Below are positions 1 through 64,000 of a stretch of 64,000 nucleotides of DNA, one piece after another; position 1 is the first letter of the stretch, and the number at the start of each line of letters is the position of its first letter. The translations under genes were made by a program, and so were the position numbers. The DNA lies in the NCBI GenBank assembly GCA_900113385.1, contig FOPE01000007.1:1-64000 (forward strand). Reading direction: 5' to 3'. The notes beneath the pieces are model-generated. The model ran no database searches. It had not been told where the DNA came from and worked only from the letters and a program-made list of their open reading frames with translations. This stretch comes from Lachnospiraceae bacterium C7. Lineage in GTDB: Bacteria; Bacillota; Clostridia; Lachnospirales; Lachnospiraceae.

Positions 1-77
1 ACCAGAATAGGCGATAAATACTGAAAATTAAGCAGTGTAAAATTCAGTCTTGTAAAAACAAACAGTGTAAAAATATT

Positions 78-147
78 AAAAAGGACTAGTGGATGATTAA
101 AAAAAGATAAGATTTACATATCTTTTCATCTAGCTAGTCCTTTTTTG
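78..147. terminator. Bidirectional terminator
   Basis: The arms AAAAAGGACTAG and CTAGTCCTTTTTT are complementary, with A and T runs at the outer ends so that it can work on both strands. It would end the minus-strand gene at 236-616 and whatever lies to the left. The first 77 bases hold no supportable gene. Confidence 0.75.
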
Positions 148-235
148 TGTGGGTTAAATTAATGTTGGTTGCCTATTTAAATGAAAAAATAATTTTTAAA
201 ATTAAAATTTGACTACCTATATAAAAGGTTTTACT

Positions 236-616
236 TTAATTAAAAATTAGCTCCTCTAATGCATCAACTGCATGTCTGACACAATCATCACAAGTACATA
301 GGAGAGTTCCAGTTTCAATACCTTTTAGATTTTTGCAAATAGTGTCTCCACTAGAATCTTTGAAGTGCTGTAATAATTTTTTCCCAGTTGCAGGGGATTT
401 GCTAGAGTTTTCATCAGTTAAGCTGGCGACAATTCCAGCACCAACTAAAGCGCCACAAGTGCCTTCCATGCATCCCATTCCAACACCAAAACTACTTCCG
501 AGCGCTCGAATTTGGTCATCTGTTAGATTATATTTATCTTCGAAAACTTTAAGAACTGCCTGACAACAATTGTAGCCACAGTGTTTATATTCTACTGCTT
601 TTTCACGTCTGTTCAT
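236..616 (-). CDS. C_GCAxxG_C_C family small cysteine protein
   Basis: A 126-residue protein with the family's signature of spaced cysteines: CCQAV near the N terminus, then GMGCMEGTCGALVGAG, then paired Cys near the C terminus (CTCDDC). The family is thought to be redox-active or metal-binding, but its function is not established. It is cytoplasmic, with no signal peptide or membrane segment. The start ATG follows an AGGAGGA-like site on the minus strand. It stands alone and divergent from the methyltransferase at 856. Confidence 0.8.
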   Translation of the reverse strand: MNRREKAVEYKHCGYNCCQAVLKVFEDKYNLTDDQIRALGSSFGVGMGCMEGTCGALVGAGIVASLTDENSSKSPATGKKLLQHFKDSSGDTICKNLKGIETGTLLCTCDDCVRHAVDALEELIFN

Positions 617-855
617 ATTTTAATATCCTCCTAGAAAATTCAAAATGTTTCATTATAAGATTATAACTTAAAAGTTACAATAAAAAAATGGTGTAAACAA
701 TTAAAAATTATAAAGTTATAAAAATGGATAAGTAATAAAAATAAAATTGCAATAATGGCATAAATATGTTTATAGAAATTTAACTGGAAGAATAAAAAAG
801 CCTGTGATAGAATAAAAGACGTTATGTTTGCAGAATGAAAGGAGAGCTTGAAATA

Positions 856-1998
856 ATGGAAGCTTGTAAATATAAAAAAAAGTGTGGAGGCTGTGACTAT
901 CAAGGATTAACATATGAAGAGCAGCTAGAAAAAAAACAAAGACATGTAAATAGACTTTTGAAAAAATATGGAAAAGTTCAAAGAATAGTTGGAATGAAAG
1001 ATCCATATCACTATAGACATAAGGTGAATGCTGCATTTACATATACAAGAGCGGGAAAGATTTTGGCAGGTACATATAAAGAAGGAACACATGACGTTGT
1101 GGATATTCCAGAATGCCAAATAGAAAATCTAGAATGCAAAAAAGTAATCAATACGATCAAAAAGCTTATTAAATCATTCAAGATAAAGACATATGATGAA
1201 GATACAGGATATGGCTTGTTGAGACATGTGATGGTTAGAAAAAGCTATTATAATGATGAAATAATGGTTGTTTTAGTTTTATCATCACCAATTTTACCAT
1301 CAAAAAATAATTTCGTAAAAGCATTAAGAAAAGAAGTGCCCCAAATAAGCACAGTCGTAATAAATGTAAACGACAAGAATACAAGTATGGTTCTTGGAGA
1401 AAGAAATATAACTATATATGGAAAAGGATTTATTGAAGATAAATTATGCGGATTAACTTTTAGAATTTCGCCATCATCATTTTATCAAGTAAATCCGGAA
1501 CAAACAGAAAAAATTTATTATAAAGCGATGGAATATGCAAAAGTATCTAGCAAAAAAACGGTTATAGATGCATATTGTGGAACTGGTACAATAGGATTAG
1601 TAGCTAGTAAAAACGCTAAAGAAGTAATAGGCGTAGAGCTTAATAAAGATGCGGTTAAAGATGCTATAATAAATGCAAAAAAGAATAACATGAGAAATAT
1701 AAAATTCTATAATGAAGATGCAACAGAATATATGCTTAAAGCTTCAAGTAAAAAGCAAAAAACTGATGTAATTATAATGGATCCACCTAGAAGCGGAAGT
1801 ACAGAAGAATTTATGGCGGCAGCAGTAAAGATGTCACCAAATAGAATTTCATACGTTTCATGTAATCCAGAGACACTTGCAAGAGATTTAGAGTATTTTA
1901 CAAAGAATGGATATGAGGTTAAAGAAATAACACCTTATGATCAATTCCCATTTACAAAACATATTGAATGTGTTTGTTGCTTAAGAAAAGTAGATTAA
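856..1998 (+). CDS. 23S rRNA (uracil-5-)-methyltransferase, RlmD/TrmA family
   Basis: A 380-residue SAM-dependent RNA m5U methyltransferase. The N terminus has the iron-sulfur cysteine cluster C-x5-C-x2-C (CKYKKKCGGC). The middle has the SAM-binding loop DAYCGTGTIGL. The C terminus has DPPRSG and the catalytic cysteine in YVSCNPETLARD. It lacks the N-terminal TRAM domain of longer relatives. An in-frame ATG at 835 sits right before the Shine-Dalgarno AAAGGAG (838-844), so the ATG at 856 is the better start. Family assignment is firm; the exact target uridine (747 or 1939 type) is not. Confidence 0.88.
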   Translation: MEACKYKKKCGGCDYQGLTYEEQLEKKQRHVNRLLKKYGKVQRIVGMKDPYHYRHKVNAAFTYTRAGKILAGTYKEGTHDVVDIPECQIENLECKKVINTIKKLIKSFKIKTYDEDTGYGLLRHVMVRKSYYNDEIMVVLVLSSPILPSKNNFVKALRKEVPQISTVVINVNDKNTSMVLGERNITIYGKGFIEDKLCGLTFRISPSSFYQVNPEQTEKIYYKAMEYAKVSSKKTVIDAYCGTGTIGLVASKNAKEVIGVELNKDAVKDAIINAKKNNMRNIKFYNEDATEYMLKASSKKQKTDVIIMDPPRSGSTEEFMAAAVKMSPNRISYVSCNPETLARDLEYFTKNGYEVKEITPYDQFPFTKHIECVCCLRKVD

Positions 1999-2102
1999 AG
2001 TATAAAAACATAACTAAAAGCTAGTGGTAAAAATATACAAAAAATCCACAAATATTTTGGCAATATTGGTTAAAAATAAAATCAAAAAAAACGATAAAAC
2101 CC

Positions 2103-2131
2103 TTGCAAAACAATTAAATATACGATATAAT
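2103..2131 (+). promoter_or_regulatory. Sigma-A promoter of the S10 operon
   Basis: TTGCAA (2103-2108), a 17-base spacer and a perfect TATAAT (2126-2131). It stands about 230 bases before rpsJ and drives the long structured leader and the ribosomal protein operon. Confidence 0.85.
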
Positions 2132-2137
2132 AGCAAT

Positions 2138-2345
2138 TGCTGTGACATTGATAGCATAGAAGCGTGAGGTTGCTACCTAAGTGGTAGGTTTTTCCGTGGA
2201 GCGAATGTCAAGTTAGGAAACTGACGACAAGTCACTGTACAAACAATATGGACTACTTAAATGTAGGGATAACGTGTGTTCAAATACATGACACACACGG
2301 AGAAGTGTACAGTCACCGCTTGTCGTACTGAATTTAAAGTGCGAA
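2138..2345 (+). promoter_or_regulatory. Structured 5' leader of the S10 operon
   Basis: The untranslated leader folds into two domains by eye. Domain 1: TGACATT (2143-2149) pairs with AATGTCA (2204-2210) around an inner hairpin CTACC/GGTAG (2173-2187). Domain 2: ACGACAAG (2224-2231) pairs with CTTGTCGT (2319-2326), CTGTAC (2235-2240) with GTACAG (2307-2312), and an inner CGTGTGT pairs with ACACACG. No clear intrinsic terminator with a U run was seen. A feedback role by a ribosomal protein (L4 in E. coli) is inference. Confidence 0.6.
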
Positions 2346-2363
2346 AAGGAGGCGACTTTTTTT

Positions 2364-2681
2364 ATGGCAAGTCAAGTAATGAGAATTACTCTTAAAGCTT
2401 ATGATCACGAATTAGTTGATTCATCAGCAAAAAAAATCATCGAAACTGTAAAGAAGAACGGATCTAAGGTGAGCGGTCCAGTACCTCTTCCAACAAAAAA
2501 GGAAGTTGTTACTATCTTAAGAGCGGTTCACAAATATAAAGATTCTCGTGAGCAGTTCGAGCAGAGAACTCATAAGAGACTTATCGATATCATGACACCA
2601 ACACAGAAAACTGTTGATGCATTATCTAGATTAGAAATGCCAGCTGGTGTATTCATCGATATCAAGATGAAAGAGAAATAG
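2364..2681 (+). CDS. rpsJ: 30S ribosomal protein S10
   Basis: 105 residues, the usual length, starting [20 protein letters not shown]10 is part of the 30S head and, as NusE, of transcription antitermination complexes. The start follows AAAGGAGG with a long U-rich spacer. It is the first gene of the ribosomal protein block and is separated from rplC by an unusually long 155-base spacer. Confidence 0.97.
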
Positions 2682-2836
2682 AATTTCTCAGAAAGACCTC
2701 AAAAAGAGGCAACTAATTATGATATCCCTGATTGGTTAATATAGATTATTGACTGCTCTAGGATGAACGGGTCCGCTACTTATTTATTTTGTAATAAGCA
2801 AGAAGCGTTCCGCTGTAGAAAACAGGAGGTAAAGAA
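2682..2836 (+). other. Structured spacer between rpsJ and rplC
   Basis: This 155-base spacer has no coding potential. It contains CCTC-aaaaa-GAGG near 2697-2709 and, further on, CTTATT paired with AATAAG inside an outer GAACG/CGTTC pair, ending just before the AGGAGG of rplC. No T-run terminator is present. It may be a processing or translational control element. Confidence 0.45.
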
Positions 2837-3517
2837 ATGAAGAAAGCGATTTTAGCAACAAAAGTCGGCATGACACAGATCTTCAATGCAGATGGCGTAT
2901 TAGTACCAGTAACTGTATTACAAGCAGGACCATGTGTTGTAACTCAGGTTAAAACAGTCGACAACGATGGTTACAGCGCTGTCCAAGTAGGATTTGCTGA
3001 CAAAGTAGCAAAAGTTGTAAGCAAAGATGCCAACGGAAATAAGAAAGTTGGTCACAGACACGGTCTTAACAAAGCTCAAATGGGACACTTTGCAAAAGCA
3101 GGTGTATCAGGAAAGAGATTCGTTAAAGAATTTAAATTTGAAAATGCAGATGAGTACAAATTAGCAGATGAAATTAAAGCTGATATCTTCGCAGAAGGCG
3201 ATAAGATTGATGCAACAGCAATTTCAAAAGGTAAAGGATTCCAGGGTGCTATTAAGAGATTAGGACAGCACAGAGGACCTATGGCTCACGGTTCTAAATT
3301 CCACCGTCACCAGGGTTCAAACGGTTCTTGTTCTACACCAAGTAAGGTATTCAAAGGAAAAGGAATGCCTGGACACATGGGTAGCGTAAAAGTTACAATT
3401 CAGAATCTTGAAGTTGTAAGAGTTGACGCAGAGAACAATTTACTTTTAGTAAAAGGTGCTGTACCAGGAGCTAAAAAGTCACTTATCACAGTTAAAGAGA
3501 CTTGTAAAGCTAAATAG
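2837..3517 (+). CDS. rplC: 50S ribosomal protein L3
   Basis: 226 residues starting [16 protein letters not shown], with the conserved central loop region [19 protein letters not shown] that reaches toward the peptidyl transferase centre. It has a strong AGGAGG site. It is second in the S10 operon and is followed 31 bases later by rplD. It is slightly longer than the ~209-residue E. coli form, in line with Gram-positive L3. Confidence 0.97.
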
Positions 3518-3548
3518 GCACTTGAATTAAGAAAGGAGGAACTTTACG

Positions 3549-4169
3549 ATGGCTAAAGTAGCTGTTTATAATATGGAAGGCGCTGAAGTTGAATCACTTG
3601 AATTAAACGATTCTATTTTCGGTGTAGAAGTAAATGAACACTTAGTTCACATGGCTGTACTTCAACAGCTTGCAAATAATCGCCAAGGAACTCAGAAAGC
3701 AAAAACACGTTCTGAAGTTCGCGGAGGCGGAAGAAAACCTTGGAGACAGAAAGGAACAGGACACGCTAGACAGGGTTCTACAAGAGCTCCACAATGGACA
3801 GGTGGCGGTACTGTATTCGCTCCAACACCAAGAGACTACTCTTTCAAACTTAACAAAAAAGAGAAGAGAGCAGCTCTTAAATCAGTTTTAACATCAAAAG
3901 TAACAGAAGAGAAATTCGTTGTTGTTGATGATTTAAAACTTGATGAAATCAAAACAAAGAAATTTGTAGAAGTTTTAGGAAACTTAAAAGTAAACAAAGC
4001 TTTAGTAGTATTAGAGGATATGAACCAGAACGTTATCGCTTCTGCTAAAAACCTTGCTACAGTTAAAACATCACAGGTTAATGAAATTAACGTATACGAT
4101 GTTTTAAAATACGACACAGTTGTTGTAACTAAAGCTGCTGTTAAGAATATCGAGGAGGTATACGCATAA
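3549..4169 (+). CDS. rplD: 50S ribosomal protein L4
   Basis: 206 residues with the conserved tunnel loop around [21 protein letters not shown]4 lines the exit tunnel and in E. coli also represses its own operon through the S10 leader; whether that holds here is unknown. It has an AAAGGAGG site. Its stop TAA shares a base with the rplW start (TAATG), so the two are translationally coupled. Confidence 0.97.
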
Positions 4170-4468
4170 TGGCAAATATTAAATACTATGATGTAATCCT
4201 CAAACCAGTAGTTACTGAGAAGAGTATGGAAGCTATGGCTGAAAAGAAATATACATTCCTTGTTCATCCAGAAGCTAACAAGACTATGATTAAAGAAGCA
4301 GTTGAGAAAATGTTCGAAGGCGTAGAAGTTGTTAAAGTTAACACTATGAACAACCACCCAAAGAACAAACGCCGTGGAATGGTAGTTGGAAAAACTGCTA
4401 AATCTAAAAAAGCAATCGTTCAATTATCAGCTGATAGCAAAGAGATCGAAATCTTCGCTGGATTATAA
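4169..4468 (+). CDS. rplW: 50S ribosomal protein L23
   Basis: 99 residues starting [20 protein letters not shown]23 surrounds the tunnel exit and is the docking site for trigger factor and SRP. It overlaps rplD by one base (TAATG), with GAGGAGGT inside the end of rplD as its ribosome site. Confidence 0.97.
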
Positions 4469-4528
4469 TTTGAACTAACAAATATTATGCACAGACAAGT
4501 GCGATAAAAAACCGAAAGGAGAAAGATA

Positions 4529-5371
4529 ATGGGAATTAAGACATACAACCCATATACACCTTCTAGAAGAAATATGACTGGTTCTGATTTCGCAGAGATC
4601 ACAAAGAAAACTCCTGAGAAATCACTTTTAGCTCCAATCAAGAAAAATGCTGGTCGTAATAATCAGGGTAAAATTACAGTTAGACACCATGGTGGTGGAA
4701 ACAGAAGAAAATATAGAGTTATCGACTTTAAGAGAACAAAGGATGGTATTCCAGCAACAGTAGTTGGTATCGAATACGATCCAAACAGAACATCAAACAT
4801 CGCATTAATTTGCTATGCTGATGGACAGAAAGCATACATCCTTGCTCCACAGGGACTTACAGATGGAATGGTAGTTATGAACGGACCAGAAGCAGAAGTT
4901 CGTGTAGGTAACTGCTTACCACTTGCAAACATCCCAGTTGGTACACAGGTTCACAATATTGAGCTTATGCCAGGTAGAGGTGGACAATTAGTTCGTTCTG
5001 CTGGTAACGGCGCTCAGTTAATGGCTAAAGAAGGAAAATACGCAACACTTCGTCTTCCTTCAGGTGAAATGAGATTAGTTCCAATTACATGCCGTGCTAC
5101 AATCGGTGTTGTTGGAAATGGTGACCACAACCTTATTAACATTGGTAAAGCTGGACGTAAACGTCACATGGGTATCCGTCCTACAGTTCGTGGTTCTGTT
5201 ATGAACCCTAACGACCATCCACACGGTGGTGGTGAAGGTAAGGCTCCAGTTGGACGTTCAGGACCAATGACTCCTTGGGGTAAACCTGCTCTTGGATTAA
5301 AGACAAGAAAGAAGAATAAACACTCTAACAAACTTATCGTAAGAAGAAGAGACGGTAAAGCAATCAAATAA
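4529..5371 (+). CDS. rplB: 50S ribosomal protein L2
   Basis: 280 residues starting [17 protein letters not shown], with the family C-terminal region [12 protein letters not shown] that contacts the peptidyl transferase centre. L2 is needed for subunit association. It has a GAAAGGAG site and is 15 bases ahead of rpsS. Confidence 0.97.
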
Positions 5372-5386
5372 TAGGAGGTTACTATA

Positions 5387-5668
5387 ATGGCACGTTCACT
5401 TAAAAAAGGACCATTCGCTGACCAAAGCTTATTGAAAAAAGTAGACGCTATGAACGCTTCAGGAAACAACGAAGTAATCAAAACATGGTCACGTCGTTCT
5501 ACAATTTTCCCATCATTCGTTGGACACACAATCGCTGTTCACGATGGTAGAAAACATGTACCTGTATATGTTACAGAAGATATGGTTGGACATAAACTCG
5601 GTGAGTTCGTTGCAACAAGAACTTACAGAGGACACGCAGCTGACGAGAAAAAATCAGGCGTTAAATAA
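5387..5668 (+). CDS. rpsS: 30S ribosomal protein S19
   Basis: 93 residues starting [16 protein letters not shown], the standard S19 sequence. It sits in the 30S head and contacts S13 and the A site. It is preceded by TAGGAGG and lies in the conserved rplB-rpsS-rplV order. Confidence 0.97.
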
Positions 5669-5694
5669 GATATACTGAAAGGAGGTTCTAACCT

Positions 5695-6081
5695 ATGGCA
5701 AGAGGACATAGATCACAGATTAAGAGAGAAAGAAACGAAGTTAGAGATAATAGACCTTCAGCTAAGTTATCTTATGCTAGAGTGTCAGTTCAGAAAGCTT
5801 GCTTCGTATTAGATGCTATTCGTGGCAAAGACGTACAAACAGCTCTTGGTATTGTTATGTACAACCCAAGATATGCTTCAAGTCTTGTAGAAAAGTTATT
5901 AAGATCAGCAATTGCAAACGCTGTTAATAACAACGGAATGAAAGAAGAAAACCTTTATGTTGCAGCATGTTATGCAAACAAAGGACCAACAATGAAGAGA
6001 ATCAAACCTAGAGCACAAGGTAGAGCTTATAGAATCGAAAAGAGAATGAGCCACATCACAATTGTGTTAGACGAAAGATAG
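5695..6081 (+). CDS. rplV: 50S ribosomal protein L22
   Basis: 128 residues. The conserved hairpin that lines the exit tunnel is visible near the C terminus ([17 protein letters not shown]). The N-terminal extension of about 18 charged residues is longer than in E. coli. The AAAGGAGG site is 9 bases upstream of the ATG. Confidence 0.97.
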
Positions 6082-6092
6082 GAGGAGAATTC

Positions 6093-6749
6093 ATGGGACA
6101 GAAAGTTAATCCTCATGGCTTAAGAGTTGGCGTAATCAAAGACTGGAACTCTAAATGGTATGCAGACAAAGATTTCGCTGATTACTTAGTAGAAGATCAT
6201 GAAATCAGAACTTTTTTGAAAAACAAGTTATACGCTGCTGGTGTTTCAAGAATCGAAATTGAAAGATCATCAGATCGTGTAAAAGTTATTATTTATACAG
6301 CTAGACCAGGTGTTGTAATCGGTAAGGGCGGAGCTGAAATTGAGAAAGTTAAAGCAGAAGTTCAGAAATTAACATCTAAGAGATTAGTAATTGACATCAA
6401 AGAGGTTAAGAGACCTGATAAAGATGCTCAATTAGTAGCTGAAAACATCGCATTACAGTTAGAAAATCGTGTTTCTTTCCGTCGTGCAATGAAATCATGC
6501 ATGGGTCGTGCAATGAAATCAGGAGCTAAGGGTATCAAAACAACATGTTCTGGTCGTCTTGGCGGTGCTGATATGGCTCGTACAGAAAGTTATAATGATG
6601 GAACTATTCCACTTCAGACATTAAGAGCTGATATTGATTATGGATTCGCTGAAGCAGATACAACTTACGGAAAAGTTGGTGTTAAAGTTTGGATCTATAA
6701 AGGAGAGGTACTTCCTACAAAAGCTAATAGGGAAGGAGGAGCTAAGTAA
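6093..6749 (+). CDS. rpsC: 30S ribosomal protein S3
   Basis: 218 residues starting [18 protein letters not shown], with the KH-domain GxxG loop in [13 protein letters not shown]3 helps form the mRNA entry channel and its helicase activity. It lies 11 bases after rplV with AGGAGGA as ribosome site. Confidence 0.97.
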
Positions 6750-6751
6750 TT

Positions 6752-7189
6752 ATGTTAATGCCAAAGAGAGTAAAACATCGTAAACAGTTCCGTGGCTCTA
6801 TGGCTGGTAAAGCTAGTAGAGGCAATAAAATTACATACGGTGAGTATGGTATCGTTGCTTTAGAGCCAGTATGGATCAAAGCAAACCAAATTGAAGCAGC
6901 CCGTGTAGCTATGACAAGATACGTAAAACGTGGCGGTAAAGTTTGGATCAAAATTTTCCCAGAAAAACCTGTAACACGTAAACCTATGGGTGTACGTATG
7001 GGTAAGGGAAAAGGTTCCCTTGAATATTGGGTAGCAGTAGTTAAACCAGGTAGAGTATTATTTGAAATCTCCGGTGTACCGGAAGACGTTGCTAAAGAAG
7101 CATTACGTCTTGCTACACACAAATTACCTTGCAAATGTAAGATAGTTTCTCGTGCGGATTTAGAAGGCGGTGAATCAAATGAAAACTAG
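6752..7189 (+). CDS. rplP: 50S ribosomal protein L16
   Basis: 145 residues starting [15 protein letters not shown]. The ATG at 6752 fits the family N terminus MLxPKR better than the second ATG at 6758. L16 is assembled late, at the A-site tRNA arm. Its 3' end runs past the rpmC start by 11 bases, so the two genes are coupled. Confidence 0.96.
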
Positions 7190-7388
7190 TGAATATTTAA
7201 ATGAATTAAAATCACAGTCTGTAGCTGATTTACAGGCGAAATTAGTTGAAGCTAAAAAAGAACTTTTCAATTTGAGATTCCAGAATGCAACAAATCAGTT
7301 AGATAACACAGCAAGAATTAAAGATGTTCGTAGAAATATCGCTAGAATTCAAACTGTTATCACTGAAAAATCAAAAGTTGCAGAGTAA
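7179..7388 (+). CDS. rpmC: 50S ribosomal protein L29
   Basis: 69 residues starting [14 protein letters not shown], a two-helix protein near the tunnel exit. A GTG at 7170 is in frame, but AAGGCGG (7164-7170) lies over it and 8 bases before the ATG at 7179, so the ATG is chosen. It overlaps the end of rplP. Confidence 0.93.
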
Positions 7389-7418
7389 TCGATATCCTAC
7401 AGAAAGGAGATTTGGATC

Positions 7419-7676
7419 GTGGAAGAAAGAAATCTTAGAAAAACACGTGTTGGTGAAGTTGTAAGCGATAAAATGGACAAAACTATTACAGTTGCAGTTC
7501 ATAACAACGTAAGACATCCACTTTATAAGAAAATCGTTAAAAATACATATAAATTAAAAGCTCATGACGAAAACAACGATGCAAAAATCGGTGATACAGT
7601 CAGAGTAATGGAAACAAGACCTTTATCTAAAGACAAAAGATGGAGACTTGTAGAAGTAATAGAAAGAGCAAAATAA
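7419..7676 (+). CDS. rpsQ: 30S ribosomal protein S17
   Basis: 85 residues with a GTG start after AAAGGAGA. The OB-fold primary 16S binding protein is recognisable by [17 protein letters not shown]. It is placed in the usual rpmC-rpsQ-rplN order. Confidence 0.96.
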
Positions 7677-7694
7677 TCAAAGGAGGCTACAAGC

Positions 7695-8063
7695 ATGGTA
7701 CAGCAGGAAAGTAGACTCAAAGTCGCTGATAATACAGGAGCAAAAGAGTTACTTGTTATCCGCGTTATGGGTGGATCTACTAGAAGATATGCGAACATTG
7801 GTGATGTAGTAGTTGCTACTGTTAAAGATGCAACACCAGGCGGCGTTGTAAAAAAAGGTGACGTTGTTAAAGCCGTTGTTGTTCGTACAGTTAAAGGTGC
7901 CCGTCGTAAAGATGGTTCATATATTAAATTTGATGAAAACGCAGCAGTTATTCTCAAAGATGACAATACTCCAAGAGGAACTCGTATTTTTGGACCAGTA
8001 GCTCGTGAGCTTCGTGAGAAACACTTCATGAGAATTGTTTCTTTAGCTCCAGAAGTATTATAG
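7695..8063 (+). CDS. rplN: 50S ribosomal protein L14
   Basis: 122 residues, the canonical length, starting [19 protein letters not shown]. It forms the intersubunit bridge region with L19. The AAAGGAGG site is 9 bases upstream. It begins the spc-type part of the block. Confidence 0.97.
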
Positions 8064-8075
8064 GAGGTACGGATA

Positions 8076-8387
8076 ATGTCTAGCATGAAAATTAAAAAAG
8101 GCGATATGGTTAAAGTAATCGCTGGTAAAGATAAAAACAAAGAAGGCAAAGTTATTGCCGTAAATCATAAAGATAATACTCTTCTTGTTGAAGGCATCAA
8201 CATGGTTACAAAACATGCTAAACCTAGCATGGCTAATCAGCAGGGTGGAATCCTTCACCAGGAAAACAAAATCGATGCATCTAACGTAATGCTTCTTCAC
8301 AATGGAACAGCTACAAGAGTTGGTTTCAAAATGGACGGAGACAAAAAAGTACGTTACGCTAAAAAAACTGGCGAAGTTATCGATTAA
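8076..8387 (+). CDS. rplX: 50S ribosomal protein L24
   Basis: 103 residues with the KOW motif at the N terminus ([20 protein letters not shown]). It is an assembly initiator for the large subunit. GGAGG at 8063-8067, overlapping the end of rplN, sits 8 bases before the ATG at 8076 and favours this start over the ATG three codons on. Confidence 0.96.
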
Positions 8388-8412
8388 TTAACGAAGAGAG
8401 GAGGAAATTCAG

Positions 8413-8952
8413 TTGAATAGACTTAAAGAAAAATACGAGAACGAGATTAAAGACGCAATGGTCAAAAAGTTCGGATATAAAAATGTAATGGAAATCCCTA
8501 AGATTTCTAAGATCGTTGTAAACATGGGCGTTGGAGAAGCTAAAGAAAATAGTAAACTTCTTGATGCTGCTGTTAAAGATATGGAAACTATCACAGGACA
8601 GAAAGTTGTTAAAACTAAAGCTAAAAACGCTATTGCTAACTTCAAGATTCGTGAAGGTATGCCAATCGGATGTAAAGTTACATTACGTGGAGAAAAAATG
8701 TATGAGTTTGCTGATCGTTTAATCAACCTTGCATTACCTCGTGTACGTGACTTTAGAGGTGTAAACCCTAACGCATTTGATGGTCGTGGAAACTATGCCC
8801 TTGGAATCAAAGAGCAGATTATCTTCCCAGAAATCGAATATGATAAAGTCGACAAAGTAAGAGGTATGGATATTATTTTCGTAACTACTGCTAAAACAGA
8901 CGAAGAAGCACGTGAATTATTGACATTGTTCAATATGCCATTCGCTAAATAA
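8413..8952 (+). CDS. rplE: 50S ribosomal protein L5
   Basis: 179 residues starting with TTG after GAGGAGGAAA; the protein [20 protein letters not shown] matches the family start. It binds 5S rRNA and contacts the P-site tRNA. A TTG start in a highly expressed gene is notable, but it is the only start that fits the ribosome site. Confidence 0.96.
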
Positions 8953-8968
8953 TTAGGAGGGAATTTCA

Positions 8969-9154
8969 ATGGCTAAAAAATCTATGAAAGTTAAACAGCA
9001 ACGCCCAGCAAAATTCTCTACTAGAGAATATACACGTTGCAAAATTTGTGGTCGTCCACACTCAGTTTTAAAGAAATACGGAATTTGCAGAGTTTGCTTC
9101 CGTGAATTAGCTTACAAGGGTGAAATCCCAGGTGTAAGAAAAGCTTCTTGGTAA
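8969..9154 (+). CDS. rpsZ: 30S ribosomal protein S14, zinc type
   Basis: 61 residues with two CxxC pairs (CKIC and CRVC), the short zinc-binding form of S14 that Firmicutes replace with a zinc-free form in zinc shortage. Here it is the copy in the spc operon. TTAGGAGGG precedes the ATG. Confidence 0.96.
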
Positions 9155-9275
9155 TCTTTTCGTAACCGTAAGCGTTAAATCCTAAAGAAGTGGTTAGGGA
9201 TATTTATCCCAAACCATGTAGGGATTTGTTAAGATATATTTAAATTTTACTCTCAAGAAGGAGGAAACCTAAAGC
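9155..9275 (+). other. Structured spacer between rpsZ and rpsH
   Basis: In this 121-base spacer, TGGTTAGGGAT pairs with ATCCCAAACCA around an attt loop, enclosed by AAATCC and GGATTT. No T run follows, so it is not a terminator. Its place directly before rpsH makes S8 binding a reasonable hypothesis. Confidence 0.5.
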
Positions 9276-9677
9276 ATGGTAACAAGTGATCCAATTGCAG
9301 ATATGCTTACAAGAATTCGTAATGCAAACACTGCTAAACATGATACAGTAGATATTCCATCATCAAAGACTAAAGTTGCAATCGCTAATATCCTTGTTAA
9401 CGAAGGTTATATCGAAAAATACGAAATCGTTGAAGATGGAAAAATCAAAAACATCCGCGTTACATTAAAATATGGCGCAGACAAAAACGAGAAAATCATC
9501 ACAGGACTTAAGAGAATTTCTAAACCAGGACTTAGAGTATATACTGGTAAAGAAGATATCCCTAGAGTACTTGGTGGATTAGGAACAGCTATCCTTTCTA
9601 CAAACCAGGGAATCATCACTGACAAAGAAGCTAGAAAACTTCAAGTTGGTGGAGAAGTATTAGCATTCGTTTGGTAG
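9276..9677 (+). CDS. rpsH: 30S ribosomal protein S8
   Basis: 133 residues starting [18 protein letters not shown], the family signature. S8 is a primary 16S binder, and in E. coli it represses the spc operon through an mRNA mimic of its rRNA site. It has an AGGAGG site and is flanked on both sides by long folded spacers. Confidence 0.97.
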
Positions 9678-9858
9678 TATTTTCCTTAAAGGGTTTTAAA
9701 AAGATAGGCAAAGTCTTTAGTATTTGATATACTAAAGATGCTATTTAGCAATAGGCTAAAAAATTATCGAAAAGTATAAACCAACCTCGTTAGGTTGGAC
9801 ATACTATAGAAACAATTGACGATGAATAATCATCAACTAAAATATAGGAGGTACGGGC
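9678..9858 (+). other. Structured spacer between rpsH and rplF
   Basis: This 181-base spacer holds three hairpins in a row: CTTTAGTAT with ATACTAAAG near 9713-9738, CCAACC with GGTTGG near 9782-9799 enclosed by AGTAT/ATACT, and GATG with CATC near 9822-9835. No U-run terminator is present. It may be a cis control or RNA processing region. Confidence 0.5.
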
Positions 9859-10398
9859 ATGTCACGTATAGGAAGAATGCCAATCGCAGTACCAGCAGGA
9901 GTAACTGTTGATATTGCAGAAAATAATCATGTGACTGTAAAAGGTCCAAAGGGAACTCTTGAGAGAACCCTTCCATCTGAAATGGCAATCAAATTAGATG
10001 GAGATTCAGTAGTTGTAACTAGACCTAATGACTTAAAGAAAATGAAATCTTTACATGGTTTGACAAGAACATTAATTAACAACATGGTTATTGGTGTAAC
10101 AGAAGGTTATACAAAAACTCTTGAAGTTAATGGTGTAGGTTATAGAGCATCTAAATCTGGAAAGAAATTAACTTTAAACTTAGGTTATTCACATCCAGTA
10201 GAAATGATCGATCCAGAAGGCCTTGAGGCTGTTGTAGAGGATAACAAGATCATTGTTAAAGGTATCGATAAAGAACGCGTTGGCCAGTACGCAGCTGAAA
10301 TCAGAGATAAGAGAAGACCAGAACCTTACAAAGGTAAAGGTATTAAATATGCTGATGAAGTTATTAGACGTAAAGTTGGTAAGACTGGTAAGAAATAA
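9859..10398 (+). CDS. rplF: 50S ribosomal protein L6
   Basis: 179 residues starting [15 protein letters not shown], with the C-terminal signature [13 protein letters not shown]. It lies near the factor-binding region of the 50S subunit. TAGGAGGT precedes the ATG. Confidence 0.97.
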
Positions 10399-10417
10399 TT
10401 AAAGGAGTGGACAAGTA

Positions 10418-10786
10418 ATGGTTAGTAAGAAATCAAGAACAGAAGTTCGTGAAAAGAAACATAGAAGAATGCGTAATCATCTTGCAGGTACTGCAGAGCG
10501 TCCTCGTTTAGCAGTATTCAGAAGCAATAACCACATGTATGCTCAGATTATTGACGACACTGTTGGAAATACACTTGTTTCTGCATCTACTCTTGATAAA
10601 GACGTAAAGGCAGAATTAGAGAAAACCAATAACGTTGATGCAGCTGCAAAACTTGGTACTGTTATTGCAAAGAAAGCTTTAGATAAGAATATCAAAACTG
10701 TAGTATTTGATAGAGGAGGATTCATCTATCAAGGAAAAGTTAAAGCATTAGCTGAAGCAGCAAGAGAAGCTGGTTTAGAGTTCTAG
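10418..10786 (+). CDS. rplR: 50S ribosomal protein L18
   Basis: 122 residues with the conserved [20 protein letters not shown] segment. It binds 5S rRNA together with L5. AAAGGAGTG is the ribosome site. A hairpin CTTTCT/AGAAAG lies in the 69-base gap before rpsE. Confidence 0.97.
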
Positions 10787-10855
10787 AAAAGTCTAGAGCT
10801 CCCCGCTTTCTGCTAATATAAAGTAGAAAGATTGAAAATTTTAGGAGGAAATAAC

Positions 10856-11365
10856 ATGAAACGTGAAATCATTGATGCAAGTCAATTAGAATTAGTTGAC
10901 AACGTTGTTGACATCAAACGTGTAACAAAAGTTGTTAAAGGTGGACGTAACATGCGTTTCACAGCTCTCGTTGTTGTTGGTGACAAGAATGGTCATGTTG
11001 GTGCTGGTCTTGGTAAAGCAGCTGAAATTCCAGAAGCAATTCGTAAAGGAAGAGAAGATGCTATCAAGAGCCTTATCAATGTTAAATTAGACGATAACAA
11101 GAGTATTACACATGATGTACTCGGAAAATACACAGGTGCTTCTGTATTATTAAAGAAGTCTCCTGAAGGTACTGGAATCATCGCTGGTGGTCCAGCACGT
11201 AGTGTGTGCGAATTAGCAGGTATCGAAAATATTCGTACAAAATCATTAGGTTCAAACAATAAGCAGAACGTTGTACTTGCTACAATTGAAGCTTTAAGAC
11301 AGTTAAAATCACCAGAAGAAGTTGCTAGACTTCGTGGTAAATCTGTAGAAGAAATCTTGGGTTAA
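10856..11365 (+). CDS. rpsE: 30S ribosomal protein S5
   Basis: 169 residues starting [17 protein letters not shown]. An in-frame TTG at 10832 would read through the Shine-Dalgarno TAGGAGG (10842-10848), so the ATG at 10856 is preferred. S5 guards translational accuracy near the decoding centre. Confidence 0.96.
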
Positions 11366-11379
11366 GGAGGAATTGAAAA

Positions 11380-11565
11380 ATGGCAGATAAGAAAGTAAAA
11401 GTTACACTTATTAAGTCAACAATTGGTGCAGTTCCTAAAAACAAGAAAACAATCGAAGCTTTAGGATTAACAAAATTATACAAAACTGTAGTATTGCCAG
11501 ACAACGCATCTACACAAGGAGCTCTTCGCAAAGTAGCACCATATATTAAAGTAGAAGAAGCATAA
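11380..11565 (+). CDS. rpmD: 50S ribosomal protein L30
   Basis: 61 residues with the family core [18 protein letters not shown]. It is a small single-domain 50S protein in the normal rpsE-rpmD-rplO order, with AAGGAGG before the ATG. Confidence 0.95.
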
Positions 11566-11593
11566 TTAATTTTTTAGATAAGGAGGTGCAATT

Positions 11594-12034
11594 ATGGATT
11601 TATCAAGTTTAAAAGCTGCTGAAGGTTCTAGACAGAGCAATAACTTCAGAAAAGGCCGTGGACATGGTTCAGGAAACGGTAAAACAGCTGGTAAAGGACA
11701 TAAAGGTCAGAAAGCTCGTTCAGGAGCACCTAGACCAGGTTTCGAAGGTGGACAGATGCCTTTATACAGACGTTTGCCTAAGAGAGGTTTCAAAAACAGA
11801 AACCATAAAGACATCGTTGCAATTAACATCAGTGCTCTTGAAAGATTTGAAAATGACTCTGTTGTTACTATCGAATCATTACTTGAGGCTGGCGTAATCA
11901 AAAATACAAGAGACGGCGTTAAAGTATTAGGAAATGGTGAGTTCACAAAGAAACTTACTGTTCAAGCTAATGCATTCAGCGAAAGCGCTAAAGAAAAAAT
12001 CGAAGCACTTGGCGGAAAAGCAGAGGTGATCTAA
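11594..12034 (+). CDS. rplO: 50S ribosomal protein L15
   Basis: 146 residues with the Gly/Arg-rich N-terminal extension ([20 protein letters not shown]) that threads into 23S rRNA. Its stop shares a base with the secY start (TAATG), which couples the two. Confidence 0.97.
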
Positions 12035-13356
12035 TGCTAGAAACAGTCCGTAATGCATTTAAAATCAAAGATATTCGTAAAAGAATTCTTTTTACTTTTT
12101 TCATGCTCATTATCATCAGAATAGGAAGTCAGCTTCCTGTTCCTGGTGTAAATGGCGAAGTATTCTCGGAGTGGTTCAAAAACCAAACATCAGATGGATT
12201 GGGCTTTTTTAATGCAATTACTGGCGGATCGTTTTTAAATATGTCGGTGTTCGCACTGAATATCACACCATACATCACTGCTTCTATTATTATTCAACTT
12301 CTTACTGTAGCTATTCCTAAATTGGAAGAGATGCAGCGAGATGGTGAAGATGGTAGAAAGAAGATTGTTGCGATTACAAGGTATTTAACAGTTGTTTTAG
12401 GCTTAGTACAGTCTATAGCAATGGTAATCGGTTTCTACCGTGGCGGATACTTAAATACACAATTACCAACAGCGTTAAATATAGCAATGGTAATCTCAGT
12501 TCTTACAGCAGGTTCAGCGATATTAATGTGGATCGGCGAAAGAATTACTGAAAAGGGTATTGGAAATGGTATTTCAATTGTGTTAACAATTAATATTGTT
12601 TCTAGAATGCCTGAAGATATTTCTTCATTATGGAGTCAATTTATCTCAGGTAAAAAAATTCCAAAAGCAACACTAGCTGCTGTAATTATTATGGCAATTA
12701 TTGTTGCAATGGTATTATTTGTTGTTCTCTTACAAGGTGCAGAAAGAAGAATTCCTGTACAGTATTCTAAGAAGATTCAAGGAAGAAAACAAGTTGGTGG
12801 ACAGCAGACAAATATTCCTTTGAAAGTAAATACTGCTGGAGTTATTCCAGTAATCTTTGCTCAGTCCTTATTACAAACACCTGTAATTATTGCAGGAGTT
12901 TTAGGAAAGAACAAAGGAACAGGTATTGGAAATAAAATTCTAAATACTTTATCACAGTCAAACTGGTGCAATCCTGAGCATCCAGCTTATAATATTGGAC
13001 TTGTGGTATATATTTTGTTGATTATTGCTTTTGCGTATTTCTATACACAGATTACTTTTAATCCGTTAGAGATTGCAAACAATATGAAACGTTCTGGTGG
13101 ATTTATTCCAGGTATTAGACCAGGAAAACCTACTAGTGATTATTTGAATACAATATTAAATTATGTTGTTTTTATAGGAGCTATCGGATTGGCAATTGTC
13201 GCATTTGTACCAATTTTATTTAATGGAGTTTTCGGAGCTCAAGTTTCATTTGGTGGAACATCTATTATCATCATAGTAGGTGTAATCATTGAAACAGTTA
13301 AACAAGTTGAGTCGCAAATGTTAGTACGCTACTATAAAGGATTCTTAAGCGACTAA
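12034..13356 (+). CDS. secY: Protein translocase subunit SecY
   Basis: 440 residues with about ten membrane segments, the channel-forming subunit of the Sec translocon. The first segment follows RKRILFTFFML, and the plug-region sequence GGSFLNMSVFALNITPYI is present. Cytoplasmic loop signatures such as NMKRSGGFIPGIRPGK are conserved. It overlaps rplO by one base and is followed by a hairpin before adk. Confidence 0.97.
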   Translation: MLETVRNAFKIKDIRKRILFTFFMLIIIRIGSQLPVPGVNGEVFSEWFKNQTSDGLGFFNAITGGSFLNMSVFALNITPYITASIIIQLLTVAIPKLEEMQRDGEDGRKKIVAITRYLTVVLGLVQSIAMVIGFYRGGYLNTQLPTALNIAMVISVLTAGSAILMWIGERITEKGIGNGISIVLTINIVSRMPEDISSLWSQFISGKKIPKATLAAVIIMAIIVAMVLFVVLLQGAERRIPVQYSKKIQGRKQVGGQQTNIPLKVNTAGVIPVIFAQSLLQTPVIIAGVLGKNKGTGIGNKILNTLSQSNWCNPEHPAYNIGLVVYILLIIAFAYFYTQITFNPLEIANNMKRSGGFIPGIRPGKPTSDYLNTILNYVVFIGAIGLAIVAFVPILFNGVFGAQVSFGGTSIIIIVGVIIETVKQVESQMLVRYYKGFLSD

Positions 13357-13370
13357 TTTAATTGCACAAT

Positions 13371-13400
13371 GGAGATACTGGCATTTGCCGTATCTCCTTT
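13371..13400 (+). terminator. Hairpin between secY and adk
   Basis: GGAGATAC-t-GGC pairs with GCC-GTATCTCC around attt. Only TTT follows, so it is at best a weak terminator, more likely a partial attenuator or mRNA processing site that lets transcription continue into adk. Confidence 0.5.
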
Positions 13401-13454
13401 CGTGCAGTAATATACAATATACATAGCTCTAGAGTTATAGAGTTACTGGGTTAA

Positions 13455-14117
<663 letters not shown>

Positions 14118-14119
14118 TA

Positions 14120-14908
14120 ATGAGTATTACAATTAAATCTGAATGTGAGATTGAATTGATGCGCAAAGCCGGCCAAATTTTAGCTGATGTTCATCAAAAA
14201 TTAGCTGAGGAAATAAAGCCAGGAATGTCAACATATGAAATTGACAAAATTGGTGAAGAATTGATTAGAAGTCATGGTTGTATACCATCATTTTTAAATT
14301 ATCAAGGATTCCCAGCTTCTATATGTATTTCATTGAATGATGAGATAGTACATGGAATTCCATCTAAAGACGTAATTGTTAAAGATGGAGATATAATTAG
14401 CCTAGATGCAGGTGTAATTTATAAAGGCTATCATTCTGATGCGGCTCGAACAGTTGGAGTAGGTTCAATTCCTGATGAATCAAAACAATTGATTGAAGTC
14501 ACAAAACAAAGTTTTATTGAAGGAATGAAAAAGGCCACAGCAGGAAATTATCTTAACGATGTATCAACTGCTATTGGAGATTATGCAAGCAAGTTAGGAT
14601 ATGGAGTTGTGTATGACTTCGTAGGGCATGGAATAGGAACAAGTCTCCATCAGGCGCCAGAGATACCTAATTATGCCAAAAAGACAAGAGGACCATTATT
14701 GCGAGAGGGCATGACACTTGCAATTGAACCAATGATAAACGTTGGAGTTCCGCAAGTTAAAGTGTGTGATAATGGTTGGACAGCTGTCACTGCAGATTCA
14801 AAGAGGTCAGCACACTATGAAAACACCATATTAATAACTAAAGGAAAACCTGAAATTTTATCATTAACTGAGAAAGAAAAAGAAGAAGGTTTCTTGGATT
14901 TATTTTAA
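14120..14908 (+). CDS. map: Type I methionine aminopeptidase
   Basis: 262 residues; it removes N-terminal Met from new proteins. Metal-ligand regions are visible: SLDAGVIYKGYHSDAART, GHGIGTSLHQAPEIPNY and AIEPMI. It starts two bases after adk, with a weak AGGTGA inside the adk end. Confidence 0.95.
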   Translation: MSITIKSECEIELMRKAGQILADVHQKLAEEIKPGMSTYEIDKIGEELIRSHGCIPSFLNYQGFPASICISLNDEIVHGIPSKDVIVKDGDIISLDAGVIYKGYHSDAARTVGVGSIPDESKQLIEVTKQSFIEGMKKATAGNYLNDVSTAIGDYASKLGYGVVYDFVGHGIGTSLHQAPEIPNYAKKTRGPLLREGMTLAIEPMINVGVPQVKVCDNGWTAVTADSKRSAHYENTILITKGKPEILSLTEKEKEEGFLDLF

Positions 14909-14948
14909 GCAAAATTAATAAAATCAATTGACACAGGAGGATAAAGTA

Positions 14949-15167
14949 ATGTCAAAAGCAGACGTAATTGAAGTTGAAGGTGTTGTAGTTGAAAAATTAC
15001 CTAATGCTTTCTTCAAAGTAGAATTAGAGAATGGTCATCAAATTTTAGCAACTATCAGTGGAAAATTAAGAATGAATTTCATTCGTATTTTACCTGGTGA
15101 TAAAGTAACTATTGAAATGTCCCCATATGATTTAACTAAAGGTAGAATTATTTGGAGAGATAAATAA
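14949..15167 (+). CDS. infA: Translation initiation factor IF-1
   Basis: 72 residues starting [19 protein letters not shown], the normal IF-1 length. An upstream TTG at 14928 is in frame, but CAGGAGG (14934-14940) sits 8 bases before the ATG at 14949, which is chosen. It is a single OB-fold that binds the 30S A site. Confidence 0.96.
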
Positions 15168-15173
15168 AACTTA

Positions 15174-15202
15174 TTGACTTCTATAAGGTTGACGTGTATA
15201 AT
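15174..15202 (+). promoter_or_regulatory. Internal promoter before rpmJ
   Basis: TTGACT (15174-15179), a 17-base spacer and a perfect TATAAT (15197-15202). It would give a separate transcript for rpmJ, rpsM, rpsK, rpsD, rpoA and rplQ. Confidence 0.8.
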
Positions 15203-15275
15203 AAAACACGGACACTTTTGGGAAGTATCTATATTTAAATAAGTATAGAGCTTTATAGAGAAAGGAGGATTTACT

Positions 15276-15389
15276 GTGAAGGTAAGATCATCAGTTAAGC
15301 CTATTTGCGAGAAATGCAAAGTCATTAAAAGAAAAGGAAAAGTCAGAATTATCTGCGAAAATCCAAAACACAAACAGAGACAGGGCTAA
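15276..15389 (+). CDS. rpmJ: 50S ribosomal protein L36
   Basis: 37 residues with a GTG start after AAAGGAGG. The zinc ribbon has ligands C11, C14, C27 and H32 ([15 protein letters not shown]). It is too short for many gene callers but fully conserved, and it occupies its normal place between infA and rpsM. Confidence 0.96.
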
Positions 15390-15741
15390 TTTGTTTTTTG
15401 ACCCTGTTATTTGTGCATAAAGGAATATTGTCCTTTTTGTAAATGGATCATAGTTGATTCATTATTAATTATGTGCGGCTGCAGCGCATTTATTGTGCTG
15501 TTCATAATAAACAGTAGAGTTATCCTACTGAGGTTTCTTCTATAATACCGAGTAGATAGCAATCGAAAATTGATAACAAGTAGACGCTAGTCGTTGAAAG
15601 AAAATATGGAATGCTTATAGCTGTGCACACATTTCAGGACGTGTAACCGTAGCTGCATTAGGTATAAGGTTCGGGAAAAGTATGTAGTTACATATATACT
15701 GTAGCAAGAAAAACGATAAAATTATGGAGGTGTAAACACAC
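15390..15741 (+). promoter_or_regulatory. Leader of the alpha-type segment (rpsM-rpsK-rpsD-rpoA-rplQ)
   Basis: A 352-base non-coding stretch rich in possible structure: ACAGGG/CCCTGT across the rpmJ stop, a small terminator at 15419-15438, CAGCGCA/TGTGCTG at 15482-15500 and CAGTAG/CTACTG at 15512-15530. A TATAAT at 15541 lacks a good -35. In other bacteria S4 controls this operon, but no match to a known S4 leader can be claimed by eye. Confidence 0.5.
15419..15438 (+). terminator. Small attenuator-like terminator in the rpsM leader
   Basis: AAAGGA pairs with TCCTTT around atattg and runs into a T tract. The stem is short, so partial termination is more likely than a full stop. Confidence 0.45.
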
Positions 15742-16110
15742 ATGGCTCGTATTGCAGGTGTAGATTTACCAAGAGAAAAACGTGTTGAAATCGGTTTAAC
15801 TTACATTTACGGTATTGGTAGAGTAAGTGCAAACCGTATTCTTGAAGCAGCTAACGTTGAACCTAGCACTCGTGTTAGAGATTTAACAGACGAAGAAGTT
15901 AAGAGAATCAGTACAGTTATCGATGAAACTCAGACTGTAGAAGGTGATTTAAGAAGAGAAATCGCTCTTAATATTAAGAGACTTCAGGAGATTGGATGCT
16001 ACAGAGGTATCCGTCATAGAAAAGGACTTCCAGTTCGTGGTCAGAAAACAAAGACTAATGCAAGAACTAGAAAAGGTCCAAAGAGAACTGTTGCAAACAA
16101 GAAAAAATAA
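15742..16110 (+). CDS. rpsM: 30S ribosomal protein S13
   Basis: 122 residues starting [20 protein letters not shown], with the C-terminal basic tail [17 protein letters not shown] that touches the P-site tRNA. GGAGGTG is 10 bases before the ATG. Confidence 0.97.
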
Positions 16111-16186
16111 TTAATTAAATGATAAGGCCTGAGGAGAACGAGATTCCCAGGATTAAAAAATTTAGAGAAAGTAGGTTAGTTTTAAA

Positions 16187-16582
16187 ATGGCTAAGAACGT
16201 TGCAAGAAAAACAACTAAAAAGCGTGTAAAGAAAAACGTTGAACGCGGACAGGCACATATCCAGTCATCTTTCAATAATACAATTGTAACTATTACAGAT
16301 GCTGAAGGTAATGCTTTATCATGGGCAAGTGCTGGTGGTCTAGGATTTAGAGGTTCAAAGAAATCTACTCCATATGCTGCACAGATGGCAGCTGAAACAG
16401 CAACAAAGGCAGCTTTAATTCACGGATTAAAGACAGTAGACGTTATGGTTAAAGGACCAGGTTCAGGTAGAGAAGCAGCTATTCGTGCGCTTTCTGCATG
16501 TGGTCTTGAAGTTACAAGCATTCAGGATGTAACTCCAGTACCTCACAATGGTTGTCGTCCACCAAAACGTAGAAGAGTCTAA
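16187..16582 (+). CDS. rpsK: 30S ribosomal protein S11
   Basis: 131 residues with the signature [17 protein letters not shown] at the C terminus. It forms part of the 30S platform. The ribosome site is weaker than its neighbours (GTAGGT), and a 76-base spacer separates it from rpsM. Confidence 0.97.
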
Positions 16583-16600
16583 TAGGAGGTATAGATTAAG

Positions 16601-17191
16601 ATGGCAGTTAATAAAGTACCTGTACTTAAAAGATGCAGATCCCTTGGTTTAGAGCCAAGTTACTTAGGATATGATAAAAAATCAAAAAGAAATTTAAAAA
16701 GAGGTAGAAAAATCTCTGAGTATGGTCTTCAGTTAAGAGAAAAACAGAAGGCAAAATTCATTTATGGTGTATTAGAGAAACCTTTCCACAACTATTACAT
16801 GAGAGCTGATAGAATGAAAGGTATCACTGGTACAAACCTTATGACAATCTTAGAATCAAGACTTGATAACGTAGTATTCAGACTTGGTTTTGCTAGAACA
16901 AGAAGAGAAGCTAGACAGATCGTTGATCACAAATTCGTTACAGTAAACGGAAAACAGGTTAACATCCCTTCATACCTTGTTAAAGCAGGAGATGTAATTG
17001 AAATTAAAGAGGCTAAAAAATCTAGCCAGAGAATGAAAGACGTTGTAGAAGTAGCCGGTGGAAGACTTGTTCCAGAATGGTTAGATGTTGATACAGATAA
17101 ATTACAGGGAACTGTAAAGAATTTACCAACACGTGAGCAGATTGACGTTCCTGTTGATGAAATGCTCATCGTCGAGTTATATTCTAAATAA
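16601..17191 (+). CDS. rpsD: 30S ribosomal protein S4
   Basis: 196 residues with the S4 RNA-binding domain near residues 90-150 (SRLDNVVFRLGFARTRREAR). It is a primary 16S assembly protein and the likely feedback regulator if the operon is autoregulated. Unlike in Bacillus, it lies inside the alpha operon. TAGGAGGT precedes the ATG. Confidence 0.97.
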   Translation: MAVNKVPVLKRCRSLGLEPSYLGYDKKSKRNLKRGRKISEYGLQLREKQKAKFIYGVLEKPFHNYYMRADRMKGITGTNLMTILESRLDNVVFRLGFARTRREARQIVDHKFVTVNGKQVNIPSYLVKAGDVIEIKEAKKSSQRMKDVVEVAGGRLVPEWLDVDTDKLQGTVKNLPTREQIDVPVDEMLIVELYSK

Positions 17192-17240
17192 TTAGTATAA
17201 ATTAAATTAGCAACGATACCCGAGAAGGAGGGACTTTGTA

Positions 17241-18200
17241 GTGTTCGATTTTGAAAAACCAAAAATTGAAATCGCTGAAATTTCAGATGATAAAAAATAT
17301 GGCAGATTTGTTGTTGAGCCATTAGAGAGAGGTTATGGTACAACACTTGGTAACTCTCTTAGAAGAATTATGCTTTCTTCTTTACCAGGAGCAGCTGTCA
17401 GCCAGGTTAAGATCGAAGGTGTTTTACATGAGTTCAGTTCAATTCCAGGAGTTAAGGAAGATGTAACTGAGATCATCATGAATATCAAGAATCTTGCAAT
17501 CAAAAATACCAGTTCTACAAATGAACCAAAAGTTGCTTATATTGAATTCGAAGGTGAAGGCGTTGTTACAGCAGCAGATATTCAGGTTGATTCTGATATC
17601 GAGATTTTGAACCCGGATTTAGTAATCGCTCACTTAAATGGTGGTGCTGAAAGCAAATTATACATGGAGCTTACAATAACTAAAGGTAGAGGTTATGTAA
17701 GTGCGGATAAGAATAAAACAGCAGATACACCAATTGGTGTAATTGCAGTTGATTCTATTTATACTCCGGTAGAACGTGTAAATCTTTCAATAGAGAATAC
17801 TCGTGTTGGTCAGGTTACAGATTTTGATAAGCTTACTTTAGATGTTTATACAAATGGTACACTTGAGCCAGACGAGGCAGTAAGTTTAGCTGCTAAAGTT
17901 CTTAGTGAGCACTTAAGTCTTTTCATCGATTTATCAGATGCTGCACAGCAGGCTGAAGTAATGGTTGAAAAAGAGAATGACGGTAAAGAACAAGTTCTTG
18001 TTATGAACATTGATGAACTTGAGCTTTCTGTTCGTTCATATAACTGCTTAAAGAGAGCTGGTATCAATACTGTTGAAGAGTTAATTAATAAAACACCTGA
18101 AGATATGATGAAGGTTCGTAACCTTGGTCGTAAGTCTTTAGAAGAAGTTTTAGCTAAGTTAAAAGAGTTAGGACTTGAATTAAATCACGGAGCTGAATAA
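17241..18200 (+). CDS. rpoA: RNA polymerase alpha subunit
   Basis: 319 residues with a GTG start after AAGGAGGG. The N-terminal dimerisation domain is recognised by [21 protein letters not shown] and the C-terminal DNA-binding domain by [20 protein letters not shown]. It lies in the usual place between rpsD and rplQ. Confidence 0.97.
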
Positions 18201-18364
18201 GCTCACGTAAAGTACTCATATATGGGGCAGAAACAGTAAGTCCATAAAGGCATGGAGTATGTCCTAGGTCATGAGTGGCACTTGGTATTTTCAGTGAAAT
18301 GGAAAATATCATTACAAGATTTTGCTTGAGGATTAAGACCAAAAGGCGTCCTTAGGTAAACCAC
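18201..18364 (+). other. Spacer between rpoA and rplQ
   Basis: 164 bases with no coding sequence. The clearest fold is GGTATTTTC with GAAAATATC around agtgaaatg (about 18283-18309). No T-run terminator or convincing promoter is seen. Confidence 0.4.
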
Positions 18365-18379
18365 ATGGAGGAAAATAAA

Positions 18380-18901
18380 ATGGCTAAATATCGTAAATTA
18401 AGCAGAACTTCTAGTCAGAGAAAAGCTTTATTAAGAGGTCAGGTTACTTCACTTCTTGCTAACGGAAAAATCGTTACAACAGAAGCTAAAGCTAAAGAAG
18501 TTCGCAAAATTGCAGAAGGTTTAATTGCAAAAGCAGTTAAAGAAAAAGATAACTTTGAAGAGGTTGTAGTTAGTGCTAAAGTACCTCGCAAAGATGAGAA
18601 TGGTAGAAGAGTTAAAGAAGTTGTAGACGGTAAAAAAGTTACTGTTTATGATGTAGTAGAAAAGACTATTAAAAAAGATTTACCATCAAGACTTCATGCA
18701 AGAAGAGAAATGTTAAAAGTACTTTATTCTGTAAAAGAAGGAACTACTAAGAAAGATACAAAAGAAGTTGATCTTTGCGCTAAATTATTTGATGAGTATG
18801 CACCAAAATACGCTGAGCGTAACGGTGGATACACACGTATCGTTAAGATTGGACAACGTAAAGGTGACGGAGCTTTAGAAGTTCTTCTTGAGTTAGTTTA
18901 A
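18380..18901 (+). CDS. rplQ: 50S ribosomal protein L17 with internal insertion
   Basis: 173 residues against about 120 in Bacillus. The N-terminal core ([20 protein letters not shown]) and C-terminal core ([18 protein letters not shown]) are normal. The extra length is an insertion of roughly 45 residues at about 55-100, rich in Lys, Glu and Val, before [10 protein letters not shown]. An ATG at 18365 overlaps the GGAGG, so the ATG at 18380 is the start. It is the last gene of the block, followed by a strong terminator. Confidence 0.95.
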
Positions 18902-18913
18902 TCGGTATAAATT

Positions 18914-18954
18914 AGGCTATGTGTAATGCTGATGTTGCACATAGTCTTTTTTTA
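18914..18954 (+). terminator. Terminator of the ribosomal protein operon
   Basis: GGCTATGTG pairs with CACATAGTC and is followed by a T run. It lies about 15 bases after rplQ. Confidence 0.9.
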
Positions 18955-18990
18955 TTTAAAATTTTATTAAAATGTAGTTGAAAATTAAAC

Positions 18991-19081
18991 AAGATAATCA
19001 AATAAGATAATTAAGTAAGATAATCAAATAGAACAATCAAATAGAACAATAAAATAAGATAATCAAATAAGATAATCAAAA
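18991..19081. repeat. Seven tandem copies of a 13-base AT-rich unit
   Basis: Seven head-to-tail units with consensus AAGATAATCAAAT; units 4 and 5 have AGAACAAT in place of AAGATAAT. There are no spacers, so it is not a CRISPR. It fills the gap between two terminators of converging genes (rplQ and prs). Nothing else is seen in 18955-19203 apart from the prs terminator. Confidence 0.85.
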
Positions 19082-19143
19082 AAACATCCACAAGTTATTT
19101 GAGATGACATTAGAGTGTCAACTAAAAAACAAGTGGATGTTTT
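19081..19143 (-). terminator. Terminator of prs
   Basis: AAAACATCCAC pairs with GTGGATGTTTT, with a smaller inner hairpin GACAT/GTGTC. Read on the minus strand it ends in a T run after prs; A/T runs at both ends make it usable in both directions. Confidence 0.8.
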
Positions 19144-19203
19144 AATTAAATACAATGTAAATTATGATATAAAATCAACAATTTATTTTAGATTAGAAAC
19201 AAA

Positions 19204-20409
19204 TTATGCTTCATATTTGAAAAGGCCATCAGCTTCCTGTTTAGCCTTATATTTGTTTACATAACGTTTAATTCTGTCATAAGGGTTAAGTAAATCACTA
19301 ATAGAAGCATCATGATTTAATGTATCAAGGATGTAAGCAATGTACTTACTCATTTCACAACTGATGTAGTATGGTCTAGAAAGTAAATCAGGTGTCTGAT
19401 AGCAAAGGTTTGTAGTAACAACTTTGTAAATGAGTCCTTCTTCAACAGCTTTATCAAAAGAATCAAGGCCGTTTGTGAATAAACCAAAAGTAGCGATTAC
19501 AAAGATTCTACGAGCTTTACGTTTCTTTAATTCTCTAGCAGTATCAATCATACTTTCACCAGAAGAAATCATATCATCGATAATCCAAACATCTTTGCCT
19601 TCAACTGAATCACCTAAAAATTCATGTGCAACGATAGGGTTTCTACCATCAACGATTACGCTATAATCTCTTCTCTTATAGAACATACCCATGTTAACAC
19701 CAAGTACGTTAGCCATGTAAATAGCACGTCTTGTAGCACCTTCATCAGGGCTGATGATCATTAAATGATCTTTATCAAGTTGAACATCAGGAACGTTTTT
19801 AAGAATTCCTTTAACAAACTGGTATGTAGGTTGAACAGATTCAAATCCACCAAGTGGAATTGCATTCTGAACGCGTGGGTCATGAGCATCAAAAGTGATG
19901 ATGTTGTCAACGCCTAAGTCTTTAAGTTCTTGAAGTGCAAGAGCACAATCTAAAGATTCACGACCTGTACGTCTGTGCTGACGGCTTTCATATAAGAATG
20001 GTAAAATTACTGTAATTCTACGAGCTTTACCACCAGCTGCAGCAATAACACGTTTTAAATCCTGATAGTGATCATCAGGAGACATGTGATTGATTTGACC
20101 ACATAATTTGTAAGTAAGGCTATAATTAGTAACATCAACCATGATGTATAAATCATATCCACGTACAGACTGTTTAAGAACACATTTAGCTTCGCCAGAA
20201 CCAAAACGTGGAGTGTATGGTTTGATAATGTAACTATTTTTGTAATAGTCCTGGAAAGCAGACTCATCGTGGTGTTTGTGTTCGCGATTTTCTCTCCAGC
20301 TTGTTAAATAAGAATCAACTTTTTCAGCTAATCCAATACAGCTTTCAGTTGGAATTAAACCAAGAACACCTTGTGGCATTGTTTCTAAAATTCTTTCATC
20401 ATTTGGCAT
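19204..20409 (-). CDS. prs: Ribose-phosphate pyrophosphokinase, long form
   Basis: 401 residues. It makes PRPP from ribose 5-phosphate and ATP for nucleotide, His and Trp synthesis. Seen motifs are the ATP-side region RRITVILPFLYESRQHRRTG, TFDAHDPRVQNAIPL, and the PRPP loop VWIIDDMISSGES. It is about 85 residues longer than the usual ~315, with extensions at both ends. GGAGG is 11 bases upstream of the ATG. It lies downstream of dnaC on the minus strand but has its own long upstream region. Confidence 0.92.
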   Translation of the reverse strand: MPNDERILETMPQGVLGLIPTESCIGLAEKVDSYLTSWRENREHKHHDESAFQDYYKNSYIIKPYTPRFGSGEAKCVLKQSVRGYDLYIMVDVTNYSLTYKLCGQINHMSPDDHYQDLKRVIAAAGGKARRITVILPFLYESRQHRRTGRESLDCALALQELKDLGVDNIITFDAHDPRVQNAIPLGGFESVQPTYQFVKGILKNVPDVQLDKDHLMIISPDEGATRRAIYMANVLGVNMGMFYKRRDYSVIVDGRNPIVAHEFLGDSVEGKDVWIIDDMISSGESMIDTARELKKRKARRIFVIATFGLFTNGLDSFDKAVEEGLIYKVVTTNLCYQTPDLLSRPYYISCEMSKYIAYILDTLNHDASISDLLNPYDRIKRYVNKYKAKQEADGLFKYEA

Positions 20410-20789
20410 TTTAGGGGATCCTCCATAAATAAATTGAGTTTATAAATGCACATAATAAATCGGTAGCAACCTGAGAAAAACAAATTGTAAAACAATCTGT
20501 GGTATTAAATAGTAAAAACAAATTGTAAAATAATCTGCGGTGTTAAATTGTAATAACAATCTCAAGTGCATGGGGTGTTATCATGTGTTAATAACGTTTT
20601 AAAAGCAAAACATAATGTTTTGCAGGACAAACTACTTTGTCACCATGTAATAATTTATCATAAATTCACAATAAAACAAAGTAAAAAAACAATAAAAAAC
20701 CAAAAAAAATAAAATTTATGCAAAATTTAAATAGAGCAAGGCAAAATATTAGATGTATTAGTCAAAATTAACATATGTATAATTTCTAA
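20410..20789 (-). other. Upstream region of prs
   Basis: 380 bases without a gene. Next to prs lies a near-perfect 35-base repeat (20476-20510 and 20514-20548, 32 of 35 identical) holding dyads ATTGT-N3-ACAAT; a third dyad is at 20547-20560. Further out is the palindrome at 20605-20623. The part next to dnaC is A-rich with no feature seen. No promoter could be placed with confidence. Confidence 0.6.
20599..20623 (-). terminator. Palindrome, possible dnaD-dnaC terminator
   Basis: GCAAAACAT-a-ATGTTTTGC (20605-20623) is a perfect 9-base inverted repeat; on the minus strand it is followed by TTTT. It could be a terminator 170 bases after dnaC or an operator for prs. Confidence 0.45.
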
Positions 20790-21773
20790 TTATACCTGCC
20801 CACGTTTTTTCATACGTATATCATCCCCAACAAGTTTGAAAATTGAGTAATTATTAGAAATTCTAGAAAAAGTACGTTCCGAATATGTATCTAAAATTTG
20901 TCTCATACCGAGGTTTGTTGAGATGATAGTAGATTTTTGACGTAAAAGTCTTTCGTTAACACACAAAAATAATTGTGAGTTAGTAAATGCGTTGGTCAAC
21001 TCAGTACCAAGATCATCGATAATAAGTAGATCGCAATCGAATATGCTTTTATTTGCTGCAATAGCCTCTGAATCTCGGCTAAAAACACCCTTAGACAAAA
21101 CTTCAAAAAGTTGAAATGAAGTAAAATAAATAACAGAATGTCCAGAGTCTAACAAAGCTTTAGCAATACAGTTAGACAAAAAAGTTTTGCCAACACCGGT
21201 ATCGCCAAAAAATAGAATATTAGAAGCTGAAGATTCAAAATTTTTTACAAAATCAATAGAATTTTCATAAGCATGTTCAGCAAGTGCATGTGCACTCAAA
21301 TTAGTAGTAGGGTCAATAATATCCTCAGAATAGTAACTCAAAGAAAAATTAGAAAAATTTTCTTTGGAGAGAATCTTTTTGATATTAGACTGAGAATAGA
21401 CTACATCAATGACCTCTTGTTTAAAGCAGTGGCACTGTTTGCCATTAATAAAACCAGTATCCTTGCAATCTTTACAAGTATAATCTGGTTCAAAATAATT
21501 CTCAGGGAAGTTGTATTCCTTGAGAAGATTTATACGTTCTTGGCGAAAGGCAGCTAATTTTTGTTTTAGTTCAGAAATAGCTGAAGAGTCACCAGCTAGA
21601 AGTTGTCTAGCAGATGCAACGGATGTTGACGCAATTGCATCGTCAATTTCCTTAAGGCGAGGTACTTTAATGTATGCCTCCTTTGTTTTTTTTTCGCTAG
21701 AGCGTTTGTTATTAAGTTGTTTTGCGTCGTAGCGGCGCATGATTTCATCATATTGTGCATTTGTAATTGGCAT
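20790..21773 (-). CDS. DnaC/DnaI-like helicase loader ATPase
   Basis: 327 residues. The N-terminal part is helical; residues 100-116 carry CKDCKDTG and CHC, a zinc site as in DnaI. The AAA+ core has Walker A GDTGVGKT at 190-197, Walker B LLIIDD at 249-254 and an arginine-rich C terminus. It is expected to load the replicative helicase. GAGGT precedes the ATG, and it follows the dnaD-like gene by 26 bases, so the two form an operon. Confidence 0.9.
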   Translation of the reverse strand: MPITNAQYDEIMRRYDAKQLNNKRSSEKKTKEAYIKVPRLKEIDDAIASTSVASARQLLAGDSSAISELKQKLAAFRQERINLLKEYNFPENYFEPDYTCKDCKDTGFINGKQCHCFKQEVIDVVYSQSNIKKILSKENFSNFSLSYYSEDIIDPTTNLSAHALAEHAYENSIDFVKNFESSASNILFFGDTGVGKTFLSNCIAKALLDSGHSVIYFTSFQLFEVLSKGVFSRDSEAIAANKSIFDCDLLIIDDLGTELTNAFTNSQLFLCVNERLLRQKSTIISTNLGMRQILDTYSERTFSRISNNYSIFKLVGDDIRMKKRGQV

Positions 21774-21799
21774 AATTTACCTCATTTTTTATTTTAAAA

Positions 21800-23068
21800 C
21801 TATTTTTTCTGAGACTTGATAGTGGTATTAAGTAAATACTGTTCAAGTTTGTCAGAATCATAGTTACGTTGATTGAAATTGTTAAATTTGTTGTTGACTT
21901 TAGTGCTAGTCTTTACTGGTTGAGCAGAATTTGATTGATTAGTTTCTTTAGAAACAAATTTTTTATTTCTATTAAAAGCTTTATCAAATTTTGCAATATC
22001 CTCTAAAGATTTAACATGATTTTTAAACCAACGAGTAAGAATAGAGTCAGTATATTCAAAACTAGGTTGGTGAGTGTTTTTAATAGTAATACGACAAGCC
22101 TCCTCAATCATAGGAAGATTATATCCGTAAGATTTAGTCCACTTGCGGATAAAATCATTTTCAGAAGATACAAGGTTGCGGCCTGAAATACCTAAAGCCT
22201 TCATAACACCGTAATGGAGTTTGCTGTGAGATTGAGACTCATGTTTAGCCATAGCAACAGTGGAAATTCCACGCTCATGCCATGCCAAAGCTACTTTGTC
22301 CATATATCGGATGCTAGAGTGATCTTTAGTAATGCAGTATTCTACCAAATATACGATAAGTTCAGTAGAAAATTTAAGTCCATCTACCCAATACAAAATA
22401 GTATTGATTTCTGTAGAATTCAGTTGACGTTTCATATATGTTTCGACAATAAAGAATAATTCTGAAATGTCAGGATCCTCAGTAAAATGAGTGACCTCAT
22501 CAGGGGTATAATCTCTTTTTGCAGGAACAGCCTTTGTTGTAGCATTAGCTTTATTAGCCGTCATGCTATTAGCCGCCATGCTATTATCTACCATATTAGT
22601 AGATGTTACGCCAGCATTCATGCCAACATTGTTGTTTAAAGAATTAGTAGCATTTATAGTGCTGTTAGTAGCGTTTGTAAGGCTGTTTGCCCCAACATTC
22701 ATGTGAACACTTTCATTATTATTAGAAAGAGAAGCAGAATTATTTTTATTACTCTCTTTTTGCTTATTATAAACCGGTAAAAGTCTAATCCCCACTATGT
22801 CTTTTCCGTTGTTGGAATAATCAAGACGTAGGAGCTTTACTTTTTCCCAATACTTTAAAGCTCTCAAAACGTCGTTTTCAGTTTGTTGAAAATAGTCTGC
22901 AATAATAGAAATAGAGCAGGCTGGCTCATTTGAGCTGATGCATTTCAAAATATATAGATAAATTTTTACAAATTCACCATTAGCTTCTGGCATGAACTTG
23001 TCGATAAAATAATTTGAAACACATGTTACGGCGTTGTTATTGTTGCTGTGTAATTGAATTAATGACAT
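21800..23068 (-). CDS. DnaD/DnaB-like replication initiation protein
   Basis: 422 residues. The N terminus (1-100) looks like a winged-helix domain. Residues 101-185 are a low-complexity Asn/Ser/Thr/Met linker with loosely repeated NAT and NSM units. From about 195 come DnaD-type helical domains, ending with YTDSILTRWF, the YxxxIxxxW motif of the family. The frame stays open upstream to 23161, but AGGAAGG lies just before the ATG at 23068. Paired with the loader gene, it should act in helicase loading. Confidence 0.88.
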   Translation of the reverse strand: MSLIQLHSNNNNAVTCVSNYFIDKFMPEANGEFVKIYLYILKCISSNEPACSISIIADYFQQTENDVLRALKYWEKVKLLRLDYSNNGKDIVGIRLLPVYNKQKESNKNNSASLSNNNESVHMNVGANSLTNATNSTINATNSLNNNVGMNAGVTSTNMVDNSMAANSMTANKANATTKAVPAKRDYTPDEVTHFTEDPDISELFFIVETYMKRQLNSTEINTILYWVDGLKFSTELIVYLVEYCITKDHSSIRYMDKVALAWHERGISTVAMAKHESQSHSKLHYGVMKALGISGRNLVSSENDFIRKWTKSYGYNLPMIEEACRITIKNTHQPSFEYTDSILTRWFKNHVKSLEDIAKFDKAFNRNKKFVSKETNQSNSAQPVKTSTKVNNKFNNFNQRNYDSDKLEQYLLNTTIKSQKK

Positions 23069-23099
23069 AAATATTACCTTCCTAACTTTTACTGAAAAA

Positions 23100-23128
23100 A
23101 TTATAGCATAGCAAAAATAAAAAGTGAA
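23100..23128 (-). promoter_or_regulatory. Promoter of dnaD-dnaC
   Basis: On the minus strand: TTCACT, a 17-base spacer and TATAAT preceded by TG (extended -10, TGCTATAAT). It lies about 32 bases before the dnaD start. Confidence 0.7.
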
Positions 23129-23174
23129 GTGAGCATAAGATGGGGAAAAAATTATTAACATGTGTAGACATAAA

Positions 23175-23345
23175 TGTGGATAATGTGGATAAAATTGTGG
23201 AAAAGAATTGGGATATGGTTCTATGCCTTGAGAATAAGGGATATTATCATGTTATATTTTTGTGTAGTTTTCCACATGAAAATAAAAAAAAATCCACATG
23301 CCATGAGAATAAATATTCACAATGACATGTGGATAATGTGGATAA
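23175..23345. promoter_or_regulatory. DnaA-box cluster
   Basis: Four perfect 9-base DnaA boxes (TTATCCACA, read here as TGTGGATAA) lie in two abutting pairs: 23175-23183 with 23184-23192, and 23328-23336 with 23337-23345. Between them are TGTGGAAAA (23196-23204, 8 of 9), TTTTCCACA (23268-23276, 8 of 9, opposite direction) and AAATCCACA (23290-23298, 7 of 9). The first pair is about 47 bases upstream of the dnaD -35; the second touches the murC stop codon. Confidence 0.9.
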
Positions 23346-23346
23346 G

Positions 23347-24726
23347 TTATTTACCAAGTAAATGTTCGCCGATTTCTACAACATTTCCGGCACCCATAGT
23401 TATCAACAAATCACCTTGTTGACAATTCTTTAATAAATATTTTTCAATCTCTTCAAAAGAAGGGAAGTAATGGCACTCAGTTCCATGAGCAACAACCTTT
23501 TCTAAAACATCCTTAGAAGAGATACCGATAGTATTTTTCTCACGAGCAGCGTAAATGTCAGCTAAAACAACCACATCAGCCATAGATAAAACATCACCAA
23601 AGTCCTCTAAAAAGGCCTTAGTACGAGAATAAGTATGAGGCTGGAATACAAGAACAAGTCTGTCATGTGGATAATTCTTAGCAGCAGTTAATGTCGCACG
23701 GATTTCAGTTGGGTGATGTGCATAATCATCAATAATAGTAACACCATCAACTTTACCTTTATATTCAAAACGTCTACCAGCGCCACCAAATTTAGATAAA
23801 CCACGAACAACCGCATCTTTGTCTAAATTAAGGTCATCACATAAAGCAATAGCTGCCATAGCATTAGAAACATTATGCATACCAGGAACGCTTAAAGTAA
23901 CGTCAAATAATTTCTCACCATTGTGCATAGCAGTAAATGAAGCACATGCTTTATCGTTAAAAGTAACGTTTTTAGCATAATACTCGCAAGAATCATTTAA
24001 ACCATAGCTAATAATCTGTTGAGGCATATCTTTTACAATTTCTTCGTAATTGTCAATTTCACCATTAATAATAGTAGCACCATGATCTAAAGTATTAGAA
24101 GCAAACTTTCTGAAAGAATGTCTAATATCATTAATATCCTTAAAGAAATCAAGATGTTCAGCTTCAATATTTAAAATAATGCTGTATCTTGGACGGAAAT
24201 TTAAAAAGCTGTTTGTGTATTCACAAGCCTCGGCAATGAAAACATCAGAATTACCAAGTCTTAAATTGCTACCGATAGCTGGGAAAATACCACCTACAGA
24301 AATAGTAGGATCAGCCTTAGCTTCAAGCAAAATTTGGCTAATCATAGAAGTTGTAGTAGTTTTTCCGTGAGTACCTGCAACAGCAATTGATTTAGCAAAT
24401 TGATCCATAATCTGACCTAAAAGCTCGGCACGAGAGAGCATAGGGAGATTAGCCTCTTTAGCTGCAACAAATTCAGGGTTGTCTTCGCTGATAGCAGCAG
24501 TATAAACAACAACATCCATATCTTTAGAAATGTTGTCAGCAGCCTGAGGATAAGAAACCTTAATTCCCTTAGCAACTAAAGCGCGTGTATAATCAGATTC
24601 CTTCATATCAGAACCAGAAACCTTAAAATCTTTATCAAATAAAATTTCAGCAAGAGCGCTCATGCTGACACCGCCAATACCAATGAAGTGTACATGTACT
24701 GGCATATTGAAATTTATTTCATACAT
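23347..24726 (-). CDS. murC: UDP-N-acetylmuramate--L-alanine ligase
   Basis: 459 residues. It adds L-Ala to UDP-MurNAc in the cytoplasm, the first peptide step of peptidoglycan synthesis. It has a Rossmann start (HFIGIGGVSMSALAEIL), the ATP loop AVAGTHGKTTTTSM and the family motif DDYAHHPTEI. GGAAGG precedes the ATG. It stands alone, upstream of the replication genes on the same strand. Confidence 0.97.
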   Translation of the reverse strand: MYEINFNMPVHVHFIGIGGVSMSALAEILFDKDFKVSGSDMKESDYTRALVAKGIKVSYPQAADNISKDMDVVVYTAAISEDNPEFVAAKEANLPMLSRAELLGQIMDQFAKSIAVAGTHGKTTTTSMISQILLEAKADPTISVGGIFPAIGSNLRLGNSDVFIAEACEYTNSFLNFRPRYSIILNIEAEHLDFFKDINDIRHSFRKFASNTLDHGATIINGEIDNYEEIVKDMPQQIISYGLNDSCEYYAKNVTFNDKACASFTAMHNGEKLFDVTLSVPGMHNVSNAMAAIALCDDLNLDKDAVVRGLSKFGGAGRRFEYKGKVDGVTIIDDYAHHPTEIRATLTAAKNYPHDRLVLVFQPHTYSRTKAFLEDFGDVLSMADVVVLADIYAAREKNTIGISSKDVLEKVVAHGTECHYFPSFEEIEKYLLKNCQQGDLLITMGAGNVVEIGEHLLGK

Positions 24727-24771
24727 ATTAATTACCTTCCTAACAATAAAATTAAAATGAATTACTTCTCT

Positions 24772-24799
24772 ATTATAAACACTATCATTTATTTTGCAA
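24772..24799 (-). promoter_or_regulatory. murC promoter
   Basis: Minus strand TTGCAA, a 16-base spacer and TATAAT, about 45 bases before the ATG. Confidence 0.75.
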
Positions 24800-24995
24800 A
24801 TAGTTTCGAAGTATGAAAAACAAAAAAATTGGTTAAAAAAAATAGAATTTAATTAAAAAAAATAGAAAAAAATAAAAAATAGGCATAAACATCTTTTTGC
24901 TCAGGATAAAATAAATAAAAAAAACGCAAAATTAAACAAATTGTAGATAATAAACAAGCGAAATAAATAAATTGTTTAAAAAAGTGCGAAAACTG
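24800..24995. other. A-rich spacer between murC and glgC
   Basis: Between the divergent murC and glgC promoters lies an A-rich stretch without coding potential, repeat or hairpin that I can support. Confidence 0.6.
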
Positions 24996-25025
24996 TTGTT
25001 TTATAAAATAACAATATGTTATAAT
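24996..25025 (+). promoter_or_regulatory. glgC promoter
   Basis: TTGTTT (24996-25001), an 18-base spacer and TATAAT (25020-25025), about 50 bases before glgC and divergent from murC. Confidence 0.7.
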
Positions 25026-25077
25026 CATATAGAGCATTAAGTATAGCATTGATACAGACAGACGAGGAGTGAAAGAC

Positions 25078-26352
25078 GTGATTAAAAAGGAAATGATAGC
25101 AATGCTACTTGCTGGGGGACAAGGAAGTAGATTGGGGGTTCTCACTGCTGACGTAGCTAAACCGGCTGTAGCGTTCGGAGGAAAGTATCGTATAATTGAT
25201 TTCCCACTTAGCAATTGCATTAACTCGGGAATAGATACGGTAGGTGTATTAACACAATATCAACCACTTCGACTTAATTCTCATATAGGAATAGGTATTC
25301 CATGGGACTTAGATCGAAATAATGGTGGAGTAAGTGTATTACCACCATACGAAAAAAGTGACAATAGTGAGTGGTATTCAGGTACTGCTAACGCAATTTT
25401 CCAGAATATGAAATACATGGAAAGCTATAATCCAGATTATGTATTAATCCTTTCAGGAGATCATATTTATAAAATGGATTATGAAGTCATGTTAGACTTC
25501 CATAAGGAAAATAATGCTGATGTCACAATTGCAACAATGCCAGTGCCAATGGAAGAGGCAAGTAGATTTGGTATTATGATTGCAGATGAAAACAAGCAGA
25601 TTATGGAATTCGAGGAAAAACCAGAGCATCCAAGAAGTAACCTAGCTTCAATGGGTATCTATATTTTCTCATGGCCAGTGTTACGAGATGCGCTTTACGC
25701 TATGAAAGATCAAAGTAATTGCGATTTCGGAAAGCATATCATACCTTATTGTTTTGATCAAAATAAGAAAATGTATGCATTTGAATATAATGGCTACTGG
25801 AAAGATGTAGGAACATTAGGTTCATATTGGGAAGCAAATATGGAACTTATTGATTTGATTCCAGAATTCAACTTGTATGAAGAGTATTGGAAAATTTATA
25901 CTAAGAGTGACAACATTGAACCACAATATATTTCAGCAGAAGCACATGTAGAACGCAGTATTATCGGCGAGGGTTCAGAGATATACGGCGAAGTAATTAA
26001 TTCTGTCATAGGTGCAGGGGTATACGTTGGAAAGGGAACCGTGGTTAGAGACTCTATCATTATGAAAAACACAAAAATTGGAGATAATGTCACAGTTGAA
26101 AAATCGATTATAGCAGAGGGATGTGAAATCGGAGACAATGCAGTATTAGGAATTGGAGAGGAAGTACCTAATAAGATGAATGCAAAAGTATATGCATTTG
26201 GCTTAGCAACAGTAGGCGAAAACTCATACGTACCAAAGGGAGTAAAAATTGGTAAAAATACTGCAATCCTTGGTAAAACAACAGTCGAGGATTATCCAGA
26301 TGGAACATTGGCTAGCGGAGAATCGATTATTAAGGCAGGTGACGACAAATGA
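25078..26352 (+). CDS. glgC: Glucose-1-phosphate adenylyltransferase, catalytic subunit
   Basis: 424 residues. It makes ADP-glucose from glucose 1-phosphate and ATP for glycogen. The nucleotidyl transferase motif [12 protein letters not shown] is near the N terminus, and left-handed beta-helix repeats form the C terminus. A GTG at 25069 is in frame, but GAGGAG (25064-25069) covers it and points to the GTG at 25078. It overlaps glgD by four bases (ATGA). Confidence 0.94.
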
Positions 26353-27467
26353 AGACAATAGGAATTATTTTAGCTGGCGGTAACAACAAAAGAATGAGAG
26401 AATTAACAGCGCACAGAGCAACATCAGCAATGCCTGTTGGAGGCAATTACAGAAGCATTGATTTTGCTCTAAGTAATATGAGTAATTCTCATATTCAAAC
26501 CGTAGCTATATTAACACAATATAATGCTAGATCTCTAAATGAGCACTTGAGCTCATCAAAATGGTGGAATTTTGGCCGTAAACAAGGCGGAATGTACTTA
26601 TTTACACCAACAATTACATCAGAAAATGCAGATTGGTACAGAGGAACAGCAGATTCAATGTATCAAAATATCGATTTCTTAAAGAAAAGACATGAACCGT
26701 ATGTAATTATTGCAAATGGTGATTGTGTGTATAAAATGGACTACAACAAAATCCTAGACTATCATATTGCAAAAAAAGCAGATATTACAGTTGTATGTAA
26801 AGATATGCCAATGGATTATGATGTAAGAAGATTTGGCGTAGTCAAAATGAATGAAGAATCAAGAATTATTGATTTTGAAGAAAAACCTTTAGTAGCAACT
26901 TCTAGAACTGTTTCAACAGGAATCTATGTTGTAAGAAGAAGACAACTTATAGAGATGCTTGAAAGAGCAGCAGAAGAAAACAGATATGATTTCGTAACAG
27001 ATATTTTAATCCGATATAAGAACGTAAAGAAAATTTATGGTTATAAGTTCAATGATTATTGGAGCAATATAGCATCGGTAGATGATTATTATAGAACAAA
27101 TATGGATTTCTTGAAGCGAGATGTACGTCAGTATTTCTTTAGGGATGACCCAAAGATTTACTCAAAAGTCGATGATCTTCCTCCAGCGAAATACAATACA
27201 GGTTCTGAGGTAAGTAATAGCCTGATAGCAAGTGGATGTATCATCAATAGTAAGGTAGAAAACTCAATTCTTTTCAAAAAAGTTTTCATTGGTAAGAATT
27301 GTGTTATAAAGAATTCTATTATTTTGAACGATGCATATATTGGGGATAACACTCATGTCGAGAACTGCATTGTAGAGAGTAGGGGAACACTCAAAGCAAA
27401 TACATATTATTGCGGGGAAGATGAAGTTAAGATTGTATCCGAACAAAATGAGCGATATATGCTCTAA
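26349..27467 (+). CDS. glgD: GlgD, regulatory or partner subunit of ADP-glucose pyrophosphorylase
   Basis: 372 residues, homologous to GlgC but shorter and with a changed N-terminal motif ([20 protein letters not shown]). In Firmicutes GlgD pairs with GlgC in a heterotetramer and raises its activity. It overlaps glgC, so the two are translationally coupled. Confidence 0.93.
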
Positions 27468-27477
27468 AAAACTAACG

Positions 27478-27510
27478 TTGACAAGAAAATCATGCTATAA
27501 TTAAGCATGA
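27478..27510 (+). promoter_or_regulatory. spoVG promoter region with inverted repeat
   Basis: A TATAAT (27496-27501) is embedded in a perfect inverted repeat, TCATGCT-N7-AGCATGA (27490-27510). TTGACA at 27478-27483 is only 12 bases upstream, too close for standard spacing, so the exact promoter is uncertain. Confidence 0.5.
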
Positions 27511-27534
27511 ACAAATGACGAGGAGGCAAAAGCC

Positions 27535-27801
27535 ATGGAGATTACAGATATTCGTATCCGTAAAGTCGAAAAAGAAGGAAAGATGAAGGCAGTAGTGTCA
27601 ATTACAATTGAGGATCAATTTGTTGTACACGACATCAAAATTATTGAGGGTGAAAAAGGATTATTTATCGCAATGCCAAGCCGTAAGGCAGCAGATGGAG
27701 AGTATCGCGATATTGCTCATCCAATCAATTCAGAGACAAGAACAAGATTACAGGAAATGATTCTTACAAAGTACAAAGAATTATTAGAAGCAAATGAATA
27801 A
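27535..27801 (+). CDS. spoVG: SpoVG, RNA-binding regulator
   Basis: 88 residues starting [19 protein letters not shown], full length for the family. SpoVG affects septation and sporulation in Bacillus and binds nucleic acid in several Firmicutes; it is also present in non-sporulating species. GAGGAGG precedes the ATG. It is monocistronic, with its own terminator. Confidence 0.95.
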
Positions 27802-27823
27802 TTGTAATAAGATTTAATAAAAG

Positions 27824-27862
27824 AGGGTGTCACATTATGAAAATAGTGTGGCATCCTTTTTA
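27824..27862 (+). terminator. spoVG terminator
   Basis: AGGGTGTCACA pairs with TGTGGCATCCT (with G-U pairs) and is followed by a T run. Confidence 0.85.
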
Positions 27863-27886
27863 ATGTAAAAAAGATAGAACATGCGT

Positions 27887-27918
27887 TTGAAAAAATGGTT
27901 GATATATGGTATTATAAT
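27887..27918 (+). promoter_or_regulatory. Promoter of pth-mfd
   Basis: TTGAAA (27887-27892), a 17-base spacer and TATTAT (27910-27915), overlapping a TATAAT three bases on. Confidence 0.6.
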
Positions 27919-27978
27919 TTTACATAAAAGCAAATAATAATTTTATTGATAAATTTAGAAGAAAAAGAGGAAATAACA

Positions 27979-28554
27979 ATGTATTTAATCGTAGGTTTAG
28001 GTAATCCAGGAAAACAATATGAAAACACACGCCACAACGTTGGATTTGACGCAATTGACGTATTAGCAGATAAATACCATATAAATATGACAGAGAATAA
28101 ACATAAAGCAATATGTGGAAAAGGTACAATAGAAGGCCAAAAAGTAATTTTAGCAAAACCACAAACATTTATGAATTTAAGTGGAGAAAGTGTAAGAGAT
28201 ATTATTAATTTTTATAAAATAGATCCAGAAGAAGAAATGTTAGTAATGTTTGATGACATAAGTTTAGCACCAGGTAACCTTCGTATCAGAAAAAAAGGAA
28301 GTGCAGGTGGACATAATGGAATTAAAAATATTATTGCTCAGACAGGTACACAGAACTTCAAAAGAGTAAAAATTGGAGTGGGAGAAAAGCCAGCAGGATG
28401 GGACCTTGCAGATCATGTACTTGGACATTTTAGTAATGCAGACAGAAAATTAGTAAATGAAGCGCTAGAAGATGCAGCAGAAGCAGCAAAACTTATAATA
28501 ATTGATGAAGTTGATAAAGCAATGAACGATTTTAATCAAAAAAAGCAGAGGTAG
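27979..28554 (+). CDS. pth: Peptidyl-tRNA hydrolase
   Basis: 191 residues starting MYLIVGLGNPGKQYENTRHN; the catalytic His is in NTRHNVGF. It recycles tRNA from stalled peptidyl-tRNA. The frame stays open upstream to a TTG at 27946, but GAGGAAA lies 8 bases before the ATG at 27979. It is 3 bases from mfd, the usual Firmicute pair. Confidence 0.96.
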   Translation: MYLIVGLGNPGKQYENTRHNVGFDAIDVLADKYHINMTENKHKAICGKGTIEGQKVILAKPQTFMNLSGESVRDIINFYKIDPEEEMLVMFDDISLAPGNLRIRKKGSAGGHNGIKNIIAQTGTQNFKRVKIGVGEKPAGWDLADHVLGHFSNADRKLVNEALEDAAEAAKLIIIDEVDKAMNDFNQKKQR

Positions 28555-28557
28555 AAA

Positions 28558-31500
28558 GTGAAAACATTTTTAGAATCCATAAAAGATTTTAATGCTTATT
28601 CAGAGATAGCAAAAGACTATAAAAACAAATCAGGACTAATAACTATAACAGGTGTGCTAGATGCAGCAAAGCCACATTTAGCCTACGTATTAGACCAAGA
28701 GAGAAAACATAAAATAATAGTAGCTTGTGATGAATTAAAAGCAAAAGAATTATATGATAATTATAGTTTTTTTGATGAAGATGTAGTGTATTATCCAGAA
28801 AAAGATATTTTATTTTATCAGTCGGATATTAGGGGAAACCTTTTGACGGCTCAAAGAATAGAAGCATTAAAACAAATAAATGAAGGTAAATGCACAATTG
28901 TAACTACATTTAATGCGCTGATGAATACAATGGCACCAAAAGAAAAAACATTTGGAAGCGTCATAACTATACAATCAGAGCAAGAATTAAATCTAGATAA
29001 AATATCTCAAAAGCTTGTTAGAATGGGATATAAAAAAGAGTATCAAGTAGAGGCAAGAGGACAATTTGCAATGCGAGGTGGAATTGTAGATATTTTTCCA
29101 CTAACAGAAGAAAATCCTATTCGAATAGAGATGTGGGGCGACGAAGTTGATAATATAAGAAGTTTTGATGTAGAAAATCAAAGATCAATTGACAGCCTAG
29201 ACGAGATAGTAATTTTCCCAGCATGTGAATTAGTTCTTACAGAAGAAGAACTTGATGCCGGAATAACTAGAATGAAAAAAGAGGCAAAGACCTTTTATGA
29301 AAAACTTCGTAAACAAATGAAGATAGAAGAGGCTCATAGAGTCAAGGAACAGGCAGAAGAATTAGAAGAAGAATGGAAAGAAATGGCCATGACAGAAGGT
29401 CAAGACGCATATCTTTCCTATTTTTGTGATGTAAAAACATCTCTTTTAGACTACTTTGATAAAGATGATACAGAAATTATTTTTGATGAATTGCAAAGAT
29501 GTGTAGAGAGAGGAAAGCAAACAGAAATCGAATACACAGAGAGCATGAGTCATAGATTAGCAGCAGGTTATATATTGCCTGGGCAAATGAAGGAGCTATT
29601 TACACATAAAGAGATTTTAGGAAAGCTCAATAAATTCAAGACAATAGCACTTGCCATGCTTGATGATAAAACTCAAGGTCTAGTGCCACTTCAAGAATAT
29701 AGTATTAGAGTAAAAAGTGTTAATGGCTATAAAAATAGTTTTGAATTACTTCTTAAGGATTTACAAGTTTATAAAAAAAATAAATACAAAATCATAGTAT
29801 TGTCAGGCTCAAGAACTAGAGCTCAAAGACTTGCAAAAGATTTAATGGATAACGAATTAGAGTGTTTTTTTTCAGAGGACAAAGACAAAAACTTACAAAA
29901 TGGCGAAATAATGGTAAGTTATGGCAATCTTCATAGAGGTTTTGAGTATCCAGACTATAGATTTGTTGTAATAACAGAAACAGACATTTTTGGAGCAGAA
30001 AAAAAGAAAAAGAAGCGACAAAAGAAATACGAAGGCGAAAGAATTCAAAGCTTTACAGATTTAAGCGTGGGAGATTATGTTGTTCATGAAAATCACGGAC
30101 TTGGAATATATAGAGGAATTGAAAAGATTGAAGTAGACCATAAAATGAAGGATTACATCAAAATAGAATATGCCAATAGTGGAAATCTTTATATTCTTGC
30201 AACGCAATTAGAACTGATTCAAAAGTATGCGGGAAAAGATGCTAGAAAGCCTAAACTAAATAAACTTGGTGGAAAAGAATGGACTAAAACTAAAAATAAA
30301 GTTAGAACAGCAGTTAAAGAAATTGCAGCAGATTTAGTGAAACTTTATGCAGCTAGATCAAAAGAAGATGGATTTGCATATGGTCCAGATACAGTATGGC
30401 AAAAAGAATTTGAAGAACTTTTCCCATATGAAGAAACAAGGGACCAAGAACTTGCAATTGAAGCCACAAAGCGAGATATGGAAAGCCACAAAATCATGGA
30501 TAGATTAGTATGTGGAGACGTGGGATATGGAAAAACTGAGATAGCTATTAGAGCTGCATTTAAAGCTGTACAAGAAGGAAAACAAGTAGCATATCTAGTA
30601 CCGACAACTATTTTAGCACAGCAGCATTACAACACATTTGTCCAAAGAATGAAGGATTTTCCAATAAACGTGGCCGGATTAAGTAGATTTAGATCTACTG
30701 CAGAACAGAAAAAAGCTATAGAAGGCCTAAAGAATGGACAAATTGACATAGTTGTAGGAACGCACAGAATATTGTCGAAAGATATAGGATTCAAAGATTT
30801 AGGATTACTTATTATAGATGAAGAACAACGATTTGGAGTTGCTCATAAAGAAAAGATAAAGCAAATGAAGGAAAACGTAGATGTTTTAACCTTAACTGCC
30901 ACACCAATTCCAAGAACATTGCATATGAGCTTAATTGGAATAAGAGATATGAGTGTCTTAGAAGAACCACCAATGGATAGAATTCCTATTCAAACATACG
31001 TAACTCAATACAATGAAGAAATGGTTAGAGAAGCCATTAATAGAGAGTTAGCACGAGGTGGACAAGTATTTTATGTATATAATAAGGTGAAAGATATTGC
31101 TGAAGTAGCAAATAAAGTACAATCGCTGTTGCCAGATGCAACTGTAGCTTACGCCCATGGACAAATGAAAGTTACAGAATTAGAAAATATTATGTATGAC
31201 TTTATCAATGGGGATATAGATGTATTAGTTTCAACAACTATTATAGAAACTGGATTAGATATATCTAATGTAAATACGATGATTATACAAGATGCAGAAA
31301 ACTTAGGACTATCGCAATTGTACCAATTGAGAGGACGAGTAGGTAGAAGCAATAGAACATCTTATGCATTTTTAATGTATAAGCCAGGGAAAATGCTAAA
31401 AGAAGTAGCAGAAAAAAGACTAGCTGCCATGAAAGAATATTCAGATTTAGGAAGCGGTTTTAAAATAGCAATGCGAGATCTAGAAATTAGAGGCGCAGGA

Positions 31501-32163
31501 AATTTGCTAGGAGCAGAGCAAAGTGGCCACATGGAAGCAATTGGTTATGACCTATATTGTAAAATGCTAAATGAAGCAGTCAAAGAAGCCAAAGGTGAAA
31601 AAGTGGAAGAAAGATTTGATACATCAATTGATATCAAAACAAATGCATTTATTCCTGAAAAATACATTGCGAATGAATATCAAAAACTTGATATATATAA
31701 ACGTATAGCAGGTATAGAAAATCAAGAAGAAGCTGATGATATGTTAGAAGAGCTTATTGATAGATTTGGTGAACCACCAAAATCAGTTCAAAACCTATTA
31801 GCAATAGCTCGCCTCAAAATGTTAGCACATAAACTATATATAGAAGAAATAGTGCAGACAGATGATATCATTAAACTTAAAATGTTCGAAAAAGCTAAAA
31901 TAGATCCAGTAATGATACCAAAATTAGTGGAAATACATTCACCGGCACTAAAATTTATACCAGACACAAAGCAACCATATTTTTCATATACAATGAATAT
32001 AAATAACCGCGGAACTGTAGGAAAAAGAAATTCAAGTAGAATTTTAGGAACTCGAGTTACTTCAAGAAAGCCAACGGGAATAAAAAATAAAAATACACAA
32101 GATTCCATAGCAATATTGGACAAATTATTGAAGGATATGGAAAAAATCTTGCTAGAAAATTAG
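28558..32163 (+). CDS. mfd: Transcription-repair coupling factor
   Basis: 1201 residues. Mfd removes stalled RNA polymerase at lesions and recruits UvrA. The order is a UvrB-like N-terminal part, the RNA polymerase interaction region near YVVHENHGLGIYRG, the translocase with Walker A GDVGYGKT (653-660) and DEEQ (754-757), then the RecG-like RGRVGRS motif and a C-terminal TRCF domain. It has a GTG start after GAGGTAGAA. Confidence 0.97.
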   Translation: MKTFLESIKDFNAYSEIAKDYKNKSGLITITGVLDAAKPHLAYVLDQERKHKIIVACDELKAKELYDNYSFFDEDVVYYPEKDILFYQSDIRGNLLTAQRIEALKQINEGKCTIVTTFNALMNTMAPKEKTFGSVITIQSEQELNLDKISQKLVRMGYKKEYQVEARGQFAMRGGIVDIFPLTEENPIRIEMWGDEVDNIRSFDVENQRSIDSLDEIVIFPACELVLTEEELDAGITRMKKEAKTFYEKLRKQMKIEEAHRVKEQAEELEEEWKEMAMTEGQDAYLSYFCDVKTSLLDYFDKDDTEIIFDELQRCVERGKQTEIEYTESMSHRLAAGYILPGQMKELFTHKEILGKLNKFKTIALAMLDDKTQGLVPLQEYSIRVKSVNGYKNSFELLLKDLQVYKKNKYKIIVLSGSRTRAQRLAKDLMDNELECFFSEDKDKNLQNGEIMVSYGNLHRGFEYPDYRFVVITETDIFGAEKKKKKRQKKYEGERIQSFTDLSVGDYVVHENHGLGIYRGIEKIEVDHKMKDYIKIEYANSGNLYILATQLELIQKYAGKDARKPKLNKLGGKEWTKTKNKVRTAVKEIAADLVKLYAARSKEDGFAYGPDTVWQKEFEELFPYEETRDQELAIEATKRDMESHKIMDRLVCGDVGYGKTEIAIRAAFKAVQEGKQVAYLVPTTILAQQHYNTFVQRMKDFPINVAGLSRFRSTAEQKKAIEGLKNGQIDIVVGTHRILSKDIGFKDLGLLIIDEEQRFGVAHKEKIKQMKENVDVLTLTATPIPRTLHMSLIGIRDMSVLEEPPMDRIPIQTYVTQYNEEMVREAINRELARGGQVFYVYNKVKDIAEVANKVQSLLPDATVAYAHGQMKVTELENIMYDFINGDIDVLVSTTIIETGLDISNVNTMIIQDAENLGLSQLYQLRGRVGRSNRTSYAFLMYKPGKMLKEVAEKRLAAMKEYSDLGSGFKIAMRDLEIRGAGNLLGAEQSGHMEAIGYDLYCKMLNEAVKEAKGEKVEERFDTSIDIKTNAFIPEKYIANEYQKLDIYKRIAGIENQEEADDMLEELIDRFGEPPKSVQNLLAIARLKMLAHKLYIEEIVQTDDIIKLKMFEKAKIDPVMIPKLVEIHSPALKFIPDTKQPYFSYTMNINNRGTVGKRNSSRILGTRVTSRKPTGIKNKNTQDSIAILDKLLKDMEKILLEN

Positions 32164-32186
32164 AAAAGCACTATAATAATCCATAG

Positions 32187-32207
32187 ATTGTATTAGTAAA
32201 ATACAAT
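32187..32207. repeat. Inverted repeat after mfd
   Basis: ATTGTATT-agtaa-AATACAAT, a perfect 8-base dyad 23 bases after mfd. No T run follows, so it may be an operator for the next gene or a weak hairpin. Confidence 0.45.
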
Positions 32208-32283
32208 AAAATTAGATAAAAATACTAGCGCTGTAATAGCAAAATAAAAGACAGAAAATAAAAAGACGTGATTGGGAGGGCTT

Positions 32284-33372
32284 ATGAAAGCAAAACGTAT
32301 AGCAGCATTATTCGTAGCAACAACACTTTGCATTTCAACACTTTTTGGATGTGCAATTAATAAAAATGAAGTAGCAGCTACATATAAAGGTGGCGAGGTA
32401 AAATTAGGTGAAGCCAATTTCTTCGCAAGATATCAGCAAGCAGCAGTTGAACCAATGTATAAACAGTATTATGGAGACAAAGTGTGGAGCCAAAGTTTTA
32501 GCGCAGATGGTGGAACATTAGAAGATCAAACAATTACTCAAAGTATTGATTCATTACATAAGCTTCATACATTAAAGGATCATGCAAAAGATAAAAATGT
32601 TTCTTTAACAAAAAATGAAAAAAATGCAATTAAAAAAGCAGCAAAAAAATTCATCAAAGACAATAAAAAAGATACATTAGATGAAATGACAGCAGATGAA
32701 AGTACTGTAGAAGATGTGTTAGAGTTATATACATACCAGGCAAAGATGAGAAAAGAAATCATTAAAGATGCAGACACAAATGTTTCAGCAGAAGAAGCTA
32801 ACATGAGAGCATATTCCATGATTAGAGTGGATTTATCAGGAAAAATGGATCAGCAAACAGGTCAGCAAACAGCTTATACAGCAGATGAATTGAAAGAAGT
32901 AAAAGCTAACGCTAAGAAGATGGCTGAAGAGATTAAATCTGGAGCAGACATGACAAAAACTGCAGAAAAGTATGGAAATACTGTAACACCAGGAACATAT
33001 GGTAAAGATGATTCAACATTAGAGAGCAAAGTGAAAAAAGAGTTAGATAAGTTAAAAGAAGGAGAAGTTTCTTCACTTATTAAAACAGACACAGCTCTTT
33101 ACGTTGTAAGAATTGATAAAAACACAGATAAAGACGCAACAGAACAAAATAAAAAATCAATTATTTCTCAACGCCAGGAAAAATTATTCTCTGACACAAT
33201 TAAAAAATGGCAAAAGGGAGATAAATGGAAAGTAAACAAAAAAGCAATTGAAAAGATTTCATTTAAGAATTCTTTAAATAAAACAGTAAAAGAAAACACA
33301 GAAAAAGCTAGTACAAATCAGCAAACAACAAGTACACAAAATGCAACAGAATCAACATCAACTCAAAAATAA
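32284..33372 (+). CDS. PpiC/SurA-type peptidyl-prolyl isomerase lipoprotein
   Basis: 362 residues. It has a lipoprotein signal with lipobox LFGC (Cys 23), then a helical N-terminal part, a parvulin-like domain at about 170-275 (ADMTKTAEKYGNTVTPGTYG), and a Ser/Thr/Gln-rich tail. It is probably a foldase on the outer face of the membrane, like PrsA. GGGAGG at 32274-32279 lies before the ATG at 32284, not the in-frame TTG at 32272. Confidence 0.8.
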   Translation: MKAKRIAALFVATTLCISTLFGCAINKNEVAATYKGGEVKLGEANFFARYQQAAVEPMYKQYYGDKVWSQSFSADGGTLEDQTITQSIDSLHKLHTLKDHAKDKNVSLTKNEKNAIKKAAKKFIKDNKKDTLDEMTADESTVEDVLELYTYQAKMRKEIIKDADTNVSAEEANMRAYSMIRVDLSGKMDQQTGQQTAYTADELKEVKANAKKMAEEIKSGADMTKTAEKYGNTVTPGTYGKDDSTLESKVKKELDKLKEGEVSSLIKTDTALYVVRIDKNTDKDATEQNKKSIISQRQEKLFSDTIKKWQKGDKWKVNKKAIEKISFKNSLNKTVKENTEKASTNQQTTSTQNATESTSTQK

Positions 33373-33465
33373 TTTAGACAAAATACACTAAAGTGAAACA
33401 GTTGAGTGAAATGTTGTTGCAATAAGCAATATTTAGTTGTAAAATATAAAATGTATATAAACTAG

Positions 33466-33497
33466 ACATCTAGGCTCTATTGCCTAGATGTTTTTTT
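33466..33497 (+). terminator. Terminator-like hairpin just before aroK
   Basis: ACATCTAGGC pairs with GCCTAGATGT, followed by seven T. The T run leads straight into the aroK Shine-Dalgarno AGGAGAG. It can end the foldase transcript or act as an attenuator for aroK. Confidence 0.85.
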
Positions 33498-33507
33498 AGG
33501 AGAGATT

Positions 33508-34017
33508 ATGAAAAAAGGAAATAATATAGTGCTAATTGGAATGCCAGGTGTAGGAAAAAGTACAGTTGGTGTAATTTTAGCCAAGGTAAAAGGATACAAT
33601 TTTGTAGATGCAGATTTACTAATTCAAGAGCAAGAAGGGAGGCTTCTTCATGAAATAATTTCTGAGGAAGGGACAGAAGACTTTTTGCGCATAGAAGAAG
33701 AGGTAAATGCTTCTATTGTTGCAGATAAAACAATTATAGCAACAGGGGGAAGCGTAGTTTATGGAACACAAGCTATGAAGCATCTTAGTGAAATCGGTAC
33801 AATTGTTTATTTGAAAGTTTCGTATAATACATTAGAAAAGAGACTAGAAGATATCAAAGGAAGAGGAGTCGTATTAAAGGACGGACAAACCCTAAAGGAC
33901 TTGTACGATGAAAGAACACCGATTTACGAAAGATATGCAGACATAACTGTAAACGAAGAACATCTTAATGTAGAACAAACAGTAGATGCGTTAGAAAATA
34001 AACTAAAAAGTTGCTAA
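33508..34017 (+). CDS. aroK: Shikimate kinase
   Basis: 169 residues with P-loop GMPGVGKST, the shikimate-binding DAD near residue 33, and TGGSVV in the middle. It phosphorylates shikimate in aromatic amino acid synthesis. It stands apart from other aro genes. The start follows AGGAGAG. Confidence 0.9.
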   Translation: MKKGNNIVLIGMPGVGKSTVGVILAKVKGYNFVDADLLIQEQEGRLLHEIISEEGTEDFLRIEEEVNASIVADKTIIATGGSVVYGTQAMKHLSEIGTIVYLKVSYNTLEKRLEDIKGRGVVLKDGQTLKDLYDERTPIYERYADITVNEEHLNVEQTVDALENKLKSC

Positions 34018-34058
34018 AAAAAATATTAAAAATTTATAAATATTAGCAAAAATGCAAA

Positions 34059-34088
34059 TTGACAAAATAACCTATTACAAACTATAAT
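34059..34088 (+). promoter_or_regulatory. murA promoter
   Basis: TTGACA (34059-34064), an 18-base spacer and TATAAT (34083-34088). Confidence 0.85.
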
Positions 34089-34158
34089 AAGTTGTTTGAA
34101 GAGATTATTAAAGAGATTAAAAACTCAAGCTGATGAGTATTAATTACTGAGGTGTGAG

Positions 34159-35451
34159 ATGGAACAATACGTGATCAAGGGTGGCCATACTTTACATGGC
34201 GAAGTTGAGATTGGTGGAGCTAAAAATGCAGCACTTGCTATTTTAGCAGCAGCCACTATGACAGACGAAACAGTTACAATTGAAAATTTACCTGATGTTC
34301 GAGATATTAATGTTTTATTACAGGCTATTGAGGAATTAGGTGCAAAAGTTAATAGAATGAGTCCTCATAAGGTTTCAATCAATGGCTCATTTATCAGAAG
34401 CTATTGTGTAGATAATGAATTTATTAGAAAGATTCGAGCATCATACTACTTAATCGGTGCATTACTTGGAAAGTATAATAATGCAGAAGTTGCTCTTCCA
34501 GGTGGATGTGATATCGGTAGCCGTCCTATTGATTTACATATCAAAGGATTTAAGGCTATGGGAGCAGAAGTAGAAATTGCACATGGACTTGTTGCAGCAA
34601 AAGCTGAAAAGTTAAAAGGTACACATATCTATTTAGATAAAGTATCTGTAGGTGCAACTATCAACATTATGATGGCAGCTGCAATGGCAGAAGGAAAAAC
34701 TGTTATTGAGAATGCAGCTAAAGAGCCACATATCGTTGATGTAGCTAACTTCTTAAACAGTATGGGAGCAAACATTCGTGGAGCAGGTACAGATGTTATT
34801 CGTATCGTTGGTGTATCTAAATTACACTCTACAGAATACGCAGTAATTCCTGATCAAATCGAAGCAGGTACATTTATGTGTGCAGCAGCAGCTACAGGCG
34901 GAGATGTATTAGTTAAGAATGTTATTCCAAAACATTTAGAAGCTACAAGTGCTAAGCTCATCGAAGCAGGATGTAAAATTGAAGAATACGACGATGCTGT
35001 TCGTGTAATCGCTCCAAAGCGTTTAACACATACACAAGTTACTACATTACCATATCCAGGATTCCCAACAGATATGCAGCCACAGATGGCAGTAGTACTT
35101 GGAATAGCAGAAGGAACTAGTACAGTTACAGAAAGCATTTTTGAAAATCGATTCAAATATGTAGATGAACTTACTAGAATGGGTGCAACTATCAAAGTTG
35201 AAGGTAATGTTGCAATCATCAGCGGTATTAAAAAATACACAGGGGCAAGAGTTAATGCACCAGATCTTAGAGCAGGCGCTGCACTTGTTATTGCAGGTCT
35301 TGCAGGTGAAGGCATTACAGTAGTTGATGACATACATTACGTTGAAAGAGGATACGAGCACTTAGAAGAGAAACTTCGTAAATTAGGAGCTGTAATTGAC
35401 AAAGTCTCTTCTGAAAAAGAATTACATAAATTTATTCTTAAAGTATCATAA
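34159..35451 (+). CDS. murA: UDP-N-acetylglucosamine 1-carboxyvinyltransferase
   Basis: 430 residues. It performs the first committed step of peptidoglycan synthesis. The catalytic cysteine is present at residue 117 (ALPGGCDIGSRPID), the fosfomycin target. The N-terminal signature GGAKNAALAILAA is intact. It has its own promoter and a weak GAGGTG ribosome site. Confidence 0.96.
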   Translation: MEQYVIKGGHTLHGEVEIGGAKNAALAILAAATMTDETVTIENLPDVRDINVLLQAIEELGAKVNRMSPHKVSINGSFIRSYCVDNEFIRKIRASYYLIGALLGKYNNAEVALPGGCDIGSRPIDLHIKGFKAMGAEVEIAHGLVAAKAEKLKGTHIYLDKVSVGATINIMMAAAMAEGKTVIENAAKEPHIVDVANFLNSMGANIRGAGTDVIRIVGVSKLHSTEYAVIPDQIEAGTFMCAAAATGGDVLVKNVIPKHLEATSAKLIEAGCKIEEYDDAVRVIAPKRLTHTQVTTLPYPGFPTDMQPQMAVVLGIAEGTSTVTESIFENRFKYVDELTRMGATIKVEGNVAIISGIKKYTGARVNAPDLRAGAALVIAGLAGEGITVVDDIHYVERGYEHLEEKLRKLGAVIDKVSSEKELHKFILKVS

Positions 35452-35553
35452 TTAATTTGTGAAATGCATTAGTGTACATCTCAAATGAGATGATACCGCC
35501 CTCTAGGCAAAGCGTAGACGAGCAAGGGGTTGAATGAATTGATATGAAGAAAA
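35452..35553 (+). other. murA 3' region with possible structure
   Basis: About 100 bases of higher GC than the surroundings: CATCTC-aaat-GAGATG, then CCCT pairing with AGGG. A ten-codon ORF (35544-35576, ending Tyr-Tyr-stop) follows AAGGGG and runs into the terminator stem. It is not recognised as a known RNA family. Confidence 0.35.
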
Positions 35554-35592
35554 GAGAAGCAATCAACTATTATTAGTTATTGCTTCTTTTTT
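35554..35592 (+). terminator. murA terminator
   Basis: AGAAGCAAT pairs with ATTGCTTCT and a T run follows. Confidence 0.9.
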
Positions 35593-35613
35593 GATGTGAA
35601 ATAAAACTTGTCA

Positions 35614-35642
35614 TTGACAGATAAATACTAAAGTGATACAAT
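35614..35642 (+). promoter_or_regulatory. metK promoter
   Basis: TTGACA (35614-35619), a 17-base spacer and TACAAT (35637-35642), about 33 bases upstream of the riboswitch. Confidence 0.88.
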
Positions 35643-35674
35643 GCAAAATATATATGTATTATAATATTAATTTT

Positions 35675-35798
35675 CTCTTATTCAGAGTGATGGAGATACA
35701 AAGGATCTATGAAGTCACGGCAACCCCGTTCTTCTCGTATTGAGTAGATGCGTGAGACAGGAAGGTGCCAACCTGAGCGATAATTCGAACAATAAGAG
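35675..35798 (+). promoter_or_regulatory. SAM riboswitch (S-box type)
   Basis: P1 is CTCTTATT with AATAAGAG. Inside are AGAGTGATGGAG, TATGAAGTCACGGCAACC and AAGGTGCCAACC, the conserved S-box core. The P2 segment (GATACAAAGGATC) differs from the common GGGACTGGCCC, so the pseudoknot must be a variant. A terminator follows at 35818-35847, so SAM binding should switch metK off by early termination. Confidence 0.9.
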
Positions 35799-35817
35799 GA
35801 TTAGTTATTTATTAATT

Positions 35818-35847
35818 GGTCCGCTTGGTTGTCAAGTGGATTTTTTT
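35818..35847 (+). terminator. Riboswitch expression-platform terminator
   Basis: TCCGCTTG pairs with CAAGTGGA around gttgt, followed by seven T. Confidence 0.9.
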
Positions 35848-36143
35848 ATGCACTTATAAGATTTGTATAGATATAATATACAAGCTGATATTTTTTAATA
35901 TTAAATATAAATATGGGATATCATACATAAGTATAAGACATTACATATAAATACGAGATATCACATAAAATATAAGAAATTAATTATATAGCAGAAAAAT
36001 ATCCGATATATATATTAAGTATAGTAAAGCAAGCGGCACTGCTTGTTTGATTGATTTTCGTAGAATATCGAGTTAGAAGTTATAAGTCATAAAGAATTAG
36101 GTATGGTTTGTTGAAGAATATGAGATATAGAAAGGACCAAAAG
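35848..36143 (+). other. Long untranslated stretch between riboswitch and metK
   Basis: 296 bases with no gene. It is AT-rich, with an imperfect ~36-base repeat at about 35908-35980 and a small hairpin CAAGC-ggcact-GCTTG near 36030-36046. No further promoter is convincing. Confidence 0.5.
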
Positions 36144-37325
36144 ATGGAGAAATTATTATTTACATCAGAATCAGTAACAGAAGGTCACCCAGATAAAATG
36201 TGTGATGCAATTTCAGATGCAATTTTAGATGAATGCATGAAACAAGATCCTATGAGCCGTGTTGCATGTGAAGCAACTACTTGTACAGGATTTGTTTTAG
36301 TAACAGGAGAGATTACAACAAAAGCCCAACTAGATATTCCTTCAATTGTTAGAGAAACAGTCAATGAAATCGGATATAATGATGCAAAAACTGGATTTGA
36401 TGGTAACACATGTGCAGTTATGGTAGCTTTAGATCAGCAGTCAGCAGATATTGCTATGGGTGTTGATAAAGCACTTGAAGCTAGAGAAGGCGCACTTAAA
36501 GATGAACTTGATACAGGTGCAGGAGATCAAGGTATGATGTTTGGATATGCTACAAACGAGACACCAGAATTTATGCCATACCCTATTTCATTAGCACACA
36601 AATTATCACGTAGACTTACAGAAGTTAGAAAAGATGGTACATTAAGCTATTTAAGACCGGACGGAAAAACTCAAGTATCAGTAGAATATGATGAAGATGG
36701 AAAACCAAAAAGACTTGAGACAGTTGTATTATCTACACAACATGATGAAGACGTTACACAAGAGCAGATTCATACAGATATCAAAAAATATGTCTTTGAT
36801 CCAGTTTTACCACAAGAATTAATTGATGATAAAACTAAATTTTATATAAATCCAACAGGACGTTTTGTAATCGGTGGACCACACGGAGATGCAGGACTTA
36901 CAGGACGTAAGATTATTGTAGATACATACGGTGGAATGGCTCGTCACGGCGGTGGAGCATTCTCAGGAAAAGATTGTACAAAAGTAGATAGATCAGCAGC
37001 TTATGCAGCACGTTACGTTGCAAAGAATATTGTAGCAGCTGGACTTGCTGATAAATGTGAAATTCAGCTTTCATATGCAATTGGTGTAGCTGAACCAACA
37101 TCTATCAACGTAGATACATTTGGAACAGGAAAATTATCAAGCGAGAAATTAGTAGAAATCGTAAGAAAACACTTTGATCTTCGTCCAGCAGGAATTATCA
37201 AAATGTTAGATTTACGTAGACCAATTTATCGTGGAACAGCAGCTTACGGACACTTTGGACGCACAGATTTAAATCTTCCATGGGAAGCAACAGATAAGGT
37301 TGAGGATTTAAAAAAATATTTATAA
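36144..37325 (+). CDS. metK: S-adenosylmethionine synthase
   Basis: 393 residues starting [18 protein letters not shown]. It makes SAM from Met and ATP. Signatures [13 protein letters not shown] and GGGAFSGKD are intact. An upstream in-frame ATG-like start at 36108 has no ribosome site, while AAAGGA lies 7 bases before 36144. It is controlled by the SAM riboswitch. Confidence 0.97.
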
Positions 37326-37447
37326 AATAACAACAAAAGCAAAACAGCAATAAAACAACTATAAGGCTGTTATAAAGTATTTATAAAAAATATTATATAA
37401 GTAAATACGCATTAAGTGTTGAGAAAATCACATATATAATTAAAGGA

Positions 37448-37492
37448 AGAGGATTAAATAGTTAAAATAGCTATTTAATCCTCTCTTTTTTT
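37448..37492 (+). terminator. metK terminator
   Basis: AGAGGATTAAATAG pairs with CTATTTAATCCTCT, followed by c and a T run: a 14-base perfect stem. Confidence 0.92.
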
Positions 37493-37576
37493 AGAAAAAA
37501 TTTATTTTACTTTAATAATATTAAAATAAAAATGGTTTTTAACGATAAATATAGTGTAGGGGGACGCCTAAATATA

Positions 37577-37614
37577 AGCAAAGGAGATGCAAATTATAGC
37601 AAAGGAGATGCAAA
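37577..37614 (+). repeat. Duplicated ribosome-site segment before the kinase gene
   Basis: AGCAAAGGAGATGCAAA occurs twice (37577-37593 and 37598-37614), each with a full AAAGGAG. The second copy ends 6 bases before the kinase ATG, which leaves 13 bases between its GGAG and the start. Confidence 0.85.
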
Positions 37615-37620
37615 AATAAC

Positions 37621-39114
37621 ATGAAGGTAAAAACCAAACTGACCATCTCATTTTGTATTATTTTATTCGTTCCAATAATCTTATCATTAACATTATTAGG
37701 AATCTATAGAGAAGTTCAAAATAGAGAAGTTGAAGAAAGGTATGGAATTACGGGGAATGAAAATTATAGCGTATATACTACCATACAATTTTTAAACGAT
37801 TATTTAACAAAAGATTTTAAATCAATTCAAGGAGATATAGAAAAAGATGCCGAGAAAATAACAACAAAAGAAAATTTAGATAATCTAAACGAAAGCCTAG
37901 AAGATGAAAAGTCATATTTAGTAGTGAAAAAAAATAACGAAATTATCTATAATGGTGGTGAAGGTAATGAGAAAGTAATAAAGAACTTACCGCATTATAA
38001 TAAAGCTTTCGCTAATATGTATACGGCAACTTTTGTAGATGGAAAAACAAGCATATTGGTGAAACAAATTAATTTTAAGTTTAAAGATAGTAGTAAAGGG
38101 TGCTTTTATGTTGTGACAAAAGTAAATGAGATAGTACCCCGAACTCAGGATATATTTATAGATTTATTAATAACAATAGTAGTAATTTTAGGAGTGACTG
38201 CCATAATGTTAACAGCATGGGTGTATAGAAGTTTAATAACACCAATAAAAACTTTGCAAATGGCAGCAGAAAACATTAAAGAAGGCAATTTAGATTTTGA
38301 AATAGAAGTAGAAGAAGGAACAGATGATGAATTTGGAGAATTGTGTGTAACCTTCGAAAAAATGAGACAACGATTAAAAGATAATGCTAGAGAAAAAGTA
38401 AATGATGAAAAAGAAAATAGAGCATTAATTAGCAACATAGCCCATGACCTAAAAACTCCAATAACAGCAGTAAAGGGTTATGCAGAAGGAATTATGGATG
38501 GAGTCGCAAATACTCCAGAGAAAGTAGATAAATATATAAAAACAATTTATAACAAAGCAAGTGAAATGGATTTATTGATAAACGAATTAACACTATATTC
38601 AAAAATAGATACGAATCGAATACCATATAATTTCACAAAGCTAAATGTAACAGATTATTATAATGATTGTATAGAAGAAATTGGAATAGATTTAGAAGCA
38701 AAAGGAATTGGACTAGCATATTACAATTATGCAAATCCTGAAGCCGTTATTGTTGCTGATACGGAGCAATTGAGAAGAGTTATTAACAACATTGTTGGAA
38801 ATTCGGTAAAATATATGGATAAAACTAGTGGTTTTATAAATATTCGTGTAAAAGATGTGGGAGATTTCATCCAAACAGAAATAGAAGATAATGGAAAAGG
38901 AATAGCACAAAAAGACTTGCCTTACGTATTTGACAGATTTTATAGAGCAGATGCTTCAAGAAACTCAGCAACTGGAGGAAGTGGAATCGGACTTTCCATA
39001 GTAAAAAAAATAATCGAGGATCATGGTGGAAAAATATGGGCAACAAGTAAAGAAGGAGCGGGAACCACTATGTATTTCGTAATAAGAAAATATCAGGAGG
39101 CACAAAATGAGTAG
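37621..39114 (+). CDS. Sensor histidine kinase
   Basis: 497 residues. TM1 is at 8-28, an extracellular sensor at about 29-175, TM2 at 178-200, and HAMP at about 200-255. The phospho-accepting His is 275 in NIAHDLKTP, and the ATPase domain has the N box NNIVGNSVKY, G1 DNGKGI and G2 GGSGIGLSI. The signal is unknown. It overlaps the response regulator by 8 bases. Confidence 0.93.
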   Translation: MKVKTKLTISFCIILFVPIILSLTLLGIYREVQNREVEERYGITGNENYSVYTTIQFLNDYLTKDFKSIQGDIEKDAEKITTKENLDNLNESLEDEKSYLVVKKNNEIIYNGGEGNEKVIKNLPHYNKAFANMYTATFVDGKTSILVKQINFKFKDSSKGCFYVVTKVNEIVPRTQDIFIDLLITIVVILGVTAIMLTAWVYRSLITPIKTLQMAAENIKEGNLDFEIEVEEGTDDEFGELCVTFEKMRQRLKDNAREKVNDEKENRALISNIAHDLKTPITAVKGYAEGIMDGVANTPEKVDKYIKTIYNKASEMDLLINELTLYSKIDTNRIPYNFTKLNVTDYYNDCIEEIGIDLEAKGIGLAYYNYANPEAVIVADTEQLRRVINNIVGNSVKYMDKTSGFINIRVKDVGDFIQTEIEDNGKGIAQKDLPYVFDRFYRADASRNSATGGSGIGLSIVKKIIEDHGGKIWATSKEGAGTTMYFVIRKYQEAQNE

Positions 39115-39799
39115 AATATTAATAGTAGAAGACGAGGCAGCTATTGCCGATTTAGAAAGAGATTACTTAGAATTAAGTGGATTTGATGTAGAGGTTGAAA
39201 ATGATGGAACTAGCGGATTAGCTAGCGCAATTACAGAAGACTACGATTTATTCATATTAGATTTAATGGTGCCTGGAATTGACGGGTTTGAGATGTGCAA
39301 AGAAATTAGAGCAAAGAAAAATACACCAATTATAATGGTTTCAGCAAAAAAAGACGATATTGATAAAATACGAGGATTAGGTTTAGGTGCAGATGACTAT
39401 ATTACAAAGCCATTTTCGCCAAGTGAGTTAGTCGCTCGTGTAAAAGCACATCTTTCAAGATATGACAGATTAATAAAAAGTAGTACAAAAGTAGAAAATG
39501 ATTTAGTGGAAATCAGAGGAATTAAAATTGATAAAACAGCAAGAAGAGTTTGGGTAAATGGTGAAGAAAAACAGTTTACTACAAAAGAATTTGACTTGCT
39601 GACATTTTTAGCTGAGAATCCAAATCATGTTTTTACAAAGGAAGATCTATTTAAAGAAATTTGGGATATGAATTCTGTAGGAGATATAGCTACAGTAACA
39701 GTCCATATTAAAAAGATCAGAGAGAAAATAGAGCTCAATACTACTAAACCACAATATATTGAAACAATTTGGGGTGTAGGCTATCGCTTTAAATTGTAA
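39107..39799 (+). CDS. OmpR/PhoB-family response regulator
   Basis: 230 residues. The receiver has acidic pair E8-D9, phospho-acceptor D52 (FILDLMVPG) and the VSAKKD lysine; the C-terminal winged helix ends ETIWGVGYRF. It is the partner of the kinase, overlapping its end with AGGAGG as ribosome site. Targets are unknown. Confidence 0.95.
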   Translation: MSRILIVEDEAAIADLERDYLELSGFDVEVENDGTSGLASAITEDYDLFILDLMVPGIDGFEMCKEIRAKKNTPIIMVSAKKDDIDKIRGLGLGADDYITKPFSPSELVARVKAHLSRYDRLIKSSTKVENDLVEIRGIKIDKTARRVWVNGEEKQFTTKEFDLLTFLAENPNHVFTKEDLFKEIWDMNSVGDIATVTVHIKKIREKIELNTTKPQYIETIWGVGYRFKL

Positions 39800-39906
39800 A
39801 ATAGGTTATAATAGTATTTATAAAGTTGTATTTTGAATAAAAGTGCAGCGAAGTAGTTAAATTAGAGAAACAATTGCAATGCTAGAAAATGGAATGGAGG
39901 CTTATC

Positions 39907-40575
39907 ATGGAACTTACAATTTTACACGAAGACAAGGATATTATTGTATGCTATAAACCAGCGGGGGTGGCAACACAAACGGCACGTTTAAGTCAGCAGG
40001 ATATGGTAAGCTTACTAAAAAATCATTTAGCAGAAAATGATGAAACTCCATACATCGGAGTTGTTCACAGACTAGATCAACCAGTAGAAGGAGTAATGGT
40101 TTTTGCGAAGAATAAAGAGGCTGCCGCCGATTTATCAGAACAGATGAAAGAACATGGAATAGGAAAACATTACTATGCAGTAACAGATGGAGTCCCAGAA
40201 AGTACTATGGGAACTCTTACAAACTATTTGGTTACAGATCATAAAACAAATACAACATCAGTTGTAAGTAAAGAAAGAAAAAATGCAAAGAAAGCGGTTT
40301 TAGCGTATAATGTAGTTTATATAAAAGGAAACTGCGCATTAATAAATGTATCACTAAAAACTGGTAGACAACATCAGATTCGTGTACAGATGGCACATAT
40401 GGGATGTCCTCTACTAGGTGATCAAAAATATGGAAAAGGAAAGGTGCAAGGAATTAGAACACCGGGATTATGTTCATATAGAATCACGTTTAATCATCCA
40501 ACAACAAAAAAAAGAATGCATTTTGAGGTAAAACCTCAGAATAAAGTCTTTCAGGAATATGTAGAGCATCTATAA
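39907..40575 (+). CDS. RluA-family pseudouridine synthase
   Basis: 222 residues. The catalytic Asp is 57 in VVHRLDQPVEG; the usual TSG after HRLD is replaced by VEG, a known subfamily variant. It has no S4 domain. An ATG at 39889 overlaps the GGAGG, so the ATG at 39907 is the start. The RNA target cannot be told. Confidence 0.88.
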   Translation: MELTILHEDKDIIVCYKPAGVATQTARLSQQDMVSLLKNHLAENDETPYIGVVHRLDQPVEGVMVFAKNKEAAADLSEQMKEHGIGKHYYAVTDGVPESTMGTLTNYLVTDHKTNTTSVVSKERKNAKKAVLAYNVVYIKGNCALINVSLKTGRQHQIRVQMAHMGCPLLGDQKYGKGKVQGIRTPGLCSYRITFNHPTTKKRMHFEVKPQNKVFQEYVEHL

Positions 40576-40597
40576 AGAACAAAAATGACAGAATTCT

Positions 40598-40629
40598 ATC
40601 CTCAGCAATTAAATTGCTGAGGATTTTTT
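40598..40629 (+). terminator. Terminator after the pseudouridine synthase
   Basis: ATCCTCAGCAAT pairs with ATTGCTGAGGAT, followed by a T run. Confidence 0.92.
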
Positions 40630-40675
40630 GCGGGAAAGAGAAATATAATGGCATTAAAAAGAATTAGGAGGAAAT

Positions 40676-42889
40676 ATGTTAGTAAAAATCACTAAAAATC
40701 GTAAAAATGTGAAAGAAAATAACATAAAGAAAAGTATAAGTGGAATCATTTGCATTATGGTATTGTTAATTTCTTTAATAGGAATGACAGGATGTAACAT
40801 AAAATCTCAAAAGGAAACACCACAAAAACAATTTTCAGAAATACAAATTCCTATGCCTAAGAAAGTAGCAAGTTGTGAAGCAGTTAATTATATAGATAAA
40901 AAAATTTATGTAGTCGGCCTAAATCAAAATAGAAAATTTGTTGGGGTTTTTTCAACAACTAATTATGGTGGAAAATGGAAAAAAGAAGTTGAGAAAAAAG
41001 AAATAGGAAATATAACAGTAAGCAGTGCATGTATAACAGATGCATCAAAAGTATATATTTCAAATGAAGATGATAACACTGTTTATAAGATAGATTTGAA
41101 GAAGAAAAATAAAATAAACAAAAATATAGAAGCAAATGAAGGTGAAGAAGTAGTTTATGGAAAAAACAAGCCTTATTATGTAAGTTTGCAGGATGAAGGG
41201 GTTTGTATAGAGAGGAAAAAAGACGATGATACTACAACTGACATTAAAATTATCCAACCAAAAGGAATAGCATTAATTGGAAACATAGTAGAAAAGGGTG
41301 AAAACCTTTATGTCTTAAATATTTCTAATAAAGAAATGCTAACAAAATACGATGTAAAAACTGGAAAGAAAAAGCAACTAGATAAGAACATGAAAAAAGC
41401 GCTAGAAAATTATGGCAAACGAATAGAAAAAGCCATGGATATAGCAATGGTTGATGATAATGCAGATAAAGACGATAAAAAATTAACAATTGTTGGAGCC
41501 AATGGAATGTATAAATATTTTGATGGAAAAGAATCATTTCTAGGTTCAATCAATAGTGAATCAATAAGATCAGGAAGAAGTAGTATAAGTGAATGCATAA
41601 AAATAGATGACAAAAACTATATAGCTAAAATGGATAAAACATTTTCAGGTAATAGTATTTCGCTTTTATCATTAGATAAGAGAAGCGAAAACAGAACAGC
41701 AATACAATTATATTCATTGCACGGAAACTTAGATATGGAAAATATAGTAGAAAACTATAATGCAACTAATAAAGAATATGCCATAGAATATATAGTAGGA
41801 ATGGAAGAAAAAGGTGTTAAAAATGAGCAGCAGGCAATAAAAAAATTAAAGAAACGTATAAAATCAGGAAAAGGTCCAGATATGGTATTAGTTGATGATA
41901 TGCCAGTTGAAGAGATGCAAAAAGAAAATGCATTTGAAAATATTTCGGAATTTGGAGAAAAAATTTCAAATAAAGAATATGTTTTTTCTAACATATTAAA
42001 AGAAAACAAGAATAAGAAATATGAAATACCTTTATCTTTTACATTTGATTGGCAAGTTGGAGACAAAAATTGTTGTAAGAGTAAAAACATTAATGAATTA
42101 ATTACATCATTAGCAACCCTTAATAATGAAGATGGTTATGTGATTCATGATGAAGACAGAAATGATATAATGCAGGCAGCATATAGGAATTTCGCAGCGG
42201 AGCACATAGAAAAAAATGCTGACATCAACACTATCAAAGATTTCTTTAAGTTAGCCGAAGTTGTGAGAGATATTAAAGCAAAATGCGGGGATGAAAAAGT
42301 TAAAGCTCTTTACGAGTTAAAAGTCAGTTCACAACATTGGATAACTACAACAGAACCTCACCTTTTAAATAATAGTACCAAGTATAACATCGGAAAAGAA
42401 GGTGCAAGTAATATTTTTATTATTGAGGAAATAGAAAAAAATAGAGAATTTGATTCACGTATTTTAAAAGAACGAAGTTATATACCAGAATTGCGAATAG
42501 CAGTAACAAAAACAGGTCAAAATAAGGAAATAGTTGAAAATATAATAGAGAAATTCTGTCAAAAAAATAATCAAAGTCTTATTACTGGAGGATTTCCGGT
42601 AAACAGATTAGCGATAAAAAAACAGCTAAAAGAAGATTATGATGAAACTTTATCAGAAGTATATATGGATGATGCTGATCTTATAATTAATGGAGACAAT
42701 TTGTTGACAAAATCCCAAGAGCAAGAATGGCTATCTTATTTAGAAACATTTGACAAGCCTGTAGTTATAAACAATAAAATTGCTGGAATAGTTTTTGAAT
42801 ATACTAATAAAGTTATTTCGGGAGAGTTAAAAGTAGATGACGCAGCAAAACAGTGTAGACAAGAGATTTTGCCTTGCTTGACAGAATAA
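40676..42889 (+). CDS. Large lipoprotein with solute-binding-like C-terminal half
   Basis: 737 residues. A long basic N terminus leads to a membrane segment and lipobox GMTGC (Cys 40). Residues about 60-340 contain repeated short strands (KIYVVGLNQN, KVYISNED) that suggest a propeller-like fold. From about 345 (MENIVENYNATNKEYAIEY, then SGKGPDMVLVDDM) it resembles family 1 extracellular solute-binding proteins. No permease or ATPase genes lie nearby. AGGAGG is only 4 bases from the ATG. Function unknown. Confidence 0.65.
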   Translation: MLVKITKNRKNVKENNIKKSISGIICIMVLLISLIGMTGCNIKSQKETPQKQFSEIQIPMPKKVASCEAVNYIDKKIYVVGLNQNRKFVGVFSTTNYGGKWKKEVEKKEIGNITVSSACITDASKVYISNEDDNTVYKIDLKKKNKINKNIEANEGEEVVYGKNKPYYVSLQDEGVCIERKKDDDTTTDIKIIQPKGIALIGNIVEKGENLYVLNISNKEMLTKYDVKTGKKKQLDKNMKKALENYGKRIEKAMDIAMVDDNADKDDKKLTIVGANGMYKYFDGKESFLGSINSESIRSGRSSISECIKIDDKNYIAKMDKTFSGNSISLLSLDKRSENRTAIQLYSLHGNLDMENIVENYNATNKEYAIEYIVGMEEKGVKNEQQAIKKLKKRIKSGKGPDMVLVDDMPVEEMQKENAFENISEFGEKISNKEYVFSNILKENKNKKYEIPLSFTFDWQVGDKNCCKSKNINELITSLATLNNEDGYVIHDEDRNDIMQAAYRNFAAEHIEKNADINTIKDFFKLAEVVRDIKAKCGDEKVKALYELKVSSQHWITTTEPHLLNNSTKYNIGKEGASNIFIIEEIEKNREFDSRILKERSYIPELRIAVTKTGQNKEIVENIIEKFCQKNNQSLITGGFPVNRLAIKKQLKEDYDETLSEVYMDDADLIINGDNLLTKSQEQEWLSYLETFDKPVVINNKIAGIVFEYTNKVISGELKVDDAAKQCRQEILPCLTE

Positions 42890-42955
42890 AAAACATAAAA
42901 TACAATAAATAGGCTTATAAAACTATAGTTAAGTGCTAAAAATAGGAGGAAAACA

Positions 42956-44287
42956 GTGGATATTAAGTTACCAATTTCAGTAGAAAAAATTATAAATACA
43001 TTGCAAGAAAACGGATACGAAGGTTATGCAGTAGGTGGATGTGTAAGAGATACAGTGTTAGGAAGAACACCTCAGGACTGGGATATAACAACTTCGGCAC
43101 AACCGATGCAAGTAAAATCACTTTTTCCTCATACGATAGATACAGGAATTCAGCATGGAACAGTAACAGTAATGGATCAACATATCGGATATGAAGTAAC
43201 TACTTATAGAATAGATGGCGAATATGAAGATGCTCGCCATCCTAAGGAAGTTACTTTTACATCTAATTTAGCTGAAGATTTAAAAAGACGAGACTTTACA
43301 ATTAACGCCATGGCATATAATCACGAACATGGTATGGTTGATTTATTTGATGGGCAAAAAGACTTAAAGCGTCACGTTATTCGTTGTGTAGGCAATCCTA
43401 TGGAACGATTTTCAGAAGATGCATTAAGAATGCTTAGAGCAGTAAGATTTGCAGCTCAATTAAATTTTGAAATAGAAGAAGAAACAAGAGCCGCCATAAA
43501 AGCATTAGCTCCAACTATAAAGAAAGTAAGTGCAGAGCGAATTCAAGTAGAAATGGTAAAACTTTTAACATCAGATCATCCAGAAAAAATAAGGGATGCA
43601 TATGAATTAGGTTTAACAGCACAATTTTTACCAGAATTTGATAAATTAATGGAAACAACACAAAACAGTAAGCATCATATGTACACAGTAGGTGAACATA
43701 CTATAAAAGCAATGGAAAATATACAAAACGATAAAGTGCTTAGATTAACAATGCTATTACATGATATTGCAAAGCCAGTGTGTAAAATAACTGATAAAAA
43801 AGGTGACGACCACTTTAATGGGCACCAAGAAGAAGGCGCCAAAATGGCAAAAAGCATTTTGAAACGATTAAAATTTGATAACGCCACAATAAATGACGTA
43901 GTAATGCTTATAAAAGCACATGACCATCGTCCGGAAATAAGCCAAAGAAACGTAAGATTTGCCATTTATGAAAATGGAATTGATTGTTATCCACGTCTTT
44001 TTTCCGTGAAAAAAGCAGATACATTAGCACAAAGTGAATATAAAAGAGAAGAAAAACTTAAGTATATTGAAGAATATGCCGACACATATAATGAAATTAT
44101 GAAAAAAAATCAATGTGTTTCGAGAAAAACTCTTGCAGTAAACGGTAATGATTTATTGAAAGCCGGAGTAGAACCAGGCAAGAAAATAGGAGAATTACTT
44201 GAAAAATTGTTCTTAGAAGTTTTAGAAGATCCAAATGCAAATAACAAGGAAGTTTTATTAGAGAAGTTAAAAAAAGAGAATGTTTAG
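42956..44287 (+). CDS. cca: CCA tRNA nucleotidyltransferase
   Basis: 443 residues with a GTG start after AGGAGGA. The class II nucleotidyltransferase head has GGCVRD and DWDITTSA; the middle RNA-binding region has ERFSEDALRMLRAVRFA. An HD domain follows (MLLHDIAKP, HNGHQEEGA-like), typical of the longer form. It adds or repairs the tRNA CCA end, which fits the two tRNA genes here that do not encode CCA. Confidence 0.93.
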   Translation: MDIKLPISVEKIINTLQENGYEGYAVGGCVRDTVLGRTPQDWDITTSAQPMQVKSLFPHTIDTGIQHGTVTVMDQHIGYEVTTYRIDGEYEDARHPKEVTFTSNLAEDLKRRDFTINAMAYNHEHGMVDLFDGQKDLKRHVIRCVGNPMERFSEDALRMLRAVRFAAQLNFEIEEETRAAIKALAPTIKKVSAERIQVEMVKLLTSDHPEKIRDAYELGLTAQFLPEFDKLMETTQNSKHHMYTVGEHTIKAMENIQNDKVLRLTMLLHDIAKPVCKITDKKGDDHFNGHQEEGAKMAKSILKRLKFDNATINDVVMLIKAHDHRPEISQRNVRFAIYENGIDCYPRLFSVKKADTLAQSEYKREEKLKYIEEYADTYNEIMKKNQCVSRKTLAVNGNDLLKAGVEPGKKIGELLEKLFLEVLEDPNANNKEVLLEKLKKENV

Positions 44288-44377
44288 TTAAAAACAAAAT
44301 AATATGTAAAGTAAATAAGTTTAGAAGTTTTATTAGTGGAAAGGTCAAAATCCTAATGCATAGTGGGGTGTAAAATT

Positions 44378-45778
44378 ATGAAAATAAGGGATAATTGGGT
44401 GAAAAAGTTTATAGGGTGTGCCTTATGTGTTGGGGCACTAGGCCTTTTGTGCAGTTGCGGAGATAAAGCAAACGCACAGAAAATTTCTTTTGGAACGCAG
44501 TACTATTCAAGCGATGACACAGAAGAGGAAGATGTTGAAGATACAGAAATAGAGTCTAAGAAAAAAGATAAAGAGAAAACAAATGGAAAAGCAGATTATG
44601 TAGTAATAGAAGTTAATACAGAAGATGAGATTATAAGATTATATAACAAGACAAAAGATTTAGAATATCAATTTTATTATTCCCTAGACACAAAAATTTT
44701 AAATAGACATGGAAAAAATACATCAATGGGTTCAATATCAGCAGGAAAAATAGTTAATATTTCAGGCATAACAGCTGATGGCAAGGTCGGAGAAATTCAG
44801 ATTTCTCCAAACGTGTGGGACTATTCAGACATAAAAAGATATGAGTTAGATACCGATAAAAAAACATTAGTAGTTGGAGATACAAAATATCGATATACTA
44901 AGAAAACACAAGTCTTTTCTGAAAATGAAAATATATCTCCAAAGGATATTGGGGAAGATGATGAACTAGAAATTGTAGGAAAAGGTAAAGAAATATTGTC
45001 GATAGTTGTTACAACGGGACATGGAACTTTATCTTTAAAAAATACATCTCTTTTTGAAGGAAGCTTTTTGCAACTAGATAACAGGGCGTTTGTAAATATC
45101 ACTCCAAATATGGTAATGGACGTTCCAGAAGGAGAATATACACTAGCTGTAGCCAACAATGGTTGGGGAGGAAGCAAAAAAATCGAAATTAAAAGAGGTC
45201 AGACAACAGAAGTTAATTTAGATGAATTAAAAGGAAACGGTCCATCATATGGAAAAGTGCTATTTGCACCGGATGTTGTAGGGGCTAAGATACTTATAGA
45301 TGGGAAACAAATTGATTTTGCTAATCCAGTTTCCATTCAATATGGACGCCATTCTCTAAAAATAATAGCAGATGGCTATAAAACAATGAATAAAATACTG
45401 TATGTAAATTCACCGGAAGGAACTATTACAATTAATATGGAGAAGGCAAACGAAGGTAGTAATAATTCATCTTCAGGGGAAGATTCTGGGGATTTGACAT
45501 CATCAACACCAAAGAATCATAGTGAGGTAGAAGCACAAAGAAACTCGAGAGAATCATCAGAGGCAAATAGTATCACAACAAATGGAAGTGGAAACTCTGG
45601 AAATAATGGTGAATCAACAAGTACAGCGAATGGAAACGATAATAAAACATCGGAAAATAAAACAAATTCAACAAGCTCAGGAAGTGGAACTAATACAAAT
45701 AAAAACTCAGTGACTACAAATCAATTAAAAGATTATATTTCTACCCTATCTAATTTGCTGAATAATAGTGCAAATTAG
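44378..45778 (+). CDS. PEGA-domain lipoprotein
   Basis: 466 residues. It has a lipobox-like LCSC (Cys 27) after a hydrophobic segment, then an acidic/Lys-rich linker, a beta-rich middle, and a PEGA-type domain at about 300-360 (LIDGKQIDFANPVSIQYGRH). The tail is Ser/Asn/Thr-rich. It is probably anchored on the outer membrane face and binds wall or sugar; this is inferred. A GTG at 44363 is in frame, but the GGGGTG fits the ATG at 44378. Confidence 0.7.
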   Translation: MKIRDNWVKKFIGCALCVGALGLLCSCGDKANAQKISFGTQYYSSDDTEEEDVEDTEIESKKKDKEKTNGKADYVVIEVNTEDEIIRLYNKTKDLEYQFYYSLDTKILNRHGKNTSMGSISAGKIVNISGITADGKVGEIQISPNVWDYSDIKRYELDTDKKTLVVGDTKYRYTKKTQVFSENENISPKDIGEDDELEIVGKGKEILSIVVTTGHGTLSLKNTSLFEGSFLQLDNRAFVNITPNMVMDVPEGEYTLAVANNGWGGSKKIEIKRGQTTEVNLDELKGNGPSYGKVLFAPDVVGAKILIDGKQIDFANPVSIQYGRHSLKIIADGYKTMNKILYVNSPEGTITINMEKANEGSNNSSSGEDSGDLTSSTPKNHSEVEAQRNSRESSEANSITTNGSGNSGNNGESTSTANGNDNKTSENKTNSTSSGSGTNTNKNSVTTNQLKDYISTLSNLLNNSAN

Positions 45779-45819
45779 TTAGAAAATGGCTTGAAATAAA
45801 GGAATTAAGCAATTTTTTC

Positions 45820-45848
45820 TTGACAAATCTATATAAAACAAGTATATA
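45820..45848 (+). promoter_or_regulatory. Promoter of the HU gene
   Basis: TTGACA (45820-45825), a 17-base spacer and TATATA (45843-45848). Confidence 0.85.
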
Positions 45849-45914
45849 TATTCTTGTAGATGATTTGGAGAGGGACTCATAAAACAATACAAGAATCCAG
45901 AGGAGGAAAATTAC

Positions 45915-46190
45915 ATGAACAAAGCAGAATTAGTTGCAGCTATGGCTGAAAAAGCAGATTTATCAAAAAAAGACGCTGAAGGAGCTTTAAGCGCATTTCA
46001 GGAAGTTGTTGTTGAAGAGTTACAAAAAGGAGAAAAAATCCAATTAGTAGGATTTGGTACTTTCGAAGTTGTTGAGAGAGCTGCTAGAGTTGGTAGAAAT
46101 CCACAGACTAAAGAAGAAATCCAAATTCCAGCATCAAAAGCACCTAAATTCAAACCAGGTAAGAGCTTAAAAGATCAGCTTAACAAATAA
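45915..46190 (+). CDS. hup: DNA-binding protein HU
   Basis: 91 residues starting MNKAELVAAMAEKADLSKKD. The DNA-binding arm carries GRNPQTKEEIQIPASKAPKF. It bends DNA and compacts the nucleoid. AGAGGAGG precedes the ATG. It has its own promoter and terminator. Confidence 0.97.
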   Translation: MNKAELVAAMAEKADLSKKDAEGALSAFQEVVVEELQKGEKIQLVGFGTFEVVERAARVGRNPQTKEEIQIPASKAPKFKPGKSLKDQLNK

Positions 46191-46207
46191 TTGGATTTAA
46201 TTGGAAT

Positions 46208-46268
46208 AGAAATATCATAGGTGGGACGCTATAGTGGCGTTCCACTTTTTCTAATTTATGATATTTCT
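46208..46268 (+). terminator. HU terminator inside a larger inverted repeat
   Basis: The inner stem GTGGGACGC/GCGTTCCAC with a T run is a normal terminator. It is enclosed by perfect 12-base arms AGAAATATCATA (46208-46219) and TATGATATTTCT (46257-46268), so the U tract lies inside the outer stem. Confidence 0.85.
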
Positions 46269-46337
46269 CAAGTAGTAATCAATAAAATTAAAAACATTAA
46301 TTAGCAATAGAAGTGATAAAAGAGAAAGAGGTTAAAT

Positions 46338-46577
46338 ATGCGTTTAGATAAATTTTTAAAAGTATCTCGTTTAATTAAGAGACGTACCGTTGCCAATGAA
46401 GCATGTGATGCAGGTAGAGTTATGGTAAATGGCAAACCAGCAAAAGCCTCAGTCAAAGTTAAAGTAGGCGACATAATAGAGATTATGTTTGGCCAAAAGA
46501 GCGTGAAGGTAAGGGTTTTAGATATTCAAGACACAACAAAAAAAGAACAGGCAAAAGATTTATTCGAATACGTATAA
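46338..46577 (+). CDS. rqcP: RqcP, S4-domain ribosome quality control factor
   Basis: 79 residues starting MRLDKFLKVSRLIKRRT, an S4 domain like Bacillus RqcP (YabO). RqcP binds obstructed 50S subunits and helps RqcH add Ala tails. It is the first of a close gene row with divIC, tilS, hpt and ftsH. Confidence 0.92.
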   Translation: MRLDKFLKVSRLIKRRTVANEACDAGRVMVNGKPAKASVKVKVGDIIEIMFGQKSVKVRVLDIQDTTKKEQAKDLFEYV

Positions 46578-46589
46578 GGGGTATAAAAT

Positions 46590-46886
46590 ATGAGTACAAA
46601 ACGTCGAACAAAGGGTTTAAAAGCAGGAGTGATAGCTGGTGCTATAACCTTAGTTTTTGTTGGGGTTATGTCATACCAGACTTATACTTTAAAAAAACAA
46701 AATGAAGCCTATGCTCAAGAGCAGCAAACGCTTAAAAAAGAGCTAAAAGAAGAAAAGACTAGAAAGAAAGACATAAAGAAATATGAAAAATACACAAAAT
46801 CTCAAGAATACATTGAAGACGTAGCTAAATCTAAATTAGGATTAGCCAATGATAATGAGATTATCTTTAAGGAAGAAAGTAAGTAA
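46590..46886 (+). CDS. divIC: DivIC/FtsB-like septum protein
   Basis: 98 residues with a short basic cytoplasmic start, one TM at about 12-30, a coiled coil at about 33-70 and a C-terminal part EYIEDVAKSKLGLANDNEI typical of the family. It works in the divisome with FtsL and DivIB. It lies 12 bases after rqcP, an order known from Bacillus. Confidence 0.88.
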   Translation: MSTKRRTKGLKAGVIAGAITLVFVGVMSYQTYTLKKQNEAYAQEQQTLKKELKEEKTRKKDIKKYEKYTKSQEYIEDVAKSKLGLANDNEIIFKEESK

Positions 46887-46894
46887 GACAAAAA

Positions 46895-48388
46895 ATGATA
46901 AACCAGGTAGAAAATTATGTAATGCAAGGCAACATGGTTAGCCAAGGAGACAAAGTTCTTGCAGCTGTGTCAGGTGGAGCAGATTCTGTAGCCTTACTAT
47001 TGATTTTAAAAGAACTACAAAAGAAGATAGATTTTTCCCTTAAGGTTATACATGTCGAGCATGGTATAAGAGGTGAAGAAAGCCAGGCAGATGCAAGGTT
47101 TGTGGAATCACTATGCCAAAAATTAGACATCGAGTGTATTGTGCGTCATGTAGACGTACCACAATATGCAGAGAAAAGCGGTCTAGGAGAAGAAGAGGCT
47201 GCAAGAGCTTTGCGATATGAACAATTCTTTAAAGTGGCAAAAGAGGATCAAGGCGCTTCTGAGGCGTCTGTTAAGATTGCCATAGCGCATCATCTAGAAG
47301 ATAATGCCGAGACAATATTATTTCAAATGGCACGAGGCACAGGCATAGACGGCTTGTGTGGTATGGTTTCTGTGCGCAAAATTCAAGACAGTTTATATAT
47401 AATAAGACCTTTGTTAAATGTAAGTAGAGGGCAAATAGAAAAATATTTGCAAGATAATAATCAAAAATTCTGCACAGATGCTACCAATTTTGACACAAAA
47501 TATAGTAGAAATCGAATACGAAAGAAAATATTGCCAGAATTACAAGAGATTAATTCAGAAGCAATATTTCATATAAATCAAACAGCGGAAAAAATGAGTG
47601 AAATTAGAGATTTTTTCAGTGATCAGGTAGATGTTGCTTATAGAGATTGCGTTGAAGAAAAGCCAATAATATTAAACATTCAAAAACTTGAAAAATATCA
47701 TTATGCAATACAAAAATCTGTAATAAGAAAAGCCATAATTAACACGGCTGGTAAAAAGAAAGATATTACAACAGTACATGCAGAAGATGTTTTAGAGTTA
47801 ACAAGGAAGCAATCAGGAAAGCAAATTATGTTACCTTATGGTATCGTTGCAAAAAGAAGCTATGACACAATTAAATTTTTTTCTGATAAAACTATGAAAT
47901 ATGATAAGGAAATTGTCGATTATAATGGTATAGGAAATCATAATCGGGTTAGCTTGGAATTTTTAGAAAGTTTAAAAGACAAAAAGCCCGGTGAAAAAGT
48001 AGTAATACCATTAGAGGAGTTTGGTGGCTTTTTGGAACTTTCAGTTATTAAGAATGCCAACAATTCCCAAATAGTTCAGAAAAAAAAGTACACGAAGTAT
48101 CTAGACTATGATAAGATTAAAAAAGGTTTTGAAGTTCGTGGACGCAGAAGTGGAGATTTTTTTATAAGTGACGCAAAGATGCATCGTAAAAAATTAAAAT
48201 CATATTTTATCGATGAAAAAGTTGAATCAAGTAAAAGAGACCACATTCCGTTGCTTGCACAGGGTTCGGAGATTATATGGATAATAGGTATGAGAATTAA
48301 CTTTTCCTATAAGATTTCCGAAAAAACCAAATACATTCTTGAAATTCATTATAACGGAGGAGAACAAAATGGATACAACAAAGCATGA
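46895..48388 (+). CDS. tilS: tRNA(Ile)-lysidine synthase
   Basis: 497 residues with PP-loop SGGADS at 26-31 and GTGIDGLCGM in the active domain; the C-terminal TilS domain has FEVRGRRSGDFF. It turns the CAU anticodon of tRNA-Ile into lysidine-AU. The ribosome site is weak. Its end overlaps hpt by 20 bases. Confidence 0.94.
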   Translation: MINQVENYVMQGNMVSQGDKVLAAVSGGADSVALLLILKELQKKIDFSLKVIHVEHGIRGEESQADARFVESLCQKLDIECIVRHVDVPQYAEKSGLGEEEAARALRYEQFFKVAKEDQGASEASVKIAIAHHLEDNAETILFQMARGTGIDGLCGMVSVRKIQDSLYIIRPLLNVSRGQIEKYLQDNNQKFCTDATNFDTKYSRNRIRKKILPELQEINSEAIFHINQTAEKMSEIRDFFSDQVDVAYRDCVEEKPIILNIQKLEKYHYAIQKSVIRKAIINTAGKKKDITTVHAEDVLELTRKQSGKQIMLPYGIVAKRSYDTIKFFSDKTMKYDKEIVDYNGIGNHNRVSLEFLESLKDKKPGEKVVIPLEEFGGFLELSVIKNANNSQIVQKKKYTKYLDYDKIKKGFEVRGRRSGDFFISDAKMHRKKLKSYFIDEKVESSKRDHIPLLAQGSEIIWIIGMRINFSYKISEKTKYILEIHYNGGEQNGYNKA

Positions 48389-48908
48389 GATTTCAGTATT
48401 AATACCAGAGGAAGAATTAAACAAACGTATTGCTGAGATTGGAGAAGAAATTACAAAGAAATTTAAAGGTGAGTCAGTATATTTAGTATGTATTTTAAGA
48501 GGTTCAATTTTTTATACAACAGAACTTGCAAAAAGAATTAAACTTCCAATGACTATAGATTTTATGACAGTATCAAGTTATGGAGCAGCTACAAAGTCTT
48601 CAGGTGTCATTAATGTTAAAAAAGATCTTGAATCATCAGTAGAAGGTGAAAACGTAATTATAGTTGAAGATATTATTGATTCAGGTAATACATTAAGTAG
48701 ATTATTACACCTTTTCGAAAGCAGAAATCCAAAAACATTAACACTTACAACACTTTTAGATAAGCCGGATAGACGTGTTGTAGAAAATGTAAATGTTGAT
48801 TATACAGGATTTGTTATTCCAGATAAATTTGTTGTAGGTTTTGGTTTAGACTATGATCAAAGATATCGTAATTTACCATATATTGGTGTTATCGAGGATG
48901 TAGAGTAA
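48369..48908 (+). CDS. hpt: Hypoxanthine phosphoribosyltransferase
   Basis: 179 residues with PRPP-binding motif IIVEDIIDSGNTLS. It salvages hypoxanthine and guanine using PRPP. GGAGGAG (48356-48362) points to the ATG at 48369 rather than the in-frame ATG at 48339. It has the conserved tilS-hpt-ftsH order. Confidence 0.96.
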   Translation: MDTTKHEISVLIPEEELNKRIAEIGEEITKKFKGESVYLVCILRGSIFYTTELAKRIKLPMTIDFMTVSSYGAATKSSGVINVKKDLESSVEGENVIIVEDIIDSGNTLSRLLHLFESRNPKTLTLTTLLDKPDRRVVENVNVDYTGFVIPDKFVVGFGLDYDQRYRNLPYIGVIEDVE

Positions 48909-48973
48909 TTTGCATTTTCGAAAAATATAAGATTGTATTTGAGAGGAAAAATAAATAGAAAGGGAGAAGCATA

Positions 48974-51043
48974 TTGAATAAAAAAACGTCAAATCGATTT
49001 CGAGGATATGGAGTTTACATTTTATTAATTATAGCGGTTGTAGGAATTTGGTATTGGCTTTCAGGTAACACAGCTACAAATTCATACACTAGAACAAGCT
49101 TCATAAGAGACCTTGATGCTACACAAAAGGAGAGTAGTAGTTCAAAACATACTATATCAAAGATAGTGGTGGTACAAAATAAAGAAGTACCAACAGGTAG
49201 ACTAGATATTACATATGGCAGTGGAGATAAAAATACTCTTTATACTACGGATTTGAACAAAGAAATTAAAGAAATGGAAAAATATGATTTTAAAAATTAT
49301 CATATTTCAAATGTTCAATCAAATGATTGGATAGCAAGCACTGTACCGTATTTAATTATTTTTGGTGCAATGATGTTCTTATTATTTGCAGTTATGTCAA
49401 ATCAAAGTGCAGCAGGTAGCAGTAGTGGTGGAAAAATGATGAATTTTGGAAAAAGCCGTGCAAAACTATCGACTGAAGAGAATAATCACGTAACATTTAA
49501 AAATGTTGCAGGACTTAAAGAAGAAAAAGAAGAATTAGAAGAAATCGTTGATTTCTTAAAAGCTCCAAAGAAATATACAAGACTTGGTGCAAGAATTCCA
49601 AAAGGAGTTCTTTTAGTAGGCCCTCCTGGAACTGGTAAAACTCTTCTTGCAAAAGCAATTGCAGGAGAAGCTGGCGTACCATTTTTTAGTATTTCAGGTT
49701 CTGATTTCGTAGAGATGTTTGTTGGTGTAGGTGCATCTAGAGTAAGAGATTTATTTGAAGATGCAAAGAAAAATGCACCTTGTATAGTTTTTATTGACGA
49801 AATTGATGCAGTAGCAAGACGACGTGGCGCTGGAATGGGTGGCGGACATGACGAAAGAGAGCAAACTCTAAACCAGATGCTTGTTGAAATGGATGGTTTT
49901 GGAGTAAATGAAGGAATCATAGTTATGGCAGCTACAAACCGTGTAGATATTCTAGATCCAGCCATTATGAGACCAGGCCGTTTTGATAGAAAAGTATTCG
50001 TAGGCCGTCCAGATGTAGGTGGTCGAGAGGAAATTCTAAAAGTACATGCAAAAAATAAACCACTTAGCGATAATGTAGAACTTAAACAAATAGCTCAAAC
50101 TACAGCAGGATTTACAGGTGCAGATCTTGAAAACTTGCTTAATGAAGCAGCCATAGTGGCAGCTAAACATGATAGAGCTTTTATTGTTCAAGATGATATT
50201 AAACATGCTTTTGTAAAAGTTGGAATTGGTGCTGAAAAACATAGTAGAGTTATCTCAGACAAGGAAAAGAGAATTACAGCTTATCATGAGTCAGGACATG
50301 CGATTTTATTCCATGTGTTACCAGATGTAGGACCTGTATATTCTGTATCAATTATACCAACTGGTCCTGGTGCAGCAGGTTATACAATGCCATTACCAGA
50401 AAAAGACGAGATGTTTAATACAAGAGGTCAGATGTTCAATGAAATCGTAGTAGATTTAGGTGGACGTGTGGCAGAAGAATTAATTTTCGATGATATTACA
50501 ACAGGAGCATCACAGGATATTAAACAGGCTACAAAGATGGCAAGAGCCATGGTAACTAAGTTTGGTATGTCAGACAATATTGGATTGATTTGTTACGACA
50601 GTGATGATGATGAAGTATTTATTGGAAAAGAAATTGGACATGCAAGAGGCTACAGTGAAGGTGTTGCAGCCGCAATTGATGATGAGGTTAAACGCATCAT
50701 CGATAAAGCTCATACACAGGCTAAAGAACTTGTAGAGAAAAATAGAGATGTACTTGAGAAAAGTGCTAAGTTACTATTGAAAAAAGAAAAAATTTCAAGA
50801 GCAGAATTCGAAGGCCTTTTTGATGAAAGCGTAACTCTTGAAGATATTGAAAATGGAACTTACGAAGAAAAATTACATCAAGAAGAAATAGAAAAATCTA
50901 TCAAGGAAAAAGAAGCAGAGTTAGCTAATTGCAATGAAAAACAGCACGTTAATTTAAGTAAAAAAGATGATTCTAATGATTTAGATGATGATTCAGATAT
51001 GCTTGGAAAAAATGTAGATTTAACAGCTGGAGATAATAAATAA
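48974..51043 (+). CDS. ftsH: ATP-dependent zinc metalloprotease FtsH
   Basis: 689 residues with a TTG start after AAGGGAGA. TM1 is at about 11-29, an external loop, TM2 at about 123-141, AAA+ Walker A GPPGTGKT at 216-223, and zinc motif HESGH at 438-442. It degrades membrane and regulatory proteins. The C-terminal tail is acidic. Confidence 0.97.
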
Positions 51044-51070
51044 TTATCGTAAAGAACAAGCTTGATAGAG

Positions 51071-51108
51071 TCCCTAGGTTAATAAATATAACCTAGGGAT
51101 TTTTTTTT
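51071..51108 (+). terminator. ftsH terminator
   Basis: TCCCTAGGTT pairs with AACCTAGGGA, followed by nine or more T. Confidence 0.93.
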
Positions 51109-51213
51109 CCGTTAATATGCATAAAAAAATAATGCTAAAAAACACTTTATTGACACACTCGAAAAGCTGTGGCAAATATGCACAAAAAACCCTTTTAAAA
51201 AAACGTATATTTG

Positions 51214-51351
51214 TTGACACTTTCGGACAATAAGATGGTATTATAATACACGTAAAAACCCCCCAATACATTATATATAGTTTTTGCTATACCCCATAGT
51301 AAAAATACCTTCTCCTAAAAAGGCAGCAGTTATAAGAGCTGTCTTTTTTTT
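51214..51351 (+). ncRNA. Candidate small RNA between ftsH and the tRNA genes
   Basis: Promoter-like TTGACA (51214-51219) and TATTAT/TATAAT (51239-51247) precede about 100 non-coding bases. The RNA would contain ACCCCCC near 51258-51264, a hairpin TTTTTGCTAT/ATAGTAAAAA with an ACCCC loop (51281-51305), a single-stranded CCTTCTCCT and a terminator. The -35/-10 spacing is 19 or more, longer than ideal. Function is unknown. Confidence 0.5.
51317..51351 (+). terminator. Terminator of the candidate small RNA
   Basis: GGCAGC pairs with GCTGTC, flanked by A and T runs, with eight T at the end. Confidence 0.8.
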
Positions 51352-51481
51352 GCCCAAAATTAAAAACAAAGATCAAATAAACATCAAACAAAAATAAAAC
51401 AAACTTCAAACAAACTTCAAACAAAAAATAAAAGCAAACAAAAGATAACAAATAAAAAAATAAAAAAAATATAAAAAGTAC

Positions 51482-51510
51482 TTGCATTTTATAAATAAAG
51501 GTGCTATACT
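51482..51510 (+). promoter_or_regulatory. tRNA promoter
   Basis: TTGCAT (51482-51487), a 17-base spacer and TATACT (51505-51510), about 35 bases before tRNA-Tyr. Bases 51352-51481 between the small RNA and this promoter are A-rich with short CAAACTT repeats only. Confidence 0.8.
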
Positions 51511-51544
51511 CTTATCTTGTCAGGAGAAATCTTGATGACCGAAT

Positions 51545-51626
51545 GGGCAGTTTCCCGAGTGGCCAAAGGGGACAGACTGTAAATCTGCTGCAAATTGCTT
51601 CGGTGGTTCGAATCCACCACTGCCCA
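51545..51626 (+). tRNA. tRNA-Tyr (anticodon GTA)
   Basis: The acceptor stem GGGCAGT/ACTGCCC closes, the anticodon loop reads CTGTAAA, the T arm has GGTTCGAATCC, and there is a long variable arm as in bacterial tRNA-Tyr. CCA is not encoded. Confidence 0.95.
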
Positions 51627-51665
51627 TTGTTTTGTCAAAGATCTCTTGTTAGATATAAATACCGT

Positions 51666-51749
51666 GCCGGCGTGGCGGAACTGGCAGACGCGCAGGACTT
51701 AAAATCCTGTTGTAGCGATACAGTACCGGTTCGATTCCGGTCGCCGGCA
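51666..51749 (+). tRNA. tRNA-Leu (anticodon TAA)
   Basis: The acceptor stem GCCGGCG/CGCCGGC closes, the anticodon loop reads CTTAAAA, there is a class II variable arm, and the T arm has GGTTCGATTCC. CCA is not encoded. It is cotranscribed with tRNA-Tyr. Confidence 0.95.
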
Positions 51750-51751
51750 TG

Positions 51752-51784
51752 AAAGATAGATGATTTATCATCTATCTTTTTTTT
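51752..51784 (+). terminator. tRNA operon terminator
   Basis: AAAGATAGATGA pairs with TCATCTATCTTT, followed by a long T run. Confidence 0.92.
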
Positions 51785-51800
51785 GTATTTTTTATTATAT

Positions 51801-51844
51801 AAAAAAGCCAGAGCTACAAACAATATAGTTGTAACTCTGGCTTA
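51801..51844 (-). terminator. Terminator of the HExxH lipoprotein gene
   Basis: GCCAGAG and TACAA pair with TTGTA and CTCTGGC. On the minus strand a T run follows. It sits back to back with the tRNA terminator. Confidence 0.85.
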
Positions 51845-51979
51845 TAAAATATAGACGAGCAAACAAAAATTAATGATAAAAATTAATGATAAAAATCAAT
51901 AATATAAATTAGCAAACAAAAATTATTACGAATAAATAAAACTTCAATTAATAAATAAATTTATTATATGCTAACTTAA

Positions 51980-54121
51980 TTATTTAATGCATTGCTCCCA
52001 GGCTGTAACATCTGGCCATCCAGTAGTGTCAAATCCATCTCTAATAGATTCACAGTAGTATTTAAACTTTTCACGAATAGGAGAACCTTCTTTGAAAAGA
52101 CTTTTGTTGTTGCCATTTAGATAGTTTTCAACAGCATTTCCAAAAATCTCTGCTCTATCTTCTGTAGCATAGGTTGTTCCATAGCTATCAACAAAGTATT
52201 TAGAATTTTTCCTATAAGCTGGATTGTCTTCATAATTTTCATAGCTATTTAAATATTCAAAACCTTCAGGATTGAAACTATTCCATTTTTTCTCGGAGTA
52301 AACGGAGTTAGGTTCAAAAGTGGATCTAAAGTCTAACTTTCTGTCAATCATATGTGAAAATTCGTGATTAACAGTGTAACTCCAATCCCAACTGTAGGAA
52401 GCGTCTAACACCATAACTAAGTAAGAATCAATAGTATTAACGAATCCACTAGGTGAAGAGATAGTTCCTTTATGCTTTCCGTGGATAGAACCGCTTAAAT
52501 ATATACGAATTCCACGAATGTCAGAAAAACATAATTGCTTAAAAAAGTTAGTAGGATAAGCTCCAAGAATATCCTCTAAAGAGTTTAAAGCAACTGAAAC
52601 CTCGTCGGCATCTAAATCTTGATCAATGGAAAAAACATCGACTTGATTAGGAACCTCAGGGCCTAAATAAATCTTAATAGAATATTTTTTCTCTAAATCA
52701 TTTGCACGTTTTCTGACGCTAGCAAGATCATCCCAGTTGTAGGAGTGCGAATCATTAATTGCAGTAATCTGATTGCCAGATACAGACACATTTGCATTTT
52801 GTAAATCCAGTAAATTATCGTAGAAAGTTAGTGGTTCAGTGTTTTGTTTTTGCCCAGCATTATCTAGCTTCCATACATAAAGGACAGGGTGTCCTTTTAA
52901 GTCATAGTTTAAAATGAAAAAACAATTGCAATCTTTAAGATAAATCTGGTTACGAGAAAGATAATTTTCAGCTCCTTTTTTTGTATTGCCAAAAGACAAG
53001 TCAATAGAGGAAATTAATTGTCCATCTTTATCATAGGCAGTGAAATTTGAACTTATAGATTGCCTTTCATTATCAGGGTTGTAGCCACTATCACGTCTTA
53101 ACATAATTTTATTGCCATCATAAATAGAGGCATTGTTACAGTCGGTAGCGTGAAAATATTTACATGAACCATCAGAGGTAGAGGTCATAGACCAATACCC
53201 GTTGGAATAATCAAATTTTGACAAAATATAATTGTTATTTGTGTCACCCTGAAAATTCGAAGAACCAACATAAGAGTTAGTAATCTTATGTGAAGATTCG
53301 TTAAAAATTCCAAAAGAGTAAGTGTAAGTTGAAGTGCTTACACCACTTATATAAAGTGAATTTTTTTGTGCGTCAGAACCAATTAAGGTGGCATTTTTAA
53401 AAGGAGCCTGGTATTTTTTTACGGCAAGTTTGCTAGAAGATGAATTTTTAACAAAAGATTTAAGAAAATGTCCTCCAACAATTTTTTTAGAAAAATTCAA
53501 CTCATAAACAAAACCATCGCTATTACAAGCAAAAAATACAGAATCGTTTTTCCCCATTTTATAAGAAAAAGTAGATGGGTCATCCTTTCCAAAAAGGTCC
53601 TTATATTTGGTGCGATAAATTAAGTCCAACTTCTTGTTATAAACACTAATGATTTTTTCTTTTTTGTTAAAGCAAATTAGGTTGTTGTCAGCAACACTAT
53701 ATGCTGTGCAGTTAATATCCTTAGCACTTAGAGAACTTTCTACAGTGTCAGCCCAAGGATTATATAAAGAAAAAGAATACATTGGAGCAGACTTTTTTTT
53801 ATCATCGTAGCGTGCCTCACCAACAAGAAGAATTTTATCTCCTAACTTCTCTAGATTGTTAAAGGGTTTACCAGAAAAAAATTCATTATTTAACCTATAT
53901 AAGTTAGAGGTGTTAGCCACCTTGTTGGTAGAATCCCAAAAACGTGGAGAATTATGGAGTTCTTCATCACTGACAAAAAATTCAGTAATACTACTTGAAC
54001 ACCCAGTTTGGGTGGTAAGTAATACACATACTAATGCAATGGAGATTAAAGCTTTTTTTAAAAACTTTAAATTTTGTAAACCATTAAAATTTCGATTTTT
54101 TTTACTAAAGCTGTTGTTCAT
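51980..54121 (-). CDS. Lipoprotein with HExxH metallopeptidase motif
   Basis: 713 residues. The lipoprotein signal ends TTQTGC (Cys 41). Residues about 60-480 are beta-rich with repeated strand pairs (NSLYISGVS, NKIMLRRD), maybe a propeller. The C-terminal third has HEFSH at 586-590 and an acidic EDRAEIFG with Glu 658 as possible third zinc ligand, as in gluzincins. It is likely surface-anchored. AAAGGAG precedes the ATG at 54121. Substrate unknown. Confidence 0.72.
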   Translation of the reverse strand: MNNSFSKKNRNFNGLQNLKFLKKALISIALVCVLLTTQTGCSSSITEFFVSDEELHNSPRFWDSTNKVANTSNLYRLNNEFFSGKPFNNLEKLGDKILLVGEARYDDKKKSAPMYSFSLYNPWADTVESSLSAKDINCTAYSVADNNLICFNKKEKIISVYNKKLDLIYRTKYKDLFGKDDPSTFSYKMGKNDSVFFACNSDGFVYELNFSKKIVGGHFLKSFVKNSSSSKLAVKKYQAPFKNATLIGSDAQKNSLYISGVSTSTYTYSFGIFNESSHKITNSYVGSSNFQGDTNNNYILSKFDYSNGYWSMTSTSDGSCKYFHATDCNNASIYDGNKIMLRRDSGYNPDNERQSISSNFTAYDKDGQLISSIDLSFGNTKKGAENYLSRNQIYLKDCNCFFILNYDLKGHPVLYVWKLDNAGQKQNTEPLTFYDNLLDLQNANVSVSGNQITAINDSHSYNWDDLASVRKRANDLEKKYSIKIYLGPEVPNQVDVFSIDQDLDADEVSVALNSLEDILGAYPTNFFKQLCFSDIRGIRIYLSGSIHGKHKGTISSPSGFVNTIDSYLVMVLDASYSWDWSYTVNHEFSHMIDRKLDFRSTFEPNSVYSEKKWNSFNPEGFEYLNSYENYEDNPAYRKNSKYFVDSYGTTYATEDRAEIFGNAVENYLNGNNKSLFKEGSPIREKFKYYCESIRDGFDTTGWPDVTAWEQCIK

Positions 54122-54165
54122 GGTACTTCTCCTTTGATGCAATATTGAGTTGTGTTACAAAAACG

Positions 54166-55167
54166 TTATTTCTTTTTCGAACATGGGCAAGAAGAGTCAC
54201 GAATTATAAGCTTAGGTCTAAGGGTAGTTGTGCTAATAGGAATGTGATGAACTAACGAATTTAGAGCCACATAAGCACAACGACCAAGCTCGTTCCTTTC
54301 TTGGCGTATAGTTGTAAGAGAAGGTTCAGTTGTTGATGCTAAAGGTATATCATCAAAACCAATAACGCTAATATCTTCTGGTACATTAAAACCTCTTAAT
54401 TTACATTCGTCAATTACACCGGATGCAATTAGGTCATTACCACAAATAATTGCAGAAGCTCCTGAAGATAAAAATCCAGGAACATGATATTTTGCACTTT
54501 CTGCAACGTAGTATCCGTGAGCCATAAGTTCTTTTTTAGGAGTTAAGCCGCAATTTTCCATACTTCTTTCAAAAGCATCTTGACGATCGTCAGAGACCTT
54601 TGAATTAGGCGAACCATTTAAAAAAGCAATATTTTCATGGCCAAGATTATGAAGATACTTAACAGCCATACTAATGCCTTCATTACTGTCAGTTCCTATA
54701 TAGCAAACGTTAGGATTTTCAGAAATAAAGTTGTCTAGAAGAACAGTAGGCATCGTAGTTGTTTCAAGTTGCTTTAGCCATTCGTCATGTAAGGCAAAAC
54801 CTACTAGAAAAGCGCCACTATATTGTTTCTTTAAAAGATATGTATCATATTTTTCTTCAGCCTGTAGGGTAGAAGTCACTGGAACGATTTCCACATCATA
54901 GTGGTGGCGATAAGCGTTCTGTTTAAAGCCTAAAACAATGTCATAACCAAAATCATCAATACTTTGATAATCCATGTTTTCGATAAAAATGGCGAGCTTA
55001 CGATAGTTTTCTTTCCTTGAACGCTTTGTGCTGTATCCCATTTCCACAGCAGTGTCTAATACCATTTGTTTAAGTTCGTCACTGATATCACTAGCACCAT
55101 TTAGCCCTTTAGAGACTGTGCTGATAGAAACACCAAGACGTTTTGCAATATCTTTTATAGTTGTCAT
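54166..55167 (-). CDS. LacI-family transcriptional regulator
   Basis: 333 residues with the LacI helix-turn-helix at the start (TIKDIAKRLGVSISTVSKGL) and a periplasmic-binding-like effector domain. It is divergent from malQ and the malE-F-G transport genes, so it probably controls maltodextrin use and responds to a maltose-type sugar. The HExxH gene lies 44 bases downstream on the same strand. Confidence 0.92.
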   Translation of the reverse strand: MTTIKDIAKRLGVSISTVSKGLNGASDISDELKQMVLDTAVEMGYSTKRSRKENYRKLAIFIENMDYQSIDDFGYDIVLGFKQNAYRHHYDVEIVPVTSTLQAEEKYDTYLLKKQYSGAFLVGFALHDEWLKQLETTTMPTVLLDNFISENPNVCYIGTDSNEGISMAVKYLHNLGHENIAFLNGSPNSKVSDDRQDAFERSMENCGLTPKKELMAHGYYVAESAKYHVPGFLSSGASAIICGNDLIASGVIDECKLRGFNVPEDISVIGFDDIPLASTTEPSLTTIRQERNELGRCAYVALNSLVHHIPISTTTLRPKLIIRDSSCPCSKKK

Positions 55168-55201
55168 AACAATTTCTCCTAAATAAAAATTCTATAATTA
55201 T

Positions 55202-55230
55202 ATTATATGGTATGGCGAAAAAGTATTCAA
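55202..55230 (-). promoter_or_regulatory. Promoter of the LacI-type gene
   Basis: Minus strand TTGAAT (55225-55230), a 17-base spacer and TATAAT (55202-55207). Confidence 0.8.
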
Positions 55231-55247
55231 CTTTACTAAAAAAAATA

Positions 55248-55257
55248 TTTTCGAAAA
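55248..55257. promoter_or_regulatory. Candidate LacI-type operator
   Basis: TTTTCGAAAA is a palindrome with a central CG, as LacI-family operators often have. It lies between the two divergent promoters. A looser dyad TTGCTA/TAGCGCAA follows near 55283-55303. Inferred only. Confidence 0.35.
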
Positions 55258-55346
55258 AAGCGTGTACAGTTGTTGTGATAATTGCTAAAAATTATAGCGC
55301 AAAAATGTAAAAGTTCGCTAAAATAACATTATTTTTACCAAAATGA

Positions 55347-55376
55347 TTGACAAATTAGGGGTAAAGTAATTAAAAT
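55347..55376 (+). promoter_or_regulatory. malQ promoter
   Basis: TTGACA (55347-55352), an 18-base spacer and TAAAAT (55371-55376). It leaves about 120 bases of leader before malQ, in which nothing else is clear. Confidence 0.7.
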
Positions 55377-55502
55377 ATACTTAGATACGAAAAAACACGA
55401 AAACAAATATAAAGAAAAAGTAATAAAATAATTAATAAATTATAAAATATTTGCTGGAAGTTTTTACAATAGTATGCGACTAGAAGCGCAGGGGTGAAAA
55501 GT

Positions 55503-56999
55503 TTGAAAGGAAAAAAGGTAGTAAGAGGAGCAGGAGTATTACTTCCAATCACAAGTCTTCCTTCCGCCTATGGAATAGGAACTTTAGGAAAGGAAGCATT
55601 TAAGTTTATAGATTTACTTGTAGATCTAAAACAAAAATATTGGCAGATACTTCCCATAGGACCAACATCATATGGAGACAGCCCTTATCAGACAGTGTCA
55701 GCTTTTGCAGGAAATCAGTATTTGATAGATCTTGAGGATTTAGTAGAAGAAGGACTACTGACAAATGAGGAGATTCGACAATACAACTGGGGAAGAGAAA
55801 ATGACAAAGTAGACTACGAAGCAATCTTTGAAAACAGGTACAAGATTTTACAACAAGCCTTTCAAAGATTTGATGTAAATAATGATGAGTTTAGATACTT
55901 TGTAGAGGAAAACCAAGAATGGCTCGAACCATATGCATTGTTTATGGCAATAAAGCATAATTATAACGATGACGCTTGGATAGAGTGGCCTAGAGAAATA
56001 AGAGAAAAACAACCGGTTGCGCTTGAAAGGTGCCGAAAAAAGTATTACAATAACGTTAGTTATTGGAGGTTTTGCCAATACGAATTTTATAAACAATGGT
56101 CAAACTTAAGTAAATATGCGAAACAGAGAGGAATTTACATCATAGGAGATGTTCCATATTATGTAGCGTTAGATAGTGTAGATGCATGGTGGAATCCAGA
56201 ACAATTTAGGATTAACGCAAACGGTAAACCAGAGATGGTTTCAGCATCTATCCCAGATAGCTATTCAAAAAATGGACAGATTTGGGGATCACCTTTATAT
56301 GATTGGGATTTTATGTATGAAGATGATTACAAATGGTGGAGAAAAAGAATTAGATTTTCAGCGTCATTATTTGATGTTATTAAGTTTAATCATTTTTCGG
56401 GAATAGTAAAAGACTATGCCTTGCCAGATGCAACAAGTGATATAAAAGATGGTAAGTGGATAAAAGGTCCAGGACGTAAATTTGTCAACATGGTAAATAA
56501 AGAAGTTGGGGATATTCCTATAATAGCTGATACATATTGTGGAAAAGCTTTAATACCAGGAGTTAAAAAATTGCTGAATAAATCAGGATGGTTAGACGTA
56601 AAAGTTTTAATGTTTGCCTTTGACGATGATACTTCAAACGAATATTTACCACATAACTATCAAAATACAGATTTGGCAGTTTATGCAGGAACCCATGATA
56701 ATGACACAATAGTTGGTTTTTTCAGAGACAAAACAGACTATGAGTTAGCATATTTATATGAGTATCTGAATATTTCATGTAGGGATGAGATACCAGATGC
56801 GCTTATACGAGCCGCATATCAAAGTGTCGGCAGTCTTGCAATAATTCAAATGCAAGATATTTTAAAATTAGGTAATGAAGCAAGAATGAATGAACCGTCA
56901 ACAGTGGGGTACAATTGGAGATGGCGTTTAGGGCATGAAAATTTAAATGAAAAAAGAAGAGCCTGGATTAGAAATATTGCAATTACCTATAGAAGATAG
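55503..56999 (+). CDS. malQ: 4-alpha-glucanotransferase homologue with altered catalytic residues
   Basis: 498 residues, full-length family GH77. Conserved parts are GVLLPITSLPSAYGIG, GDSPYQ, GTHDND (Asp 399) and EARMNEPSTVG. The nucleophile motif RxDHFRG reads KFNHFSG, so Asp is Asn 296, and the acid/base motif IAEDLG reads IADTYCG, so Glu is Asp 343. The 47-residue spacing between them matches amylomaltase. It may be inactive or changed in role. AGGGGTG supports the TTG at 55503; GTG 55494 is the alternative. Confidence 0.85.
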   Translation: MKGKKVVRGAGVLLPITSLPSAYGIGTLGKEAFKFIDLLVDLKQKYWQILPIGPTSYGDSPYQTVSAFAGNQYLIDLEDLVEEGLLTNEEIRQYNWGRENDKVDYEAIFENRYKILQQAFQRFDVNNDEFRYFVEENQEWLEPYALFMAIKHNYNDDAWIEWPREIREKQPVALERCRKKYYNNVSYWRFCQYEFYKQWSNLSKYAKQRGIYIIGDVPYYVALDSVDAWWNPEQFRINANGKPEMVSASIPDSYSKNGQIWGSPLYDWDFMYEDDYKWWRKRIRFSASLFDVIKFNHFSGIVKDYALPDATSDIKDGKWIKGPGRKFVNMVNKEVGDIPIIADTYCGKALIPGVKKLLNKSGWLDVKVLMFAFDDDTSNEYLPHNYQNTDLAVYAGTHDNDTIVGFFRDKTDYELAYLYEYLNISCRDEIPDALIRAAYQSVGSLAIIQMQDILKLGNEARMNEPSTVGYNWRWRLGHENLNEKRRAWIRNIAITYRR

Positions 57000-57121
57000 G
57001 GGACAACAAAGGTTTTTACAGTAGGAGTTCTTAATTTAGCTATATAAAAGCGATTATAAAGTGCAAGTTGCATTTTATATATAAAGAAAAGTTTATTCTT
57101 ACGAAAAGGAGAGGAAAAATC

Positions 57122-58390
57122 ATGAAAAGAAAAGTTTTACCATTATTATTAGCAGGTACAATGGCAGCATCTATGTTCGCTGGATGCTCATCAGAAGGCA
57201 GTTCTTCAGAATCTAAAGGAGAAAGTAAAGATGGCGCAGTTACATTAACTGTAATGGGACCAACAGAAGATCAAGCAAAAGAAAGTGGTCAGTGGTTACA
57301 GAAAGAATGTAAGGCATTCGCAAAAGAACACCCAGAATGGAAAATTAATTTTAAATATCAGAAATGCTCAGAAGGTGATGCAAAAGATACAATCGTAAAA
57401 GATGTAGATGGCGCAGCAGATGTTTATATGTTTGCAAATGATCAAATTACAGATTTAGTAAAAGCAAATGCTATTTCTAAACTTGGTGGAGATACAGCAA
57501 AATATGTTAAAGACAGCAATGCAAAAACAATCGTCAATACAGTAACATACAACGGAGAAATTTATGGTGTACCATATACATCAAATTCATGGTTTATGTA
57601 CTATGATAAGAGAGTTTTCTCAGAAGATGATGTAAAGAATCTTGATACAATGTTAACAAAGGGAAAAGTATCTTTCCCAATTTCTAATGGCTGGTACTTA
57701 GCTGCATTCTATACAGCTAATGATTGTACATTCTATGGAGATGGAACAGATGAAAAAGCCAAAATTGATTTCTCAGAGAAAAAAGCAGCCCCAGTTACAA
57801 AATATTTAATGGGACTCATGAAAAATGAAAACTTTAAACCAGATACAACAGATGATGGTTCACAAGGCCTTTCAGGAATGAAAGATGGCTCTGTAAATGC
57901 ATTCTTTGATGGAAACTGGAACTATGGTGCAGTTTGCGAAGCAATTGGTGAAGAAAATGTAGGAACAGCACAGTTACCAACAATTAAAATTGATGGCCAA
58001 GAAAAACAAATGAAATCATTCCTTGGTTCAAAAGCAATTGGTGTAAACCCAACATGTAAAAGACAGGATATTGCAGTAGCACTTGCAAAATATTTAGGAA
58101 GTGAAAAAGCACAAAAAGATCATTTTGATCTAAGACAGCAAGCACCAGTTAATAAAAACCTTACAGGAACAGATGAAGTAAAAGCAAACGTAGCTTGTGA
58201 TGCATTAGCAAAAGTAGCTGAAAACACATCAATTTGTCAGCCAATCTTTGGTATGCAGAACTTCTGGGATGCAGCAAAAGCACTTGGTAAAGAAATTGCA
58301 GGCCAAGGTGATGAACCAATGACAGAAGCAAACTATGTAGAAAAAACAGAAGCATTTAACAAACAGATTAATACTTCCGTAGTAAAATAA
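57122..58390 (+). CDS. malE: Maltodextrin-type ABC transporter substrate-binding lipoprotein
   Basis: 422 residues. The lipobox FAGC has Cys 22, followed by a Ser/Glu/Lys linker and a family 1 solute-binding fold (VPYTSNSWFMYYDKRVFSE, NAFFDGNWNYGA). It captures sugars outside the cell for MalF and MalG. AAAGGAGAGG lies before the ATG at 57122; the frame stays open upstream to 57068. The maltodextrin substrate is inferred from its neighbours. Confidence 0.9.
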   Translation: MKRKVLPLLLAGTMAASMFAGCSSEGSSSESKGESKDGAVTLTVMGPTEDQAKESGQWLQKECKAFAKEHPEWKINFKYQKCSEGDAKDTIVKDVDGAADVYMFANDQITDLVKANAISKLGGDTAKYVKDSNAKTIVNTVTYNGEIYGVPYTSNSWFMYYDKRVFSEDDVKNLDTMLTKGKVSFPISNGWYLAAFYTANDCTFYGDGTDEKAKIDFSEKKAAPVTKYLMGLMKNENFKPDTTDDGSQGLSGMKDGSVNAFFDGNWNYGAVCEAIGEENVGTAQLPTIKIDGQEKQMKSFLGSKAIGVNPTCKRQDIAVALAKYLGSEKAQKDHFDLRQQAPVNKNLTGTDEVKANVACDALAKVAENTSICQPIFGMQNFWDAAKALGKEIAGQGDEPMTEANYVEKTEAFNKQINTSVVK

Positions 58391-58658
58391 GTAAAAGTTT
58401 AAAAAGATTGAGTTATAAATGAGTTAGTAAAACAGTAAAATTTGTGTCTGTGGCGAAGAAAGTGCTTCGCTGCAGGCATAAATCATAAATATAGTGTAGA
58501 AACAAAAACAATAGATAACAAATATAGGCAAAACTATAGGCGAAGTAATGAATATCGAATATAAGCAAAGCAAGATATAAAAATATAGAAGATATATAGA
58601 AAATACACAAGGGTGATCAGATAAGATGAGACAAAGAGTCTTGTCAGGAGGTTTTGGT
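58391..58658 (+). other. malE-malF spacer with long hairpin
   Basis: 268 bases without a gene. TGTCTGtgGCGAAG pairs with CTTCGCtgCAGGCA around aaagtg at 58445-58478. No T run follows. A hairpin at this place commonly protects malE mRNA and lowers downstream expression; the rest is A-rich. Confidence 0.7.
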
Positions 58659-60029
58659 ATGAGTAGAGCTAAGAAAAAATCTGAATTTGCTACTCCATAT
58701 ACATTTAAAAATGCAATAACAAAGGGAAATATTTTTACAAAGCTTTCAGCATTAGTAATGGGCTTGGGAAATATGGCAAATAAACAGATAGTAAAAGGTT
58801 TACTTTTTTTGGCAATTGAAGTTGGATACATAATTTTTATGGCCACAAAGGGACTATATTATATTAAAATGTTTCCATCATTAGGCTGGAAAAAACAAGG
58901 AGAAGTGTGGAATGAAAAACTTCAAGTTTATGAGTATTCAGCTGGAGATAATTCAGTATTGTTGTTGTTATATGGAGTTGTAACAATTGCAATTACAGTA
59001 TTATTTATCTATTTTTGGTTAGAAAATCTTAAAAGTGCGTACATGACACAATGCATGAAAGAAGAAAATGCGCACATTCCAAATTTCAGAGAAGAAGTTT
59101 ATGATTTATTTGATAAAAACTTACATAGAACATTAATGTTCTTACCATTTACAGGAATTTTGATTTTTACAATTTTACCATTGCTATTTATGATAGCCAT
59201 GGCGTTTACAAACTATTCAGTTGTAGGCGAGCATTTAGTACTATTTGATTGGGTAGGTCTTAAAAACTTTAAAACCGTACTAGGAATAGGTGGAAAACTA
59301 GGAAAAACATTCTGGCCAGTATTAGGCTGGACATTAATTTGGGCTTTCTTTGCTACATTCCTTAACTTTTTCTTAGGAATGATTTTAGCAATTGTAATTA
59401 ATAGAAAAGAAACAAAAGGAAAAGCATTTTGGCGTTTTTGCTTTGTACTTTCAATTGCAGTTCCACAATTTGTATCATTACTTATTATGAGAACAATGCT
59501 TCAACCAGAAGGTGCAATCAACAATTTATTAGTAAACGCAGGAATAATTAATAAAGCATTGCCATTTTGGACAAATGCAACTTGGGCAAGAGTATCCGTA
59601 ATTTTAATAAACTGTTGGATAGGTATTCCATATACAATGCTTCAAATAACAGGTGTACTTCAAAATGTACCAGTAGAATTATATGAGGCTGCAAAAATTG
59701 ACGGAGCAAATCCAGTACAGATTTATTTTAAAATTACATTACCATATATTATGTTTATTATGGGACCATATGTAATTACACAATTTACAGGAAACATCAA
59801 TAACTTTAACGTAATCTTCTTACTTAGTGCAGGCCAGCCAACACCAGTTGGAAGAACAGCAGGTAAAACAGACTTGCTAGTAACGTGGTTATATAATTTA
59901 ACGGTAAAATACCAATACTATAACCTAGGCGCTGTAATTGGTATCCTAACATTTATTGTATTATCTATTGTTGCACTTGTTACATACCGCAACACAGCTT
60001 CTTATAAAGATGAGGAGGGATTCCAATAA
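58659..60029 (+). CDS. malF: Maltodextrin-type ABC transporter permease MalF
   Basis: 456 residues with about eight membrane segments and the ATPase-contact EAA loop EAAKIDGANPVQIYFKI near the C terminus. An ATG at 58626 is in frame, but AGGAGG (58646-58651) lies 7 bases before the ATG at 58659. It overlaps malG by one base (TAATG). Confidence 0.9.
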   Translation: MSRAKKKSEFATPYTFKNAITKGNIFTKLSALVMGLGNMANKQIVKGLLFLAIEVGYIIFMATKGLYYIKMFPSLGWKKQGEVWNEKLQVYEYSAGDNSVLLLLYGVVTIAITVLFIYFWLENLKSAYMTQCMKEENAHIPNFREEVYDLFDKNLHRTLMFLPFTGILIFTILPLLFMIAMAFTNYSVVGEHLVLFDWVGLKNFKTVLGIGGKLGKTFWPVLGWTLIWAFFATFLNFFLGMILAIVINRKETKGKAFWRFCFVLSIAVPQFVSLLIMRTMLQPEGAINNLLVNAGIINKALPFWTNATWARVSVILINCWIGIPYTMLQITGVLQNVPVELYEAAKIDGANPVQIYFKITLPYIMFIMGPYVITQFTGNINNFNVIFLLSAGQPTPVGRTAGKTDLLVTWLYNLTVKYQYYNLGAVIGILTFIVLSIVALVTYRNTASYKDEEGFQ

Positions 60030-60886
60030 TGAATAAAGGAAAAGGAAGAAAAATTGTTAATAATGTAATAGTACATGTTATTTTAGCAATACTAGCAATA
60101 ATATGGTTATTCCCAATATTTTGGGTAATCATGACAAGTTTTAGAAAGGAAAGAGGAGCATATACTTCATACTTCTTCCCAAAACAACTTACATTTGATA
60201 ACTACATCAAATTATTTACAGATACAGGAATGATTAATTTTCCACGTATGTTTTTAAATACGCTTATTATATCCATTTTTTCATGCTTGGTATCAACAAT
60301 ATTTGTGCTTAGTACATCATATTGTATGTCTAGACTTAGATTTAAACTTAGAAAACCATTTATGAATTTGGCAATGATTCTTGGATTATTCCCAGCATTT
60401 ATGTCAATGGTAGCAGTTTATTTCATTTTAAAAGCATTTGGTTTAACAGAAGGAAATATGCTTAGAGTAGCACTTGTATTGATTTACTCGGCAGGATCAG
60501 GAACGGGATTTTATATAGCCAAGGGATTTTTTGACACAGTGCCAAAATCACTTACAGAAGCAGCAATATTAGATGGGTGTACACAGTTTCAGGTGTTTTA
60601 TAAGATAATATGTCCATTATCGCAACCAATTATAGTGTACACGGTTTTAACATCATTCCTAGCACCATGGTTAGATTTCGTATTTGTAAAAGTAATCGTA
60701 GGTGCAAAAGATGAGTATTGGACAGTTTCATTAGGCTTATATAATATGCTAGAAAGAGAATTTATTTATAAATGGTACACACCATGGGCAGCAGCAGCAG
60801 TACTTGTATCAATACCAATTTCTATATTGTTTATAATCATGCAAAGATACTACGTAGATGGTTTATCTGGAGCGGTAAAAGGATAA
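60029..60886 (+). CDS. malG: Maltodextrin-type ABC transporter permease MalG
   Basis: 285 residues with six membrane segments and EAA loop EAAILDGCTQFQVFYKI. It forms the channel with MalF. No ATPase gene follows, so a shared MsmK/MalK-type ATPase encoded elsewhere is probably used. Confidence 0.92.
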   Translation: MNKGKGRKIVNNVIVHVILAILAIIWLFPIFWVIMTSFRKERGAYTSYFFPKQLTFDNYIKLFTDTGMINFPRMFLNTLIISIFSCLVSTIFVLSTSYCMSRLRFKLRKPFMNLAMILGLFPAFMSMVAVYFILKAFGLTEGNMLRVALVLIYSAGSGTGFYIAKGFFDTVPKSLTEAAILDGCTQFQVFYKIICPLSQPIIVYTVLTSFLAPWLDFVFVKVIVGAKDEYWTVSLGLYNMLEREFIYKWYTPWAAAAVLVSIPISILFIIMQRYYVDGLSGAVKG

Positions 60887-60971
60887 AGATAACTGTTTAT
60901 TTTAAAAAATTAGGATAAAAAAAGAACAAAGCTAAAGGAATAAACTTAAAGAACAAAGTTAAAAAATAAAA

Positions 60972-61030
60972 CAAAAACGCCTCATTTGTCTCATCAATTC
61001 ATAAAAATGATAAAGACAAAGGGGCGTCTT
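60972..61030. terminator. Bidirectional terminator between malG and plsC
   Basis: ACGCC and TTTGTCT pair with AGACAAA and GGCGT. On the minus strand a clear T run follows, so it mainly serves plsC; on the plus strand the T run is weak. Confidence 0.75.
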
Positions 61031-61086
61031 AAATTTTAAAAATAAAATTGTTATTTAATATTTGATTTAATATTTTGATTTATTAA

Positions 61087-61833
61087 TTATTTTTCAGAAT
61101 TCCTAGTGGCTAGATCTTTTAGCATATCTTCAATGATAGCCTGAGTGTATGCACCAGCTTTTTTCTGATTCTCTTTAGGCAAATCTTCTATATAAAAAGG
61201 TGTACCATATTTAATAGTCATATTTGTACGTTTAACCCATGGAAAATGGTTCTCTAAAACTTCGTCTGCACCCATAATAGCCATAGGAACTACAGGGCAT
61301 TTAGCTTTTTGGGCTATTTTAAAACTACCTTCTTTAAATGGCAATGTTTTAGTTACATCAGCATCCTTATTGCGAGTTCCTTCAGGAAAAATGCAAATAG
61401 ATACGTCTGATTTAGCATATTCAATGGCTGTAAGTATAACCTTCATGTTTTGACGAATATCGGATCTATCGATTAATAAACAGTAGATTCGACGCATTAA
61501 AAGAGATAAAACTGGTATTTTTCCAATGCTCTTTTTGGCGATAAAACCTGTAGGATTTGGGCACTGAGAATATGCTGCAACAACATCAAAAAAACCTCGA
61601 TGGTTACCAATGTATAAAACAGCTTTATCCTGAGGGATGTTTTCGCGACCTTCGACAGTAAGGTGTACACCTGATAAAAACATGATGAATTTAAATCCAA
61701 ATTGAACAAATCGAAGCTGAATCATATCAGCGTGATGTTTACTAAATTTAGATATAATAAATTCAACGCCCATAACAGGGAGACTTACTATCAAAAAAAT
61801 GATTACGAAAAGTACATCTAAAAAAGTTCTCAT
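61087..61833 (-). CDS. plsC: 1-acyl-sn-glycerol-3-phosphate acyltransferase
   Basis: 248 residues with N-terminal membrane segment(s). The acyltransferase motifs are NHRGFFD (His 78, Asp 83) and FPEGTRNKD. It makes phosphatidic acid at the inner membrane face. It is monocistronic on the minus strand. Confidence 0.92.
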   Translation of the reverse strand: MRTFLDVLFVIIFLIVSLPVMGVEFIISKFSKHHADMIQLRFVQFGFKFIMFLSGVHLTVEGRENIPQDKAVLYIGNHRGFFDVVAAYSQCPNPTGFIAKKSIGKIPVLSLLMRRIYCLLIDRSDIRQNMKVILTAIEYAKSDVSICIFPEGTRNKDADVTKTLPFKEGSFKIAQKAKCPVVPMAIMGADEVLENHFPWVKRTNMTIKYGTPFYIEDLPKENQKKAGAYTQAIIEDMLKDLATRNSEK

Positions 61834-62249
61834 ATCAAAAACCTCACTTAAAAATATTCTGTTTTAATGTACGAATAAAATCGTAATATTATAACAAACT
61901 ACATTATATAGCAATTTTATCGACACATGCAAGAGAAGTGATAAGGTAATGTGCAATTAATTAATTTATATAATAAATAAGGGGTGGGAATTAAGTAAAA
62001 AAATTAATTATGAATTAATAAAAAAAGAAAAAAGTTGAAAATATAATGGTAAATTTCGGAGATTTTAGTCAATACCGTCAATTTTAACAATTATATTTTG
62101 TGAAAAATTAATAAGTTCACAAAAAAATGGGGTTACACTACAGGCAAAAATTAGCCATTATGTACACAATTTGTACGCAATTTAGTAGTATAATACAATT
62201 TGGAATAAATTTTTGTAATATTTGTACAAAAATAGATACTTTCAAACTA
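61834..62249. other. AT-rich spacer between plsC and veg
   Basis: About 416 bases with no gene. A TATAAT near 62189 has TGTAC direct repeats in front of it but no good -35. Nothing else could be supported. Confidence 0.5.
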
Positions 62250-62278
62250 TTGCAAATATTTTAACACTTTGCTATACT
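62250..62278 (+). promoter_or_regulatory. veg promoter
   Basis: TTGCAA (62250-62255), a 17-base spacer and TATACT (62273-62278), about 58 bases before veg. Confidence 0.8.
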
Positions 62279-62335
62279 GAAATTAACTTGATGTTGTGTT
62301 ATTGTTTAATATGCTCAAGCAGAGGAGGAAATTAT

Positions 62336-62578
62336 ATGGAACAAGCAGATATCAACAAGGTTCGCGCATCCGTACATCAACAATGTGGAAGTCATGTAAT
62401 GATTTTGTTAGATCGTGGTCGCAACAAGGTAGATATTCAAGAAGGGGTTATTCAGAAAGCATATCCAAGTGTTTTCACAGTTTTAGTTGAGGATAAGAAA
62501 GCATCTAATCCTCCACAACTATTATCATTTAGTTATAAGGATATAATCACAAAAGACATTCGAATGACATTATGCTAA
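62336..62578 (+). CDS. veg: Veg-family protein
   Basis: 80 residues starting MEQADINKVRASVHQQCG, with the family core AYPSVFTVLVED and the C-terminal SYKDIITKDI. Veg is linked to biofilm matrix control in Bacillus, but its biochemical role is unclear. AGAGGAGG fits the ATG at 62336; the open frame back to 62222 covers the promoter and is not coding. Confidence 0.9.
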   Translation: MEQADINKVRASVHQQCGSHVMILLDRGRNKVDIQEGVIQKAYPSVFTVLVEDKKASNPPQLLSFSYKDIITKDIRMTLC

Positions 62579-62623
62579 TCAGGGAAGTTAGCATTCGAAT
62601 GGCATATAGTTTCATAGGGAAAG

Positions 62624-62654
62624 GTCGTTACGGAACGGGGGTAGCGACTTTTTT
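62624..62654 (+). terminator. veg terminator
   Basis: GTCGTTAC pairs with GTAGCGAC (one G-U), followed by six T. The 260 bases from here to 62916 are AT-rich with no clear promoter. Confidence 0.85.
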
Positions 62655-62916
62655 ATTGCATAAAATTATTGGTTGTACTATTTTTGCAACATAAGGGTTT
62701 AAAGTTGTTGCAAATCAAGTTTAGTGATAAAATTAACATGATAGTTTTATTAAAAAAGTGAAACTATTATGTAGGAAAGATTAAAAAAGACATTGAAAAA
62801 TAAATATTAAAAATTGTAATAGGTTGTTAATATTTATTTTTGATGTTAGAATAAATCAAAATTAGTTTTAACTAAATTTTTGAAGAAAACAAGGAGTATT
62901 TAAAGTAGGAGACAAT

Positions 62917-64000
62917 ATGGACAAGGAAAGACAAGAATTAGAACAAAATGGTGGAACATTTGAAGTTAACGAGAAAGAAGTAAGTTCATCAGAACAAACA
63001 TTAGGACAAGCGTCAGAGCAATCTGCATCAGAGCAATCTGCGCAGATGCCAGAACAGCAAGTAAATCAAGGCCAATCAGTGTTAGAGCAGGAGCAGTCTA
63101 AGCCAGAACAAGGTAAATATGTACAAGGTCAGGCAGTTTCAGGCCAGGATCAAGCACATAGATTTGATCCAAACTATGGCCAGCAATCAAGTGCAATACA
63201 TTTTGGAAATAACGCAAATCAGAGCCAGCCAATGCCAGGACAAGGCCAACCAATGCCAGGACAGGGCCAACCAATGCCAGGACAGGGCCAGCCAATGCCA
63301 GGACAAGGTCAGCCACAGCAGTTTAGAGCAAATTATAATTATGCTAATCCAGGGAACCTTCAAAATGGCAATGGAAATTATCCATATAACAACTATAACA
63401 ATCAAATAAATGAAAGCAAAAAATCAAAAGGTGCCATTATTGCAATAGGTGTAGCGGCTGCTTTAGTAATTGCATTAATTGTCGTATTAATTGCAATTGT
63501 GGCAAATTCAACAGGAAAATCAAATAGCAAGTATAGAAAGTCATATACTAATGGATATTCGAAATCTGAAGATAGCAGCGAAAAGGCTAAAAGTTTGAAA
63601 GGTGATAAGGGAACTGTAACTATCTATGGAACTGAAGTTAAATTAGGATGCAAGTATAAAGATTTACCTAAGAACATAAAAGATAAAATAGAACTTAGTG
63701 ATGCTGAAGACGATTGTGATATTAATTCGATTAAGCAAGGTGATTTGATAGAGTTGGAAAGCAAAAATAATGACGAAATAGATATTGAATTGCTGTTTAA
63801 AAACAATAATGAACAAAATTGTTCACTTGATGAGTGTGATTTATACGAAGTGAAGATTTTCGATAATGGAATAAAAAATGTTTCGGGTAAAGAATTTAAT
63901 TATCTTGGTGGACTTCAGACAGGAATCACTAAAGAAAAAGCAAAAAAAATCTTAGAAGCAAATTATTCAGATGTTGATTATAACGATGATCTAGATGATT
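62917..64000 (+). CDS. Partial membrane protein with Gln/Pro repeat (runs off the right edge)
   Basis: At least 361 codons, open at the edge. Residues 1-103 are Gln/Glu/Ser-rich and low in complexity, 104-131 are four QPMPGQG repeats, one TM lies at about 172-198, and then comes a Lys/Asp-rich soluble domain of unknown family. The N terminus is probably cytoplasmic and the C-terminal domain outside. GTAGGAGA precedes the ATG. Function not recognised. Confidence 0.75.
   Translation, partial: MDKERQELEQNGGTFEVNEKEVSSSEQTLGQASEQSASEQSAQMPEQQVNQGQSVLEQEQSKPEQGKYVQGQAVSGQDQAHRFDPNYGQQSSAIHFGNNANQSQPMPGQGQPMPGQGQPMPGQGQPMPGQGQPQQFRANYNYANPGNLQNGNGNYPYNNYNNQINESKKSKGAIIAIGVAAALVIALIVVLIAIVANSTGKSNSKYRKSYTNGYSKSEDSSEKAKSLKGDKGTVTIYGTEVKLGCKYKDLPKNIKDKIELSDAEDDCDINSIKQGDLIELESKNNDEIDIELLFKNNNEQNCSLDECDLYEVKIFDNGIKNVSGKEFNYLGGLQTGITKEKAKKILEANYSDVDYNDDLDD
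63226..63309 (+). repeat. Four in-frame 21-base repeats
   Basis: Units of CAGCCAATGCCAGGACAAGGC type at 63226, 63247, 63268 and 63289 differ only at third codon positions. They encode QPMPGQG four times. Confidence 0.92.

Follow-up and report, generated by a model that had tools for sequence, protein, structure and literature searches.

The region between murC and a dnaD-like/dnaC(dnaI)-like gene pair carries two abutting pairs of perfect DnaA boxes, and this element is conserved among relatives of the same family, which are mostly Lachnospiraceae by record titles. These strictly spaced binding sites for DnaA, the protein that starts chromosome replication, suggest that the initiator also controls the supply of its own partners, the genes that load the replicative helicase. 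The element was found in a 64,000-nucleotide stretch of contig FOPE01000007.1 of Lachnospiraceae bacterium C7 (GCA_900113385.1), hereafter the window, where a sequence-only reading had described the four boxes, three weaker boxes between them and their unusual 9-base phasing, and had proposed regulation of the loader genes or, alternatively, titration of DnaA. We confirmed the boxes at these positions and found regulation to be supported, with the following parts.

23347..24726, minus strand: murC, the upstream gene (TIGR01082, 496.6 bits, over its cut-off)
23328..23345, minus strand: array 1, two abutting perfect DnaA boxes (23328-23336 and 23337-23345), starting one base after the murC stop codon
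23292..23334, minus strand: predicted hairpin, in which box 2 of array 1 pairs with the inverted arm, a putative murC terminator stem
23290..23298, plus strand: inverted weak box AAATCCACA, the 3' arm of the hairpin (TGTGGAT on the minus strand)
23284..23292, minus strand: T-run after the hairpin
23268..23276, plus strand: weak inverted box TTTTCCACA
23196..23204, minus strand: weak box TTTTCCACA, just upstream of array 2
23175..23192, minus strand: array 2, two abutting perfect DnaA boxes (23175-23183 and 23184-23192), nearer to the promoter
23100..23128, minus strand: predicted dnaD promoter, TTCACT, 17 bp, extended -10 TGCTATAAT
21800..23068, minus strand: dnaD-like gene with two PF07261 (DnaB_2) stretches
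20790..21773, minus strand: dnaC/dnaI-like AAA+ helicase-loader gene (NF005304, 384.4 bits, over its cut-off; IstB and DnaA ATPase domains)

The four perfect boxes (TTATCCACA) point in the direction of dnaD transcription, and the starts of the two pairs are 153 bases apart. A first-order Markov estimate gives 0.73 single perfect boxes per 64 kb, with five seen, but only 4e-6 abutting pairs, with two seen. Over the whole genome single TTATNCACA is not enriched, with 158 occurrences against 158 for the reversed control; however, same-strand pairs with a gap of 0-15 occur three times in 2.84 Mb, two of them here, against 0 for the reversed control. The fifth perfect box of the window (23666-23674, minus strand) and a TTATGCACA (23717-23725, minus strand) lie inside murC, and some relatives have boxes at about the same distance, perhaps only through coding constraint. 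The dnaD start is most likely the ATG at 23068. The term dnaD-like is fair, since the only solved relative by sequence is DnaD (8ojj_A, E 4.8e-6), although the protein has two PF07261 stretches.

To evaluate conservation, we read 210 loci, namely, 100 from the family, 30 from the genus (one being the window) and 80 retained from 572 named relatives, whose titles are mostly Lachnospiraceae genera. The loader gene matches in 120 of 120 family genomes; besides the window's own genome, the loci left out were two too near a contig end, one with a partial hit, one without a real hit and 15 from mostly divergent genomes, so the sample leans to closer relatives. The genus loci came from 57 genomes with a dnaD match, of 60. 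Three loci lacked a recognisable murC or dnaD and in one the genes overlap, which gave 206 usable murC-dnaD gaps, 190 after 16 near-duplicates were dropped, and 184 after six gaps under 100 bp were set apart. Of these 184 gaps, all hold a box with at most one mismatch pointing at dnaD, 173 a perfect one, 166 an abutting pair (at most two mismatches in 18), 148 array 1 within 45 nt of the murC stop, and 110 both arrays. Perfect boxes number 452 towards dnaD and 17 away, with 0.4 towards dnaD expected from shuffles. Named two-array examples are Anaerobium acetethylicum, Blautia parvula, Lachnotalea glycerini and [Clostridium] symbiosum. Genome-wide, and thus not only at dnaD, the exact abutting 18-mer is present in 69 of 120 family genomes (reversed control 0), and with one mismatch in 330 of 397 (reversed control in 9 of 397). 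The 9-base phasing is also conserved: in 119 gaps, which are the family and genus loci alone without two duplicates, there are 195 same-strand box pairs at distance 9, against 9 at distance 8, 0 at 10, 5 at 11 and 27 at 12.

We then applied one identical test to 40 loci from other families of the class, chosen by hand from 196 genomes, one per family except one family twice, all with a hit over the cut-off and two of them of the same order. By this criterion, 2 of 40 hold an abutting pair, against 85 of 100 family loci. One of the two has a pair towards dnaD with a further perfect box about 60-70 bp before it, whereas the other has a weak pair pointing away. The device is thus characteristic of this family but perhaps not confined to it. 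Within the family there are also exceptions, as 18 of 184 gaps have no abutting pair and 74 lack the two-array form. Some branches, for example Muricomes intestini and Mediterraneibacter massiliensis, have a compact form with boxes at 0, (9) and 23, no hairpin arm, and the -10 at 52-53. Of the seven loci whose gaps are under 100 bp or whose genes overlap, six have no perfect box.

Three further features were missed, or only partly described, by the sequence-only reading. First, the upstream array is built into what looks like the terminator of murC. Array 1 begins 0-3 bases after the murC stop codon in 93 of the 111 loci that have a pair, out of 119 examined, and the motif TGTGGAT follows 46-49 nt from its start in 104 of 110 two-array loci. 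In 100 of those 104 this motif pairs with box 2 of array 1 in the predicted fold, with a mean z of -6.9 against base-shuffled sequences, and most have a T-rich stretch after it. For the window, the predicted fold has -21.1 kcal/mol and a z of -6.3 against dinucleotide shuffles, and the third weak box is the 3' arm of this hairpin; a consensus terminator scan found none, because it allows loops of 3-8 only. In the spacers, TTCGACA (complement TGTCGAA, possibly the Spo0A box) is enriched (in 24 of 110 two-array loci, about 24 seen against 1 expected), which may point to a link with sporulation control, whereas TTTACATAA, of unknown function, occurs in 35 of 110, mostly about 59-74 nt from array 1, after the hairpin T-run.

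Second, the distance between the two arrays is quantised. Array-to-array distances cluster at about 87, 99, 110, 121, 142, 153, 166 and 175, with a best period of 11.2 bp (R = 0.644, n = 110). The largest value in 5000 smoothed nulls is 0.306, and the distances from either array to the start codon and the gap length give only 0.174, 0.141 and 0.18. It could be argued that this phasing is an artefact of choosing among boxes 9 bp apart, but unambiguous subsets, with exactly one pair per array, give R 0.62-0.80, and differences of 10, 11 and 22 are not multiples of 9. Shared ancestry alone was likewise rejected by disjoint nearest-neighbour contrasts: in 55 pairs the differences are 0-3 (26), 8-12 (11), 21-23 (7) and 35-87 (11), with none at 4-7 or 13-20, and of 10,000 jittered sets 0.02% reached the observed score. 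The period matches the in vivo helical repeat of 10.95-11.60 bp fitted for lac loops (PMC1762422).

Third, an extended -10 promoter with a poor -35 lies at preferred distances from the nearer array. In 102 of 110 two-array loci the best promoter lies downstream of array 2, and in four it lies between the arrays. Of these 110 loci, 13 have no promoter over the score used (at least 12); in the remaining 97, the -10 is TG-extended in 95 and the -35 is mostly TTCTCA/TTCTCT-like. After dropping two distances over 130, the -10 lies within 1 bp of 49, 59, 69 or 79 from the last box in 87 of 95 loci (R = 0.908 at 10.1 bp; maximum of 40 shuffled sets 0.29; -10 to start codon 0.126), and nearest-neighbour differences are 0-3 in 29, 8-12 in 12, 18-20 in 5 and 38 in 1 of 47 pairs. 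The window has its -10 69 bp from array 2. However, the shorter period of the promoter distance is not explained, the compact form does not fit the 49/59/69/79 rule, and loci without two arrays give only R 0.468 at 9.1 bp.

The simplest reading of these results is a DnaA-responsive control region for the helicase-loader operon, which we hold with reasonable confidence. DnaA would bind cooperatively to both box pairs, which sit on the same face of the helix and would be bridged into a loop of about 150 bp, while the nearer pair, held at a stereospecific distance from a weak promoter, would most likely activate it from upstream in a class-I-like geometry. The terminator would insulate the operon from murC, making it depend on its own DnaA-controlled promoter. 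In the absence of binding or expression data, binding, looping and direction are inferred from sequence, conservation and spacing: regulation of the operon by DnaA is very likely, a bridged complex is probable, and activation is more likely than not.

The best surviving alternative, although unlikely, is that the same complex represses the operon, by keeping RNA polymerase from the promoter or trapping it until DnaA is drawn away to new origins. Indeed, B. subtilis DnaA appears to repress several promoters (PMC4447404), and loops may often serve repression; yet the arrays lie upstream of the -35 without overlapping the promoter, and the poor -35 and extended -10 fit an activated promoter better. 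It is still less likely that array 1 is only a terminator repeat and array 2 alone regulates: box 2 of array 1 does form the hairpin stem in most predicted folds, but box 1 and the first two bases of box 2 lie outside it and yet match the box, albeit in loci selected for a match, and array 1 is helically phased to array 2. A datA- or DARS-like titration or conversion site that only happens to lie here would agree with up to five strong and several weak boxes in about 170 bp, anchored to murC as much as to dnaD, but titration needs neither fixed distances to a promoter nor helical phasing, and the boxes point one way. Finally, a second or former replication origin is very improbable, since, although two arrays with AT-rich DNA between them resemble a small bipartite origin, dnaA lies on another contig with its own cluster of imperfect boxes, GC skew stays positive on both sides (low over the inverted genes), and a promoter phased to the arrays is conserved instead.

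DnaA is already known as a transcription factor. In B. subtilis, sda is activated and ywlC and others are apparently repressed from box clusters outside oriC, but the eight strong in vitro regions do not include dnaD, dnaB or dnaI, and neither helical phasing nor terminator overlap appeared in what we examined (PMC4447404). In Caulobacter, predicted DnaA boxes lie upstream of the replicative helicase gene dnaB, in a regulon with dnaQ, so control of replication genes by DnaA is not new, although this is the helicase rather than its loader and no two-array geometry was seen described (PMC8203912). E. coli DnaA needs pairs of same-direction boxes with a gap of 2-3 bp, where one extra base pair abolishes binding (PMC11317965; direction from the tandem motif used there), whereas the boxes here abut. 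Compared with lac/ara repression loops, and with the looped arrays that bipartite oriC may form, the two arrays here also share one helical face, but the promoter lies outside the loop and the site is not at dnaA. In E. coli asnC, where a DnaA/DnaA-box complex blocks RNA polymerase, a DnaA box likewise lies at the end of a transcript, whereas here a box is itself the arm of a predicted RNA hairpin with a T-run. We found no description of this target and geometry, of DnaA helical phasing, or of DnaA and hpf, in the literature searched, which included PMC7561715 and PMC13326638 but not most subscription papers or two B. subtilis DnaA-regulon studies (PMC5607098, PMC1193544), so that priority cannot be excluded.

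Abutting pairs also occur at other sites. Of 20 picked by hand elsewhere, 10 lie upstream of hpf, the ribosome hibernation factor, next to secA in several (one verified as PF02482 + PF16321, the others recognised by eye), three near dnaA, and seven elsewhere, three of these beside secreted NlpC/P60 (cell-wall hydrolase) genes. hpf matches in 114 of 120 family genomes, and of 30 hpf loci 19 have a pair; where two pairs occur they are 97 bp apart in six and 75 in one. However, hpf pairs show no promoter rule, and the window's genome has no such site at hpf by the strict pattern. Near dnaA in three relatives, chosen because they have an abutting pair there, pitches of 9 and 11-12 both occur, and in the window's genome only 11 and 22. 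Dense clusters with pitches of 9, 11 and 12 mixed were noted in two loci, in one of them on both sides of dnaA, and on one contig of a sampled genome.

It is tempting to speculate, although only tentatively, that the element is part of a family-wide homeostatic circuit, in which DnaA bridges the two arrays into a supercoiling-sensitive loop and switches on the genes of DnaD and the helicase loader. DnaD, which in B. subtilis inhibits cooperative DnaA binding, would then dismantle the complex and close the feedback. In this scenario, one stretch of about 55 bp would work both as DnaA site and as RNA terminator hairpin, and the spacing variation across the family would be a natural record of the in vivo helical repeat in these bacteria.

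In our judgement, how bacteria match helicase-loader supply to initiator activity is little known outside a few model species. Our results predict, for a major family of gut bacteria, that DnaA directly controls its loaders through a geometrically strict promoter. They show a pairing grammar without a gap, different from the 2-3 bp gap of E. coli, and give a motif for finding the DnaA regulon of these bacteria, where hpf appears to be another target.
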